Shown in pieces: positions 1 through 42,576 of a stretch of 42,576 nucleotides of DNA. The position numbers and the translations under genes were made by a program. The stretch covers positions 1 through 42,576 of the forward strand of contig JAEOTB010000006.1 of the NCBI GenBank assembly GCA_016840065.1. Direction: 5' to 3'. The stretch comes from Candidatus Hermodarchaeota archaeon (GTDB lineage Archaea; Asgardarchaeota; Hermodarchaeia; Hermodarchaeales; Hermodarchaeaceae). The notes beneath the pieces are model-generated. The model was not told where the DNA came from. It ran no database searches and worked only from the letters and a program-made list of their open reading frames with translations. Numbering within the stretch: position 1 is the first letter of the stretch; every line of letters begins with the position of its first letter.

Positions 1-476
1 CGCCATTGTTTGATGGCTTCTTGTCGCTGGATTTCCCATGCTTGCTCTATTTTGTCCCAGTTAATTCCTTCTCCTATTGGGTCGCCGTTCTGTGCCCAGA
101 TGAGGCGTTCGATGATTTGCTCAGTGAAATCTGCTTCTGCCCAGAAATCAATACGAACAGTGTGGTTGGATGGGTAAAACGCGCCCCACCCCATTTGTCG
201 TGTTTGGAACTTCATCAGAACTGGAAGATTTGGTGCTAGAAGGAATGTCTTATTACGAATGAGGGTGTAACACATCTGTGTTTCAGGGTCGAGGGTTCGT
301 AGAAACTGTTCTGTTGCATCAATTAGGCAGTTACTCCAAAAACCACTCCACATAGAGCGGTATCGCTGACTGATATACCGTGGCTGGGTGTAGAGGGTCA
401 GCTGGGGCAACTTGTAGATACCCAGTTTCTCTGCTTGCGACTCAATTTTTGTACATGATGTGTAATCAAGTTTCAT
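1..476 (-). CDS. unrecognised protein, 3' end beyond window edge
   Basis: An open reading frame on the minus strand runs without a stop from an ATG at 476 to the window edge, giving about 158 residues of natural-looking protein rich in aromatic residues (for example YRSMWSGFWSN and RQMGWGAFYP). The frame stays open well upstream of 476, and a TTG at 485 is an alternative start. A TTTAAA box at 525-530 would put the transcription start near 502, which favours 476 or 485. I do not recognise the family and no membrane segment or metal motif is evident. It is divergent from the DUF1566 gene at 640. Reality of the gene is moderately secure; its start is not. Confidence 0.55.
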   Translation of the reverse strand, partial: MKLDYTSCTKIESQAEKLGIYKLPQLTLYTQPRYISQRYRSMWSGFWSNCLIDATEQFLRTLDPETQMCYTLIRNKTFLLAPNLPVLMKFQTRQMGWGAFYPSNHTVRIDFWAEADFTEQIIERLIWAQNGDPIGEGINWDKIEQAWEIQRQEAIKQW

Positions 477-639
477 TGCTAGCAACCATTCCGTAAGCGC
501 TACTCCTTGATAGTGACTCGAAGGTTTAAACTTTGACTCAAGCAGAGTTTTGGTGGAAATTAGGGTATAATTCTGGTAGAATATTGGATGATGTTTTAAT
601 AGCCAGATTGTGAAGGGGTTGAGTAGTCTATTGGAGTCG

Positions 640-1848
640 ATGTTTATGGACAGGCGTCTGAAAGCCCTCCTCATCGTAGTCCCTGTGATTTGTGCAGGAA
701 TCTTTGGAGCTTGGCTTTTCATATCATTAAACACCCAGCAAGGTTCAATGGTTCATGAAAATTTTGTTCATTATGTCAGGGGGAACACCGACTACGGTAT
801 CAATGATTTCATCGACAACAGCGATGGCACCATCACCGATAATGCCACGGGGCTAATGTGGTCCCAGGCAGATAGCGGTGAGGGTCTTAACTGGCAAGAA
901 ACTTTAGCTTGGGTTCAACAGAGGAACACGGAGACTTACCTTGGTTACAGTGATTGGCGGCTACCCAACGCTAAGGAACTCCAGAGCATCGTCGATTACA
1001 CCCGATCCCCCTCCACGACTAGTTCTGCAGCGATTGACCCGCTTTTCAGTGTGACACCCATCACAGACGAGGCTGGAGATACGAACTATCCCTTTTTCTG
1101 GACCAGCACAACCCACTTGGATGGGCCACCTGAAACCGGTTATGCTGTCTACCTCTCCTTTGGGGAGGCTCTAGGGTACATGCCATCACCGACAGGGGTT
1201 TATGAGTGGGTGGATATTCACGGTGCGGGAGCCCAACGTAGCGACCCGAAAAGTGGCGACCCCGCAGATTATCCCACTGGACATGGGCCACAGGGTGATG
1301 CTATCCGGATCTATAATTATGTCCGGTTGGTGCGTACAGAGAAAGCAGCATACAACTATGTCGTGGTGGACACCGGGCAAGATGCCTGCTATAGCAACAC
1401 AGTCGCAATAACAGCTCCCTCCCCTGGTAGCGCCTTTTACGGACAGGATGCACAATACGACGGAGTTCAGCCCTCCTATCTGGATAACGGTGACGGAACA
1501 ATCACGGACCTGAACACTGGACTGATGTGGCAGAAGACACCTGGCGATAAGGCCACCTATGATGAAGCAGTAGCTGCGGCTGACACATTCACACTAGCTG
1601 GTTATGATGACTGGCGTCTACCAACCATTAAGGAACTCTACTCGCTAATCGATTTCACCGGCGTCACTGGTATGAGTGCAGCTGAAAGTACACCCTACAT
1701 TGATACAGTATACTTCGATTTCGAGTACGGAGATGAAAGTGCTGGGGAGCGGTTCATCGACTCCCAGTACTGGTCCAGCACCGAGTACGTCGGCGGCACT
1801 CAAGTGTTCGGAGTAAATTTCGCTGATGGACGCATAAAGGGATATTAA
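640..1848 (+). CDS. DUF1566 (Lcl C-terminal-like) double-repeat protein, membrane-anchored, clipped C-terminus
   Basis: The protein has a basic N-terminus and one hydrophobic segment (about residues 8-30), so it is an anchored or exported protein. Two DUF1566 repeats follow. Each has the signatures DGTITD, TGLMW, GYxDWRLP and KEL. The first repeat runs to its usual YVRLVR end, but the second stops after DGRIKGY and lacks the usual final strand ending in a VRCVR-like motif. No other frame continues it, so the gene looks naturally shortened or broken at its 3' end. A TTTTAAT box at 594-600 places transcription start near 622, which excludes the upstream GTG at 610 and favours ATG 640 or 646. 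Function of DUF1566 is poorly known; it is common in extracellular proteins. Confidence 0.8.
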   Translation: MFMDRRLKALLIVVPVICAGIFGAWLFISLNTQQGSMVHENFVHYVRGNTDYGINDFIDNSDGTITDNATGLMWSQADSGEGLNWQETLAWVQQRNTETYLGYSDWRLPNAKELQSIVDYTRSPSTTSSAAIDPLFSVTPITDEAGDTNYPFFWTSTTHLDGPPETGYAVYLSFGEALGYMPSPTGVYEWVDIHGAGAQRSDPKSGDPADYPTGHGPQGDAIRIYNYVRLVRTEKAAYNYVVVDTGQDACYSNTVAITAPSPGSAFYGQDAQYDGVQPSYLDNGDGTITDLNTGLMWQKTPGDKATYDEAVAAADTFTLAGYDDWRLPTIKELYSLIDFTGVTGMSAAESTPYIDTVYFDFEYGDESAGERFIDSQYWSSTEYVGGTQVFGVNFADGRIKGY

Positions 1849-1958
1849 GGCTTGAATTCCTGACGATGTAAAAGCAACCAGTAATTATTTAGAACCTCAG
1901 CGAACAAAAGCCATACAAATATTCTACTTGTAAACACTGAACATTTTGGTGACTAGCT

Positions 1959-3155
1959 TTGAAAGTTGAGGATGTTAAACAGGTAGCTGTGCTGGGTTCG
2001 GGTCTGATGGGACATGGCATTGCCCAAACCTTTGCCACAGCTGGCTACAAGACAACCATGATTGATATCAAAGAGGAATTCGTCGAAGCAGGGCTTGGGA
2101 AGATTAAGTGGAGCCTCGGAAAACTCCTTGAGAAGTCTCGCATCACTCAGGTAGTATACGATGCTGCCCTAGCGAACCTCACTACAACCACAGATCGTGC
2201 GGCTGGAGTAAAGGATGCGGACCTCATTGTAGAGGCGATTCCAGAGATAATGGATTTGAAACAGAAGGTCTTTGCTGGTCTAGAGAAGGAAGCTCCTTCC
2301 CATGCAATTCTCGCTACAAACACTAGCTCTCTCCCAATCTCGGAGATAGCAGAAGCAACAGAGCACCCCGAGAAGGTTGTTGGGATGCACTTCTTCTCAC
2401 CAGTTGTGCGAATGGATATAGTGGAAATCATCAAGGGTGACAAGACTACTGATAATGTCGCACAGCTCATCTTTGAGCTCACCCAGAAAATAGGGAAAGA
2501 ACCTGTTATTTGCAACAAGGACATCCCCGGCTTCATCGCCAACGGCATCATGATGTTCCCCCTCAACTTCGTGGGCCAACTAATCGATATGGGCAAATTC
2601 ACGACTGAAGAAATCGACTCTGCCATGCACTTTAACTTGGGTATGCGAATGGCAGTTTTTGGTCTAATAGACTTTGTCGGGCTCGACGTAACCTATAACA
2701 TACTGAAATTCATGGCGACGCGTATCAAAGGAATGACCCTGGCAAAGTGCCTTGAGGACAGAGTGCAACGCGGCGACCTCGGAGTGAAGACAGGTAAAGG
2801 CTTCTATGAGTACCCCACTGGGCGCTGGGCAGTTCCCTCCTCCTGGTCCATGGACCTTGTAGGGAAATTTGACCCACAATTCGTAACAAGTGTAGCCATT
2901 AACCGAGCGGCTGCGCTGGTCGACGATGATGTCGCTTCTCCAGCTGATATTGATAAGACTCTCAAGCTGGGCTTCAACCTTCCACTAGGTATGCTAGAGA
3001 TTGCGGATTCACTGGGTATTGACTCGGTTGTTGAGAAACTAGAACAGGTCGCAAAGGAGTACGACCAATTCTACACACCCCACCCCTATCTCCGCAAGAT
3101 GGTCAAGGAAGGAAAGCTTGGCCGCAAATCTGGTGAAGGCTTCTTCAAGTACTAG
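1959..3155 (+). CDS. 3-hydroxyacyl-CoA dehydrogenase, two C-terminal domains, no hydratase domain
   Basis: It catalyses the NAD-dependent oxidation of (S)-3-hydroxyacyl-CoA to 3-ketoacyl-CoA in beta-oxidation or its reverse. The Rossmann motif GSGLMG lies at residues 13-18, NTSS at 121-124, and the catalytic histidine is in HFFSP (H144). The first C-terminal domain ends at GVKTGKGFYEYP. A second copy begins near INRAAAL and ends at GRKSGEGFFKY. This double C-terminal arrangement is seen in archaeal enzymes; here the enoyl-CoA hydratase half found in some archaeal fusions is absent. The start is TTG at 1959, since no ATG precedes the Rossmann strand. No thiolase or acyl-CoA dehydrogenase is nearby, so the pathway direction cannot be read from context. 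Confidence 0.95.
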   Translation: MKVEDVKQVAVLGSGLMGHGIAQTFATAGYKTTMIDIKEEFVEAGLGKIKWSLGKLLEKSRITQVVYDAALANLTTTTDRAAGVKDADLIVEAIPEIMDLKQKVFAGLEKEAPSHAILATNTSSLPISEIAEATEHPEKVVGMHFFSPVVRMDIVEIIKGDKTTDNVAQLIFELTQKIGKEPVICNKDIPGFIANGIMMFPLNFVGQLIDMGKFTTEEIDSAMHFNLGMRMAVFGLIDFVGLDVTYNILKFMATRIKGMTLAKCLEDRVQRGDLGVKTGKGFYEYPTGRWAVPSSWSMDLVGKFDPQFVTSVAINRAAALVDDDVASPADIDKTLKLGFNLPLGMLEIADSLGIDSVVEKLEQVAKEYDQFYTPHPYLRKMVKEGKLGRKSGEGFFKY

Positions 3156-3181
3156 CCCTACCTCACATCAACTGGTCAATG

Positions 3182-4063
3182 TCATTTCGTCTTTGTAGCT
3201 TCTTCGACGCGGTCCAGCCACTCGCTGACAAGTGCATTGAAGAGTGTCTCCTGTTCTATCTGCAGATTATGTCCCGCCCGGTCTAAAATAGCAAAAGTGC
3301 CACGGGGATATAACTCGATTAGCTTCATCGCGTCTTGGTATCCAACAAACCAGTCCTGACGGCCCAATAAAATCAGTGTGGGGCCTTTGAAGCCGCCATC
3401 TAGGTCATCGACATCAAATGAAAATGGATAACCATCCCCCCTTATTACATCGGTAAAGGAGCTGTCAACGATTTTGTGGCCTGAAAGAATCTCGTCACGA
3501 GTTCGCTCCCAGACTCTCTGAGATTCGACTGTGTTAAAGGACTGAAAGAATTCAGCTTCAGAGGCATCAAGGCTAGAAATAAGCTCAGGGTCCTCCACTA
3601 TTTTAACAGGAGGCGGGACCCTCCGTAACTCATCCTTTGCAACTATTAATGGACAAATCAGGAGCTGCCCATCCACACTCTCTGGACACCGGTAGATAAC
3701 TCCTCTGGAAAGATAGCCACCATATGATTCTCCGGCTACCACAATTCGTTGTTTTGGGACAACCGCGTCAATGAATTCCAAGACGATATCGAGCATCTGG
3801 TCAGAGTTGGTTATCCAGTCCTCGCCAGGTGTTTGACCCATACCTGGCAGATCAAAGTATATTCTCTGCCATCCACTTCGATTCTTGAAGACAGGCTCCA
3901 TGCATCCCAGCATCATGCGATGGTCTAGCGTAAACCCGTGGAGCATGATGAGGGGTCGTCCCTTACCTTTTAGTCTATAATAGATAGTCGTGTTTTCGAG
4001 CTGGCATTTCATTTGGTAGCCATCCAGTTCATCCTTCAGCTCCCAATGTTTCCTAACTATCAT
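3182..4063 (-). CDS. alpha/beta-fold hydrolase
   Basis: A complete alpha/beta hydrolase of 293 residues. The oxyanion-hole strand is LHGF (41-44), the nucleophile elbow is GESYGG with S113, the acid is D237 in LLGRQDWF and the base is H265 in RAGHNL. No signal peptide is seen, so it should act in the cytoplasm. The substrate cannot be told; esterase, lipase or carboxyl-ester types all fit. An AAATAAAAGA stretch around 4093-4101 is a plausible promoter and supports ATG 4063. An alternative ATG at 4012 would start directly on the first core strand. It is convergent with the 3-hydroxyacyl-CoA dehydrogenase, 26 bases away. Confidence 0.9.
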   Translation of the reverse strand: MIVRKHWELKDELDGYQMKCQLENTTIYYRLKGKGRPLIMLHGFTLDHRMMLGCMEPVFKNRSGWQRIYFDLPGMGQTPGEDWITNSDQMLDIVLEFIDAVVPKQRIVVAGESYGGYLSRGVIYRCPESVDGQLLICPLIVAKDELRRVPPPVKIVEDPELISSLDASEAEFFQSFNTVESQRVWERTRDEILSGHKIVDSSFTDVIRGDGYPFSFDVDDLDGGFKGPTLILLGRQDWFVGYQDAMKLIELYPRGTFAILDRAGHNLQIEQETLFNALVSEWLDRVEEATKTK

Positions 4064-4095
4064 AAATCTAGCTATGGGTGCTCCAGACGCCTCTT

Positions 4096-4404
4096 TTATT
4101 TAGAATCGAAGAAATAGGTGATGAGCTGGTAGTATTGGGTTAGGGCTGCCTTGCCTTTCTCTGTTGTTCTGAACTCAAAGATTCCCGCTGTGGGTTCGCT
4201 GAGCTGTTCAAGGAGCCCTCCCTGTGTGAGAACACTGAGGGCTTCCTTGGCGGCTGCAGTATTGAGGCCGATTTTACGCACGAGCCAGCTTTGGGTGCGG
4301 GGAGTTCGAAGGCAGGCTTCAAGTAGTGCAGACCATATCTCGAACTTGTCTCGGCGGGGCGACTTGTAGCTTGTACGTTTGGGGGAGGCTGAATCAGTCG
4401 GCAT
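4096..4404 (-). CDS. winged-helix DNA-binding protein, archaeal HTH_45/ArnR-like type
   Basis: About 102 residues with a winged-helix core. A recognition-helix region (KIGLNTAAAKEALSVLTQGG) is followed by a wing with LLEQL and FRTTEKGKAAL. This is the layout of small archaeal single-domain winged-helix regulators. The start was set to ATG 4404 because it overlaps the upstream stop codon as TGATG and has GGAGGT just before it. An in-frame ATG at 4416 is less likely. It is translationally coupled to the membrane protein 4404-5165, so the pair may form a one-component membrane-linked regulator unit; that is inference. Confidence 0.75.
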   Translation of the reverse strand: MPTDSASPKRTSYKSPRRDKFEIWSALLEACLRTPRTQSWLVRKIGLNTAAAKEALSVLTQGGLLEQLSEPTAGIFEFRTTEKGKAALTQYYQLITYFFDSK

Positions 4405-5165
4405 CAGGACCTCCATCCTGTATCACTAGCGCTTTGCCCGATAGTCGATTCGAGGTCCGCTTGCCATGTGATAAGCGCCTCGTAGAGCTTTAGCCAGCGA
4501 TGTATATATTTCCTCCAGCGGAAGTACATCCAAAACCAGACAACAACATACCCAATATTGAACCACAGAAAGGGGATAACAGGAGTCAGAAGGAGGCGAG
4601 GTATGACATATGGGCGTCTAATGAAGAAGCTACCAAAGCTGAAGAAAAGAATCGCAAAAACCATTACTCCAATTATAGGCATAATTCTGAGGGTTCGGAA
4701 GATTCTATGAATTCGCTGCTGTTCCTCTTCTTTAGTACTAGGACTCGCTGTTTCCCTAGGTAGAAGAACGGGGAAGAGGAGATTGATGTAGGTCGTGAAA
4801 TCCTCTGCGGCTTGTGAGGTGTTAACATCTCTCTTTGCATTATCCAAGAAGCGCTTCGCCGACTGCATGTATGTAAAGAATGATTTCCATCCAAACCAAA
4901 GAACAATAATAATGATTGGCATTGTGATCCATACTGGAGTAGTAATTCGGAGGAACCACTCAAAGGATTCTGCGATAGCCGCTGAGAAGAGGATCACCCA
5001 AAGAATCCAGAGGGGAGCTAATAGAATTGATGCAAAGAAATTCAACACGAAAAGCCGGTGACTCCGATACAGCTGTGGCAGCAGCTCTTTTTGGCTGCTT
5101 AGTAATCCGTTTGGACTAGCCTCTATATCTGTAAATGTAGTCACCAACCTTTGGACAACCTTCAT
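4404..5165 (-). CDS. membrane protein of unknown function, about four helices
   Basis: A 253-residue integral membrane protein. Two hydrophobic segments lie near residues 38-65 and 72-92 and two more near 160-180 and 188-215. A long hydrophilic stretch separates the pairs (KSFFTYMQSAKRFLDNAKRD to KEEEQQRIHRIFRT). The C-terminus is a basic, aromatic amphipathic stretch (YFRWRKYIHRW). I do not recognise a family. Its stop overlaps the start of the winged-helix gene, so both are made from one transcript. It diverges from the HAD gene across 168 bases of intergenic DNA. Confidence 0.75.
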   Translation of the reverse strand: MKVVQRLVTTFTDIEASPNGLLSSQKELLPQLYRSHRLFVLNFFASILLAPLWILWVILFSAAIAESFEWFLRITTPVWITMPIIIIVLWFGWKSFFTYMQSAKRFLDNAKRDVNTSQAAEDFTTYINLLFPVLLPRETASPSTKEEEQQRIHRIFRTLRIMPIIGVMVFAILFFSFGSFFIRRPYVIPRLLLTPVIPFLWFNIGYVVVWFWMYFRWRKYIHRWLKLYEALITWQADLESTIGQSASDTGWRS

Positions 5166-5333
5166 TCTTGATGCATAATCTGTTGTTCATAATCAATCAC
5201 TGAAGTAGTGAGGGGCTCAGTTGAATATAAGGAACTGTGGATTAATTCTCCATAGGCGTAGTCGATTCGTCTCAATTTAACATTAGGTTTTAAGTCCATA
5301 TGTAGATTCGAGAGCTAGAGTGTGCGAATTATA

Positions 5334-6074
5334 ATGTTAAAAGAGATTCTTGGAGTATTGTTCGATTTCGGGGGCACCCTCCTCGATTACACTCCCTGTA
5401 TCAGCCTAGTCTTTTCAAGGGTAGCGAAACTACTCGGTATCGAGATGTCCTCCGATGACCCGCGGATCCAAGAGGGAATACGACGGCAACAAACCGCATT
5501 CATAGCGTTGAAGGTTCCAGACGCCAAGTTAACGAGAGACCACATGCACTCCTTGAATCGTCATATACTGGACGCTATGGGCATTGACTATGAGCGAATT
5601 CCCAAAGATAAGCTGATGAAAATCATCAACGATGAATTTGATAGGAGTTTTGAATTAGGAGAAAATTTCGAGTTGTACCCAGGCACCCAGGAAACCCTTG
5701 AAAGGCTCCACTCCACAGGTCTCAGGATTGGTCTGCTATCCAATTGCCCCGCATGGCTAGGAACATCCAGGAGGAGAGTGATGGAGAAACTTGGTATCTT
5801 CAAGTACTTTGATGCCATAATTCTTTCAGGCGAAGTAGGTGTTAGTAAACCTGAAAGAGAGGTTTTCGAGATTGCCTTTAGAGCGCTTGACATCGAAAAT
5901 CCCCAACAAGTCATACATGTGGGCGACAGCCCCTATTCAGATGTTTATGGGGCAGAAAACGCTGGATTAATACCTGTGCTTTTCGACCCGCAAGGCTTGC
6001 ACTCAATCGAAGGTGTTACTACCATCAGGAAAATGCCTGACCTCCTTAACTATCTCAACTACCGAATTGATTAG
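5334..6074 (+). CDS. HAD-superfamily hydrolase-like protein with variant motif I
   Basis: A HAD subfamily IA-type protein with a helical cap between motif I and motif II. Motif I is DFGGT: the nucleophile D11 is present, but the second aspartate of the usual DxDGT (general acid/base) is glycine. Motif II is LLSNC, motif III is the lysine in VSKPE, and motif IV is GDSPYSDVYG. DFGGTL variants are widespread in this superfamily, and loss of the second Asp usually weakens phosphatase chemistry, so the reaction is uncertain. ATG 5334 is preferred to GTG 5322 because it starts at the core strand. The gene stands alone and converges on the HEAT-repeat gene. Confidence 0.85.
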   Translation: MLKEILGVLFDFGGTLLDYTPCISLVFSRVAKLLGIEMSSDDPRIQEGIRRQQTAFIALKVPDAKLTRDHMHSLNRHILDAMGIDYERIPKDKLMKIINDEFDRSFELGENFELYPGTQETLERLHSTGLRIGLLSNCPAWLGTSRRRVMEKLGIFKYFDAIILSGEVGVSKPEREVFEIAFRALDIENPQQVIHVGDSPYSDVYGAENAGLIPVLFDPQGLHSIEGVTTIRKMPDLLNYLNYRID

Positions 6075-6076
6075 TG

Positions 6077-6092
6077 CGCTCCAAAGTGAGCG
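6077..6092. terminator. small hairpin between convergent genes
   Basis: CGCTC and GAGCG flank a six-base loop immediately after the HAD gene stop codon, between two convergent genes. No T-run follows on the plus strand, so terminator activity is only a possibility. Confidence 0.25.
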
Positions 6093-6114
6093 ACCAAGGT
6101 CTGCTGGTGTGTTG

Positions 6115-6855
6115 TTATCCTCCAACGCTATAGTTACATGACTTCGACTTTTTGTGTTCAGTGTCTTGGGGCGTGTTATTTAGAATCTCCGTATCCAAGA
6201 ACCTGCTAATGGGAAGAAGGGTAATTGTGGATGCGATTCGAATTATATTGTCTTTATCCTGCCTACCCTGTATTAGTGCTTCAGCAGCTGATTCACTAAA
6301 TTCTCTGAGTATCTCAGCAGCTCGCCATCGAACTTGGCATTCACTGTCTCCTAGTAATTGAACCAGGGATCTTATTACCGATTCTTCTCTGAATAAACCA
6401 AGGACCTCTGCTGCTTTCATTCGAACAACACTGGATTTAGCCTTCAGGGCTTTCATGATGGTGGGCACGGCTCTCGAATCAGCAATTTTCCCAAGAGCTT
6501 CTAGTACTTCTACTTGGGTTTCCTCGTCTTCATCCTGTAATCTTTTAATGAAGTATTCTAGGGCTAGCGTTCCTGATGCTTCCAACTCGGCCCATTGTCC
6601 CATTTTAAATAGATACTGAATTCTTTCGGGAATGTTTAGAGGGCTACAACCCAGCTTGTGAAGGACCTGTGTGACTGCTTTTCGAATGCTACTGCCTTCA
6701 TCCCTTATAGTATCGATTAGTGGCTTTACAAGACGAATATTGCTAACTGTGCCCAACATTCTTGCAGCTGAACTTCGAACTGGAAAATGGGTGTCCAAGT
6801 CGTGAACTAATTGTTCTACTACATGTACTGCGCATCTGAGGAGTGTAGTTTTCAT
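6115..6855 (-). CDS. HEAT-repeat (PBS-lyase-type) protein
   Basis: A 246-residue all-helical repeat protein. Successive units show the HEAT pattern, for example VRSSAARMLG, ALEYFIKRLQD, VEVLEALGKI, AVPTIMKALK, VVRMKAAEVLG and VRWRAAEIL. A segment near residues 80-95 (PERIQYLFKMGQWAELEASG) breaks the regular spacing. Such proteins are usually protein-protein scaffolds in the cytoplasm. The C-terminal 30 residues are polar and probably disordered. No partner gene is obvious next to it. Confidence 0.85.
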   Translation of the reverse strand: MKTTLLRCAVHVVEQLVHDLDTHFPVRSSAARMLGTVSNIRLVKPLIDTIRDEGSSIRKAVTQVLHKLGCSPLNIPERIQYLFKMGQWAELEASGTLALEYFIKRLQDEDEETQVEVLEALGKIADSRAVPTIMKALKAKSSVVRMKAAEVLGLFREESVIRSLVQLLGDSECQVRWRAAEILREFSESAAEALIQGRQDKDNIIRIASTITLLPISRFLDTEILNNTPQDTEHKKSKSCNYSVGG

Positions 6856-6937
6856 TGTCGATATCCAACTATATTATTAGAAGGAACGATATTAACACTT
6901 TTCGGAATGGTTTTTCATCTTTTCTACAGGTGTGTTC

Positions 6938-7645
6938 TTATCTGAAAGCATAGAAGAAACAGACGCTTGCCAAGAGGAAGAATACGTGTCCGAGTAACCC
7001 CAGAACAGGTAATGTGATGCCAAGCAAGTTAAACACACTGTAGTACGCAATGCCCACAGTTACGAGTAATAAAGCAATGGACAGGGCGAGTGCCTTCTGA
7101 TATTTCGCGTGCGAGCGCTTAACCGATCTGAGGGTGCGAATGAAGTAGAACGTGGCAATCGCCATCAACGAGACAGGGATTAGTAACAGACCGATTATAC
7201 CCCAGATTGACATCGCGAACCCGAGCGTGTCTTGGGCAGCCATATAGTTCACCGAGTCGTTGGGAAGAGTGAGGATGATTCCAATTACTCCCGCAGCCAC
7301 AATTGGCCCCGCAACCTGTAACTGTGAGACATAATGTTCACCTTTGAAGATTAGGATACCCGTAAGCGCCCCAATTACGGCGGCAATTATCGCGCCGGAA
7401 GCTGAGATATCACGGAAGATGTTGAACACAACAGGGTAGAAGGGAACAAGGGGCAAGATGTAGATTAGCCCTTCAAAGAACAGATAGACTCCAAAGGTAA
7501 TCATCGCTAAGGCAGTGAGTCGGTTTAGGAAGTTCTTCGAATCCTTTCGGAACACAACGACGGCTACAAAATCTAGGACTACCGCATCTATTAGAAATAT
7601 CAAGCCTATTAGAGGTCCCGGAACAGAAGCAGGAACAGTCATCAA
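6938..7645 (-). CDS. seven-helix membrane protein, paralogue A
   Basis: A 235-residue protein with seven hydrophobic helices and short loops. It ends directly after the last helix with FFYAFR. It is clearly paralogous to the protein at 9114-9806: both begin with PGP(L)IGLIFL(I/F)DA, share FRKD or LRKD, NIFRD, KGEHYV and SHxKYxKA, and end in the same FFYAFR. A CTTTAAGG box about 25 bases before ATG 7645 suggests leaderless transcription. The fold resembles the seven-helix sensor modules found ahead of some archaeal kinases, but no output domain is attached. I cannot name the family with confidence (a DUF981-like assignment is possible). Function unknown. Confidence 0.8.
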   Translation of the reverse strand: MMTVPASVPGPLIGLIFLIDAVVLDFVAVVVFRKDSKNFLNRLTALAMITFGVYLFFEGLIYILPLVPFYPVVFNIFRDISASGAIIAAVIGALTGILIFKGEHYVSQLQVAGPIVAAGVIGIILTLPNDSVNYMAAQDTLGFAMSIWGIIGLLLIPVSLMAIATFYFIRTLRSVKRSHAKYQKALALSIALLLVTVGIAYYSVFNLLGITLPVLGLLGHVFFLLASVCFFYAFR

Positions 7646-7738
7646 TCTCCTAATGAGGGAAACTTTGCTTTAAGGTTTCTAGGTCACATTGCTAACGTTT
7701 TTATCGAGATTATGATGATTTGCATTGAGGATACAATC

Positions 7739-8236
7739 ATGTCCAAAACTGTTGATGTACTTCTCGCCGCCTTTGAACACGAGGCAAAGCAGGCGCGCGT
7801 CGTAATCGCCACCATTCAAGATACCGACATGGAGTACTCGCCACAAGAAGGAATGCGGACCCTAGGTGAGCTAGCCAATCACCTAGCACAAATCCCTCTT
7901 CTAGACCCTGCTATGTATGCACAGGAAATCCCAGATGTAGAACACGCTAGGGCACGGGAGAAAGAACTGCACCGTAAAGACCTAGACGGCATCCTAACAG
8001 TGTTTGACGAGGGTGTCCAAGCCGTAAAACAACGATTTACTGGAATGACGGACAAGGAGTTCTTTGCTAAAACTCTCAAACCCTTCTACGAGAAAACGGA
8101 AAAAAACTGGGCCTACTATTTGCCCGAATTCATCAGTCACATTGCCATGCATAAGATGCAGCTATTCATGTATCTGAAGCTAGCTGGCGTCAAGGTCGAT
8201 ATGATGACCTACTATGGCGTTACTCCTAAGGAGTAA
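7739..8236 (+). CDS. DinB-like four-helix metal-binding protein
   Basis: A DinB/YfiT-type four-helix bundle of 165 residues. The three candidate metal ligands are H48 in ELANHLAQIP and H134 and H138 in SHIAMHKMQLF, the normal family positions. These proteins are metal-dependent transferases or hydrolases acting on low-molecular-weight thiols in bacteria; the archaeal substrate is unknown. Start ATG 7739 was chosen because a TTTTTAT box at about 7697-7703 puts transcription start near 7728, inside the longer reading frame that begins at 7712. Its 3' end overlaps the convergent GNAT gene by 11 bases. Confidence 0.85.
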   Translation: MSKTVDVLLAAFEHEAKQARVVIATIQDTDMEYSPQEGMRTLGELANHLAQIPLLDPAMYAQEIPDVEHARAREKELHRKDLDGILTVFDEGVQAVKQRFTGMTDKEFFAKTLKPFYEKTEKNWAYYLPEFISHIAMHKMQLFMYLKLAGVKVDMMTYYGVTPKE

Positions 8237-9068
8237 CTGGTTCTTCCGGTGTGAAGCGGTAAACATCGCATAAGTAATAGGGTTTGAACCCGATGCGGGA
8301 ATACAAGTTGTAGCCGAGCTGGGATGATTGCAAGGTGCTAATTTCGTACCCGCGCTCGCAGGCATCCTGAAGGGCAACGAGAGTTGTAGCCGTGCCTATG
8401 CCTTTTCCTCGATGTTCTGGTTGGGTATCAATCCAATAAAGGCCTGCAACACCGACTAGGTAGGCTACCTTAGAAACACCTACAACACCACCATCAAGCA
8501 ACGCTAGAAATACTCTGATATCACTCTGCTCTCTAGCGAGGGCGGGTATTAGCATATCATACATTGATTGTACTGCTGGCTCAGGATAACTTCGGTTCGT
8601 AAGATACGCAAACCATTGATCCAAGTCTTCAACAGTTTTGACTTGCCTGATCTGGATTCCTGACTTGTTAAGCGCGTCAGGTAGTAGGGCGTGGTCCAAC
8701 TCTCGTAAATCAAGTGCCATTGCAGGAAAACTCCACTCCTCCTTGATGAGCCCTTCCTCCAATATCAGGTCGCCCAGGTTTTTCGGTGATGAAGATGAAC
8801 CAATCCACCAAAGAAAGGGCACGCCTCGTTCTTTGAAATATCTAACTACTTCAGCGACTTTTTGTTTAGCGTTTCGGGTCGTGAACCTCGCCCACATTAC
8901 GCCATTCTTCACTGCTACTGGAACGCTGGTGTAGAACCTAAAGATTTGGTGCTCTTCAATGACTTCAACTTGTCGCCAGTAGGTTTTGATGTATCGTGCA
9001 AAATTCGCCTCAATTGCAGTCTTGACAATTGGTTCCGCATGATTCCTGAGTATCTCTTCTTCAGACAT
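8226..9068 (-). CDS. GNAT-family N-acetyltransferase
   Basis: A 280-residue protein whose C-terminal half is a GNAT domain. The acetyl-CoA pyrophosphate loop is the Q/RxxGxG/A-type motif EHRGKGIG, and YNLYSRIGFKPYYLCDVYRF gives the last strands. The N-terminal half (about residues 1-130) is a degenerate, GNAT-like or lineage-specific region with PFLWWIG. The substrate is not predictable. ATG 9068 is supported by GGAGG a few bases upstream. It sits between the two seven-helix paralogues and overlaps the DinB-like gene tail to tail. Confidence 0.9.
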   Translation of the reverse strand: MSEEEILRNHAEPIVKTAIEANFARYIKTYWRQVEVIEEHQIFRFYTSVPVAVKNGVMWARFTTRNAKQKVAEVVRYFKERGVPFLWWIGSSSSPKNLGDLILEEGLIKEEWSFPAMALDLRELDHALLPDALNKSGIQIRQVKTVEDLDQWFAYLTNRSYPEPAVQSMYDMLIPALAREQSDIRVFLALLDGGVVGVSKVAYLVGVAGLYWIDTQPEHRGKGIGTATTLVALQDACERGYEISTLQSSQLGYNLYSRIGFKPYYLCDVYRFTPEEPVTP

Positions 9069-9113
9069 CTGTAGAACCTCCTATACTCGGATGGATAAAT
9101 TTAGGTTATCGAA

Positions 9114-9806
9114 TCACCTGAAGGCATAGAAAAAGAAGGCGCTTGCGGCAATATAGAAGGCCTGTCCGAGAATGCTTAGAGTTGGTGAGGGAAATCCCAT
9201 CACAGCAATGACGGTGTAGTAAGCGATTCCGATGGTTACCAGAATCAGAGCGATGGGAAGCGCGATTGCTTTCCGGTACTTTTTGTGCGAGCGATCAATT
9301 CCCTGGAGGGTTCTTAGATAGCAGAAGGTTGCCAGCACCATCATTGAAACAGGAATAATGAACAAACCTATCCCAGCCCAGATAGTACCCGTAAAACCAA
9401 TGGTGTCTGTCGCGACGTTATAATCCACATATTCGTTCGGAATCGTGAGTACTAAAGCAATTATCTCTAGAGCGATAAACGGAATAACTACGCGTATCCG
9501 GGCTACGTAGTGTTCACCTTTCAAGAGGATGATACCTGACAAGGCACCGAGTATTGATGCGGTAATCGCTCCACTGACAGCCACGTCGCGGAAGATGTTG
9601 AACAGGTAGAGATAAGGAATCACTGGCAGTGTGTAAATCAAGCCGCCTAAGAGCATGTAGCTTCCAAAGGCGACCATTGCAACTGCCACTACTTGGTTGA
9701 GTAGATTTCTGGGGTCCTTTCGTAGGACCAAGATGGCGACGGCGATTATGAGTATCGCGTCGAACAAGAAGATTAGTCCAATAATGGGTCCTGGTGCAGT
9801 CATCAT
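9114..9806 (-). CDS. seven-helix membrane protein, paralogue B
   Basis: A 230-residue seven-helix protein, paralogous to 6938-7645 along its full length with the same motifs and C-terminus. A CCTAAAAG box lies about 25 bases before ATG 9806. The upstream regions of the two paralogues also look alike (GCTTTTAGGTTT against GCTTTAAGGTTT on the plus strand), suggesting duplication including the promoter. It diverges from the MoxR operon. Function unknown; see paralogue A for family caveats. Confidence 0.8.
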   Translation of the reverse strand: MMTAPGPIIGLIFLFDAILIIAVAILVLRKDPRNLLNQVVAVAMVAFGSYMLLGGLIYTLPVIPYLYLFNIFRDVAVSGAITASILGALSGIILLKGEHYVARIRVVIPFIALEIIALVLTIPNEYVDYNVATDTIGFTGTIWAGIGLFIIPVSMMVLATFCYLRTLQGIDRSHKKYRKAIALPIALILVTIGIAYYTVIAVMGFPSPTLSILGQAFYIAASAFFFYAFR

Positions 9807-9885
9807 CTTATACCTCTATTGGGTCGCTTTTAGGTTTTGGGCTAGTTTTGTTTCAGGTTTCTTAGTCTTTGGTGGGGATGAGAAA

Positions 9886-9925
9886 CCTTTTAAGCGTAAT
9901 TCGTAATAACATTACATAAGGTGGG
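9886..9925 (+). promoter_or_regulatory. promoter of the AAA+/VWA operon with a 13-base palindrome and RBS
   Basis: A TATA-like CCTTTTAAG lies at 9886-9894. A perfect inverted repeat GTAAT-AAC-ATTAC occupies 9903-9915, where transcription should start. A GGTGGG ribosome-binding site sits just before ATG 9929. The palindrome's position at the start site suits a repressor; the regulator is unknown. Confidence 0.5.
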
Positions 9926-9928
9926 ATT

Positions 9929-10957
9929 ATGAGCGAAACAATACTCGAACAACTCGGAGTACAAGAACGCCTTAGAATGGTAACCTCCCTTGTAGACGCC
10001 CGGGTCCCCCTCCTCCTTCTAGGACCTGCTGGCAGCGGTAAAAGCTACCTCGGCATGATGGTCATGAAGGGTTTTAGCCACAAACACCTCGGTAATGCAC
10101 CCATCCGCCGACTCGGCGAGCTAGACGACCAAACAATGCAATCAGGAAATATTCGTGCACTCTACATCGCAGGATCATCCAACGTAACCCGGCTAGATGT
10201 CTTGGGTGGTCGAACCCTCGAAGGAGGTAGCTACACCAGAAGACCCGGTGTTCTTCAACTAATGATGGAGCAAGGTGGTATAGTCTTTCTCGACGAGGTG
10301 TCCAGCCTTCCACCCCAGTTCAATATTCTCTTAAACGAGATTGTCGACCGAGTCATCAATCGGGACTGCCATGCCAACTTTTACATGTTTTTCGCAGCGA
10401 ACCCTGGAACCTATCTCGGTGCAAACGAGTTACCAGACTCCACGGCTGAACGATTAGTAACACTCTGGTTTGATTACTATCAGTTCGAGGATGAGGTACG
10501 AATCGTCAAACATATGCTCCAACGGAGCTTCCCAGCATCCTCAGAGATCTACAATCCACCAGAGGGATTTGATGCCTTTGTCCGATTCACCACAGGATTG
10601 ATTCGCCGCATGCGGCGCAGCATTTCTGGCGAACAGGAGATTCCCCTTAGCGTTCGAAGCATCTCAATGCTAGCAACCACCGCCCTAAGGCTAGGCGCGA
10701 TAGCACCTGGCTCAGGAACCACTAGCCCACAGGGAACAGTGGAGGCACTAGGTGTTTACCAGAAACTACAAGGAAAACTACCAAAATCCATGACTGAAGG
10801 CCTCAAATCAACCGATTTAGATAACCTCGCCAAATACATGACCGCTCGAGGCATTGACTGGTCCATCATCCGAAAATCCATCGATTCTCTCGGTATCATA
10901 CAACGAGTGCGGGGATCAAGCTTCTATGAGGCTTTCATGTCGGTGGTTCCAACTTGA
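9929..10957 (+). CDS. MoxR-type AAA+ ATPase
   Basis: A 342-residue AAA+ protein. Walker A is GPAGSGKS at residues 32-39, Walker B is GIVFLDE (D122, E123), sensor 1 is N158 in FAANPG, and a probable arginine finger lies in STAERL. An insert with LDVLGGRTLEGG matches the helix-2 insert clade to which MoxR proteins belong. MoxR ATPases act as remodelling chaperones with VWA-domain partners, often for metal-centre assembly or membrane complex maturation. It overlaps the next gene by four bases (TTGA) and is the first gene of the operon, with its own promoter and RBS. Confidence 0.93.
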   Translation: MSETILEQLGVQERLRMVTSLVDARVPLLLLGPAGSGKSYLGMMVMKGFSHKHLGNAPIRRLGELDDQTMQSGNIRALYIAGSSNVTRLDVLGGRTLEGGSYTRRPGVLQLMMEQGGIVFLDEVSSLPPQFNILLNEIVDRVINRDCHANFYMFFAANPGTYLGANELPDSTAERLVTLWFDYYQFEDEVRIVKHMLQRSFPASSEIYNPPEGFDAFVRFTTGLIRRMRRSISGEQEIPLSVRSISMLATTALRLGAIAPGSGTTSPQGTVEALGVYQKLQGKLPKSMTEGLKSTDLDNLAKYMTARGIDWSIIRKSIDSLGIIQRVRGSSFYEAFMSVVPT

Positions 10958-12435
10958 CCTGGCGAGGTGGGAAATTGGATAGTCTCCGCTCTGAAATAAG
11001 GCGTGAACTCAAACGGCTCATAGCCAAGAGACGAAAACGAGAGCCGTCAAAGCCACCTGTGCCACGAAAGGATATTACACAATTTGAAGATGGCGAAGTC
11101 CCGCCATCTTATTATCCTAAGGAACTCCCCGGTAGGTGTGATCGAAGTCCTCCCGATATGACCGATGAATCATTTACAAATGAAATCGAGCAAGCCGCCA
11201 AGCTTCAAGGCTGGGCACGGGAATCACGAAAAGAGGGGACGTTGCTTGATGATATCCTGAAGGCTGCAGAGAAAAGGGGTCACAAACTGATTAAGCCGCA
11301 ACCGTCGTCTCCCTCTCCTTTTGGGTGTCGAACACGCTGCCAAGAACATGATCGCCCCCTCCGCTATGACTATGAGAATCTTCTCTGGCGCCACGATGAC
11401 GACGGGAGCACCTGTGACCAGTTAGATGTGCTTCCTCAACCAGAAGGGCAGCTCACCGTGTCATTAACGGAGTTTCATCTTCGCGATTTACTCCTCACAA
11501 ATGTGTCAGTAGCTGATGTAATCCGGCTCGCAAAGGAATGGCTAACACAATTTCAATCGGAGGGAACCTTACAATTTCAATCAGGGGAATCCTTGGGTCA
11601 GAACTGGGCCTTGATCCTGTTGGCAGCATCGCTGGCTCCTGATGTGTCAATAGATTATGAATCCGCAGGTGGAATGTTGAAACGGAATATCAAGGAAATC
11701 ATCAGAAAATTGGTCATAGCTGCTGCCGTAGACATTCTCAACGATTACAAGCAACTCAAGCTTCCATCACCAAGTGGTAGACCGCTTAGTTTCGTTTCAG
11801 AAAGGATGGCTGAACGAATACTAGGGCTGTGGCGGCATGTCGAAGCACGACTTCAGAAACAGCGTCCCGGAGGAGGTCAGACGGGAAGAACAACTAGTCC
11901 TAGTAGGAGCCCCTCATTACAGGCGGAGTTACGCGGTGAACTTCTCAGACATCCACTATTTCAGAAACGGAAGGGGCTAATTCAATTTCATGAAGACGGC
12001 GTACCTCAACAGTTTCTAGCAGATATCAAACACTTCATGGAGGAGGGGCGAATCGACAGAGACCAGCTAGTAAAGGAAGCGCTTGGCGATGAACAAACCC
12101 TCGTAGATCTCTTTGAATCACTCAAGAAAGAGGGACAGAAGCAACTCGAACTAATCTTTCAGAAAGCCCAACAACAAGAAGTTCTCAACGCGATGCTCCG
12201 AAGACTCCTCCTCATGGATGACAGTCCCTCCCTTGACCGCTTACTCGGGTATGTTGGCATCATTGGAATATCAATTAAACGCAAAGTTGCAGGGCTGACC
12301 GGATTCTCCACCGAACTCCTCAGCCTAGACAACCTTAGAATTGCGAGGTGGGTTGCATGGACAATAAGAGGTATCTGGCCAGCCCTAAAGAACATGCGGC
12401 AGCTGGCCCTTCCGTGGATCGAAAAATCACCATAA
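10954..12435 (+). CDS. unrecognised protein between MoxR ATPase and VWA protein
   Basis: A 493-residue soluble protein starting at a TTG that overlaps the ATPase stop. The N-terminal 90 residues are very basic then proline-rich (KRLIAKRRKREPSKPP). A short cysteine/histidine patch near residues 125-153 (CRTRCQEHDRP and later STCDQ) could bind metal. The remainder is mainly helical, with a low-complexity PGGGQTGRTTSPSRSPS linker near residue 310. The middle gene of other MoxR-VWA operons is often a scaffold with little sequence conservation, and this fits, but I recognise no domain. Its C-terminal 26 codons overlap the VWA gene. Confidence 0.8.
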   Translation: MTWRGGKLDSLRSEIRRELKRLIAKRRKREPSKPPVPRKDITQFEDGEVPPSYYPKELPGRCDRSPPDMTDESFTNEIEQAAKLQGWARESRKEGTLLDDILKAAEKRGHKLIKPQPSSPSPFGCRTRCQEHDRPLRYDYENLLWRHDDDGSTCDQLDVLPQPEGQLTVSLTEFHLRDLLLTNVSVADVIRLAKEWLTQFQSEGTLQFQSGESLGQNWALILLAASLAPDVSIDYESAGGMLKRNIKEIIRKLVIAAAVDILNDYKQLKLPSPSGRPLSFVSERMAERILGLWRHVEARLQKQRPGGGQTGRTTSPSRSPSLQAELRGELLRHPLFQKRKGLIQFHEDGVPQQFLADIKHFMEEGRIDRDQLVKEALGDEQTLVDLFESLKKEGQKQLELIFQKAQQQEVLNAMLRRLLLMDDSPSLDRLLGYVGIIGISIKRKVAGLTGFSTELLSLDNLRIARWVAWTIRGIWPALKNMRQLALPWIEKSP

Positions 12436-14258
12436 GAGAAGTGCAGAAATCAGATACAAGGCAAGTTATTCCTCTCCACGACTCATTACAGGTTCTTTAT
12501 CAGAAACTGCTGGGTTACAGACATACATCACACCCTGGTCCTCCACCAGTTCCTAGCCAGGTAGCAGGAAGACGGCGACGAATGACTGCTGAGGAGTTCC
12601 GAAAGGAATTCACAATCGATCACCAATTCAATGTTCTTGGACTCCCCGTACTCTTAACAAAGGAGCAAAGCAATGGCTCTCTGGGCTGGACTGACGGAAA
12701 GGTTCTCTACATCTCAGTCCCCGCATTCAGCGAGATGATGGCCAAAAGTAATTTCACCAAGGAAGAAATGCAGACCCTCCTCAATGCCATAACTTACCAT
12801 GAATCTGGTCATGTCCTTCTCTCCGATTTCGTCCTCTGGAAGCTCTTCAATGAGGTAATCAGGGCTGATTACCCTGAAGGGTGGCCACTGGTACGGTTTC
12901 TCGCAAACCTGCTGGAGGACATCCGTATCGAATTCTACATGGGAATTGAATACCCGGGTCTGGCTCCCGCATTTCGAAAGGCTAGCAAACTACTCGCCCA
13001 GGTCCCGGTACTCGAGGGGGAAGAAAATTTCATTACATCACTTATGAAGGTGCTATTCCTCACTCTACGATTCGGCTTGTGGAATGGCGATTTTGAAACA
13101 GCGGCAAGAGAGTGTGCCCATGAGTATCGCCACTTCATCACTGAGGTCCTTGACGCTGAAGGCATCATGATTCTCACCTATGCCATTCGAGGGCAAGATT
13201 CCCGCTCTGCTATTTTCGGAGCTATGCTGTTCTTTGAAAAGTTACTCAAGGTTTCCGAGCGCTTCTTTGAACCCGAAACCCTCGAAGAGGTATTGAAGAA
13301 TATCACACCGAGTACCACAATCGTAGTTGATAGACACGCACTCAAGAAGCTTGAGGAACAGCTGCCACCAGATGCCTTCGCAGAACTCATGCAGCAGCTC
13401 AAAGAAATCTACGGCGACAGCTTTGGAGAAGATGACGGAGAGAGCAGCTTCAGCTCCAGAGGTGCAGGAGAGGGTGGACTTGATGTGGTCACTGAATTAG
13501 AGGACTTTGTCTTCTACCAAGATACTAGGAACCATTACAAACATGAAATCGCGCAGCTAAGAAAGCAATTTGAGCGGCTCGCTAGAGTCTGGGAAGAAGA
13601 CCGCCGACGCTGGGGCACACCACTCGAGGAGGAACTCCCCCAAGCCTATATGTGGAGCCTAACCAGGGATATCCCCTCTCCCCGGATTTTCGAAGGCTAC
13701 AAGCTCCACAAGCCCCCAATGGATATCATCCTCCTTATTGATCAAAGCGGCAGCATGAGTGGAGCCCCTGGAATTCTTGCGATGCGTGCTGCAGTGGTCA
13801 TCGCAGAAACCGTTGCCCCTATCCTCGGCGAAAACATCACTCTCAGCGTCTATAGCTTTGGTGACAAGATTCGCCAGGTGAAAGCTCCCCAAGAAGCTAT
13901 TCATCAGGGACGCTACTTCCCTAAACCTAGCGGAGGAACATCAATATTCAAATCAATCGACAGCACAGTGAACCTCATCCATTCCCACATGAATCCACGG
14001 GCCAAAAAACTCCTGATTGTTTTCACTGATTCTTATAACTATGATAATCCACGGGGGGCCCAAGTCGTGGCTAAAGCGAAGACCCTGATGGCTCCCTTGC
14101 TCTTAACAGCCTTTTCCACGGTCCCAGAACCTGACAAAGCCTTCACCCAACATTTGGACATGTTCAAATCTCTCGCGTCAATCGAGGAGCTACCAGAAGC
14201 CTTCTCCACTTTTCTCCGCGGGCTCCTAGAAAACCTAAGCCGAACACCCATCACCTAG
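12357..14258 (+). CDS. zincin-like HEXXH plus VWA-domain protein, partner of the MoxR ATPase
   Basis: A 633-residue protein. The N-terminal part has HESGH (H148, E149, H152), a HEXXH zinc-peptidase motif, followed by LLEDIRIE about 35 residues later, whose acidic residues could supply the third ligand. This recalls DUF2201-, NorD- and CobT-like VWA proteins. The middle is helical and acidic. The C-terminal VWA domain has a full MIDAS: DQSGS (D462, S464, S466), GGTSIF and VFTDSYNYD. The start ATG 12357 has GAGGTG at 12345-12350, six bases upstream; it overlaps the previous gene by 79 bases. GTG 12414 or 12441 are shorter alternatives. It probably acts in a complex with the ATPase. Confidence 0.88.
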   Translation: MDNKRYLASPKEHAAAGPSVDRKITIREVQKSDTRQVIPLHDSLQVLYQKLLGYRHTSHPGPPPVPSQVAGRRRRMTAEEFRKEFTIDHQFNVLGLPVLLTKEQSNGSLGWTDGKVLYISVPAFSEMMAKSNFTKEEMQTLLNAITYHESGHVLLSDFVLWKLFNEVIRADYPEGWPLVRFLANLLEDIRIEFYMGIEYPGLAPAFRKASKLLAQVPVLEGEENFITSLMKVLFLTLRFGLWNGDFETAARECAHEYRHFITEVLDAEGIMILTYAIRGQDSRSAIFGAMLFFEKLLKVSERFFEPETLEEVLKNITPSTTIVVDRHALKKLEEQLPPDAFAELMQQLKEIYGDSFGEDDGESSFSSRGAGEGGLDVVTELEDFVFYQDTRNHYKHEIAQLRKQFERLARVWEEDRRRWGTPLEEELPQAYMWSLTRDIPSPRIFEGYKLHKPPMDIILLIDQSGSMSGAPGILAMRAAVVIAETVAPILGENITLSVYSFGDKIRQVKAPQEAIHQGRYFPKPSGGTSIFKSIDSTVNLIHSHMNPRAKKLLIVFTDSYNYDNPRGAQVVAKAKTLMAPLLLTAFSTVPEPDKAFTQHLDMFKSLASIEELPEAFSTFLRGLLENLSRTPIT

Positions 14259-14359
14259 ATAGTCCCTATTTGACCCAGTTAGTTTTTCCATTCGATCTTA
14301 TCTTTGACAGCCTAGTTTAATAAGGTGAGAGGATTATCGGGGCTAATTCGCCCGAGGTT

Positions 14360-15652
14360 GTGTACTTGCGAGCTAAAGTCCAGATTGGCATGGCATCTTT
14401 CCAATTTATGGTAAATAGCCGACGGGCAATTTTCTATACTTTCTTGACTTTGTTTATGTTTGAGGTGCTTGGAGCTAGCTTCATCGAAATTAGTCTAGTC
14501 ATAACGTTGCCAATGCTAATCAGCAGCGCCATGCAAGCTTTGGTCTGGGGGCGCTTGTCCGACCGTATCAAACGTCGCCGCCTTCTAATTGTCGTTGGTG
14601 AAGTCTTCGCGGGGTTTGGCTATCTCGTTATCTGGACCTCGATATCTATCTGGGTGATTATCATCGGATTATCACTCATCGAAGCGGTGTGGTCAATGAG
14701 TAACACAGGATGGTCTGCACTTTTCGCTGATCTCACTGACCCCAAAGAGAGGTCCACCCTTAATGGGCGTATCAATGGACTCGGGGTCATTGGACGAATC
14801 GTTGGTATCACCGCGGTCGGTGCTATCTATGACCTTCCTACACCTGGGGCAGGCTTTCCCTTTGTTTTCCCTATCGCGTCTGCTATTATGTTTGGAAGTG
14901 TTTTGGTATTAATCGCTTTAGTCCCTGAATCTAAAGTAGTGCCCTCTATCAAAGACCTGGAGGGGACGCCAAAGATACGGAGAGGATTGAGGGGGCTATT
15001 CAAAAGCTATCCTCCCGGCTTCTTAATCTTCCTTGGCTGCTGGGCTTTCATCGCTGTTGGGTGGGTGTGCTATATGTCGCTCTTCACTGTGTATCTTCGA
15101 ATTGGACTTAACCTGACATCGATGGAGATCAGTTTGGTACGGAATCTCAACTCTGGTGTTGGCCTTGTTGCGGCCCCTGTGGCAGGATTCCTTGGGGACC
15201 GTTTGGGACGTAAATTCGTCATTCTTGAAGCCCTTATAATTCAAGTAGCGGTTACGGCTCTGTATCCCTTTGCTACTACCCTAGTTCCGATGCTTGTCGT
15301 TAATACGCTTGGAGGCATTACTCGCCCTGCCCTCCACACAGTAGGCTATGCTCTTGCTGCTGATCTTATCCCTGAGGATCAGCGTGGTCGCCTCTTCGGC
15401 GCGTACAATGCAGCTTGGACCCTTTCCTTCGGGGCTTCACCAACTGTTGTTGGATCCTTCTATGCGACTTGGAGAGAGGGTGCCTATCTGGCTGGTGGAT
15501 TCTCTCAGGATTCTGCGGAACTTCAAGCTATTATCGATGTCTTCTTACTCTCCACTGTACTTGTAATTGGTGGTGCCTTAATTTTCACTGCTGCTGTTAG
15601 AGAACCTAGAAGAAACCGAGAAGTGGTCGACCCACAGCTGGCTAGTAGATGA
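14360..15652 (+). CDS. MFS transporter
   Basis: A 430-residue, twelve-helix major facilitator. The loop between helices 2 and 3 has WGRLSDRIKRRRLL, and the repeat in the second half has GFLGDRLGRKFV; both match the MFS G-x-L-(S/G)-D-R-x-G-R/K pattern. The long middle loop carries KDLEGTPKIRRGLRG. Substrate is unknown. The start is GTG 14360 with GAGG just upstream and a TTTAATAA box at about 14315-14322. It stands alone, 101 bases after the VWA gene and convergent with 15661-16110. Confidence 0.9.
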   Translation: MYLRAKVQIGMASFQFMVNSRRAIFYTFLTLFMFEVLGASFIEISLVITLPMLISSAMQALVWGRLSDRIKRRRLLIVVGEVFAGFGYLVIWTSISIWVIIIGLSLIEAVWSMSNTGWSALFADLTDPKERSTLNGRINGLGVIGRIVGITAVGAIYDLPTPGAGFPFVFPIASAIMFGSVLVLIALVPESKVVPSIKDLEGTPKIRRGLRGLFKSYPPGFLIFLGCWAFIAVGWVCYMSLFTVYLRIGLNLTSMEISLVRNLNSGVGLVAAPVAGFLGDRLGRKFVILEALIIQVAVTALYPFATTLVPMLVVNTLGGITRPALHTVGYALAADLIPEDQRGRLFGAYNAAWTLSFGASPTVVGSFYATWREGAYLAGGFSQDSAELQAIIDVFLLSTVLVIGGALIFTAAVREPRRNREVVDPQLASR

Positions 15653-15660
15653 GAATAGGA

Positions 15661-16110
15661 TTAACGGCTGGCTAGGGCAAAGCCGATGAAGAGGAGAAAG
15701 GTGCTGCCCAAGGCAATAAGAATCGCGATGAACTGGATGTACGTTGGGAACAAGATCGAGAAATAGTACATCGTCATCAAGTAACTATAGTAGGCTAGGA
15801 ATAGGGCGTCGAGGATAATGAAGAGGAAAAGGGATTCATCGCTGAAAGAGCGCCGGGTTGCTGTTAGTACTATGCTTGCTGAAGCGAATATTAAGAGTAG
15901 GGCAAGGTGTGCGTAGAAAAAGGTGGAAAGATTTGCGTCGACGTCTTGTCCATAGAAAAGAAAAATTAAGACGACTAGGGAGGCAAAAATAGTGAATAGT
16001 AAAGATCGCACTATTGACCATCGACTCTTTTCGGGTTTTGAGCCAGAGGAAAGGCTCTCATACTCGGGCGCTGAGTGTTGTGATAGAAATAATGGAGTTG
16101 GTGGGGTCAT
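15661..16110 (-). CDS. small membrane protein, four helices, unknown function
   Basis: A 149-residue protein. The first 30 residues are polar and proline/serine-rich (PTPLFLSQHSAPEYES). Four hydrophobic helices follow, at about residues 32-52, 63-83, 92-112 and 122-146, ending in ALASR. No motif is recognised. It diverges from the aminotransferase gene and its 3' end is 8 bases from the MFS stop codon. Confidence 0.65.
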   Translation of the reverse strand: MTPPTPLFLSQHSAPEYESLSSGSKPEKSRWSIVRSLLFTIFASLVVLIFLFYGQDVDANLSTFFYAHLALLLIFASASIVLTATRRSFSDESLFLFIILDALFLAYYSYLMTMYYFSILFPTYIQFIAILIALGSTFLLFIGFALASR

Positions 16111-16205
16111 TGAATCTCCCTCGGCTAAGATGTTTGTAGTTCTGGGCGTTTAAGGTTGTTGGCTGACCCCAAGTTTTTAACTCAAATTTACGGAAAAACA
16201 GTTAA

Positions 16206-16233
16206 TTTTATATGGGGGAAGAGACCATTCCCC
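16206..16233 (+). promoter_or_regulatory. TATA box and leader palindrome ahead of the aminotransferase
   Basis: TTTTATAT at 16206-16213 is a good archaeal TATA element. It is directly followed by an inverted repeat, GGGGAA at 16215-16220 and TTCCCC at 16228-16233, lying between the TATA box and the expected transcription start near 16236. This placement is typical of a repressor operator, though the binding protein is not known. Confidence 0.5.
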
Positions 16234-16246
16234 TTAGGAAACGAAG

Positions 16247-17383
16247 ATGTCACCGCCCACCAAACCACCCAGCAAGTTCATCCCCTCAAACCGCCCAATC
16301 CTAGGTCCCGAGGAGATCGCAGCAGTCACCAAAATCCTAGAAAGTGGGATGTTAACCCACAAATCAGGTGCAGGCACCTACGCCCTACAATTCGAAAAAA
16401 CCTTCGCAGAATTCGTAGGAGTAAAACACGCTATAGCAGTCAACTCAGGAACCGCAGCGCTCCACGCAGCCCTTCTCGCCCTAGACATAAAACCAGGTGA
16501 TGAAGTTATTGCACCCCCCTTCAGCTTCATCGCCACAACTAATATGATACTCCTCTGCGGGGCAAAACCAGTTTTTGTTGACATTAACCCGGAAAACTTC
16601 AACTTGGACCCTGACAAAGTAAAGGACGCAATCACGCCCAAAACCAAAGCAATACTCCCTGTCCACCTCTACGGCCACCCCACTGATATGGATCCTCTCC
16701 TCGAACTATCACAAGAACACGACTTTGGTATTGTCGAAGATGCTTGTCAGGCCCATGGAGCCAAACATCGTGGACGTCAGGTGGGCGCAATCGGTGATAT
16801 TGGGTGTTTCAGCCTATATCCCAGCAAGGTAATCACTACAGGTGAAGGAGGTCTCCTCACCACCAATAATGACAAGTTAGCAAAACGTCTAAGACGCATT
16901 CGCACCCATGGTGAAATCCGCCCCTACGAATACGTCATGATGGGCCACAACTACAGGATGCCAGAAATAGAAGCAGCCATTGGTGTGGAGCAGATGAAGC
17001 GTCTACCAGGATTCCTTGAAGAACGGAACAAGAACGCTGAATACCTCACCAAACACCTTTCAGATGTAGAGGGAATCATCCTACCACAGGAGGCAGAGTG
17101 GGCAACCCACAACTGGTACCTCTACACAATCAGAATACTCCCCCCACACAACCGTGATAGAATTTTGAAAACACTTCACCAAGCCAAAATTGGTGCAGGC
17201 GTTTACTACGAGGTTCCTCTCCACCTCACACCAATTTACAGAGAACTCTTCGGATACAAGGAGGGTATGATGCCTGTCTCAGAACAGGCAGTAAAAGAAG
17301 TTCTCTCCCTTCCAAATCACCCAGCCTTAACTGAAGCAGAGATCGCATGGATTGTAGAGCAAGTCCGCCAGGCACTAGCGTAG
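16247..17383 (+). CDS. DegT/DnrJ/EryC1/StrS-family aminotransferase
   Basis: A complete 378-residue PLP-dependent sugar aminotransferase-like protein. Family marks are NSGTAALHAAL at 66-76, VEDACQAHG with the PLP-contacting D165, and the PLP lysine K194 in SLYPSKVITTGEGG. RMPEIEAAIG and HNWYLYT complete the usual core. The enzyme normally transfers an amino group to a nucleotide-linked keto-sugar for surface glycans. With the DUF354 protein and the glycosylated surface protein downstream, a role in glycan synthesis is reasonable but unproven. It has a strong TATA box and a stable hairpin after the stop. Confidence 0.93.
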   Translation: MSPPTKPPSKFIPSNRPILGPEEIAAVTKILESGMLTHKSGAGTYALQFEKTFAEFVGVKHAIAVNSGTAALHAALLALDIKPGDEVIAPPFSFIATTNMILLCGAKPVFVDINPENFNLDPDKVKDAITPKTKAILPVHLYGHPTDMDPLLELSQEHDFGIVEDACQAHGAKHRGRQVGAIGDIGCFSLYPSKVITTGEGGLLTTNNDKLAKRLRRIRTHGEIRPYEYVMMGHNYRMPEIEAAIGVEQMKRLPGFLEERNKNAEYLTKHLSDVEGIILPQEAEWATHNWYLYTIRILPPHNRDRILKTLHQAKIGAGVYYEVPLHLTPIYRELFGYKEGMMPVSEQAVKEVLSLPNHPALTEAEIAWIVEQVRQALA

Positions 17384-17420
17384 CCGGGAAACCTCACTGG
17401 GTCGGTAGGTGACCCGGCTA
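17381..17420. terminator. stable two-part hairpin between convergent genes
   Basis: TAGCCGGG at 17381-17388 pairs perfectly with CCCGGCTA at 17413-17420. Inside it, ACCT (17391-17394) pairs with AGGT (17407-17410), separated by a small AA/GA internal loop. It starts on the aminotransferase stop codon and lies 15 bases before the end of the opposing gene, so it may end transcription or stabilise the 3' end for both. There is no long T-run. Confidence 0.5.
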
Positions 17421-17434
17421 TGCTTCCACCTGGT

Positions 17435-18013
17435 TTAGCTTGATCTTTCTACAAGAAACTGGAGAAGCTCTTTGATATCCTCTTCCCGGGGATGATTTGG
17501 TACTTGGTTGAGTAATAACTGGGCTCGTTCAAGACAATTAATGGCATCCGTCGTGTAGCCAGTTTCTTTTTGATGGACTGCTGCGCATTTGAAAAGCAGT
17601 TCGATTGCCATTGAAGCGTTATCAAGGGTGATTGTATGTTCAATGGCTTGCTCTAATGCGTTTGCAATGATGAGCCAGATTTCCCTGTCTTTATTACGAA
17701 CCGAAGCAAAAGCATTCGCAGCGGCTAAGAAACTATCCCTCGCTTCTGCTATTCGTTCAGCCGCATCATGGATTCGTGCAATATGCAGATGGCTATGAGC
17801 CGCTTGGAGCGGCGCTTCTGCCGAAGTGAAACCTGCAGCTGCATGCTCCCAGAGAGTAAGAATTTGTTCAGTTGTTCCCTCTTTCTCAATAACTGCATAG
17901 GCCTTTTCGAATTCCCAATAGGCGCGGTGCATCTCGCCCTGCCTGACGAATTCCTCTGCGGCAATCATGTATTCCTCTACCTGTCGGCGCAAAGATTCGT
18001 AATCTGACATCAT
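17435..18013 (-). CDS. SNAP/TPR-like helical repeat protein
   Basis: About 192 residues of antiparallel helical hairpins with TPR character, such as AAEEFVRQGEMHRAYWEFEKA, AAAGFTSAEAPLQAAHSHL and ARIHDAAERIAEARDSF. The pattern of long amphipathic helices with an AA..F..A rhythm resembles alpha-SNAP-type TPR proteins, which occur in Asgard archaea. That relationship is suggestive only; a generic TPR scaffold is the safe call. GAGGTG upstream supports ATG 18013 or 18010 over the GTG at 18019, which lies inside the RBS. It diverges from the DUF354 gene. Confidence 0.75.
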   Translation of the reverse strand: MMSDYESLRRQVEEYMIAAEEFVRQGEMHRAYWEFEKAYAVIEKEGTTEQILTLWEHAAAGFTSAEAPLQAAHSHLHIARIHDAAERIAEARDSFLAAANAFASVRNKDREIWLIIANALEQAIEHTITLDNASMAIELLFKCAAVHQKETGYTTDAINCLERAQLLLNQVPNHPREEDIKELLQFLVERSS

Positions 18014-18169
18014 GCTCACCTCGTGGCTTTTTCGTACCCGTCCTCCATCATCAAATCTTATAGGTTCAATCCCCTTTCTCCTGTTTTAAGGTTGCTGTAT
18101 AGATTTAATGAGTAAGGAATAAAGGGAGTTTGATATATTGATGGGTGTGTCAGAGAGAGGTGTCAAAGC

Positions 18170-19249
18170 GTGAGAATCTGGTTTGATGTTCTAACTCCAA
18201 AGCAAGCTCTGTTCTGTCATGCGTTAGCAAAGCGGTTCGAAGCAAAAGGCTACGAAATAGTCTACACGACTAGGAAGTACAATGAAGTTCTAGGGAAACT
18301 TAAGCTTCTGGGGCTAGATGCTGCGATAATCGGCCGCCACGGAGGTGCTAACAGATACGATAAGCTCAAGGCAAGTGCTGAAAGAGTAGTGAAACTAGCT
18401 GATTATGTACACCATAAAATCAGACCAGATGTTGGCTTTGCCTTTGCTTCTCCTGAGAGTGCCCGAGTCGCATTCGGTCTTGGAATCCCCTATTTCACGG
18501 CTAATGACTCACCCCATTCACGTTTCGTAGCACAGCTAACAATCCCCTTTGCGAATCTCCTATTCACTCCATCGTTCATGAAAAGAGCATGGAGAGAGCT
18601 AGATGTACCGCTTGAGAAAATGGTCTTCTATAAGGGACTGGACCCTGTAGCATGGCTGCGCGACTTTGTACCAAACCGAGAGGCAATAGCGAAAATCGGT
18701 ATTAATCCCCATCAAGACTATGTCGTTATCCGACCTGAGGAGGCAAAGGCCTCCTATATCGCTGAAGTTTCAGATGAAAGGCAACCCAGAACAACATTGG
18801 TCACTGAGCGTATCTTGCAGACTTTTCCAGATGTACAAATTGTGATGTTGTGTAGATACCCTGATCAACAAAAGGCGATGCGCAGACGCTTTGGTGATAA
18901 TGTAATAATACCTAGGGAGGTTGTGGATGCGCCGAGTCTGATTGCCCTTTCTGCTCTGCTTGTGGGTGCAGGTGGTACCATGAATCAAGAGGCTGCACTT
19001 TTCGGAGTACCAGTGATATCCTGCTATCCTGGTCAGATACTAGAGGTCGAGAAATACCTCATCAAAAAGAAACTGCTTTACCGTATCCCCAATCCTATTC
19101 TCGCCGCAGATAAAACCGTTGAAATACTACAGGACCGGCAGCGCTATCAGATGGTGCACCTCCGTCGTGCCAGTGCTCTATTTAGCTCTATGGAAAACCC
19201 GGCTGACGTTATTCCCGCACACGTACTAAAATACTTAGATAACATGTGA
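18170..19249 (+). CDS. DUF354 family protein, glycosyltransferase-B-like
   Basis: A 359-residue protein matching DUF354. It opens with MRIWFDVLTPKQALF, then the TTRKYNEV and IGRHGG segments. SPESARVAFGLGIPYF and TANDSPHSRFVAQL follow in the N-terminal lobe. GAGGTMNQEAALFGVPVISCYPG in two lobes' worth of sequence forms the nucleotide-sugar site region, as in UDP-GlcNAc epimerase or MurG-like folds. The family is archaeal and its reaction is undetermined. The start is GTG 18170, with GAGGTG upstream and a GATATATT box at about 18131-18138. It lies just upstream of a surface glycoprotein gene. Confidence 0.88.
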   Translation: MRIWFDVLTPKQALFCHALAKRFEAKGYEIVYTTRKYNEVLGKLKLLGLDAAIIGRHGGANRYDKLKASAERVVKLADYVHHKIRPDVGFAFASPESARVAFGLGIPYFTANDSPHSRFVAQLTIPFANLLFTPSFMKRAWRELDVPLEKMVFYKGLDPVAWLRDFVPNREAIAKIGINPHQDYVVIRPEEAKASYIAEVSDERQPRTTLVTERILQTFPDVQIVMLCRYPDQQKAMRRRFGDNVIIPREVVDAPSLIALSALLVGAGGTMNQEAALFGVPVISCYPGQILEVEKYLIKKKLLYRIPNPILAADKTVEILQDRQRYQMVHLRRASALFSSMENPADVIPAHVLKYLDNM

Positions 19250-19323
19250 TTCTTCCTAAAGGCTGGCTCAGCCGCAAGGAATTTAATAGAGCCCTTTACA
19301 ACGAATTAGTGAGGGTTAATCTA

Positions 19324-20214
19324 ATGACTAGTACAAGAGGTCGACTTGGAAAGGGTCCACTAGCACTATTGTGGTTGGCTGTCAGTGTATATCTCCTTAC
19401 TTCTCCATCCCTTCCTGTTGCATGTTATACTCCCATCCTGGGTCACCAGACCCATTATGATTATGGTTTCATCAATACGGGAGTGAATCTAACAGCGGAC
19501 GATATCAATTTCTGGACTGGATTATCTCTCTCTGAGAGCAATTATACGATGCGTTGGCATCAACATGTCAACCTAACAATATCTGTTATCTCTACAAGCC
19601 CCGCAACAGCAGATTACAGATACAATGTAACAATTCTCAACAACGTTGTCACAATATCGAATACCTCCTGGGAATCAGGGGATGTTATATTAAACGCGTC
19701 AGTATCAACCCCCTCACCGACAGTGCTTGACAATGGAACACATCAATATCCCATTGGCAGCGGATTACCTGACTTCTTCCTTGATGACACAACCCTAGCG
19801 AGTATCACAATGGGGAACAATGTAATGATAGGCAACAGCCTCTGGGAGACTATCACAAACACTACATTCACTCTAGGGGAAAGCACCGAGGCCTGCTATC
19901 AACTACAAAACACTACCACAATAGCAAATACACGTTACGAAACTCGACAAGTCATCGACCAAGATGTTGGAATTTATTACTCAAACAATGAAACCAGAAT
20001 CCTCAGCTATGGAGCGCTCCAAGGAATCATTACATACTATTACAGAGTGGTCGCAACAAACATTCCACTGTTTCCTCCCCCCAATCCACTAATAACCATC
20101 TTGATTATAGTCCTAATTGCTGTAATTATCATTACCGTGATAATATTGCTTTGGCACTATATATCCCGTAGACGTAGACGCGTCCAGCTTCCCCCTCAAC
20201 CTGAACCCAGCTAG
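19324..20214 (+). CDS. exported, membrane-anchored glycoprotein of unknown function
   Basis: A 296-residue protein with an N-terminal hydrophobic signal (GPLALLWLAVSVYLL). A threonine/asparagine-rich ectodomain carries many N-x-S/T sequons (NLTI, NVTI, NTSW, NTTF). A single C-terminal helix (about residues 258-282) ends in a basic stop-transfer SRRRRRVQ. It should be anchored with its bulk outside. The ectodomain is probably beta-rich. ATG 19324 was chosen because TTTACA lies 24-29 bases upstream and GAGGG sits in front; the longer frame from GTG 19246 would add 26 residues ahead of the signal peptide. It follows the DUF354 gene closely. Confidence 0.75.
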   Translation: MTSTRGRLGKGPLALLWLAVSVYLLTSPSLPVACYTPILGHQTHYDYGFINTGVNLTADDINFWTGLSLSESNYTMRWHQHVNLTISVISTSPATADYRYNVTILNNVVTISNTSWESGDVILNASVSTPSPTVLDNGTHQYPIGSGLPDFFLDDTTLASITMGNNVMIGNSLWETITNTTFTLGESTEACYQLQNTTTIANTRYETRQVIDQDVGIYYSNNETRILSYGALQGIITYYYRVVATNIPLFPPPNPLITILIIVLIAVIIITVIILLWHYISRRRRRVQLPPQPEPS

Positions 20215-20314
20215 GCCAAATGAGGGTGTGCTAATTCCAGGGCATAGGATGAGTTAACAGACCGGTGAAAAGCGTTTTATGTTATCTAATACCTAAAGAG
20301 TGCGAGATTCACCA

Positions 20315-21343
20315 ATGATCCACTATATCTACATGTTTCATAGAAGCGGACTCAATCTGACTAGTGTTAAGTTAAGCGAGCGGGATATGAAGATTAGTCC
20401 TGACCTGGTATCCGGATTCCTGTCAGCGCTACGTATGTTCGGACAGGACCTTCTTTCTGATGACATAACATCTATTGAAACAGGTAGTTTCCAGTTCGCA
20501 TGGGACGAGTCCAATCCTATTCTCTGTGTAGCACTTATGGACCGAGAAGACGATGAAGTGGCAGTGCTCGCAGTTCTAAAGACATTGAACGCTCTTTTCC
20601 TAGAAAGATTCAAACAGAATCTGCAACGGTGGACTGGTGAAGTCGCTTCATTCAGGGCGTTTGATTCAGTGGTGCGGGAGGTCGTTCAAGATTATCTACC
20701 CAGTTTCGAGGAAACTCCTGGGGGAGAAAGAATACAACCTGCTGTACTACAACTCTGGGGTTTGTTTGGTACGGGACTTGATATCATAGTCTATGGTTTA
20801 GTGGCTAGTGTGCCTATTTTGGTAATCGGACATAAAGCACATAACCAACGAGTCATCAATGCTCTCCGAACGTTACAAAAACGTAGGATACCAGTAATGT
20901 TTTTCGATGATGCTAGTGCCGCGCTCCAGGTGCTTCGTGACCAATCCTCATCCCTTTCCTTCATACTGAGCCTCCCGCCCAGAGCATATCAATCCACCTT
21001 CGAGAAGGAGTCACAAGAAGATCTCACCTACGTCGGTATCTTTGTTGAAATGGAAAAGGTCACCGCCGTCGGCTTTTCACCTACCTCGCTTGGAATTGCT
21101 ACAACAATCGAAAAGGCAACTGACTCTACCACCAAAGAGGAGGGGCAGCTCATTGCAGAGAGCGCGTTTCAAATCTTTCGTAATCGAGTCAATGAAGTAG
21201 GCCAATTACTCTCCATCAATCCTAACCTTCCAGACAACGAGGCAGCAAAACTACTTCGGTTGAACCAAGAAGAATATAAAATCTTAAAAGACCTCGCCCA
21301 ACGGGGAGGGCACATTCAAGGTGCCAGAAGAACAACCAAGTGA
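20315..21343 (+). CDS. probable longin-like domain protein with C-terminal helical region
   Basis: A 342-residue soluble protein. Residues 1-110 start with IHYIYMFHRSGLNL and continue with a beta-hairpin and helix pattern typical of longin/roadblock-like folds. A second alpha/beta segment (LDIIVYGLVASVPILVIGHK, then RRIPVMFFDDASAALQVL) follows, with a buried strand rather than a membrane helix. The C-terminal 80 residues are helical. Longin-type proteins in Asgard archaea are linked to small-GTPase regulation; a longin-DENN-like arrangement is possible but not shown. ATG 20315 is preferred over GTG 20300 given the CGTTTTATG box near 20270. The next gene overlaps its end by 23 bases. Confidence 0.6.
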   Translation: MIHYIYMFHRSGLNLTSVKLSERDMKISPDLVSGFLSALRMFGQDLLSDDITSIETGSFQFAWDESNPILCVALMDREDDEVAVLAVLKTLNALFLERFKQNLQRWTGEVASFRAFDSVVREVVQDYLPSFEETPGGERIQPAVLQLWGLFGTGLDIIVYGLVASVPILVIGHKAHNQRVINALRTLQKRRIPVMFFDDASAALQVLRDQSSSLSFILSLPPRAYQSTFEKESQEDLTYVGIFVEMEKVTAVGFSPTSLGIATTIEKATDSTTKEEGQLIAESAFQIFRNRVNEVGQLLSINPNLPDNEAAKLLRLNQEEYKILKDLAQRGGHIQGARRTTK

Positions 21344-21863
21344 GAAAGAAGAGAGAATACCTCCTGATCTCGCTATCGCATTACGAGACCTCCCTGAACG
21401 CTTCTTTGAGCTTATGACTTCAGGCAGCAGGTTGGCAAAACAAGGGGAGATATCAGAAGCATTGAACCAATTCATGGAGGCTCGGAGAGAAGGTGCTCGC
21501 GTTCTGAGGAAACTCCTTGAAATCCCCAAGACCAGCAGTGAAATTCAGTGGCAGGTACTAACACTGCTTTGGGCCTTTAAACTAGTAAAGAGCCTTTTCT
21601 TCTGGGCTTTAGCAGGTGCTGAAACTTCCGAGTCAGAGGAACATCGAAGAAACTTCCTACTTGCTGCTGCTGGTGTCCAGCTTGTTGGAAAGGATATTGC
21701 TTCTTCCTTTTCGGAGCTTCACCTGCACCTAAAGAGTCATGACAGGGAACTCCTCTATCTATTGAATGAAGCAGTCAACAATTATCAGGAACGCCAACGT
21801 TTACTTGAACACCTGTTAAAGGAGCTGGGAATCAGTTTTTCCACGCTTTTCGGTGAATCTTGA
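21321..21863 (+). CDS. helical partner protein of the longin-like protein, unknown family
   Basis: A 180-residue protein starting at a GTG inside the end of the longin-like gene, so the two are translationally coupled and probably work together. It is entirely helical: PERFFELMTSGSRLAKQGEI, then ALNQFMEARREGARVL, then long amphipathic helices with LLAAAGVQLVGKD and YLLNEAVNNYQERQRLLEHL. The first half has a MIT- or TPR-like look. No known motif is present. Confidence 0.7.
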   Translation: MPEEQPSEKEERIPPDLAIALRDLPERFFELMTSGSRLAKQGEISEALNQFMEARREGARVLRKLLEIPKTSSEIQWQVLTLLWAFKLVKSLFFWALAGAETSESEEHRRNFLLAAAGVQLVGKDIASSFSELHLHLKSHDRELLYLLNEAVNNYQERQRLLEHLLKELGISFSTLFGES

Positions 21864-21974
21864 TTAAACCCTGTTAAAATAGGTTAAGGCGCCATTTCAA
21901 GGGATTCAGGCAAAGGCTTTTTACCTAAAACTCCTACAATAAACGGAATAAACCACGCGGTTGGAGGTAAAAAA

Positions 21975-22154
21975 TTGGCCGATTTTATTGTAAAGAAAGC
22001 AGTATCTGATTGGGCTCATAGACAAAAACCAAAACTAAGTGTTTCAAGCGAGACCTACAAGACAATCAATAAACAAGTTGAAGCTATACTAAAAGCAGCA
22101 GCTGCAAGAACAGAAGCAAATAAGAGAAAGACAATAATGCCCCATGATATCTGA
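21975..22154 (+). CDS. small archaeal histone, alpha3-truncated
   Basis: A 59-residue histone-fold protein. The start is TTG 21975, with a strong GGAGGT at 21963-21968, six bases ahead. Alpha1 is FIVKKAVSDWA. Loop 1 contains KLSVSSE, where HMfB-type histones have RVSDDA. Alpha2 is the long TINKQVEAILKAAAARTEAN. Loop 2 is RKTIMPHDI, whose R51, T53 and D58 keep the register of the conserved R52, T54 and D59 of HMfB. The protein stops right after DI, so the third helix is missing. The stop is followed at once by a hairpin terminator. It is short and lysine-rich, as expected for a DNA-binding histone, although loss of alpha3 should change dimer-dimer contacts. Confidence 0.85.
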   Translation: MADFIVKKAVSDWAHRQKPKLSVSSETYKTINKQVEAILKAAAARTEANKRKTIMPHDI

Positions 22155-22197
22155 AATAGAGTCTGACCATGAGCAGGCTCTATTCTCCTATTTTTTT
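22155..22197 (+). terminator. hairpin terminator of the histone gene
   Basis: AATAGAGTCTG at 22155-22165 pairs with CAGGCTCTATT at 22174-22184 with one G-T wobble and an eight-base loop. A T-tract (22191-22197) follows. This is a bacterial-style hairpin and U-run directly after the histone stop codon and before the end of the opposing gene. Confidence 0.7.
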
Positions 22198-22211
22198 CAG
22201 GAATCATCAGT

Positions 22212-22769
22212 TCAACGTAAACTGAGTATTGCACGGTATGCATATTTACGTAGAATGAGGTAGAGGGAAATAATGGTGCTTACTGCTCCAGTGAGAATAG
22301 AAGAGAAGAAGAGGACCGCGGTTGCTAAACTAAGAGGGCTTGTCAAACGATAGGCGTGAAACTGGAGTGCAGCCAAGATGGCTAATGCAATCGGGGACGC
22401 AATCGGTGAAGCCAGAACTACGGCTGCCGCGCAAATAATCAACACACCAAACAGGACAACTAACCCAGTCAATAGAGGTATCGCAAAAGGATCAAGCCCG
22501 ATTCCAGAGGGCAAGAAAAGTTGATTGATAGTGTCTGCTGTATTGATAAGAAGAACCATCAGTAATGAAGCTGTGGCGGTACACAGAAGCGATGACACAA
22601 ACCAACGGAGCCAAGAAGGGTGGCTCTGATTTATACCAAAAACCTCCAAGAACTGGGCGTTGAAATGGAGAAAACCTTCCAGGCGTCGACTAAGAAGTAT
22701 AATGAAAGATGAACTAGTAAAGAGAAGAGTAGTGATAATCATTAGCAAGAAACGGACAGCTAATTCCAT
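22212..22769 (-). CDS. membrane protein, about four to five helices, unknown function
   Basis: A 185-residue hydrophobic protein. Helices lie near residues 6-26, 55-76, 93-118, 118-138 and 148-172, with a basic C-terminus LRKYAYRAILSLR. A soluble loop near 30-52 has LEGFLHFNAQFLEVFG. No family is recognised. It converges on the histone gene and diverges from the Roadblock gene. Confidence 0.65.
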   Translation of the reverse strand: MELAVRFLLMIITTLLFTSSSFIILLSRRLEGFLHFNAQFLEVFGINQSHPSWLRWFVSSLLCTATASLLMVLLINTADTINQLFLPSGIGLDPFAIPLLTGLVVLFGVLIICAAAVVLASPIASPIALAILAALQFHAYRLTSPLSLATAVLFFSSILTGAVSTIISLYLILRKYAYRAILSLR

Positions 22770-22910
22770 TATTTCGAACCTGCCTATGCGTCAATTCTGC
22801 AGGTATTAGTACCTAAAAGGTTGCTGGACATTTATTGATAAACTTCCACTCCTTTTAAAAGGCAAAATGAGTAATACTAAAACACGAAACGCGGACTGGA
22901 GATAATCGGT

Positions 22911-23297
22911 TTGTCAACAACATTAGAATCGCTTAACGAAGCTCTTGAGGAACTCAACGAAACAGGTAGAGTCAGTGCAAGCCTAGTCGCTACTAGTGAG
23001 GGTTTTGTCATTGCCTCGGTCGTGAGAGAAGAAGTCGATGAGACTGTCGCAGCTGCTATGAGTAGCTTCGTGCATAACGCGGCTCAGCGTGCTCGAGAGG
23101 AGATGAAACTAGGTGAGATCCGTGATATTACGATTCGATGCGTAGAGGGTATACTTGTCTGTAAGGGAATCATACTGAGCGATGGTCGTCAGGTGGTCCT
23201 TGCTGCGTTAGTTGCTCCAGATACTAGGTTTTTCATGCGTGCCGTTAATAACGCGGTCCGCAAGATACAAGAACTGCTTCGCAATTTGTACGTTTAA
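22911..23297 (+). CDS. Roadblock/LC7-domain protein
   Basis: A 128-residue single Roadblock/LC7 domain: an N-terminal helix (LESLNEALEELNETG), a strand with SASLVATSEGFVIAS, the helix ETVAAAMSSFVHNAAQRARE, then DITIRCVEGILVCKGI and the final helix FMRAVNNAVRKIQELL. Such proteins act as small-GTPase regulators or platforms and are numerous in Asgard archaea. The start is TTG 22911, with a TTTTAAAA box at about 22855-22862. The next gene, an Mrr-like nuclease, begins 26 bases later and is probably cotranscribed. Confidence 0.9.
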   Translation: MSTTLESLNEALEELNETGRVSASLVATSEGFVIASVVREEVDETVAAAMSSFVHNAAQRAREEMKLGEIRDITIRCVEGILVCKGIILSDGRQVVLAALVAPDTRFFMRAVNNAVRKIQELLRNLYV

Positions 23298-23323
23298 TAG
23301 TAACATTTCTGGATCGGGAATCC

Positions 23324-24040
23324 TTGGATACGGATAAACTAGCTGTATTTACTGACGCTTCTCATATCCTTGCTCTTCTAAATGTTATCAAAGGAGAGTC
23401 TATCATCGATTTCTCTCAGCTCCCTGAAACCATCCGAAACCCAGATTTCCTATCTGCTCTAGAGGATTCTGGTCTTGTACAACCACTCGATAAACAAAGA
23501 CTACAAATCCCTAAAACCGCAAAGGCACAACTAGCTCTACGAGCCATCGAGCTAGGACAGCCCCAGCGACCAGTGCTCAGCACGCTCAGCTGGTGGGAAT
23601 TCGAGGAATTTATCGCTACCGTTCTTCATCGACACGACTTTACAGTAATTCATGGGTTCCGATTTAAATCGAGGCGTCGCTTCGAAATCGACGTAATAGC
23701 TGCCAAAAAGCCCACAATATTCTGCATTGACTGTAAGCAATATGGCATACGCTCTAGCAAAGCATCTCCCCTCCGGACAGCGGTTGAAGACCAGCTACAA
23801 CGAGTAGAAGCATTGGCAGCCAACTTTGCAGCCCAGCAGGTGAAACTACAATGCCTCGGTTGGCGAACAGCGAATCTTTACCCTCTACTTGTAACAATGC
23901 TTCACGAAGACATCCTCTGGCACAATCAGGTTCCCGTGGTTCCTGCCGCTCAACTCAATACATTCCTTCTTTCCTTCCCTGAGTACTCGGATCGTTTACA
24001 TATTGTCAATCCATCGGCAGGGCGTCAACAAACCCTCTGA
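23324..24040 (+). CDS. PD-(D/E)XK nuclease, Mrr-like restriction endonuclease fold
   Basis: A 238-residue protein. The first 80 residues look like a winged-helix region. The nuclease core begins at WWEFEEFIATVLHRHDF, with E94 as a possible first-helix acid. The catalytic set is D123 in FEIDVIAAKKP and the D136-x-K138 pair in FCIDCKQYG, the PD-(D/E)XK layout. Downstream QLQRVEALAANFAAQ is the helix after the core. Mrr-like enzymes cut modified DNA or resolve DNA structures; no methyltransferase is nearby, so a lone nuclease or repair role is as likely as restriction. The start is TTG 23324. Confidence 0.85.
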   Translation: MDTDKLAVFTDASHILALLNVIKGESIIDFSQLPETIRNPDFLSALEDSGLVQPLDKQRLQIPKTAKAQLALRAIELGQPQRPVLSTLSWWEFEEFIATVLHRHDFTVIHGFRFKSRRRFEIDVIAAKKPTIFCIDCKQYGIRSSKASPLRTAVEDQLQRVEALAANFAAQQVKLQCLGWRTANLYPLLVTMLHEDILWHNQVPVVPAAQLNTFLLSFPEYSDRLHIVNPSAGRQQTL

Positions 24041-24122
24041 TACAAACAATGCGCAATCTTTAATGAAAGAATAGAACTACCTCTATAACGCATCATATTT
24101 TCCACAAATGGTGAAATAAGAA

Positions 24123-24287
24123 ATGGCTGAACGACATATTGAAGAATTAGCTAATCAGATGGGACGCTTATACGACCTCTTCTATTCTCGGATTTACGAT
24201 GTCCTCGGAAGGATATACCAGGAGCTTCGCGAGATTCGCTCAACGCTGAGTGATATTAACAGTAACATAAGAGATATTTCGCGTTAA
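24123..24287 (+). CDS. 54-residue coiled-coil mini-protein
   Basis: An open frame from ATG 24123, preceded by a purine-rich GGTGAAATAAGAA and a possible TTTAATG box near 24058. Codon usage resembles the neighbours. The product is a single amphipathic helix rich in tyrosine, isoleucine and charged residues, with heptad spacing through DVLGRIYQELREIRSTLSDI. No hit is recalled. It probably oligomerises or binds another helix. It lies between the nuclease gene and the end of the opposing LRR gene. Confidence 0.6.
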   Translation: MAERHIEELANQMGRLYDLFYSRIYDVLGRIYQELREIRSTLSDINSNIRDISR

Positions 24288-24300
24288 TCTGAGCTCGATA

Positions 24301-25107
24301 TTAGCAGCGTACTGAGCATCCACGTGATTTGAGGATTTGAATCCATTTCTCAATAGGTGACGGAAGCGTCGACAATGGATTCTTCCTTAGACCTAGATGA
24401 GTAAGCTTGGTTAGCATAACTACACTATTGGGAAGAGTGGATAACTTGTTTTCACTCAACGATAATACTTCAAGGGTTGCTGCTAGGTTACCAATACTTT
24501 CGGGAAGAGAGGTCAATTGGTTTTTGTGTAGGGCCAGTCTCTTGAGCTTAGGCAGGGCTCCTATTTCTTCAGGAATGGACTCTAATTTGTTGATGTAAGC
24601 GGCAAGGTCCCACAGGTTACTGAGTTGTCCAATGCTCTCTGGGAGACTTTCAAGTTCTACATTCATCAGCCCAAGTCGCTTCAACGATTGCAGCTTCCCG
24701 ATACTCTCTGCAAGATAGCGCAGAGGATTCCTGGACAAATCAAATCGCCAGAGTCTGGGTAAGTCACCGATGCTATCAGGGAGTGTACTGATTTGATTGT
24801 TGAATACGTCTAGATTTCCAAGGTACCCGAGATTACCTATGCTCTCTGGGAGTGTTGTAAGCTTGTTGTCACGCAAATACAACTTTTCTAGATACTCAAG
24901 GCTCCCAATGGTTGTAGGGAGGGTCTGTAGTTCCTTGCGACAAATGCTCAAGCCTGTTACGTGTTGATCTTTGTGAATGAAGCCTGATTTGTAGAAGGCG
25001 ATTCCTTGATTGGGAATCGGTTCACCGATTAGCTCTTCAAGTTCTTGAAGGACCCTTACCTCTTGTTTGTCAAGGGTTACTCCCTGATAGATGGGCATTT
25101 CGTTCAC
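24301..25107 (-). CDS. leucine-rich repeat protein
   Basis: A 268-residue protein with about eight 23-residue leucine-rich repeats. The consensus is LPxSIGxLxxLxxLxLxxNxLxx, seen as LTTLPESIGNLGYLGNLDVF and LTSLPESIGNLAATLEVLSL. It has an N-terminal cap region of about 55 residues (LQELEELIGEPIPNQG) and a C-terminal cap with ILKSRGCSVRC. No signal peptide, so cytoplasmic. This repeat type matches small-GTPase-associated (Ras-group) LRRs. No GTPase domain is attached here. The start is GTG 25107, or ATG 25098. Confidence 0.92.
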   Translation of the reverse strand: MNEMPIYQGVTLDKQEVRVLQELEELIGEPIPNQGIAFYKSGFIHKDQHVTGLSICRKELQTLPTTIGSLEYLEKLYLRDNKLTTLPESIGNLGYLGNLDVFNNQISTLPDSIGDLPRLWRFDLSRNPLRYLAESIGKLQSLKRLGLMNVELESLPESIGQLSNLWDLAAYINKLESIPEEIGALPKLKRLALHKNQLTSLPESIGNLAATLEVLSLSENKLSTLPNSVVMLTKLTHLGLRKNPLSTLPSPIEKWIQILKSRGCSVRC

Positions 25108-25177
25108 TTCGCAGGAAGTAGTCTGTTATCATGTTAAAAGTGAATTCTTTGGGGAATGCTTCAGGGTTTTCACTTTA

Positions 25178-25206
25178 GTTACTTTTATGTAACAAGTTGA
25201 AATTTA
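25178..25206 (+). promoter_or_regulatory. GTTAC palindrome and TATA box ahead of the TIGR04076-like gene
   Basis: GTTAC-TTTTAT-GTAAC occupies 25178-25193, followed by a TATA-like AAATTTA at 25200-25206. The start codons TTG 25228 and ATG 25234 lie 22-34 bases after it. The palindrome matches the one in the HxlR/AHSA1 divergent promoter (25980-25994) apart from one extra spacer base. Confidence 0.6.
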
Positions 25207-25233
25207 GGAAACATATCTTGTTGTTGATTGAAG

Positions 25234-25524
25234 ATGTCTGAACCCAGAGAATCTCCTGTGTTGCCCAAAATCAGAGTAGAAATCGTCAACATTCTTGGTG
25301 GGGGTGAATGCTCTCGTGGTCATCAGGTTGGTGATGTCTTCCAGTATCCTCGGGACCGTGGAAAGATGTGTCCATCGGCGCTCCAAGTACTGCATCCTTA
25401 CCTGATGATTCTAACCTTTGGTGGTTCCAATATCTACAGACCTGAGGATCCCAATTCATTCTCTGTGAGTTGTCCTGATTCAACTCACCCTGTTGTTTAC
25501 AAGCTCACTCGAATGCCTGAATAG
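25234..25524 (+). CDS. TIGR04076-like small protein
   Basis: A 96-residue protein with the order of conserved elements I recall for TIGR04076: an initial strand pair (KIRVEIVNILG), CSRGHQVGDVF, CPSALQVLHPYLMILTFGG, then a final CPDSTHPVVYKLTRM, close to the family's CxDgxrPVvFkl signature. Three cysteines (about C25, C45 and C79) may bind metal or be redox-active. The function of the family is unknown. ATG 25234 is taken; TTG 25228 would add two residues. A shared operator suggests it belongs to the HxlR regulon next door. Confidence 0.75.
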   Translation: MSEPRESPVLPKIRVEIVNILGGGECSRGHQVGDVFQYPRDRGKMCPSALQVLHPYLMILTFGGSNIYRPEDPNSFSVSCPDSTHPVVYKLTRMPE

Positions 25525-25548
25525 GGTGGAGTATTTGACAACAACTGG

Positions 25549-25950
25549 CTAGGGTGTAAACCAGCGTTTTGCTTGGTCTATTGCTACCTCCACTGATTCA
25601 GGAACTTCTTCAAAGACCTCAGTCGGGTTCTGGCGAATGGAAAAGATAGCCAGCTCTTTGATAACGTGACCGAACGCCCTTCCCTTCTCAGTAAGATGAT
25701 ACTCCACTAGGATGGGCGTTTTACTCTTAATGACCTTATCAATGAGCTCCGCCTCCATCAGCTCTCTCAGCCTGAGCGAAAGGGTTTTGGTGCTCAATAG
25801 GGGATTCGCCTTCAGGAAATCTGAAAATCGGCTTTTTCCTTGGAAGATATCACGGAGGATGTTGACAGCCCATTTCCTCCCAACCTTATGCAGTGTGACT
25901 TCTACTGGGCAGCGCTTGATGAGTCTGAGTGTCTCCATTTTTGCAACCAT
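25549..25950 (-). CDS. HxlR-family winged-helix regulator
   Basis: A 133-residue HxlR regulator. The N-terminal CPVE cysteine lies at residue 14, then GRKWAVNILRDIFQGKSRFSDF, LSTKTLSLRLRELMEAELI as the recognition helix, and VEYHLTEKGRAFGHVIKEL as the wing and dimer helix. HxlR proteins often sense oxidants or electrophiles through cysteine, and C14 is placed as in such members. Transcription appears leaderless: TTTAAA at 25973-25978 lies 23-28 bases from the ATG. The palindrome 25980-25994 abuts that box, which implies autoregulation and control of the divergent AHSA1 gene. Confidence 0.92.
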   Translation of the reverse strand: MVAKMETLRLIKRCPVEVTLHKVGRKWAVNILRDIFQGKSRFSDFLKANPLLSTKTLSLRLRELMEAELIDKVIKSKTPILVEYHLTEKGRAFGHVIKELAIFSIRQNPTEVFEEVPESVEVAIDQAKRWFTP

Positions 25951-25961
25951 ATTACCATCTG

Positions 25962-26012
25962 GTTACAAACCCTTTAAATGTTACATAAAGTAACAATATT
26001 ACCTCGAGTAAC
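25962..26012. promoter_or_regulatory. divergent promoter with GTTAC/GTAAC operator between HxlR and AHSA1 genes
   Basis: A perfect palindrome GTTAC-ATAAA-GTAAC lies at 25980-25994. A TTTAAA TATA box for the HxlR gene abuts it on the left (25973-25978) and an AATATT box for the AHSA1 gene on the right (25995-26000). Extra half-sites GTTAC at 25962-25966 and GTAAC at 26008-26012 lie on either side. Both genes would be leaderless. Confidence 0.65.
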
Positions 26013-26024
26013 AATTCCTATTGG

Positions 26025-26498
26025 GTGAAAAAAGTGCAGAAAATAATTCACACCTCTACGCGTTTGAAGTGTGGGAGGAAAAGGGCTTTCGAGATGTTTA
26101 CTAACAACGCGCTTCTCGCTTCTTGGTTGACCAATCTCGCAGATGTCGAACCGAGAGTAGGAGGAAAATACGAGTTGTTCTGGGTTCCTGAAGAAAAGGA
26201 GAATAATAGCACAATTGGCTGCAAGATAACCGCCATGGAGCCTAGCAAGCTGCTGGCCTTTGAATGGAAAGGTCCAATATTCTACAAAGAGTTCATGAAC
26301 AAATCCGATCCCTTGACCCATGTAGTCGTCATGTTTCTGGATTGTACTGAACAAGAAGAGTGCACTGAAGTCCATCTCCTGCATTCCGGTTGGCGGCAAG
26401 GAGATAATTGGGAGGAGGCGCGGATGTATTTCGTGAAAGCCTGGGCTAAAGCCTTCAAGGACCTCAAACAACTAGTCGAAACAAGTGCCGCATCATAG
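26025..26498 (+). CDS. AHSA1/SRPBCC-domain protein
   Basis: A 157-residue START/Bet v1-like fold protein of the AHSA1 type. Typical features are the first strand (KIIHTSTRLKC), AFEMFTNNALLASWLTN, DVEPRVGGKYELFW, LLAFEWKG, and the final long helix WGEAR-like EEARMYFVKAWAKAFKDL. The cavity usually binds a small hydrophobic ligand. Divergence from an HxlR gene suggests that ligand or stress is what HxlR responds to. The start is GTG 26025, 25-30 bases from an AATATT box. Confidence 0.88.
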   Translation: MKKVQKIIHTSTRLKCGRKRAFEMFTNNALLASWLTNLADVEPRVGGKYELFWVPEEKENNSTIGCKITAMEPSKLLAFEWKGPIFYKEFMNKSDPLTHVVVMFLDCTEQEECTEVHLLHSGWRQGDNWEEARMYFVKAWAKAFKDLKQLVETSAAS

Positions 26499-26546
26499 CG
26501 TCCACCTACACTTCACTCGATTGAAGTCAAATCTGTCGGTGCATCA

Positions 26547-27095
26547 TTACAGTTTCGAAATGATTGTTCGAGCGAAGGCCCGAGCATTGTGTAGATCCTT
26601 AGAGTCGGGACGGCTTCTAACTTCTGACAGGTAAGACCGATATTGTTCCTCGGAAGAAATTACCTTGGTACGAATAAACTCTTCAATAGGCGGCGAAGGG
26701 GCGCCCATGCAGTGAAAATACCCCTGAAACTCAATCTGCTTCTCCTGACATGGTGTCTCAAAGGATGCAATGCATTTACCGGCCCAGCGTTGGTATATTT
26801 CTTCTCCTCCCTCGTATTCATCTGGAGCGTAAGTAGCGTGGGTGAAGAAACCAGCTAGCTTGAACCCAGGCGACTTTGGGGCTGCCTTAAGGAATTTCCT
26901 AACGGGCGGTGCCAGATCCGAGCCATGGCACGGTGCACCGAGGAACACTAGCTCATAATCCCTCAGGTCATCGGCGGTTATCTCACTGATTTTACACAAC
27001 CGCACATCGTGCCCGTCTGCTGCTTCATCGTGAATCGCTTGAGCAACCTTCTCAGTATTCCCTGTTTCACTATAATAAGCGACGATGATTCTCAT
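26547..27095 (-). CDS. flavodoxin-family protein
   Basis: A 182-residue flavodoxin-like protein. The FMN phosphate loop is SETGNT at residues 9-14. LGAPCHGSDLAPPVRKFL and LAGFFTHATYAPDEYEG match the second and third FMN-contact loops. Insertions include several cysteines (PCQEKQIEF, YFHCMG). It could carry electrons or act as an NAD(P)H:quinone-type flavoprotein. A GTTTAAAAC box lies about 23-30 bases before ATG 27095, implying leaderless transcription. It is convergent with the AHSA1 gene. Confidence 0.9.
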   Translation of the reverse strand: MRIIVAYYSETGNTEKVAQAIHDEAADGHDVRLCKISEITADDLRDYELVFLGAPCHGSDLAPPVRKFLKAAPKSPGFKLAGFFTHATYAPDEYEGGEEIYQRWAGKCIASFETPCQEKQIEFQGYFHCMGAPSPPIEEFIRTKVISSEEQYRSYLSEVRSRPDSKDLHNARAFARTIISKL

Positions 27096-27204
27096 AAGAC
27101 CGAATTAGGGGATGTTGTTTTAAACTTAAGGAATCAGGTTTGAGTTCAGATCAATGCCTAGTTTTAATTCGTATTTAGGCTGGTGCTGAGGTGTAAGTCA
27201 ATCT

Positions 27205-27260
27205 CCTGTAACTCCTTTGGAGTGAGAGGATTCCTGTGATTGGCTTATTCGGGTTACAGG
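27205..27260. repeat. spaced inverted repeat with inner hairpin, in a 206-base gene-free gap
   Basis: CCTGTAAC at 27205-27212 is the exact inverse of GTTACAGG at 27253-27260, and ACTCC-TTT-GGAGT forms a second hairpin at 27211-27223. No coding signal was seen in 27096-27301. It could be a structured RNA element, a terminator of the minus-strand operon, or chance. Confidence 0.3.
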
Positions 27261-27301
27261 ACGCCATCAACTCTAGTGAAACAAGTCAATGTCTATCCTG
27301 C

Positions 27302-27490
27302 TTAATCAGTCTGAGTTAAGGTCAGATCAATCTGCTGCACCCAAGCTCTCAAACATGCTTGGTGTAACTCACACCCATCAGCGCCATCGCATCCAAAGAA
27401 GTCACCAAACTCGCTGCATTGGGGGACCGTACTCGATTGACCGAATCGCCTAGTCTGGGTATGTGACGGTTTTAACAAAGCTTCAGACAT
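27302..27490 (-). CDS. cysteine-pattern mini-protein, copy 2
   Basis: A 62-residue protein that starts one base after the stop of its paralogue, with GGAGTGAG as RBS. It has the pattern C-x8-C-x5-C-x5-C followed by LRAWVQ. Aligned to copy 1, it keeps the GxFF and CELHQACLRAW signatures. Four cysteines with a nearby histidine suggest a zinc or iron-sulfur site, or disulfides. Family unknown to me. It is the last gene of the operon beginning with the 594-residue regulator. Confidence 0.75.
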   Translation of the reverse strand: MSEALLKPSHTQTRRFGQSSTVPQCSEFGDFFGCDGADGCELHQACLRAWVQQIDLTLTQTD

Positions 27491-27491
27491 T

Positions 27492-27686
27492 TTAGCACTC
27501 ACTCCTTTCAAAACCCGCTTCTTTGTAACGTAGCAGCCAGTGGTGCAGCTCTAGGTTATACTGCATCCACGCTTGCAAACAGGAATGTTGTAGTTCACAG
27601 CTCGGGAGGTTCTCACAAAAGAAAACCTCGCCATGGTCACTACATTCGGTTTGATTTGGGGCTCGCTCTCTCACAACTTCAGTCAT
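27492..27686 (-). CDS. cysteine-pattern mini-protein, copy 1
   Basis: A 64-residue protein with C-x8-C-x5-C-x5-C and CELQHSCLQAWMQ. It is clearly paralogous to the next gene by tandem duplication. It has a polar N-terminus (MTEVVRERAPNQ) and an aromatic C-terminal helix (LELHHWLLRYKEAGF) that copy 2 lacks. GGAGTGA upstream gives a clear RBS. The reading frames join by a one-base gap, so translation is coupled. Cytoplasmic; metal binding is inference. Confidence 0.78.
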   Translation of the reverse strand: MTEVVRERAPNQTECSDHGEVFFCENLPSCELQHSCLQAWMQYNLELHHWLLRYKEAGFERSEC

Positions 27687-27706
27687 TTCTTAATCACTCC
27701 TTTCGA

Positions 27707-28039
27707 TTAAACTAGCTTCGGAACACCGCCATGCCTACTAATAGCACAATTTAGAATCCAGAGGAAATCTTCCAGTAACTCTAACAGAAGATTCAGGTTC
27801 ATGTGAGCTTGCGAAGCTTTCAGAGAGCCACTTTCATTGATAATTAGATGCCCCTCTTTGATTAGGAACTCATGTACCTGCCGGAGATCCTTAAACGCAG
27901 TATCCAGTCGAGAGATGGCATGTTTTGTAACCCTTTTTTCACCGATTCCTCGACCAGGGCGTCGCCGGGGGCTCATTTTTGATAATCCCAGCTCCCCGAC
28001 TTGTGGAAGGGAGCGGATTTTTTCGCTTTTTTCAGTCAT
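27707..28039 (-). CDS. basic helical protein, unknown family
   Basis: A 110-residue protein. The first 45 residues are basic and flexible (SPRRRPGRGIGEKRVTKHA); the rest forms helices ISRLDTAFKDLRQVHEFL and MNLNLLLELLEDFLWIL. A nucleic-acid or acidic-protein contact through the basic arm is possible. A GAAAGGTGAAAGA RBS lies upstream, and it sits 19 bases after the 594-residue regulator gene, so it is probably cotranscribed with that gene and the cysteine mini-proteins. Confidence 0.75.
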   Translation of the reverse strand: MTEKSEKIRSLPQVGELGLSKMSPRRRPGRGIGEKRVTKHAISRLDTAFKDLRQVHEFLIKEGHLIINESGSLKASQAHMNLNLLLELLEDFLWILNCAISRHGGVPKLV

Positions 28040-28058
28040 TCATTCTTTCACCTTTCTT

Positions 28059-29843
28059 TCATTCTTTTTCTGAGCTGACGACAGTATCGAGCAGAGACTC
28101 CTCCGCCTCTTCAGGTAGGGAACCATCAAAGGATCTTGATTGGACATAACCAAAGATGGTCGGAAGGTATTCTCGATACCAGATCCACTGATTCGTTGTT
28201 GTATTGAAGCGGCACCTACCCAGCACTGAGGAGACAATGAAGTCTTTTGAGCCGGTTCCATAGAACACCGAAGCATCGAATTCCTCTTGGTCAAGCAAGA
28301 GGCGGCTAAGTTCTTCTCCCACCTCTTGGGCCTTTCCTGAAGGTAACCCGAAGGCTACGATGCAACCTGGATTCGGGGTGGTAAAGACTGCTCCTCCAGC
28401 CATCGGCGCCTCCTTGCATCCAGCCAGGAAGTTCTCAACGACACTTCTGTCACCCTCGATCATCACAAAGACGGATTCGTTCAAACCCAACTGGAAGAGG
28501 CTATTCTCAGGGCGCTCGAAAACTACCTTCTCTTCGAAGAGTTTTCGCTGCTTCTCTTGCACTAGCTGAACTGGTTGCCCCAGCTGCTTCGCTATTGTCT
28601 CTACAGGGACTTCTGGTGAGATTTGGCTCAGGATACCAAGGTCTACCGCATCCAATTCTGCGGCTTCGACGTAAGGTTCACTGTACTTGTAAATGTAGGG
28701 CTTTGGTAGAACTTCGCCGTATCCCTGGTCAATGAGTACCTCTTTGAGGTATTTTGCCCAGGCAAGCCATCTAAACCGTTCCCCGATTGGTGTATCAGCC
28801 TTGTGGGCTAGGTAGCTTTGTAGGTTGTAGCTCTGGAAGGTTCCTTCTAGCTGATAGAACCCGAAATGGCTCAGGTGACCGAGACTCGTCAATTCTTGGT
28901 AAAATTCTCTTAGTCGCCTGAGTCTGAGCCTTGGGAGGTTGTATGAGATTAGATAGGGTGCGTTTGCGCCGCTGAAACGATGAATCTTTCTTAAGTAAGG
29001 GCAGAGTTCTACGTAATCATCTATGCGACTACCAGAGTCAGGGTAAGCTAGAACCATAACATGAGACAGTCGAATCTTTGGAAAGTTAATTCTGTAGTAT
29101 TTCGAGTAGTAGAGTTTCTCTCTAAGGGCTTTCAGATAACCATTCAAACTGCCTGCAGATAAGGCGCTGACTGATTGGAGTTCTTCGAGGCTAGCGTTTG
29201 GATGTTCTTGCAAAAGGTGGATTACCTTAAGTTCCTGTTCAGTTAGCGGAGAAGCGTAATTAAACATAAAATCTGCAATCAGATCTATGTATTCGATACT
29301 GGTCAGTGTTCTCTTTGATGTATTCAGTTCATCGAGGTATGGGAGCAGAATCTGGAGAAATGTTCCCTGAGTTGTACGATTGAACATTGTCAGCGAAAGG
29401 CATGCATGATAGATTATATCACCAAAGTAACGTCTGGGGGAAACCGCCTGCCATACTTTGATAAGCCGTTCGCGTTGCGCTTCATCGAAGTGGATATAGG
29501 CACAGAGGAGGCCTAGGTCAGCGCTTTCAGGAATCGGTTGGATCGCGGGGGGGAGCAGTGCAGTGTACAGTTCACGGTAGAGAATCGCATCCAATAGGAC
29601 TGGTCGGTCAAGAACCTGCCGAGCTAGAGCTAGATTGTTACCCTCCCAGTGACCACAGAATTTGGGAGAGGAGAGTGAGCACTCTTCGAAGAAGACAATC
29701 TTCTTTGGCATAGGTGGAGTTCGGCCTGTGAGTTCGGCTATTGCTAGCTGAACCTCTTTCAGCCGCTTCCTTAGCTTGTGTTTTCGTGGTCGGCTCGAAG
29801 CCGGTTGTTGCATCGTTTCCATTTTCAATGTCGTCCGCATCAT
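28059..29843 (-). CDS. large regulator-like protein with two helix-turn-helix regions
   Basis: A 594-residue soluble protein. A basic N-terminus (SSRPRKHKLRKRLKEV) precedes a helical region. The first winged-helix region is LTEQELKVIHLLQEHPNASL to LNGYLKAL, followed by an alpha/beta segment. The second is LDAVDLGILSQISPEVPVET, then IAKQLGQPVQLVQEKQRKL, Lrp/AsnC-like, followed by a ligand-domain-like part with SVFVMIEGDRSVVENFLAG. So it looks like a duplicated or fused Lrp-type regulator. Start ATG 29843 was chosen because the longer frame from TTG 29927 contains the TATA box (29914-29921) in its first codons. It heads a four-gene operon. Confidence 0.7.
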   Translation of the reverse strand: MMRTTLKMETMQQPASSRPRKHKLRKRLKEVQLAIAELTGRTPPMPKKIVFFEECSLSSPKFCGHWEGNNLALARQVLDRPVLLDAILYRELYTALLPPAIQPIPESADLGLLCAYIHFDEAQRERLIKVWQAVSPRRYFGDIIYHACLSLTMFNRTTQGTFLQILLPYLDELNTSKRTLTSIEYIDLIADFMFNYASPLTEQELKVIHLLQEHPNASLEELQSVSALSAGSLNGYLKALREKLYYSKYYRINFPKIRLSHVMVLAYPDSGSRIDDYVELCPYLRKIHRFSGANAPYLISYNLPRLRLRRLREFYQELTSLGHLSHFGFYQLEGTFQSYNLQSYLAHKADTPIGERFRWLAWAKYLKEVLIDQGYGEVLPKPYIYKYSEPYVEAAELDAVDLGILSQISPEVPVETIAKQLGQPVQLVQEKQRKLFEEKVVFERPENSLFQLGLNESVFVMIEGDRSVVENFLAGCKEAPMAGGAVFTTPNPGCIVAFGLPSGKAQEVGEELSRLLLDQEEFDASVFYGTGSKDFIVSSVLGRCRFNTTTNQWIWYREYLPTIFGYVQSRSFDGSLPEEAEESLLDTVVSSEKE

Positions 29844-29849
29844 TAGTCG

Positions 29850-29877
29850 CCAAGCGAATCGCCCCCGAATCGCTTGG
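29850..29877 (-). promoter_or_regulatory. palindrome in the leader of the large regulator gene
   Basis: CCAAGCGA and TCGCTTGG are exact inverses at the two ends of a 28-base element, with three further inner pairs after one mismatch. It lies between the TATA box and ATG 29843, so it could be a transcript hairpin or an operator for autoregulation. Confidence 0.55.
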
Positions 29878-29913
29878 AGGTTGAGTCCGAAGAAGGGGTC
29901 AAGTGGCTGAAGG

Positions 29914-29921
29914 GTATATAA
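29914..29921 (-). promoter_or_regulatory. TATA box of the regulator operon
   Basis: The minus strand reads TTTATATAC here, a near-ideal archaeal TATA element. It gives a predicted transcript start near 29890 and a leader of about 47 bases. Confidence 0.6.
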
Positions 29922-30206
29922 ACACAACTTATGATATTTTTTGGGGTCTTAAAATGCTCTAAAACCTGTTTTAACACCGAAAATAACTGGAAAATCTTCT
30001 AAGAAGAAGTAATTACCCATTATCATCAGAAAGGGGCATGGAGAATCCCTTAAAACATGATTTCTCGCGTGTTTTTGACTCAGTGATTGGGAAAAATTTG
30101 ATGAGGAAAATTTAGTTGAGCATAATTATGTCGAGCCAACTTTTTCCCTCCAAGTAGAACATATTAATGATGGAGACACTGAAACTGGTTTAGGAAGTGA
30201 GTTGAA
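29922..30206. other. AT-rich intergenic stretch, no gene seen
   Basis: Together with the leader region, the gene-free interval is over 300 bases (29844-30206). It contains no open frame with a credible start. It is A/T-rich and carries the divergent promoters of the large regulator and, probably, of the zinc-ribbon gene. I see no tRNA or repeat in it. Confidence 0.6.
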
Positions 30207-30413
30207 TTGAGTAGGTATATCGACAGGCTGCATTGCCCGCATTGCGGTAAAACGCACTCAACGAATCAGTGGCCAGAAAATGGTGACTGGGTACCCTTCT
30301 ACTATCAAGAAGAGCGTGGGAACTTCAACCTAGAGGTCACCTGCCCGTACTGTGGTAAAGACTGGTATGTAGTGTGGGATCGGGACCCAGGCCCTATCAG
30401 AAGAGTGCGGTAA
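30207..30413 (+). CDS. zinc-ribbon mini-protein
   Basis: A 68-residue protein with two knuckles, CPHCGK at residues 10-15 and CPYCGK at about 46-51, forming one zinc ribbon. It is followed by a C-terminal WYVVWDRDPGPIRRVR. The start is TTG 30207. No enzyme domain is present. Its tail region was duplicated about 425 bases downstream as a decayed remnant. Role unknown; zinc ribbons often bind nucleic acid or protein. Confidence 0.75.
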   Translation: MSRYIDRLHCPHCGKTHSTNQWPENGDWVPFYYQEERGNFNLEVTCPYCGKDWYVVWDRDPGPIRRVR

Positions 30414-30482
30414 ATAATCAGAAAAATTAAGTAATAAACCCCTGTAATGTGAATCAGTGGAAAGAAAGGTGGGTGATTCTTA

Positions 30483-30734
30483 ATGAAATCGAAGTTAGCT
30501 GACATTATCCTAGAATATTACAAAGTGAAGATTCTGTTACTTAGAGCAAGCGGTTCGCACTTGTCTGTGGAGGAAATCGAGGAAAATCAGGAACGCTTTT
30601 CTCGCGAGGCTTTTGTTTACATCCAACAGGAACAAAAAACACGCAGACTCGATGGTCTTAGGGCGGACGATTCTGAAGAAGTAATACGAGAAATACTCGA
30701 TGAATTCGTTCAGATCTGGGATTTCCCAGAATGA
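30483..30734 (+). CDS. small helical protein, tandem paralogue A
   Basis: An 83-residue, charged, all-helical protein with ADIILEYYKVKILLLRASG and ERFSREAFVYIQQEQKTRRL. It is paralogous to 30910-31182, with the shared core FSRxAxxYIxxxxxxRRLxGL. An AAAGGTGG RBS lies 12-15 bases ahead of ATG 30483. It follows the zinc-ribbon gene by 69 bases, probably in one transcript. No known family. Confidence 0.65.
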   Translation: MKSKLADIILEYYKVKILLLRASGSHLSVEEIEENQERFSREAFVYIQQEQKTRRLDGLRADDSEEVIREILDEFVQIWDFPE

Positions 30735-30782
30735 AAAACTCCGCCGATGAGTAGTAACTGCTGCAAATTCGCCTAATTCCCA

Positions 30783-30833
30783 ACCGATTTGTACGTCGTT
30801 TGGGAATGAGGTCCTGGTCCCATCAGAAAAGTG
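30783..30833 (+). pseudogene. remnant of a second zinc-ribbon gene tail
   Basis: Read in one frame from ACC at 30783, this region gives TDLYVVWE, stop, then GPGPIRKV, matching KDWYVVWDRDPGPIRRV of the intact gene at 30207-30413. A stop codon (TGA at 30807-30809) replaces a sense codon, and the ribbon part upstream is gone. It is the expected leftover of a tandem duplication. Confidence 0.7.
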
Positions 30834-30909
30834 TACCAAACAATCAGTGAATTTTAAAACAAAGCATTTATGAAGTTCACAATATGTGAATAGAAATAAG
30901 TGATTCTTG

Positions 30910-31182
30910 ATGTGGCCGTATCCGAAAATCATCAAGTCTGCTTACGAAATAGCAGTTATGTTGTTTACACAAAGCCATCAGGATTTGTCAAAGGATAGGA
31001 TGGACAATATCATTGAGGAAAACTGGGAACTCTTCTCTCGTTCTGCAAAGAGTTACATTATGGAAACAAATAGAAGTCGCAGACTTGAAGGTCTTGAGAC
31101 GTTATCTACTGAATCCCAGATACGAGTATTACTGGCGGATTTCGCTCAAATCTATATTTTCGTTACCGAAGGAATTCACTAG
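30910..31182 (+). CDS. small helical protein, tandem paralogue B
   Basis: A 90-residue paralogue of the 83-residue protein, with ENWELFSRSAKSYIMETNRS and RRLEGLETL aligning to the first copy. The ATG at 30910 is preferred over the TTG three bases earlier. The C-terminus has diverged (ADFAQIYIFVTEG). It is most likely still intact because the frame and helical pattern are kept, unlike the zinc-ribbon remnant upstream. Confidence 0.6.
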   Translation: MWPYPKIIKSAYEIAVMLFTQSHQDLSKDRMDNIIEENWELFSRSAKSYIMETNRSRRLEGLETLSTESQIRVLLADFAQIYIFVTEGIH

Positions 31183-31292
31183 AAGCAATATTTTCGTTCG
31201 CTAAAATCTGGGGTTTACTGGAGTGAAGAACTCCGTCGATGACTAGTAATTGTTGAGGATTCGCCTATTTGGAACCTCTTCCGAGTTTTTCC

Positions 31293-32237
31293 TTAAAGGC
31301 GCTGGTTCGCGGGGTGTACCTCACAGGTCTGGTTCTTGCAGGTAGAGCACTCCTTAGAGCTATGCGTCCAGAAGCCATGGAAGCGCTCAACGAACTGTTT
31401 TACAAATTCTGGATTATTGGTCCAGCTCATTTGTTCCCCTACACCTGATAGGCCTTTCACGGTGAAGTTCGAGCTTCCTTCTAGGACTTCTGCATCGTCA
31501 ATTATTAGCGCTTTGATGTGTAATATGCTGCAGACGACGATTTCGATTTTGTCGGATAATTTGAGAAGTTTGTTTATCGCTTTTGAGAAGTGGTCACTCT
31601 TGCTTCCTAGGGCTTGTGGGTCGTTAGTTAAGAGGCGAACTGAAAAGCCATCCTCGGCTTTTGCGGCAAGCCGCTCTAGCAGATTGACCTCACAGTCATC
31701 CTTTCCGACTTTTATGGTTCTAACATCAGAAAGAGTCATCGTCATCAATCTGATGGATTTCTTTGCCCGATTGATCATACCTACTAGGGCTCGAGCGATT
31801 TCAATACCTTCGAGCACCTCGTGTGCAACATCTTCTGGGGCAACTGGTTCGGTTTCTACTTTGGGCTCTTCTTCCTCTGGGGGAATGAAAGCTTCCTCGG
31901 TTTCGCTTTCAGTCGGGGGAGTGACGGGTTGTTCGGTGTCTGGCTGGGGATCGGGTGTAGTTATCTGTGGTGCAGGATAGAAGCTATCAAGGGCTTCGAC
32001 AAGTTCCAAAGGTAATGGTTCGCCGTTCCGGAGGACCTTTGTGATTTCAATCATTACTTCTGCGCGTCTAACGGCTATCCTGTGGGCCTTTCCTGAGGAG
32101 TGCTTTGCGATTCCGCTGAAGGCTTCAGCAGCTTTAAGAGCTGCCTTGGAGGCTCGTTCAAAATCGCCTTTACTCATGAACTCTCGCACCAGCAGAAGCG
32201 CCTCCCTTGCTACTCGACCAAGCCTAGTCAAACTCAA
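31293..32237 (-). CDS. MIT-like helical domain joined to a single-HKD phospholipase D domain
   Basis: A 314-residue protein with three parts. The N-terminal helical hairpins at 1-70 (RVAREALLLVREFMSKGDFE, RASKAALKAAEAF) recall MIT or TPR modules. An acidic, proline-rich linker covers about 88-135. The C-terminal PLD-like domain has the HKD signature H240-x-K242, D247 and GSSNF 254-258, preceded by an alpha/beta start (AKKSIRLMTMTLSD). The last 25 residues have CSTCKNQTCEVH, a small cysteine cluster. A single HKD usually acts as a dimer on phosphodiester bonds of lipids or nucleic acid. The start is TTG 32237. Membrane-remodelling context is inference only. Confidence 0.8.
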   Translation of the reverse strand: MSLTRLGRVAREALLLVREFMSKGDFERASKAALKAAEAFSGIAKHSSGKAHRIAVRRAEVMIEITKVLRNGEPLPLELVEALDSFYPAPQITTPDPQPDTEQPVTPPTESETEEAFIPPEEEEPKVETEPVAPEDVAHEVLEGIEIARALVGMINRAKKSIRLMTMTLSDVRTIKVGKDDCEVNLLERLAAKAEDGFSVRLLTNDPQALGSKSDHFSKAINKLLKLSDKIEIVVCSILHIKALIIDDAEVLEGSSNFTVKGLSGVGEQMSWTNNPEFVKQFVERFHGFWTHSSKECSTCKNQTCEVHPANQRL

Positions 32238-32329
32238 CCATGTGCACTCCTAATAATCTAAGAAAGTGTTACACAGATTAATCAGAAGTAAGATGATAAT
32301 AACTCTTGGTTTTCAGGTTCGATGAACTT

Positions 32330-32830
32330 TTAGAGCATCACAAGGGCTAGAAAGCCTAGCCCTAACCCAGCGATTAATATGAGTAGGGCTGAGGAGGGCT
32401 CGAGGTCAAGAAGGAAGGGAAGAGGTATGACGATCAAGGGTAGACAAAGAGGAAGCAGGCCAAGAGCCCATGAATTCACGATTGGGTGCATAAGGTAGTT
32501 CATTGCCAAGTAGACAGCAGCGAAGACATTTACCAAGTAGGCTGCAGTAGCAAACTTCCTCCATAGAATTCGTGGAGGACGAGGTGATTGTCCCTGGAGC
32601 ATCATCCAAGTCGCCATTCGCTGGGGCGAGGCAACTCCGTTCGTGGGTAGTGATTGGTGTTGTCCATCGCTTTGGAAAGCTGATGACATTAATCTGAGTT
32701 GCACTATCCACTTGCGGAACTCTGCTTTTCCTTTAATTGCATGATAAACCTGTTTAGCAACAAAAGCCTCACTTATGAGAATTCCCAATTGAACGATGTC
32801 AAGAAGTAGAATGTCAATGATGTTTATCAT
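32330..32830 (-). CDS. membrane protein of unknown function, coupled to M28 peptidase gene
   Basis: A 166-residue protein with an N-terminal hydrophobic helix (INIIDILLLDIVQLGILIS), a basic cytosolic loop at about 30-70, and further helices at about 85-105, 115-135 and 140-166. Start ATG 32830 has GGAGGATGA about 12 bases upstream, just after the M28 gene's last codons, so the two are coupled. The longer frame from 32875 would overlap the peptidase gene by 38 bases. No family is recognised. Confidence 0.65.
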   Translation of the reverse strand: MINIIDILLLDIVQLGILISEAFVAKQVYHAIKGKAEFRKWIVQLRLMSSAFQSDGQHQSLPTNGVASPQRMATWMMLQGQSPRPPRILWRKFATAAYLVNVFAAVYLAMNYLMHPIVNSWALGLLPLCLPLIVIPLPFLLDLEPSSALLILIAGLGLGFLALVML

Positions 32831-32837
32831 GTAATTT

Positions 32838-35800
32838 TCATCCTCCTTCCCTTCCCTGCCCTGATGATTCACCAAGATTGGCGATGAGGCGACGGAGATG
32901 CCGTTTATCCGCTCCTAGGAGTACTATATGAATCTCGTCCCCCTGGCGGTTATAGGCTAGTACTGCCTGCTCGTTAGAGAATCGACCTTGTCCCCTATGT
33001 GATAATCCGAATCGCCGACTGACTTGGGCTATCCTACTCTCTAGCTGTTCTGAGAAAGGATAGGATTTCACCAATCTCTCTCGGGGGCTAGAACCAGGAT
33101 AGCCAAGTGTTGAAGGGCTGCTTCCATACTCTGTTAGCCCCGTGATTCTTCCCGAAGGGGATTTGTGTTTTGAACTCCGCTGCCAGCAAATCCCCAAAAG
33201 GATTAGACCCACTAGGACAGCGGGAGGCAGAAGAGATATGGTGAGATTCAGAAGAGAATAATTCACTTCGATGAGAGCCTGATCACTGCAGAGTGTCTGC
33301 TCCTCTAATTTCAAGTGGACTCTAAGGAGGCGAGAACCGATGTCTGCTGGATTTGAGGGATTATACAATACTGGCACCCTAGCAGATATTGTTTGTTCCG
33401 CCATCACAGAAATCTGGCAGCCTCCTTCAAAGTTGTCTCCCTCGACGATTACCTCGAAGGTTCTAGCTCGGCTACCTTGGTTAGTAATATTCACAAGGAT
33501 TTCGAAGGGCTGCTGTTGGAGAACCTTAGATGGAGGCTCATCGAGATAAATATTGAATGCAGATAAAACCTCCAGTGGATACACCTCAAAGAGTAAGACG
33601 AGTTCCGATATTGAAACCGATAGTACTAACGAGTAATTACCTGGTGGAGTTGTGGGAGAAATGTCAAAGTCAAGGCGGAAGAAGTTCAGACCAGGCATTA
33701 ACAGAAGGTTATCTAGTGACGCTGCTCCCAGGAGGGGCGCTCCAAAGGACAAGTTGACATAAGCAGGTGTCATCCAAGTGGAGTTTATCATACATTGAGC
33801 AGCCAGCATTTCACCGGCTAGTTCTGCTTCAACTGCTCCTACACTTCCTACACAAATGGGAATGGGTGAAACACTCAGCTTTGCTCTGAAACCAGAACCA
33901 CTTTCTGCTAGGATTGAGTAACTCAGGGGCGACTGAATAAACACTTCTAGTGTGGCGACACCCGTTTCGTTGGTCACTAGTTGAGTTGACTCTAAACCTG
34001 ATAGATCAGAAGTCACGTTCAACTGTACTAGCTCATTAGGGAAGCCAGCCATTGTGAGAAAATCACACATCACAACAAAGATTGTTGTGTGATCACCAAC
34101 CCTCGGCGGCTTCGTACCTACTCCTAGTAATATCCCCTCTTCCCTGCCATCAACGAGCCATTCAAGACTCGCAGTTGCCATGCTTTGAACGGCATTATCT
34201 AGGGGAGTATCAACACCTAGGAAGAGAATGGATGTTTCAGTATCAGGGTCAGCAAAGAACGCCATCGAACACCAAGTATCATTGCCCACCAAACTCAGCA
34301 TTTGTTCATGTATAGTCACGGCAAAAACGGAAGGGTAGGCTACAAAAGGCTTAGCGACAGGACCACTAAGAAGGTAGGGGCTGGCAATTGCTGGGTGTAA
34401 AGAGATAAATCCGTCAACATAGTGCGATTGAGTCCCAATTGATGTGGTTTCCACGCCAGCTAGAATTTCAAGGAGCTGGGCTCCTGATTGTCCTAGAGCT
34501 AGAATTGGTATTTGATTCTGTGTTAGTGATGTAGTTAGAGTACTATCTAGGACGAGAGCTGGATCGAGGACTAGGGCAGTGTAGGTACTGGTGTTGTGAT
34601 CCAGGTAATCGATGACAGTGACATTGGCAACCTCATCAAGAATAGGACTCCAGTTCTCAGCAAAGTCTGGGGGACTTGGGGGTATCTGATATGCTAGTGA
34701 AAGAATAAGCGAGATTACCAGTTTTGAAGCGTTACAAAGATTACTGGGATTACAACTACCGATCACATCATTCTTTGTATGCTTATTGGGGTCTGGGTAC
34801 TGATTCGTTGACAAGGTCAGCGAAGGTATTTCAGAAGTGTGGAATGTCCATTCCGATGTGCTCCATGCAGATCTATGCTCAACATCAGAGAGGCTTTCCA
34901 CACGTGGTTTCACCATATCCTCCATAGGTATACCCAGTAACACACTAATCTCTTCTAATGGGTCAGTTAAGCTAGTAACATCCTCGTCAGGATAGTGGTA
35001 AATCGCCAGTTGTATTGAATCAAATTCCCCTGAATATCCCACTTCATCCACATTCAGGACCATGGCTGTTGAGGAATCGACTCCCAAATTCTCTAGATCC
35101 TCTGTGACCATTTGGTTGGAGCCCCAAAGATGGCGAGTGTTGTTTCCTTCTTCGCCCCCTAGAAAGCCGAAGAGAATATTCCACTCCCCAAACATGTCAG
35201 GAATCTTTGTGAGGATCCGGAGAGCCTCAAGTAACACAACAACACCCGCGGCGTTATCATTAGCACCAGGTGCCGAAGTAGATGTAAGTCCGAGATAGCT
35301 GTATCTCGCTGAATCGACATGACAGGTCACGATTAGACTCGGTTGATTTCCATCTAAATCCCAGGGTGAAATGTAAAGGTTCCGAGTCCAGTAGGGTCGA
35401 AGTTCAAATCCGATACCACTCCAAACCTGTCGCATGACAGGGAACCAAACCGACTCTGGGGTTAATCCGAGTTCCACTAATTCGGATTCCAATAGATTAA
35501 GGCTGGCATTCCCGCCGCCTTCAAAGGGGTGGCGGCTGTCAAAGCTGGTGAAAGAGTGGAGAAGCCCCATTTGACGCGTCGCGTTTACACGAGCTGAGGT
35601 CAGCAGCTGCCAATGGGCCAAGTTTGAAACATTGGTAATATATGCCGCAGATAAGGGAGAAACGGATGGAGATATGGAGGCAGGACAGTTTGGGGCGGCA
35701 TCTGGAGTCGAATTCAAACCTAGCTCTCTGTCAAGTGCGGGAAAAGAAACACCACTGGAGTGCTGAGCTACTGCTAAGGGAAATAGAAGCAAACCGATGC

Positions 35801-35843
35801 AGCAGTATGTAAAGAATTCGACTCGTCTCATGGGGCTTATCAT
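32838..35843 (-). CDS. exported M28-family metallopeptidase with beta-rich extension and C-terminal anchor
   Basis: A 1001-residue exported protein. A signal peptide ends near residue 26 (LLLFPLAVAQ). The M28 zinc-peptidase domain has H175-x-D177 (CHVDS), D196 in GANDNAAG, E231-E232 in GGEEGN, and a late histidine in WTFHTSE, a full co-catalytic dizinc set. The middle and C-terminal parts hold beta-rich segments and many N-x-S/T sequons. One helix near residues 895-918 (LLPPAVLVGLILLGICW) is followed by a cytoplasmic tail of about 80 residues. It likely acts as an aminopeptidase or carboxypeptidase on the cell surface. ATG 35843 lies 22-29 bases from its TATA box. Confidence 0.88.
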   Translation of the reverse strand: MISPMRRVEFFTYCCIGLLLFPLAVAQHSSGVSFPALDRELGLNSTPDAAPNCPASISPSVSPLSAAYITNVSNLAHWQLLTSARVNATRQMGLLHSFTSFDSRHPFEGGGNASLNLLESELVELGLTPESVWFPVMRQVWSGIGFELRPYWTRNLYISPWDLDGNQPSLIVTCHVDSARYSYLGLTSTSAPGANDNAAGVVVLLEALRILTKIPDMFGEWNILFGFLGGEEGNNTRHLWGSNQMVTEDLENLGVDSSTAMVLNVDEVGYSGEFDSIQLAIYHYPDEDVTSLTDPLEEISVLLGIPMEDMVKPRVESLSDVEHRSAWSTSEWTFHTSEIPSLTLSTNQYPDPNKHTKNDVIGSCNPSNLCNASKLVISLILSLAYQIPPSPPDFAENWSPILDEVANVTVIDYLDHNTSTYTALVLDPALVLDSTLTTSLTQNQIPILALGQSGAQLLEILAGVETTSIGTQSHYVDGFISLHPAIASPYLLSGPVAKPFVAYPSVFAVTIHEQMLSLVGNDTWCSMAFFADPDTETSILFLGVDTPLDNAVQSMATASLEWLVDGREEGILLGVGTKPPRVGDHTTIFVVMCDFLTMAGFPNELVQLNVTSDLSGLESTQLVTNETGVATLEVFIQSPLSYSILAESGSGFRAKLSVSPIPICVGSVGAVEAELAGEMLAAQCMINSTWMTPAYVNLSFGAPLLGAASLDNLLLMPGLNFFRLDFDISPTTPPGNYSLVLSVSISELVLLFEVYPLEVLSAFNIYLDEPPSKVLQQQPFEILVNITNQGSRARTFEVIVEGDNFEGGCQISVMAEQTISARVPVLYNPSNPADIGSRLLRVHLKLEEQTLCSDQALIEVNYSLLNLTISLLPPAVLVGLILLGICWQRSSKHKSPSGRITGLTEYGSSPSTLGYPGSSPRERLVKSYPFSEQLESRIAQVSRRFGLSHRGQGRFSNEQAVLAYNRQGDEIHIVLLGADKRHLRRLIANLGESSGQGREGG

Positions 35844-35850
35844 ATTTCGC

Positions 35851-35874
35851 CGGAATTTAGTTCGTTTTTATAGG
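35851..35874 (-). promoter_or_regulatory. promoter of the M28 peptidase gene with GAACYAAATTYCG element
   Basis: On the minus strand, CCTATAAAAA (35865-35874) is the TATA box and GAACTAAATTCCG follows at 35863-35851. ATG 35843 is eight bases further on. The same arrangement precedes the giant surface protein gene. Confidence 0.55.
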
Positions 35875-35903
35875 TTACGGTAAGAATTCACCCGCTTGGG
35901 GTT

Positions 35904-38900
35904 TTACTCGGCCTCCTCTGAGGATTCCTCTGAATCACTAGAGCTAGTTGCAGATTCTTCATCCCTTTCACTAACGAGATCCAGTAGTGTGCTATCTGGT
36001 GTTTGTTGGGAGCTGGTCACTCCTCCACCCGCAACAAGAGACCCCGCTATCTCGTTTGCTGTTCGCTGAAACCTGATGAAAAGAAATATCCCAGCACAGA
36101 GGCCACCTATCATTAGGCCTAGGGATGCGAGGGTTAGAAGTGGTGATGGTATACCGATAGGGTTGTCTAGCCCTCGAACTACAAATGTGGATGAATCAGT
36201 GGATGGAGCGAAGCCGATATCTCCCGAGTATTGAGCAACCAAATTGTAGTAGCCAGGCGATGGAGTAGTCATTGCCCAGTTAAGTAGTCCAGAGGCCTCG
36301 GTTGATGAGGTCATTTCTAAGAGCAGGGATCCATTTGCGCTAAACAGCTGGAATGTGATTTGTCCCGAGAAACCATAACTACTACTTCCGTTTTCATAAG
36401 AAAGTAGGACTTCAACAGATATGGTGGGTGTGGCGATTAGATTGGTGACTTCAGTTGGGCTGATGGTAAGGTTAACACTCGAGGAATAGACGCGCAGGGT
36501 TTTGACGATAACCGTGTCAGAGCTAGTTGTGTATATGTCAGGATCATCGCGCTGACCAAAGAGGATGGCAAGGAGGTGTTCTCCCGGAGATTCAGTATAT
36601 GATATTACAATCTGGACGAGTCCAATACCTTCGAGAACAGGAAAGTCCAGTTCCCAGACACCATCCCAGTATAAGCTGGCAGTACCATTTACTGATGTAA
36701 TATCTCCTGCAGTTATTACCAATGCAATATTCATTGACTCGCCAAGATAGATCGTTGTTGTGCATTGAGTGATTGTGGTTGTTGTTACCTCCTTCACTAG
36801 AAGTATGGAATCTGTCGAAATCGATTCTTCGTAAACGCTAGTTTCTGCCACCTTGACATGGAAGTAACGGTATCCTAAGGGCGCTGTTGTGCTCCAGGAA
36901 TAGTTGGCTTCACCGTTAGCATCTGTGTAAGCTGAATATAGCAGATCTTCTCCTTCAAAGAAGCTGACCAGTAGCTCAGACAGTAGGGAGCCATTATAGG
37001 TATCAGAGATAGTCACTTTGATTTCACTCTCATTCCCTACAAATGCTTCAGCGGAGGAAATCCATTCCAATGAGCAGGTGAGGGGTCGCCGTGAAATGGT
37101 TACGATGCTAAGGTCGTTGCAGCTTTCGTACTGATTTTGTCCTGCGAAATAATACTCAAGAATCCATTGTCCAGCCTCGTCTGGAGTCCAAGTACAAGAT
37201 ATTAGTCCACTAGTATTTGTGATACAATTCAGGGTAATCACAGGTTCGAGGGAGCTGGGTGAAGTAATATTAACTTCAACAGGGAATCCCGCGAGCCCCG
37301 TCGCGTTCTCGTCTTCAAGGCGTATGTCAATGGTCGTTGGCTCAAGAACTATCGGAAGGGTTGGCTTTGCTGCCACCATGTCGAGGGCAGAGCTGAAGGT
37401 CACTACATCTACATCCTCAATGATTTGATATCCAATACAATAGGGGGATGATACGTTCACTCGAATTTGATATGACCCAGGATTCAATCCTTCGGTAAGG
37501 ACTTGGCCAATATAATATCCTCCACCCTGGTGAATCGTTGGATAGGTGAGAGAATTGTTCTCATTTGTCAACTCCACGGTAGCCAATGGAAAGCTCCCTT
37601 CGGGACCACTGGCTCCTATTACTGATGCATGAACTGTTACCTCCAAGGGGACGCTCCGAGGAACAGTAAGCCCGGGTGAATAGCTAGCTGTGGCGGTAAG
37701 GCTACCCCAAACCTCGCAAGTGTCTACTAGTACTTCTATTCCAGGCAGGTAGGTTGGAGATCTCACAATGAGGGTTAGGTCTTGCGGTCCAATCGCTGCA
37801 CCGGAAAATGGCACGGTAAAGGTAATGTTCCATTGTCCCAGAGGACTAGTTCCAGTGAAGGGTGTGTAGGCCTCGCCGAAAATTAAAGCGGATATTGTGA
37901 AAGATTCAGGAATAAGACCCCACTTTGTTTCATTAACAGTTACAGATATTTCCACCTGGTCGTCGCCATAAAGAACACCTGTTGGGTAGAGGATTGGGGT
38001 CAAGCTGAGAGTGGGATTTCCGTCAAGCTCGATTAGTAGATTGAGATGAACTGCCATCCGGAGGGCGAGGTCTGTGACATAAGGCATCCATCGACCTTCT
38101 GGCTGTGATGAATCTTGAAAGAGCCCATTATAATCCATACAATCCTCCAGAAGAGTTACGATGCTATCCTTGTCAATAAGGTCCAGGGCTGAGGGGTAAA
38201 GTCCCAGCTTAGTTAAGAGGTATAAGATATCTGTGGCATAGAAGGTTGTGATAATGCTTGAGGGGCTGTCAAGGAAGGATGAAGCATAAACAGCTAGCTT
38301 GATGCCATCAAGTCCTGCACATGTTGGGTCGAGGTAGGAGTAGGCTTTAAGACCAAGCCAGGTTTCAGCAAGATGATCGTCTGCTGCTCGTAGCGGCGCA
38401 GGTAGAGGTACTGTATGGACGATGTCTTGGAAGTATTGGGTTCCACTGGATTCTTGAAGGCAGCTTTGAAGGTACAGGAGAGCAGCAGTAGAATTTAACA
38501 GGTCAGCAGGTTGACCACCTAGCTTTTCATGAGCGATGAGATTCCAACAGGTTCCTTCAAAGCGGAAGGTCAAGTCACTTTCACGACCAACATACAGATG
38601 ATGGAGCCCAAACATACCCCGATAATCCTCAGCTAGAGTTTGACTGGATACGATTTCATTGCGAACTATTTCTAGACGCGTCGACCATAGAGGATCATCC
38701 TCTAAATCCAGTATGTAAACAAGCTCGGAGAATGCATAATGATAGAGGGGTCCGAAGGTGTTGCTTTCAACACCACTTCGATCAGGCGTGTATGCATCAG
38801 AATTCCTGACGACATCTGGAGGCTGCTGGTGCCAGCAAAGGGAGGACCGAACATATAGCCAACAGTTATCGAGGTAGGATAGAAAGGATGTTCTGTTGAT

Positions 38901-40871
38901 AGCAGAGAGTCCACCCGCCTGGTATAGGGCTGAAATAATCTGCCAAGCAGTTAGAAGGTCACCAAAGAATTTGGGTTCAGTTGCGCCACCCCAACCTGTA
39001 GTGCAATTGGATAGATAGTTGACAAGATTAGCGGTTACGCCGCCGAGTCCACCAGTCACAATGAGCCCCTGGACACCATACCATGTCTCATCAGGTGAGT
39101 TATGGAAGTCTTGTGTTGTGTCTCCTCGCCCCCAACCTCCGTTGGGATACTGCTGAGTAAGAAGATAAACACGGCTAGCAGTTGTGTTATAAGATGTCAA
39201 AGAGCCAAGAATCTGAAGTAGTCGAAGTGCACAACTCGTACCAAGTACCAATTCGTCGTTATCAAATATGATACGTGTATCAAAGACATCAGATCCCATC
39301 GGATTCTCACAGTTTTGAATAAAGGTCAGAAGCGCAGGTTGGTTGATGGTGTAAATCGCGCCTAGAATACTTAGTGCTTCGAGGGCATCAAGGCTGCAGG
39401 GGAGATCTGCCATGAACCCAACACCAGGGGAGTCATAGAATCCACCGAATTCTGTATGGGAGGGGTCTAATTCTTGACAGGCAGCAATGAAATCAATAGC
39501 TGCCTCAACATCGATTTTCCCTAGCTGGCCAAGCGCGACTAATGCTTCAACGGCATAACGTGTTGCTTGAATAGTGGTTGTTGTTACTCCTTGTTCAGTA
39601 AAGAAGCCGCCTGATCCTAGATCCTGACATCCTGCTATGTAATCACCTATAGCTGTAACATCAATGCTACCGAGCTGAGCCATGGCAGCTAGGGATAGCA
39701 CTGCCATACTGGTTGTGACACACCTGTCATTTCGCTGAAGACTAGCAAGATCTTCAAAATAGCCCAGAACATCGTAGCATTCGTCTAGGAGCCATGGAGA
39801 AAAGGCTGAAATGTTTACATCCAATCCAAGGGTTACGACCATATCAGCTACATAATAGGTAAACGCAATGGAGGGCTCCAATGGATAGGCAAAACCACCC
39901 GCGCCCTGAACACCCCAATATCCTCCTTCTGCAGGAAGAGGGAGCTGCAATGAGGCAAGCGTGGGTCCCAATCGGCTACCGAGGTTAGTTCTCAACAGCC
40001 AATGGAGCAGATTATCCATTAGTTTACGACCATTACCATCAAGTCTGCTGGCAGTATCTACTCCCCAATAATATATCTGGGGGTTGTCAACAAGAGCGTG
40101 GAACCAAATTAGATGGGCACCCGTGTTTGGATAGTTATGGGCAAGGATGCTACACTGTTCAGGTAGGGCAGAGATGCGATAGGCATCATAATCTACATGA
40201 CCCTCAAAGACGGACATCTGACCGCTGCTTCCTGGGATGACATGAGGGGAAGTAAACACCTGATGTGAAGGAACAGTGGTCCACAACGCACTCTCTCCGC
40301 AGGGATAGAAATCATTAACTGAATCGAAACCCCAAACCTGATCCAATACCTCATGCGCGTATCCCAGAAGTAGTACTGGTTTCCCTCCATCCACGATTGC
40401 TTGGGATTGGCTTGGCGAAGCTACAAAGTTGGGGCCATATTCACCAGTATTGGGTAAGACCACAACTACGTCGATACCTTGTGTTACCGTAAAGTCAGTA
40501 ATATTTGAGGTGATAGTGGAATATCCAAGTTCGTTGAAGAGGTCTTCCCATCCTTCGGTCGGGTCTTGCTCTTGGCTTTCTCCATAAATTAGCAGCAGAT
40601 TACCCAGGGGGATTGATGGGATAGGTGAGTTGTAATTAGTGAAAGATGGGGTAGGTTCTGCAGAAGCGTAGGTTGATGGGATTCCAGGAATTGCTGTTAT
40701 GTCCTTTGCTTGGTAGTCAGAGCTAGTCGGTTCACTCAATATATCTGCTGGAGCTAGCGAAGATTGGAATGCTCCAATGACACTTGGAAGTACTAGTAGG
40801 ACTAAACACCCAAGGACAAGGAAGACGTTCAGTTTTGAGCGTGTGGCTGGGGATTTCATGTTCATCTCCAA
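35904..40871 (-). CDS. giant exported protein: terpenoid-cyclase-type barrel plus Ig-like domains, membrane-anchored
   Basis: A 1655-residue protein. The signal is at about residues 14-35 (LNVFLVLGCLVLLVLP). Residues 90-300 form an alpha/beta region (NLLLIYGESQ, KPVLLLGYAHE), glutamine-amidotransferase-like in shape. About 310-960 is an alpha/alpha barrel with prenyltransferase/squalene-cyclase-type repeats, such as GGYWGVQGAGGFAYPLEP, GGFFTEQG, FGGFYDSPGVG and NGGWGRGD. About 985-1560 is a run of Ig-like beta domains (LEPTTIDIRLEDENATG, GLAGFPVEVNITSPS). A helix (LGLMIGGLCAGIFLFIRF) and an acidic serine tail close it. Many sequons are present. The fold order recalls alpha-2-macroglobulin/complement, but no CxEQ thioester is visible. 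ATG 40871 fits the promoter. Confidence 0.78.
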   Translation of the reverse strand: MEMNMKSPATRSKLNVFLVLGCLVLLVLPSVIGAFQSSLAPADILSEPTSSDYQAKDITAIPGIPSTYASAEPTPSFTNYNSPIPSIPLGNLLLIYGESQEQDPTEGWEDLFNELGYSTITSNITDFTVTQGIDVVVVLPNTGEYGPNFVASPSQSQAIVDGGKPVLLLGYAHEVLDQVWGFDSVNDFYPCGESALWTTVPSHQVFTSPHVIPGSSGQMSVFEGHVDYDAYRISALPEQCSILAHNYPNTGAHLIWFHALVDNPQIYYWGVDTASRLDGNGRKLMDNLLHWLLRTNLGSRLGPTLASLQLPLPAEGGYWGVQGAGGFAYPLEPSIAFTYYVADMVVTLGLDVNISAFSPWLLDECYDVLGYFEDLASLQRNDRCVTTSMAVLSLAAMAQLGSIDVTAIGDYIAGCQDLGSGGFFTEQGVTTTTIQATRYAVEALVALGQLGKIDVEAAIDFIAACQELDPSHTEFGGFYDSPGVGFMADLPCSLDALEALSILGAIYTINQPALLTFIQNCENPMGSDVFDTRIIFDNDELVLGTSCALRLLQILGSLTSYNTTASRVYLLTQQYPNGGWGRGDTTQDFHNSPDETWYGVQGLIVTGGLGGVTANLVNYLSNCTTGWGGATEPKFFGDLLTAWQIISALYQAGGLSAINRTSFLSYLDNCWLYVRSSLCWHQQPPDVVRNSDAYTPDRSGVESNTFGPLYHYAFSELVYILDLEDDPLWSTRLEIVRNEIVSSQTLAEDYRGMFGLHHLYVGRESDLTFRFEGTCWNLIAHEKLGGQPADLLNSTAALLYLQSCLQESSGTQYFQDIVHTVPLPAPLRAADDHLAETWLGLKAYSYLDPTCAGLDGIKLAVYASSFLDSPSSIITTFYATDILYLLTKLGLYPSALDLIDKDSIVTLLEDCMDYNGLFQDSSQPEGRWMPYVTDLALRMAVHLNLLIELDGNPTLSLTPILYPTGVLYGDDQVEISVTVNETKWGLIPESFTISALIFGEAYTPFTGTSPLGQWNITFTVPFSGAAIGPQDLTLIVRSPTYLPGIEVLVDTCEVWGSLTATASYSPGLTVPRSVPLEVTVHASVIGASGPEGSFPLATVELTNENNSLTYPTIHQGGGYYIGQVLTEGLNPGSYQIRVNVSSPYCIGYQIIEDVDVVTFSSALDMVAAKPTLPIVLEPTTIDIRLEDENATGLAGFPVEVNITSPSSLEPVITLNCITNTSGLISCTWTPDEAGQWILEYYFAGQNQYESCNDLSIVTISRRPLTCSLEWISSAEAFVGNESEIKVTISDTYNGSLLSELLVSFFEGEDLLYSAYTDANGEANYSWSTTAPLGYRYFHVKVAETSVYEESISTDSILLVKEVTTTTITQCTTTIYLGESMNIALVITAGDITSVNGTASLYWDGVWELDFPVLEGIGLVQIVISYTESPGEHLLAILFGQRDDPDIYTTSSDTVIVKTLRVYSSSVNLTISPTEVTNLIATPTISVEVLLSYENGSSSYGFSGQITFQLFSANGSLLLEMTSSTEASGLLNWAMTTPSPGYYNLVAQYSGDIGFAPSTDSSTFVVRGLDNPIGIPSPLLTLASLGLMIGGLCAGIFLFIRFQRTANEIAGSLVAGGGVTSSQQTPDSTLLDLVSERDEESATSSSDSEESSEEAE

Positions 40872-40879
40872 ATCGCGGG

Positions 40880-40900
40880 CGAAATTTGGTTCTTTTAAAT
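40880..40900 (-). promoter_or_regulatory. promoter of the giant surface protein gene with GAACYAAATTYCG element
   Basis: The minus strand reads ATTTAAAA (40900-40893), then GAACCAAATTTCG (40892-40880), nine bases before ATG 40871. The element differs from the M28 gene copy at two of thirteen positions, with nearly the same spacing. Confidence 0.55.
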
Positions 40901-40913
40901 GGCTTTCGGTGTC

Positions 40914-41717
40914 CTAAAGCCTCAACTGAGGCGACTGTTTGATTCGCCTTCTTCGAAAATTCTGTAGGAGAAGATAAGCCCCAATTGATGCCACAGAGGC
41001 AATGGTTAGGGAAAGAAAAACGGCTCCGTAGGTGAGCCAGAGATGAGTGAACAGACCCTCGTGGGGAAGAGCTGGTGTTGCTGATTGTAATTCAATTTGC
41101 ATTAGGCGTTCAATAACCCCATCCTCTACTAGTTCTGAGTAGGCTGCAACTAGCATACCTGTCCATTGCTCATAATAGAAAGATTCGTGGATACCATTGG
41201 GGTTCTCATTTACTAGCCACCAACAGGTATACCGAGATGTGCCAACGCTCAGAGAGGTTAAATCCATAACCAAGAAAGGATTGCTGCGTACTGGATAGTT
41301 TGTAGCAGGAAGATCTCCATCAATGGGGATTAGATTGCCCACTTGGGTTTCAGGGGCAATCCACCAGGCTGTGTAGGACTCTAGGATTCCATCTTTGTAG
41401 GTTCGATTATTAGTGAAGGCATGAGTTTCTGTGGTGGTTTCCCAAGATTGCCCATTATCCAATGATATATTCCAGTTAATGTAGCCCATTATGGTTTGTG
41501 GGTCTGTGGAAACTAAAGTTACAAGCTGCTTGCCTTGAAATTGGATTGTGGAGTTGTAGGAATGCCGGATTCCGCTGAAGGCATATTCACAGGTAATATC
41601 CTTGTATCCGTTTTGTGTATTCGCTGTAATAGGGTGGATGGAAACAAGAAGAAGAAATACCAGTATTGCGGATGAGGTGAGAATTCTTAGGGTTTTACTG
41701 ACTCGCAAACTTCTCAC
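40914..41717 (-). CDS. exported protein with N-terminal signal and C-terminal anchor, unknown function
   Basis: A 267-residue protein. The signal is LTSSAILVFLLLVSIHPITA near residues 13-32. The ectodomain is beta-rich with repeated aromatic and sequon patterns (YNSTIQFQGKQ, NWNISLDNGQSW). A C-terminal helix (GAVFLSLTIASVASIGAYLLL) is followed by a basic tail NFRRRRIKQ. Its ATG overlaps the stop of the upstream gene by four bases. It is the likely partner of the disordered protein encoded upstream, and its last gene product may lie near the giant protein at the cell surface. Confidence 0.75.
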   Translation of the reverse strand: MRSLRVSKTLRILTSSAILVFLLLVSIHPITANTQNGYKDITCEYAFSGIRHSYNSTIQFQGKQLVTLVSTDPQTIMGYINWNISLDNGQSWETTTETHAFTNNRTYKDGILESYTAWWIAPETQVGNLIPIDGDLPATNYPVRSNPFLVMDLTSLSVGTSRYTCWWLVNENPNGIHESFYYEQWTGMLVAAYSELVEDGVIERLMQIELQSATPALPHEGLFTHLWLTYGAVFLSLTIASVASIGAYLLLQNFRRRRIKQSPQLRL

Positions 41718-42556
41718 CCCGCAGCTACAATCAGAGTTTTTTGTTTCTCCCGTCTGCTACCTTTGCTTCTACTTCTTTGGCGTGCAGATGATTCTTCTTG
41801 TTGGGGTGTTACTACTTCTGGGGTTTCGGGAGGTGAATCCCCGTTAAGGCTAGGAGCGATTTTAAGGGCACGGATTTGCCGGATATTCGCTAGTAAGTGC
41901 TCGGTTTTAGGTGATTTCAGTACCCGCTCGGTCCCATCAAAGCGAAGACGAATGCTTCCTCGAGAGAGCTGAAGTTCCTCGCTCGCAGATGGATGTCTCG
42001 ATAGATCCACAAATTGAGCAACAAGATAATCTTCATGTTGGAGAGCGGCCTCCATATTTTCAAGCAGGGATTGGTCTTCGGGGAGGTGAACCACTGCTAA
42101 TGCGACTGGAACAAGGGGGGCTAGCTCACGTCTTTGCTGAGCAGCTTCTACATCAACCTCAACAGCTCGTCGTCTGGGGTTCGGAGTTGATGTTGTAGTG
42201 ACCTCTTCAATCACATCATCTGCCTCAACCAGAAGGTCTGGTGAGGGACCAGCATCTACTTGGGGTGTTGATGGATGGGAATCTTCTGGGAGGGGTGAGT
42301 ACTCTGGGTATTGTCTCTCCTCTTCCCTTGTTTGAAGGTGCTCAGTTGTTTCCTGTACTTGGGATTGGGGTTCTAGCTGTGACGGCTCAGGCCTTGGTTG
42401 GGAAGGTTCGGATGATTCTGTTCTTTGGGGAGGAGTACTGGGGAGACGGGGTATGATACGGAAGAACTGTTCCTCCCAGGAGGGGGGAATTGCCTGTAGC
42501 CTAAGAAGCAATGACATGACAAAATTACCTACACTCTTTGCTTCTTCACCGGTCAT
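41714..42556 (-). CDS. disordered acidic/proline-rich cytoplasmic protein with short folded core
   Basis: A 280-residue protein. The first 30 residues are helical (SVGNFVMSLLLRLQAIPPS). About 40-140 is glutamate-, proline-, serine- and glutamine-rich and probably disordered. A folded core follows at about 145-230 (LVPVALAVVHLPED, LLENMEAALQHEDYLVAQFV, IRLRFDGTERVLKS). It ends in a basic arm (RQRSRSKGSRREKQK). A GAGGAA RBS lies just before ATG 42556. Its stop overlaps the next gene's start, so they are translated together. No known family. Confidence 0.7.
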   Translation of the reverse strand: MTGEEAKSVGNFVMSLLLRLQAIPPSWEEQFFRIIPRLPSTPPQRTESSEPSQPRPEPSQLEPQSQVQETTEHLQTREEERQYPEYSPLPEDSHPSTPQVDAGPSPDLLVEADDVIEEVTTTSTPNPRRRAVEVDVEAAQQRRELAPLVPVALAVVHLPEDQSLLENMEAALQHEDYLVAQFVDLSRHPSASEELQLSRGSIRLRFDGTERVLKSPKTEHLLANIRQIRALKIAPSLNGDSPPETPEVVTPQQEESSARQRSRSKGSRREKQKTLIVAAG

Positions 42557-42576
42557 GGGTTCCTCTTTGGTGGAAA

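What the first reader, a model, noticed from the sequence alone, without database searches (positions are those of the whole stretch)
21975..22154. Alpha3-truncated histone with its own bacterial-style terminator
A 59-residue histone-fold gene ends exactly after the conserved RKTI...DI loop, so helix alpha3 is absent. The R51/T53/D58 positions keep HMfB register, the RBS is strong and a hairpin plus T-run follows the stop immediately, all arguing against a sequencing break. As I recall, surveys of prokaryotic histones describe an alpha3-truncated class, so the class may be known but its role is not. Without alpha3 the usual tetramer stacking surface should be lost, suggesting a capping or dimer-only histone.
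Basis: partly seen in the sequence, partly recalled or inferred. Interest (0 to 1): 0.62.

Follow-up and report, generated by a model that had tools for sequence, protein, structure and literature searches.

The report
Ordinary face-to-face archaeal histone gene
This is a small DNA-packaging protein of an Asgard archaeon (Hermodarchaeia) that belongs to an already described histone family with a naturally short third helix, whose members pair face to face into four-part rings and wrap DNA, so it is neither broken nor a new capping histone.

Summary
A 59-residue gene (21975-22154, TTG start, GGAGGT ribosome-binding site) encodes a histone fold that stops one residue after the RxTxxxxD motif, and an 11-bp hairpin plus a T7 run follow the stop. 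The short end is real: both genus-mates and nearly all of 94 relatives in the phylum stop at the same place, so there is no frameshift.

An alpha3-truncated class exists (Schwab et al. 2024), but this protein carries the residues reported to build the face-to-face (FtF) tetramer (R45, N49, R51) plus T53 and D58. Its best match by sequence and by fold is the FtF histone HTkC (9F2C). FtF histones are not capping or dimer-only proteins; the relative HLp wraps about 60 bp as a tetramer. The genome also has one full-length nucleosomal histone.

The hairpin plus U-tract is not private to this gene. It follows most FtF histone genes in this family and one related family (56 of 69), but also elongation factor 1-alpha (12 of 15 usable) and half of thermosome genes, against 1 of 97 generic gene ends. 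It looks like a lineage-wide terminator style at selected genes, mildly unexpected because archaeal terminators are described as hairpin-free.

The parts
21963..21968 (+). ribosome-binding site GGAGGT, 6 nt before the start codon
   Evidence: sequence; the block CGCGGTTGGAGG is identical in both genus-mates
21975..22154 (+). alpha3-truncated (face-to-face) histone gene, 59 aa, TTG start (ATG in genus-mates), stop TGA 22152-22154
22107..22151 (+). codons R45-I59: FtF signature R45-x3-N49-x-R51-x-T53-x4-D58 and the C-terminus, with no full alpha3
   Evidence: R45, N49, R51, K52, T53 and D58 are invariant in 21 aligned sequences; AF2 shows only a three-residue helix at 56-58
22155..22184 (+). 11-pair hairpin directly after the stop codon
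   Evidence: the outer stem is kept in genus-mates although the loop region is replaced by an insertion
22191..22197 (+). T7 tract (CCTATTTTTTTC conserved in the genus), probable archaeal U-tract terminator

Best explanation
The gene encodes an archaeal face-to-face (FtF) histone of the alpha3 family. Two 59-residue chains form the ordinary histone dimer (alpha2 crossed over alpha2). Two dimers then dock at both ends through the last turns of alpha2, loop L2 and the short alpha3 stub, with R45, N49 and R51 making the contacts, to give a closed torus-shaped tetramer. T53 in L2 and basic residues of alpha1 (K7, K8 and the patch 15-20) contact DNA, so that one tetramer wraps roughly 50-60 bp as a closed particle that does not polymerise like a hypernucleosome. 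It works in the same cell beside one nucleosomal histone and Alba. The transcript ends at a hairpin plus U-tract of the style found in this lineage after several probably well-expressed genes. Shown here: fold prediction, signature, conserved truncation, conserved gene position, hairpin conservation. Inferred from HTkC, HLp and published family analysis: tetramer and DNA wrapping. Inferred without data: high expression.
For: Best PDB sequence hit HTkC 9F2C, E 3.7e-5, then HLp 9QT0. Best Foldseek hits of the AF2 model are 9F2C_A and 9F2C_B, then HLp and HBb; TM about 0.73, probability 1.0. AF2 monomer pLDDT 87.5 with helices 7-17 and 25-48 and a three-residue helix at 56-58. R45, N49, R51, T53 and D58 are invariant in 21 aligned sequences and match the published FtF positions R41/N45/R47/T49/D54 of D4GZE0 and R49/N53/R55/D62 of HLp. 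Nearly all of 94 phylum members stop one residue after the motif aspartate. FtF tetramer shown by crystal structures of HTkC (PMC11390915) and HLp (PMC12701072). One full-length histone in the same genome.
Against: No multimer prediction could be run, so the tetramer is inferred from signature residues and homologues. The strongest FtF alpha1 lysine (family-profile position 16, by my register HTkC K11) is S11 here and Q in most Asgard relatives, so DNA contacts may differ in detail. HTkC itself has E instead of N at position 49. Foldseek E-values (3e-3) are modest for a 59-residue chain. Expression level is unknown.
Confidence: 0.88

Rival explanations
1. [quoted passage not shown]
For: Same truncated length; HBb is among the sequence hits (E 0.027-0.029) and fold hits.
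Against: HBb has S and D where this protein has R45 and N49 (alignment), the residues that hold FtF dimers together (PMC11390915, PMC12701072); HTkC scores better in both searches.
Confidence: 0.08
2. Capping histone that ends hypernucleosomes made by the full-length histone of the same genome.
For: A nucleosomal histone exists in the same genome and in most relatives tested; the truncated alpha3 lacks the usual stacking helix.
Against: FtF interface residues are complete, and FtF histones occur as the abundant histone in Halobacteria and as the only histone in Leptospira (PMC11390915, PMC12701072); nothing here points to mixed assemblies.
Confidence: 0.03
3. Full-length histone cut short by a frameshift or assembly error near the C-run at 22140-22143.
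For: Only the C-run itself.
Against: Two independent genus-mates stop at the same codon; the wider family stops there too; the hairpin begins directly after the stop in all three genus members.
Confidence: 0.01

Closest known systems
Face-to-face (FtF) histones, alpha3 family (HTkC of Thermococcus kodakarensis, PDB 9F2C; D4GZE0 of Haloferax volcanii), Schwab et al. 2024, PMC11390915
   Same: Length (59 aa in HTkC too), truncated alpha3, RxTxxxxD motif, interface R45/N49/R51 of the family profile, no N-terminal tail, best sequence and fold match.
   Different: About 32% identity to HTkC; S11 replaces the usual alpha1 lysine (K11 in HTkC); the genus has two more residues in loop L1 than other Asgard FtF histones, a length shared with HTkC.
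HLp of Leptospira perolatii (9QT0-9QT2), PMC12701072
   Same: Interface residues R49/N53/R55 correspond to R45/N49/R51; C-terminus one residue after the motif aspartate.
   Different: Bacterial and longer (63 aa); DNA wrapping of about 60 bp is shown for HLp, not for this protein.
HBb of Bdellovibrio (bacterial dimer histone; 8FVX, 8CMP, 9EZZ)
   Same: Truncated alpha3, RKTxxxxD motif, similar length.
   Different: Strict dimer; S and D at the R45 and N49 positions.
Archaeal nucleosomal histones (HMfB, HTkA; here G000 contig C85)
   Same: Histone fold and RxTxxxxD motif.
   Different: They have a full alpha3 and polymerise into hypernucleosomes; this gene lacks alpha3 and does not match NCBIfam archaea_histone.

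Membership tests
FtF (face-to-face) alpha3 histones | Histone fold with alpha3 cut to 3-4 residues | tested here: met
   AF2 model: helices 7-17, 25-48 and 56-58; chain ends at residue 59
FtF (face-to-face) alpha3 histones | RxTxxxxD motif | tested here: met
   R51, T53, D58; invariant in 21 aligned sequences
FtF (face-to-face) alpha3 histones | Dimer-dimer interface residues R and N (R41, N45 of D4GZE0) | tested here: met
   R45 and N49 in the same spacing; invariant; definition
FtF (face-to-face) alpha3 histones | Conserved lysine on alpha1 at family-profile position 16 (HTkC K11 by my register); conserved but not used to define the class | tested here: not met
   S11 here, Q in most Asgard relatives; K7 is invariant, K8 nearly so, and H15/R16 are basic
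FtF (face-to-face) alpha3 histones | Torus-shaped tetramer (the feature that defines the class) | not testable with these tools
   No multimer prediction on hand; inferred from interface residues and from HTkC and HLp
Bacterial dimer histones (HBb) | Absence of the FtF interface residues; no assembly beyond the dimer | tested here: not met
   Interface residues are present; HBb has S and D there
Nucleosomal archaeal histones | Full-length alpha3 (about 10 residues) | tested here: not met
   Stop one residue after D58, conserved across relatives

The most novel reading that the evidence does not exclude
Some Asgard lineages (Hermodarchaeia and at least one further family) end selected, probably highly expressed transcripts, among them FtF histone, EF-1alpha and thermosome, with a true hairpin plus U-tract, an arrangement that Term-seq did not find in the archaea studied so far. 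The hairpin would help RNA polymerase or aCPSF1 to terminate, or shield the 3' end from decay.
Probability: 0.5. Interest if true: 0.42.

Novelty: new member of a known kind. Interest (0 to 1): 0.2.

Why it matters
The histone itself adds a Hermodarchaeia member to a class already characterised by crystal structures, and shows that these Asgard archaea carry both a nucleosomal and an FtF histone; this bears on the origin of chromatin but was expected, since FtF histones occur in most archaeal phyla. The side result, hairpin terminators after particular Asgard genes, would matter more if confirmed, because archaeal terminators are described as lacking hairpins.

Tried and rejected
Histone-specific 3' stem-loop (an archaeal parallel to the metazoan histone mRNA hairpin): looked strong at first (20 of 28 FtF loci against 0 of 97 control genes), but rejected when elongation factor 1-alpha (12 of 15 usable) and thermosome genes (15 of 30) showed the same element, while the nucleosomal histones did not (0 of 17). 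Frameshift: rejected by genus-mates. Hairpin as a dispersed repeat: only one copy in the genome at up to 3 mismatches. Known RNA family: no Rfam match in the loci tested. A first, coarse hairpin scan used fixed span lengths and missed many stems; it was replaced by the exhaustive scan.

Full report
The gene. The ORF at 21975-22154 (+) is as described: TTG start, GGAGGT six bases upstream, 59 codons including the start, TGA stop, then a hairpin and T7. The window is contig C16 of a 2.59-Mb draft genome. The gene sits at the same place in a conserved block in G002, in G001 and in G068 of a second genus of the family, between a protein without a Pfam match (21321-21863) and a convergent gene without a Pfam match (22212-22769), near Roadblock/LC7 and longin-like proteins.

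Is the short end real? Yes. The genus-mates are 85% and 80% identical over all 59 residues and stop at the same codon; the hairpin starts directly after the stop in all three. A search of 228 genomes of the phylum found relatives in 73. Of 94 relatives read out, nearly all end one residue after the aspartate of RxTxxxxD; a few end a few residues after it. The C-run at 22140-22143 is therefore not an indel.

What fold and which class? Pfam scores fall below the cut-offs, but the PDB search puts HTkC (9F2C) first at E 3.7e-5. The AF2 model built on 21 window and Asgard sequences has mean pLDDT 87.5 with helices 7-17 and 25-48 and three helical residues at 56-58. Foldseek against the PDB ranks HTkC, HLp and HBb first. 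Schwab et al. 2024 (PMC11390915) define alpha3 histones by an alpha3 of 3-4 residues, and FtF histones by a tetramer whose conserved residues are R41, N45, R47, T49 and D54 in D4GZE0. The window protein has R45, N49, R51, T53 and D58 in exactly that spacing, and all are invariant in 21 aligned sequences. HLp uses R49, N53 and R55 for the same contacts (PMC12701072). HBb, a strict dimer, has S and D at the first two positions (alignment). The protein is therefore an FtF histone by sequence; the tetramer itself could not be tested here.

One difference: the strongest alpha1 lysine of FtF histones (profile position 16; HTkC K11 by my register) is S11 here and Q in most Asgard relatives, while K7 is invariant and K8 nearly so. 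The register of DNA contacts on alpha1 may be shifted. The genus also has two more residues in loop L1 than other Asgard members, as HTkC has.

Other histones. The genome has one full-length histone at C85:13355-13537 (PF00808 48.3 bits, NCBIfam archaea_histone 82.8 bits), and one Alba.

The 3' hairpin. The three genus members keep the outer stem ATAGAGTCT/AGGCTCTAT and CCTATTTTTTTC, while the loop is replaced by an insertion of about 18 bases that itself pairs. A scan for a hairpin of -10 kcal/mol or stronger ending within 12 nt of a T-run, in the 110 nt after the stop, gave: FtF genes of the window's family 7 of 7, of family f28 49 of 62, of other Asgard families 5 of 24. Dinucleotide shuffles of all FtF flanks gave 41 of 465 against 61 of 93 real. 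Nucleosomal histones 0 of 17, Alba 0 of 21, thermosome 15 of 30, generic gene ends 1 of 97, EF-1alpha 12 of 17 loci (12 of 15 when two truncated or misread loci are set aside), RadA 4 of 13. In one f28 genome (G181) such hairpins are enriched over shuffles at gene ends in general (24 of 130 ends against 1 at -12 kcal/mol); in the window's own genome the general enrichment is absent at that cut-off (8 against 9). So the element is not histone-specific; it marks selected genes. That these are the highly expressed ones is inference: no transcriptome was used. Published work reports archaeal U-tract terminators without hairpins in four species (PMC8716108; PMC7289017), so the pattern deserves a test, but it is a side result.

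Limits. MAG assemblies; no multimer prediction; simple ORF calls for the control genes; energy thresholds chosen by hand; sequences from related genomes are not independent, so the counts overstate independent events.

Verdict. Ordinary member of a known histone class with a conserved, genuine truncation; the capping or dimer-only reading is not supported; the terminator observation is correct but general to these lineages.

Noticed in passing
L142:1756-1829 (+); also L131, L132, L134, L137, L140, L141, L145, L146 (downstream of alba): In family f28 a hairpin of the form CTCGCC...GGCGAGG lies between alba and a downstream gene whose product begins MKLPVC/MRLPVC, with a Shine-Dalgarno-like GAGG inside the 3' arm just before the start codon; mean folding z-score of the 21 alba flanks -2.25. 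It could be a regulated leader; no Rfam match in two of these loci.
   Followed up: partly
G181 contig C1 400001-800000 (L200-L219); L221-L237; L150-L179: Hairpin plus U-tract terminators after EF-1alpha, thermosome and, in G181, EF-2-like, transporter and metabolic genes of Asgard family f28 and partly of Hermodarchaeia, unlike the hairpin-free archaeal terminators described from Term-seq.
   Followed up: partly
L130:1765-1886 and L133:1765-1886: In G000 and G001 the alba gene is followed, about 60-110 nt downstream, by GGGAGAAC...GTTCTCCC (with an inner stem) and TCCCTTTTTC, again a terminator-like hairpin at the edge of the 110-nt scan window (read by eye).
   Followed up: no
window 17435-18019, 20300-21343, 22911-23297: SNAP-like, longin-like (FUZ/MON1/HPS1, below cut-off) and Roadblock/LC7 proteins near the histone gene, typical Asgard eukaryote-signature proteins.
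   Followed up: no
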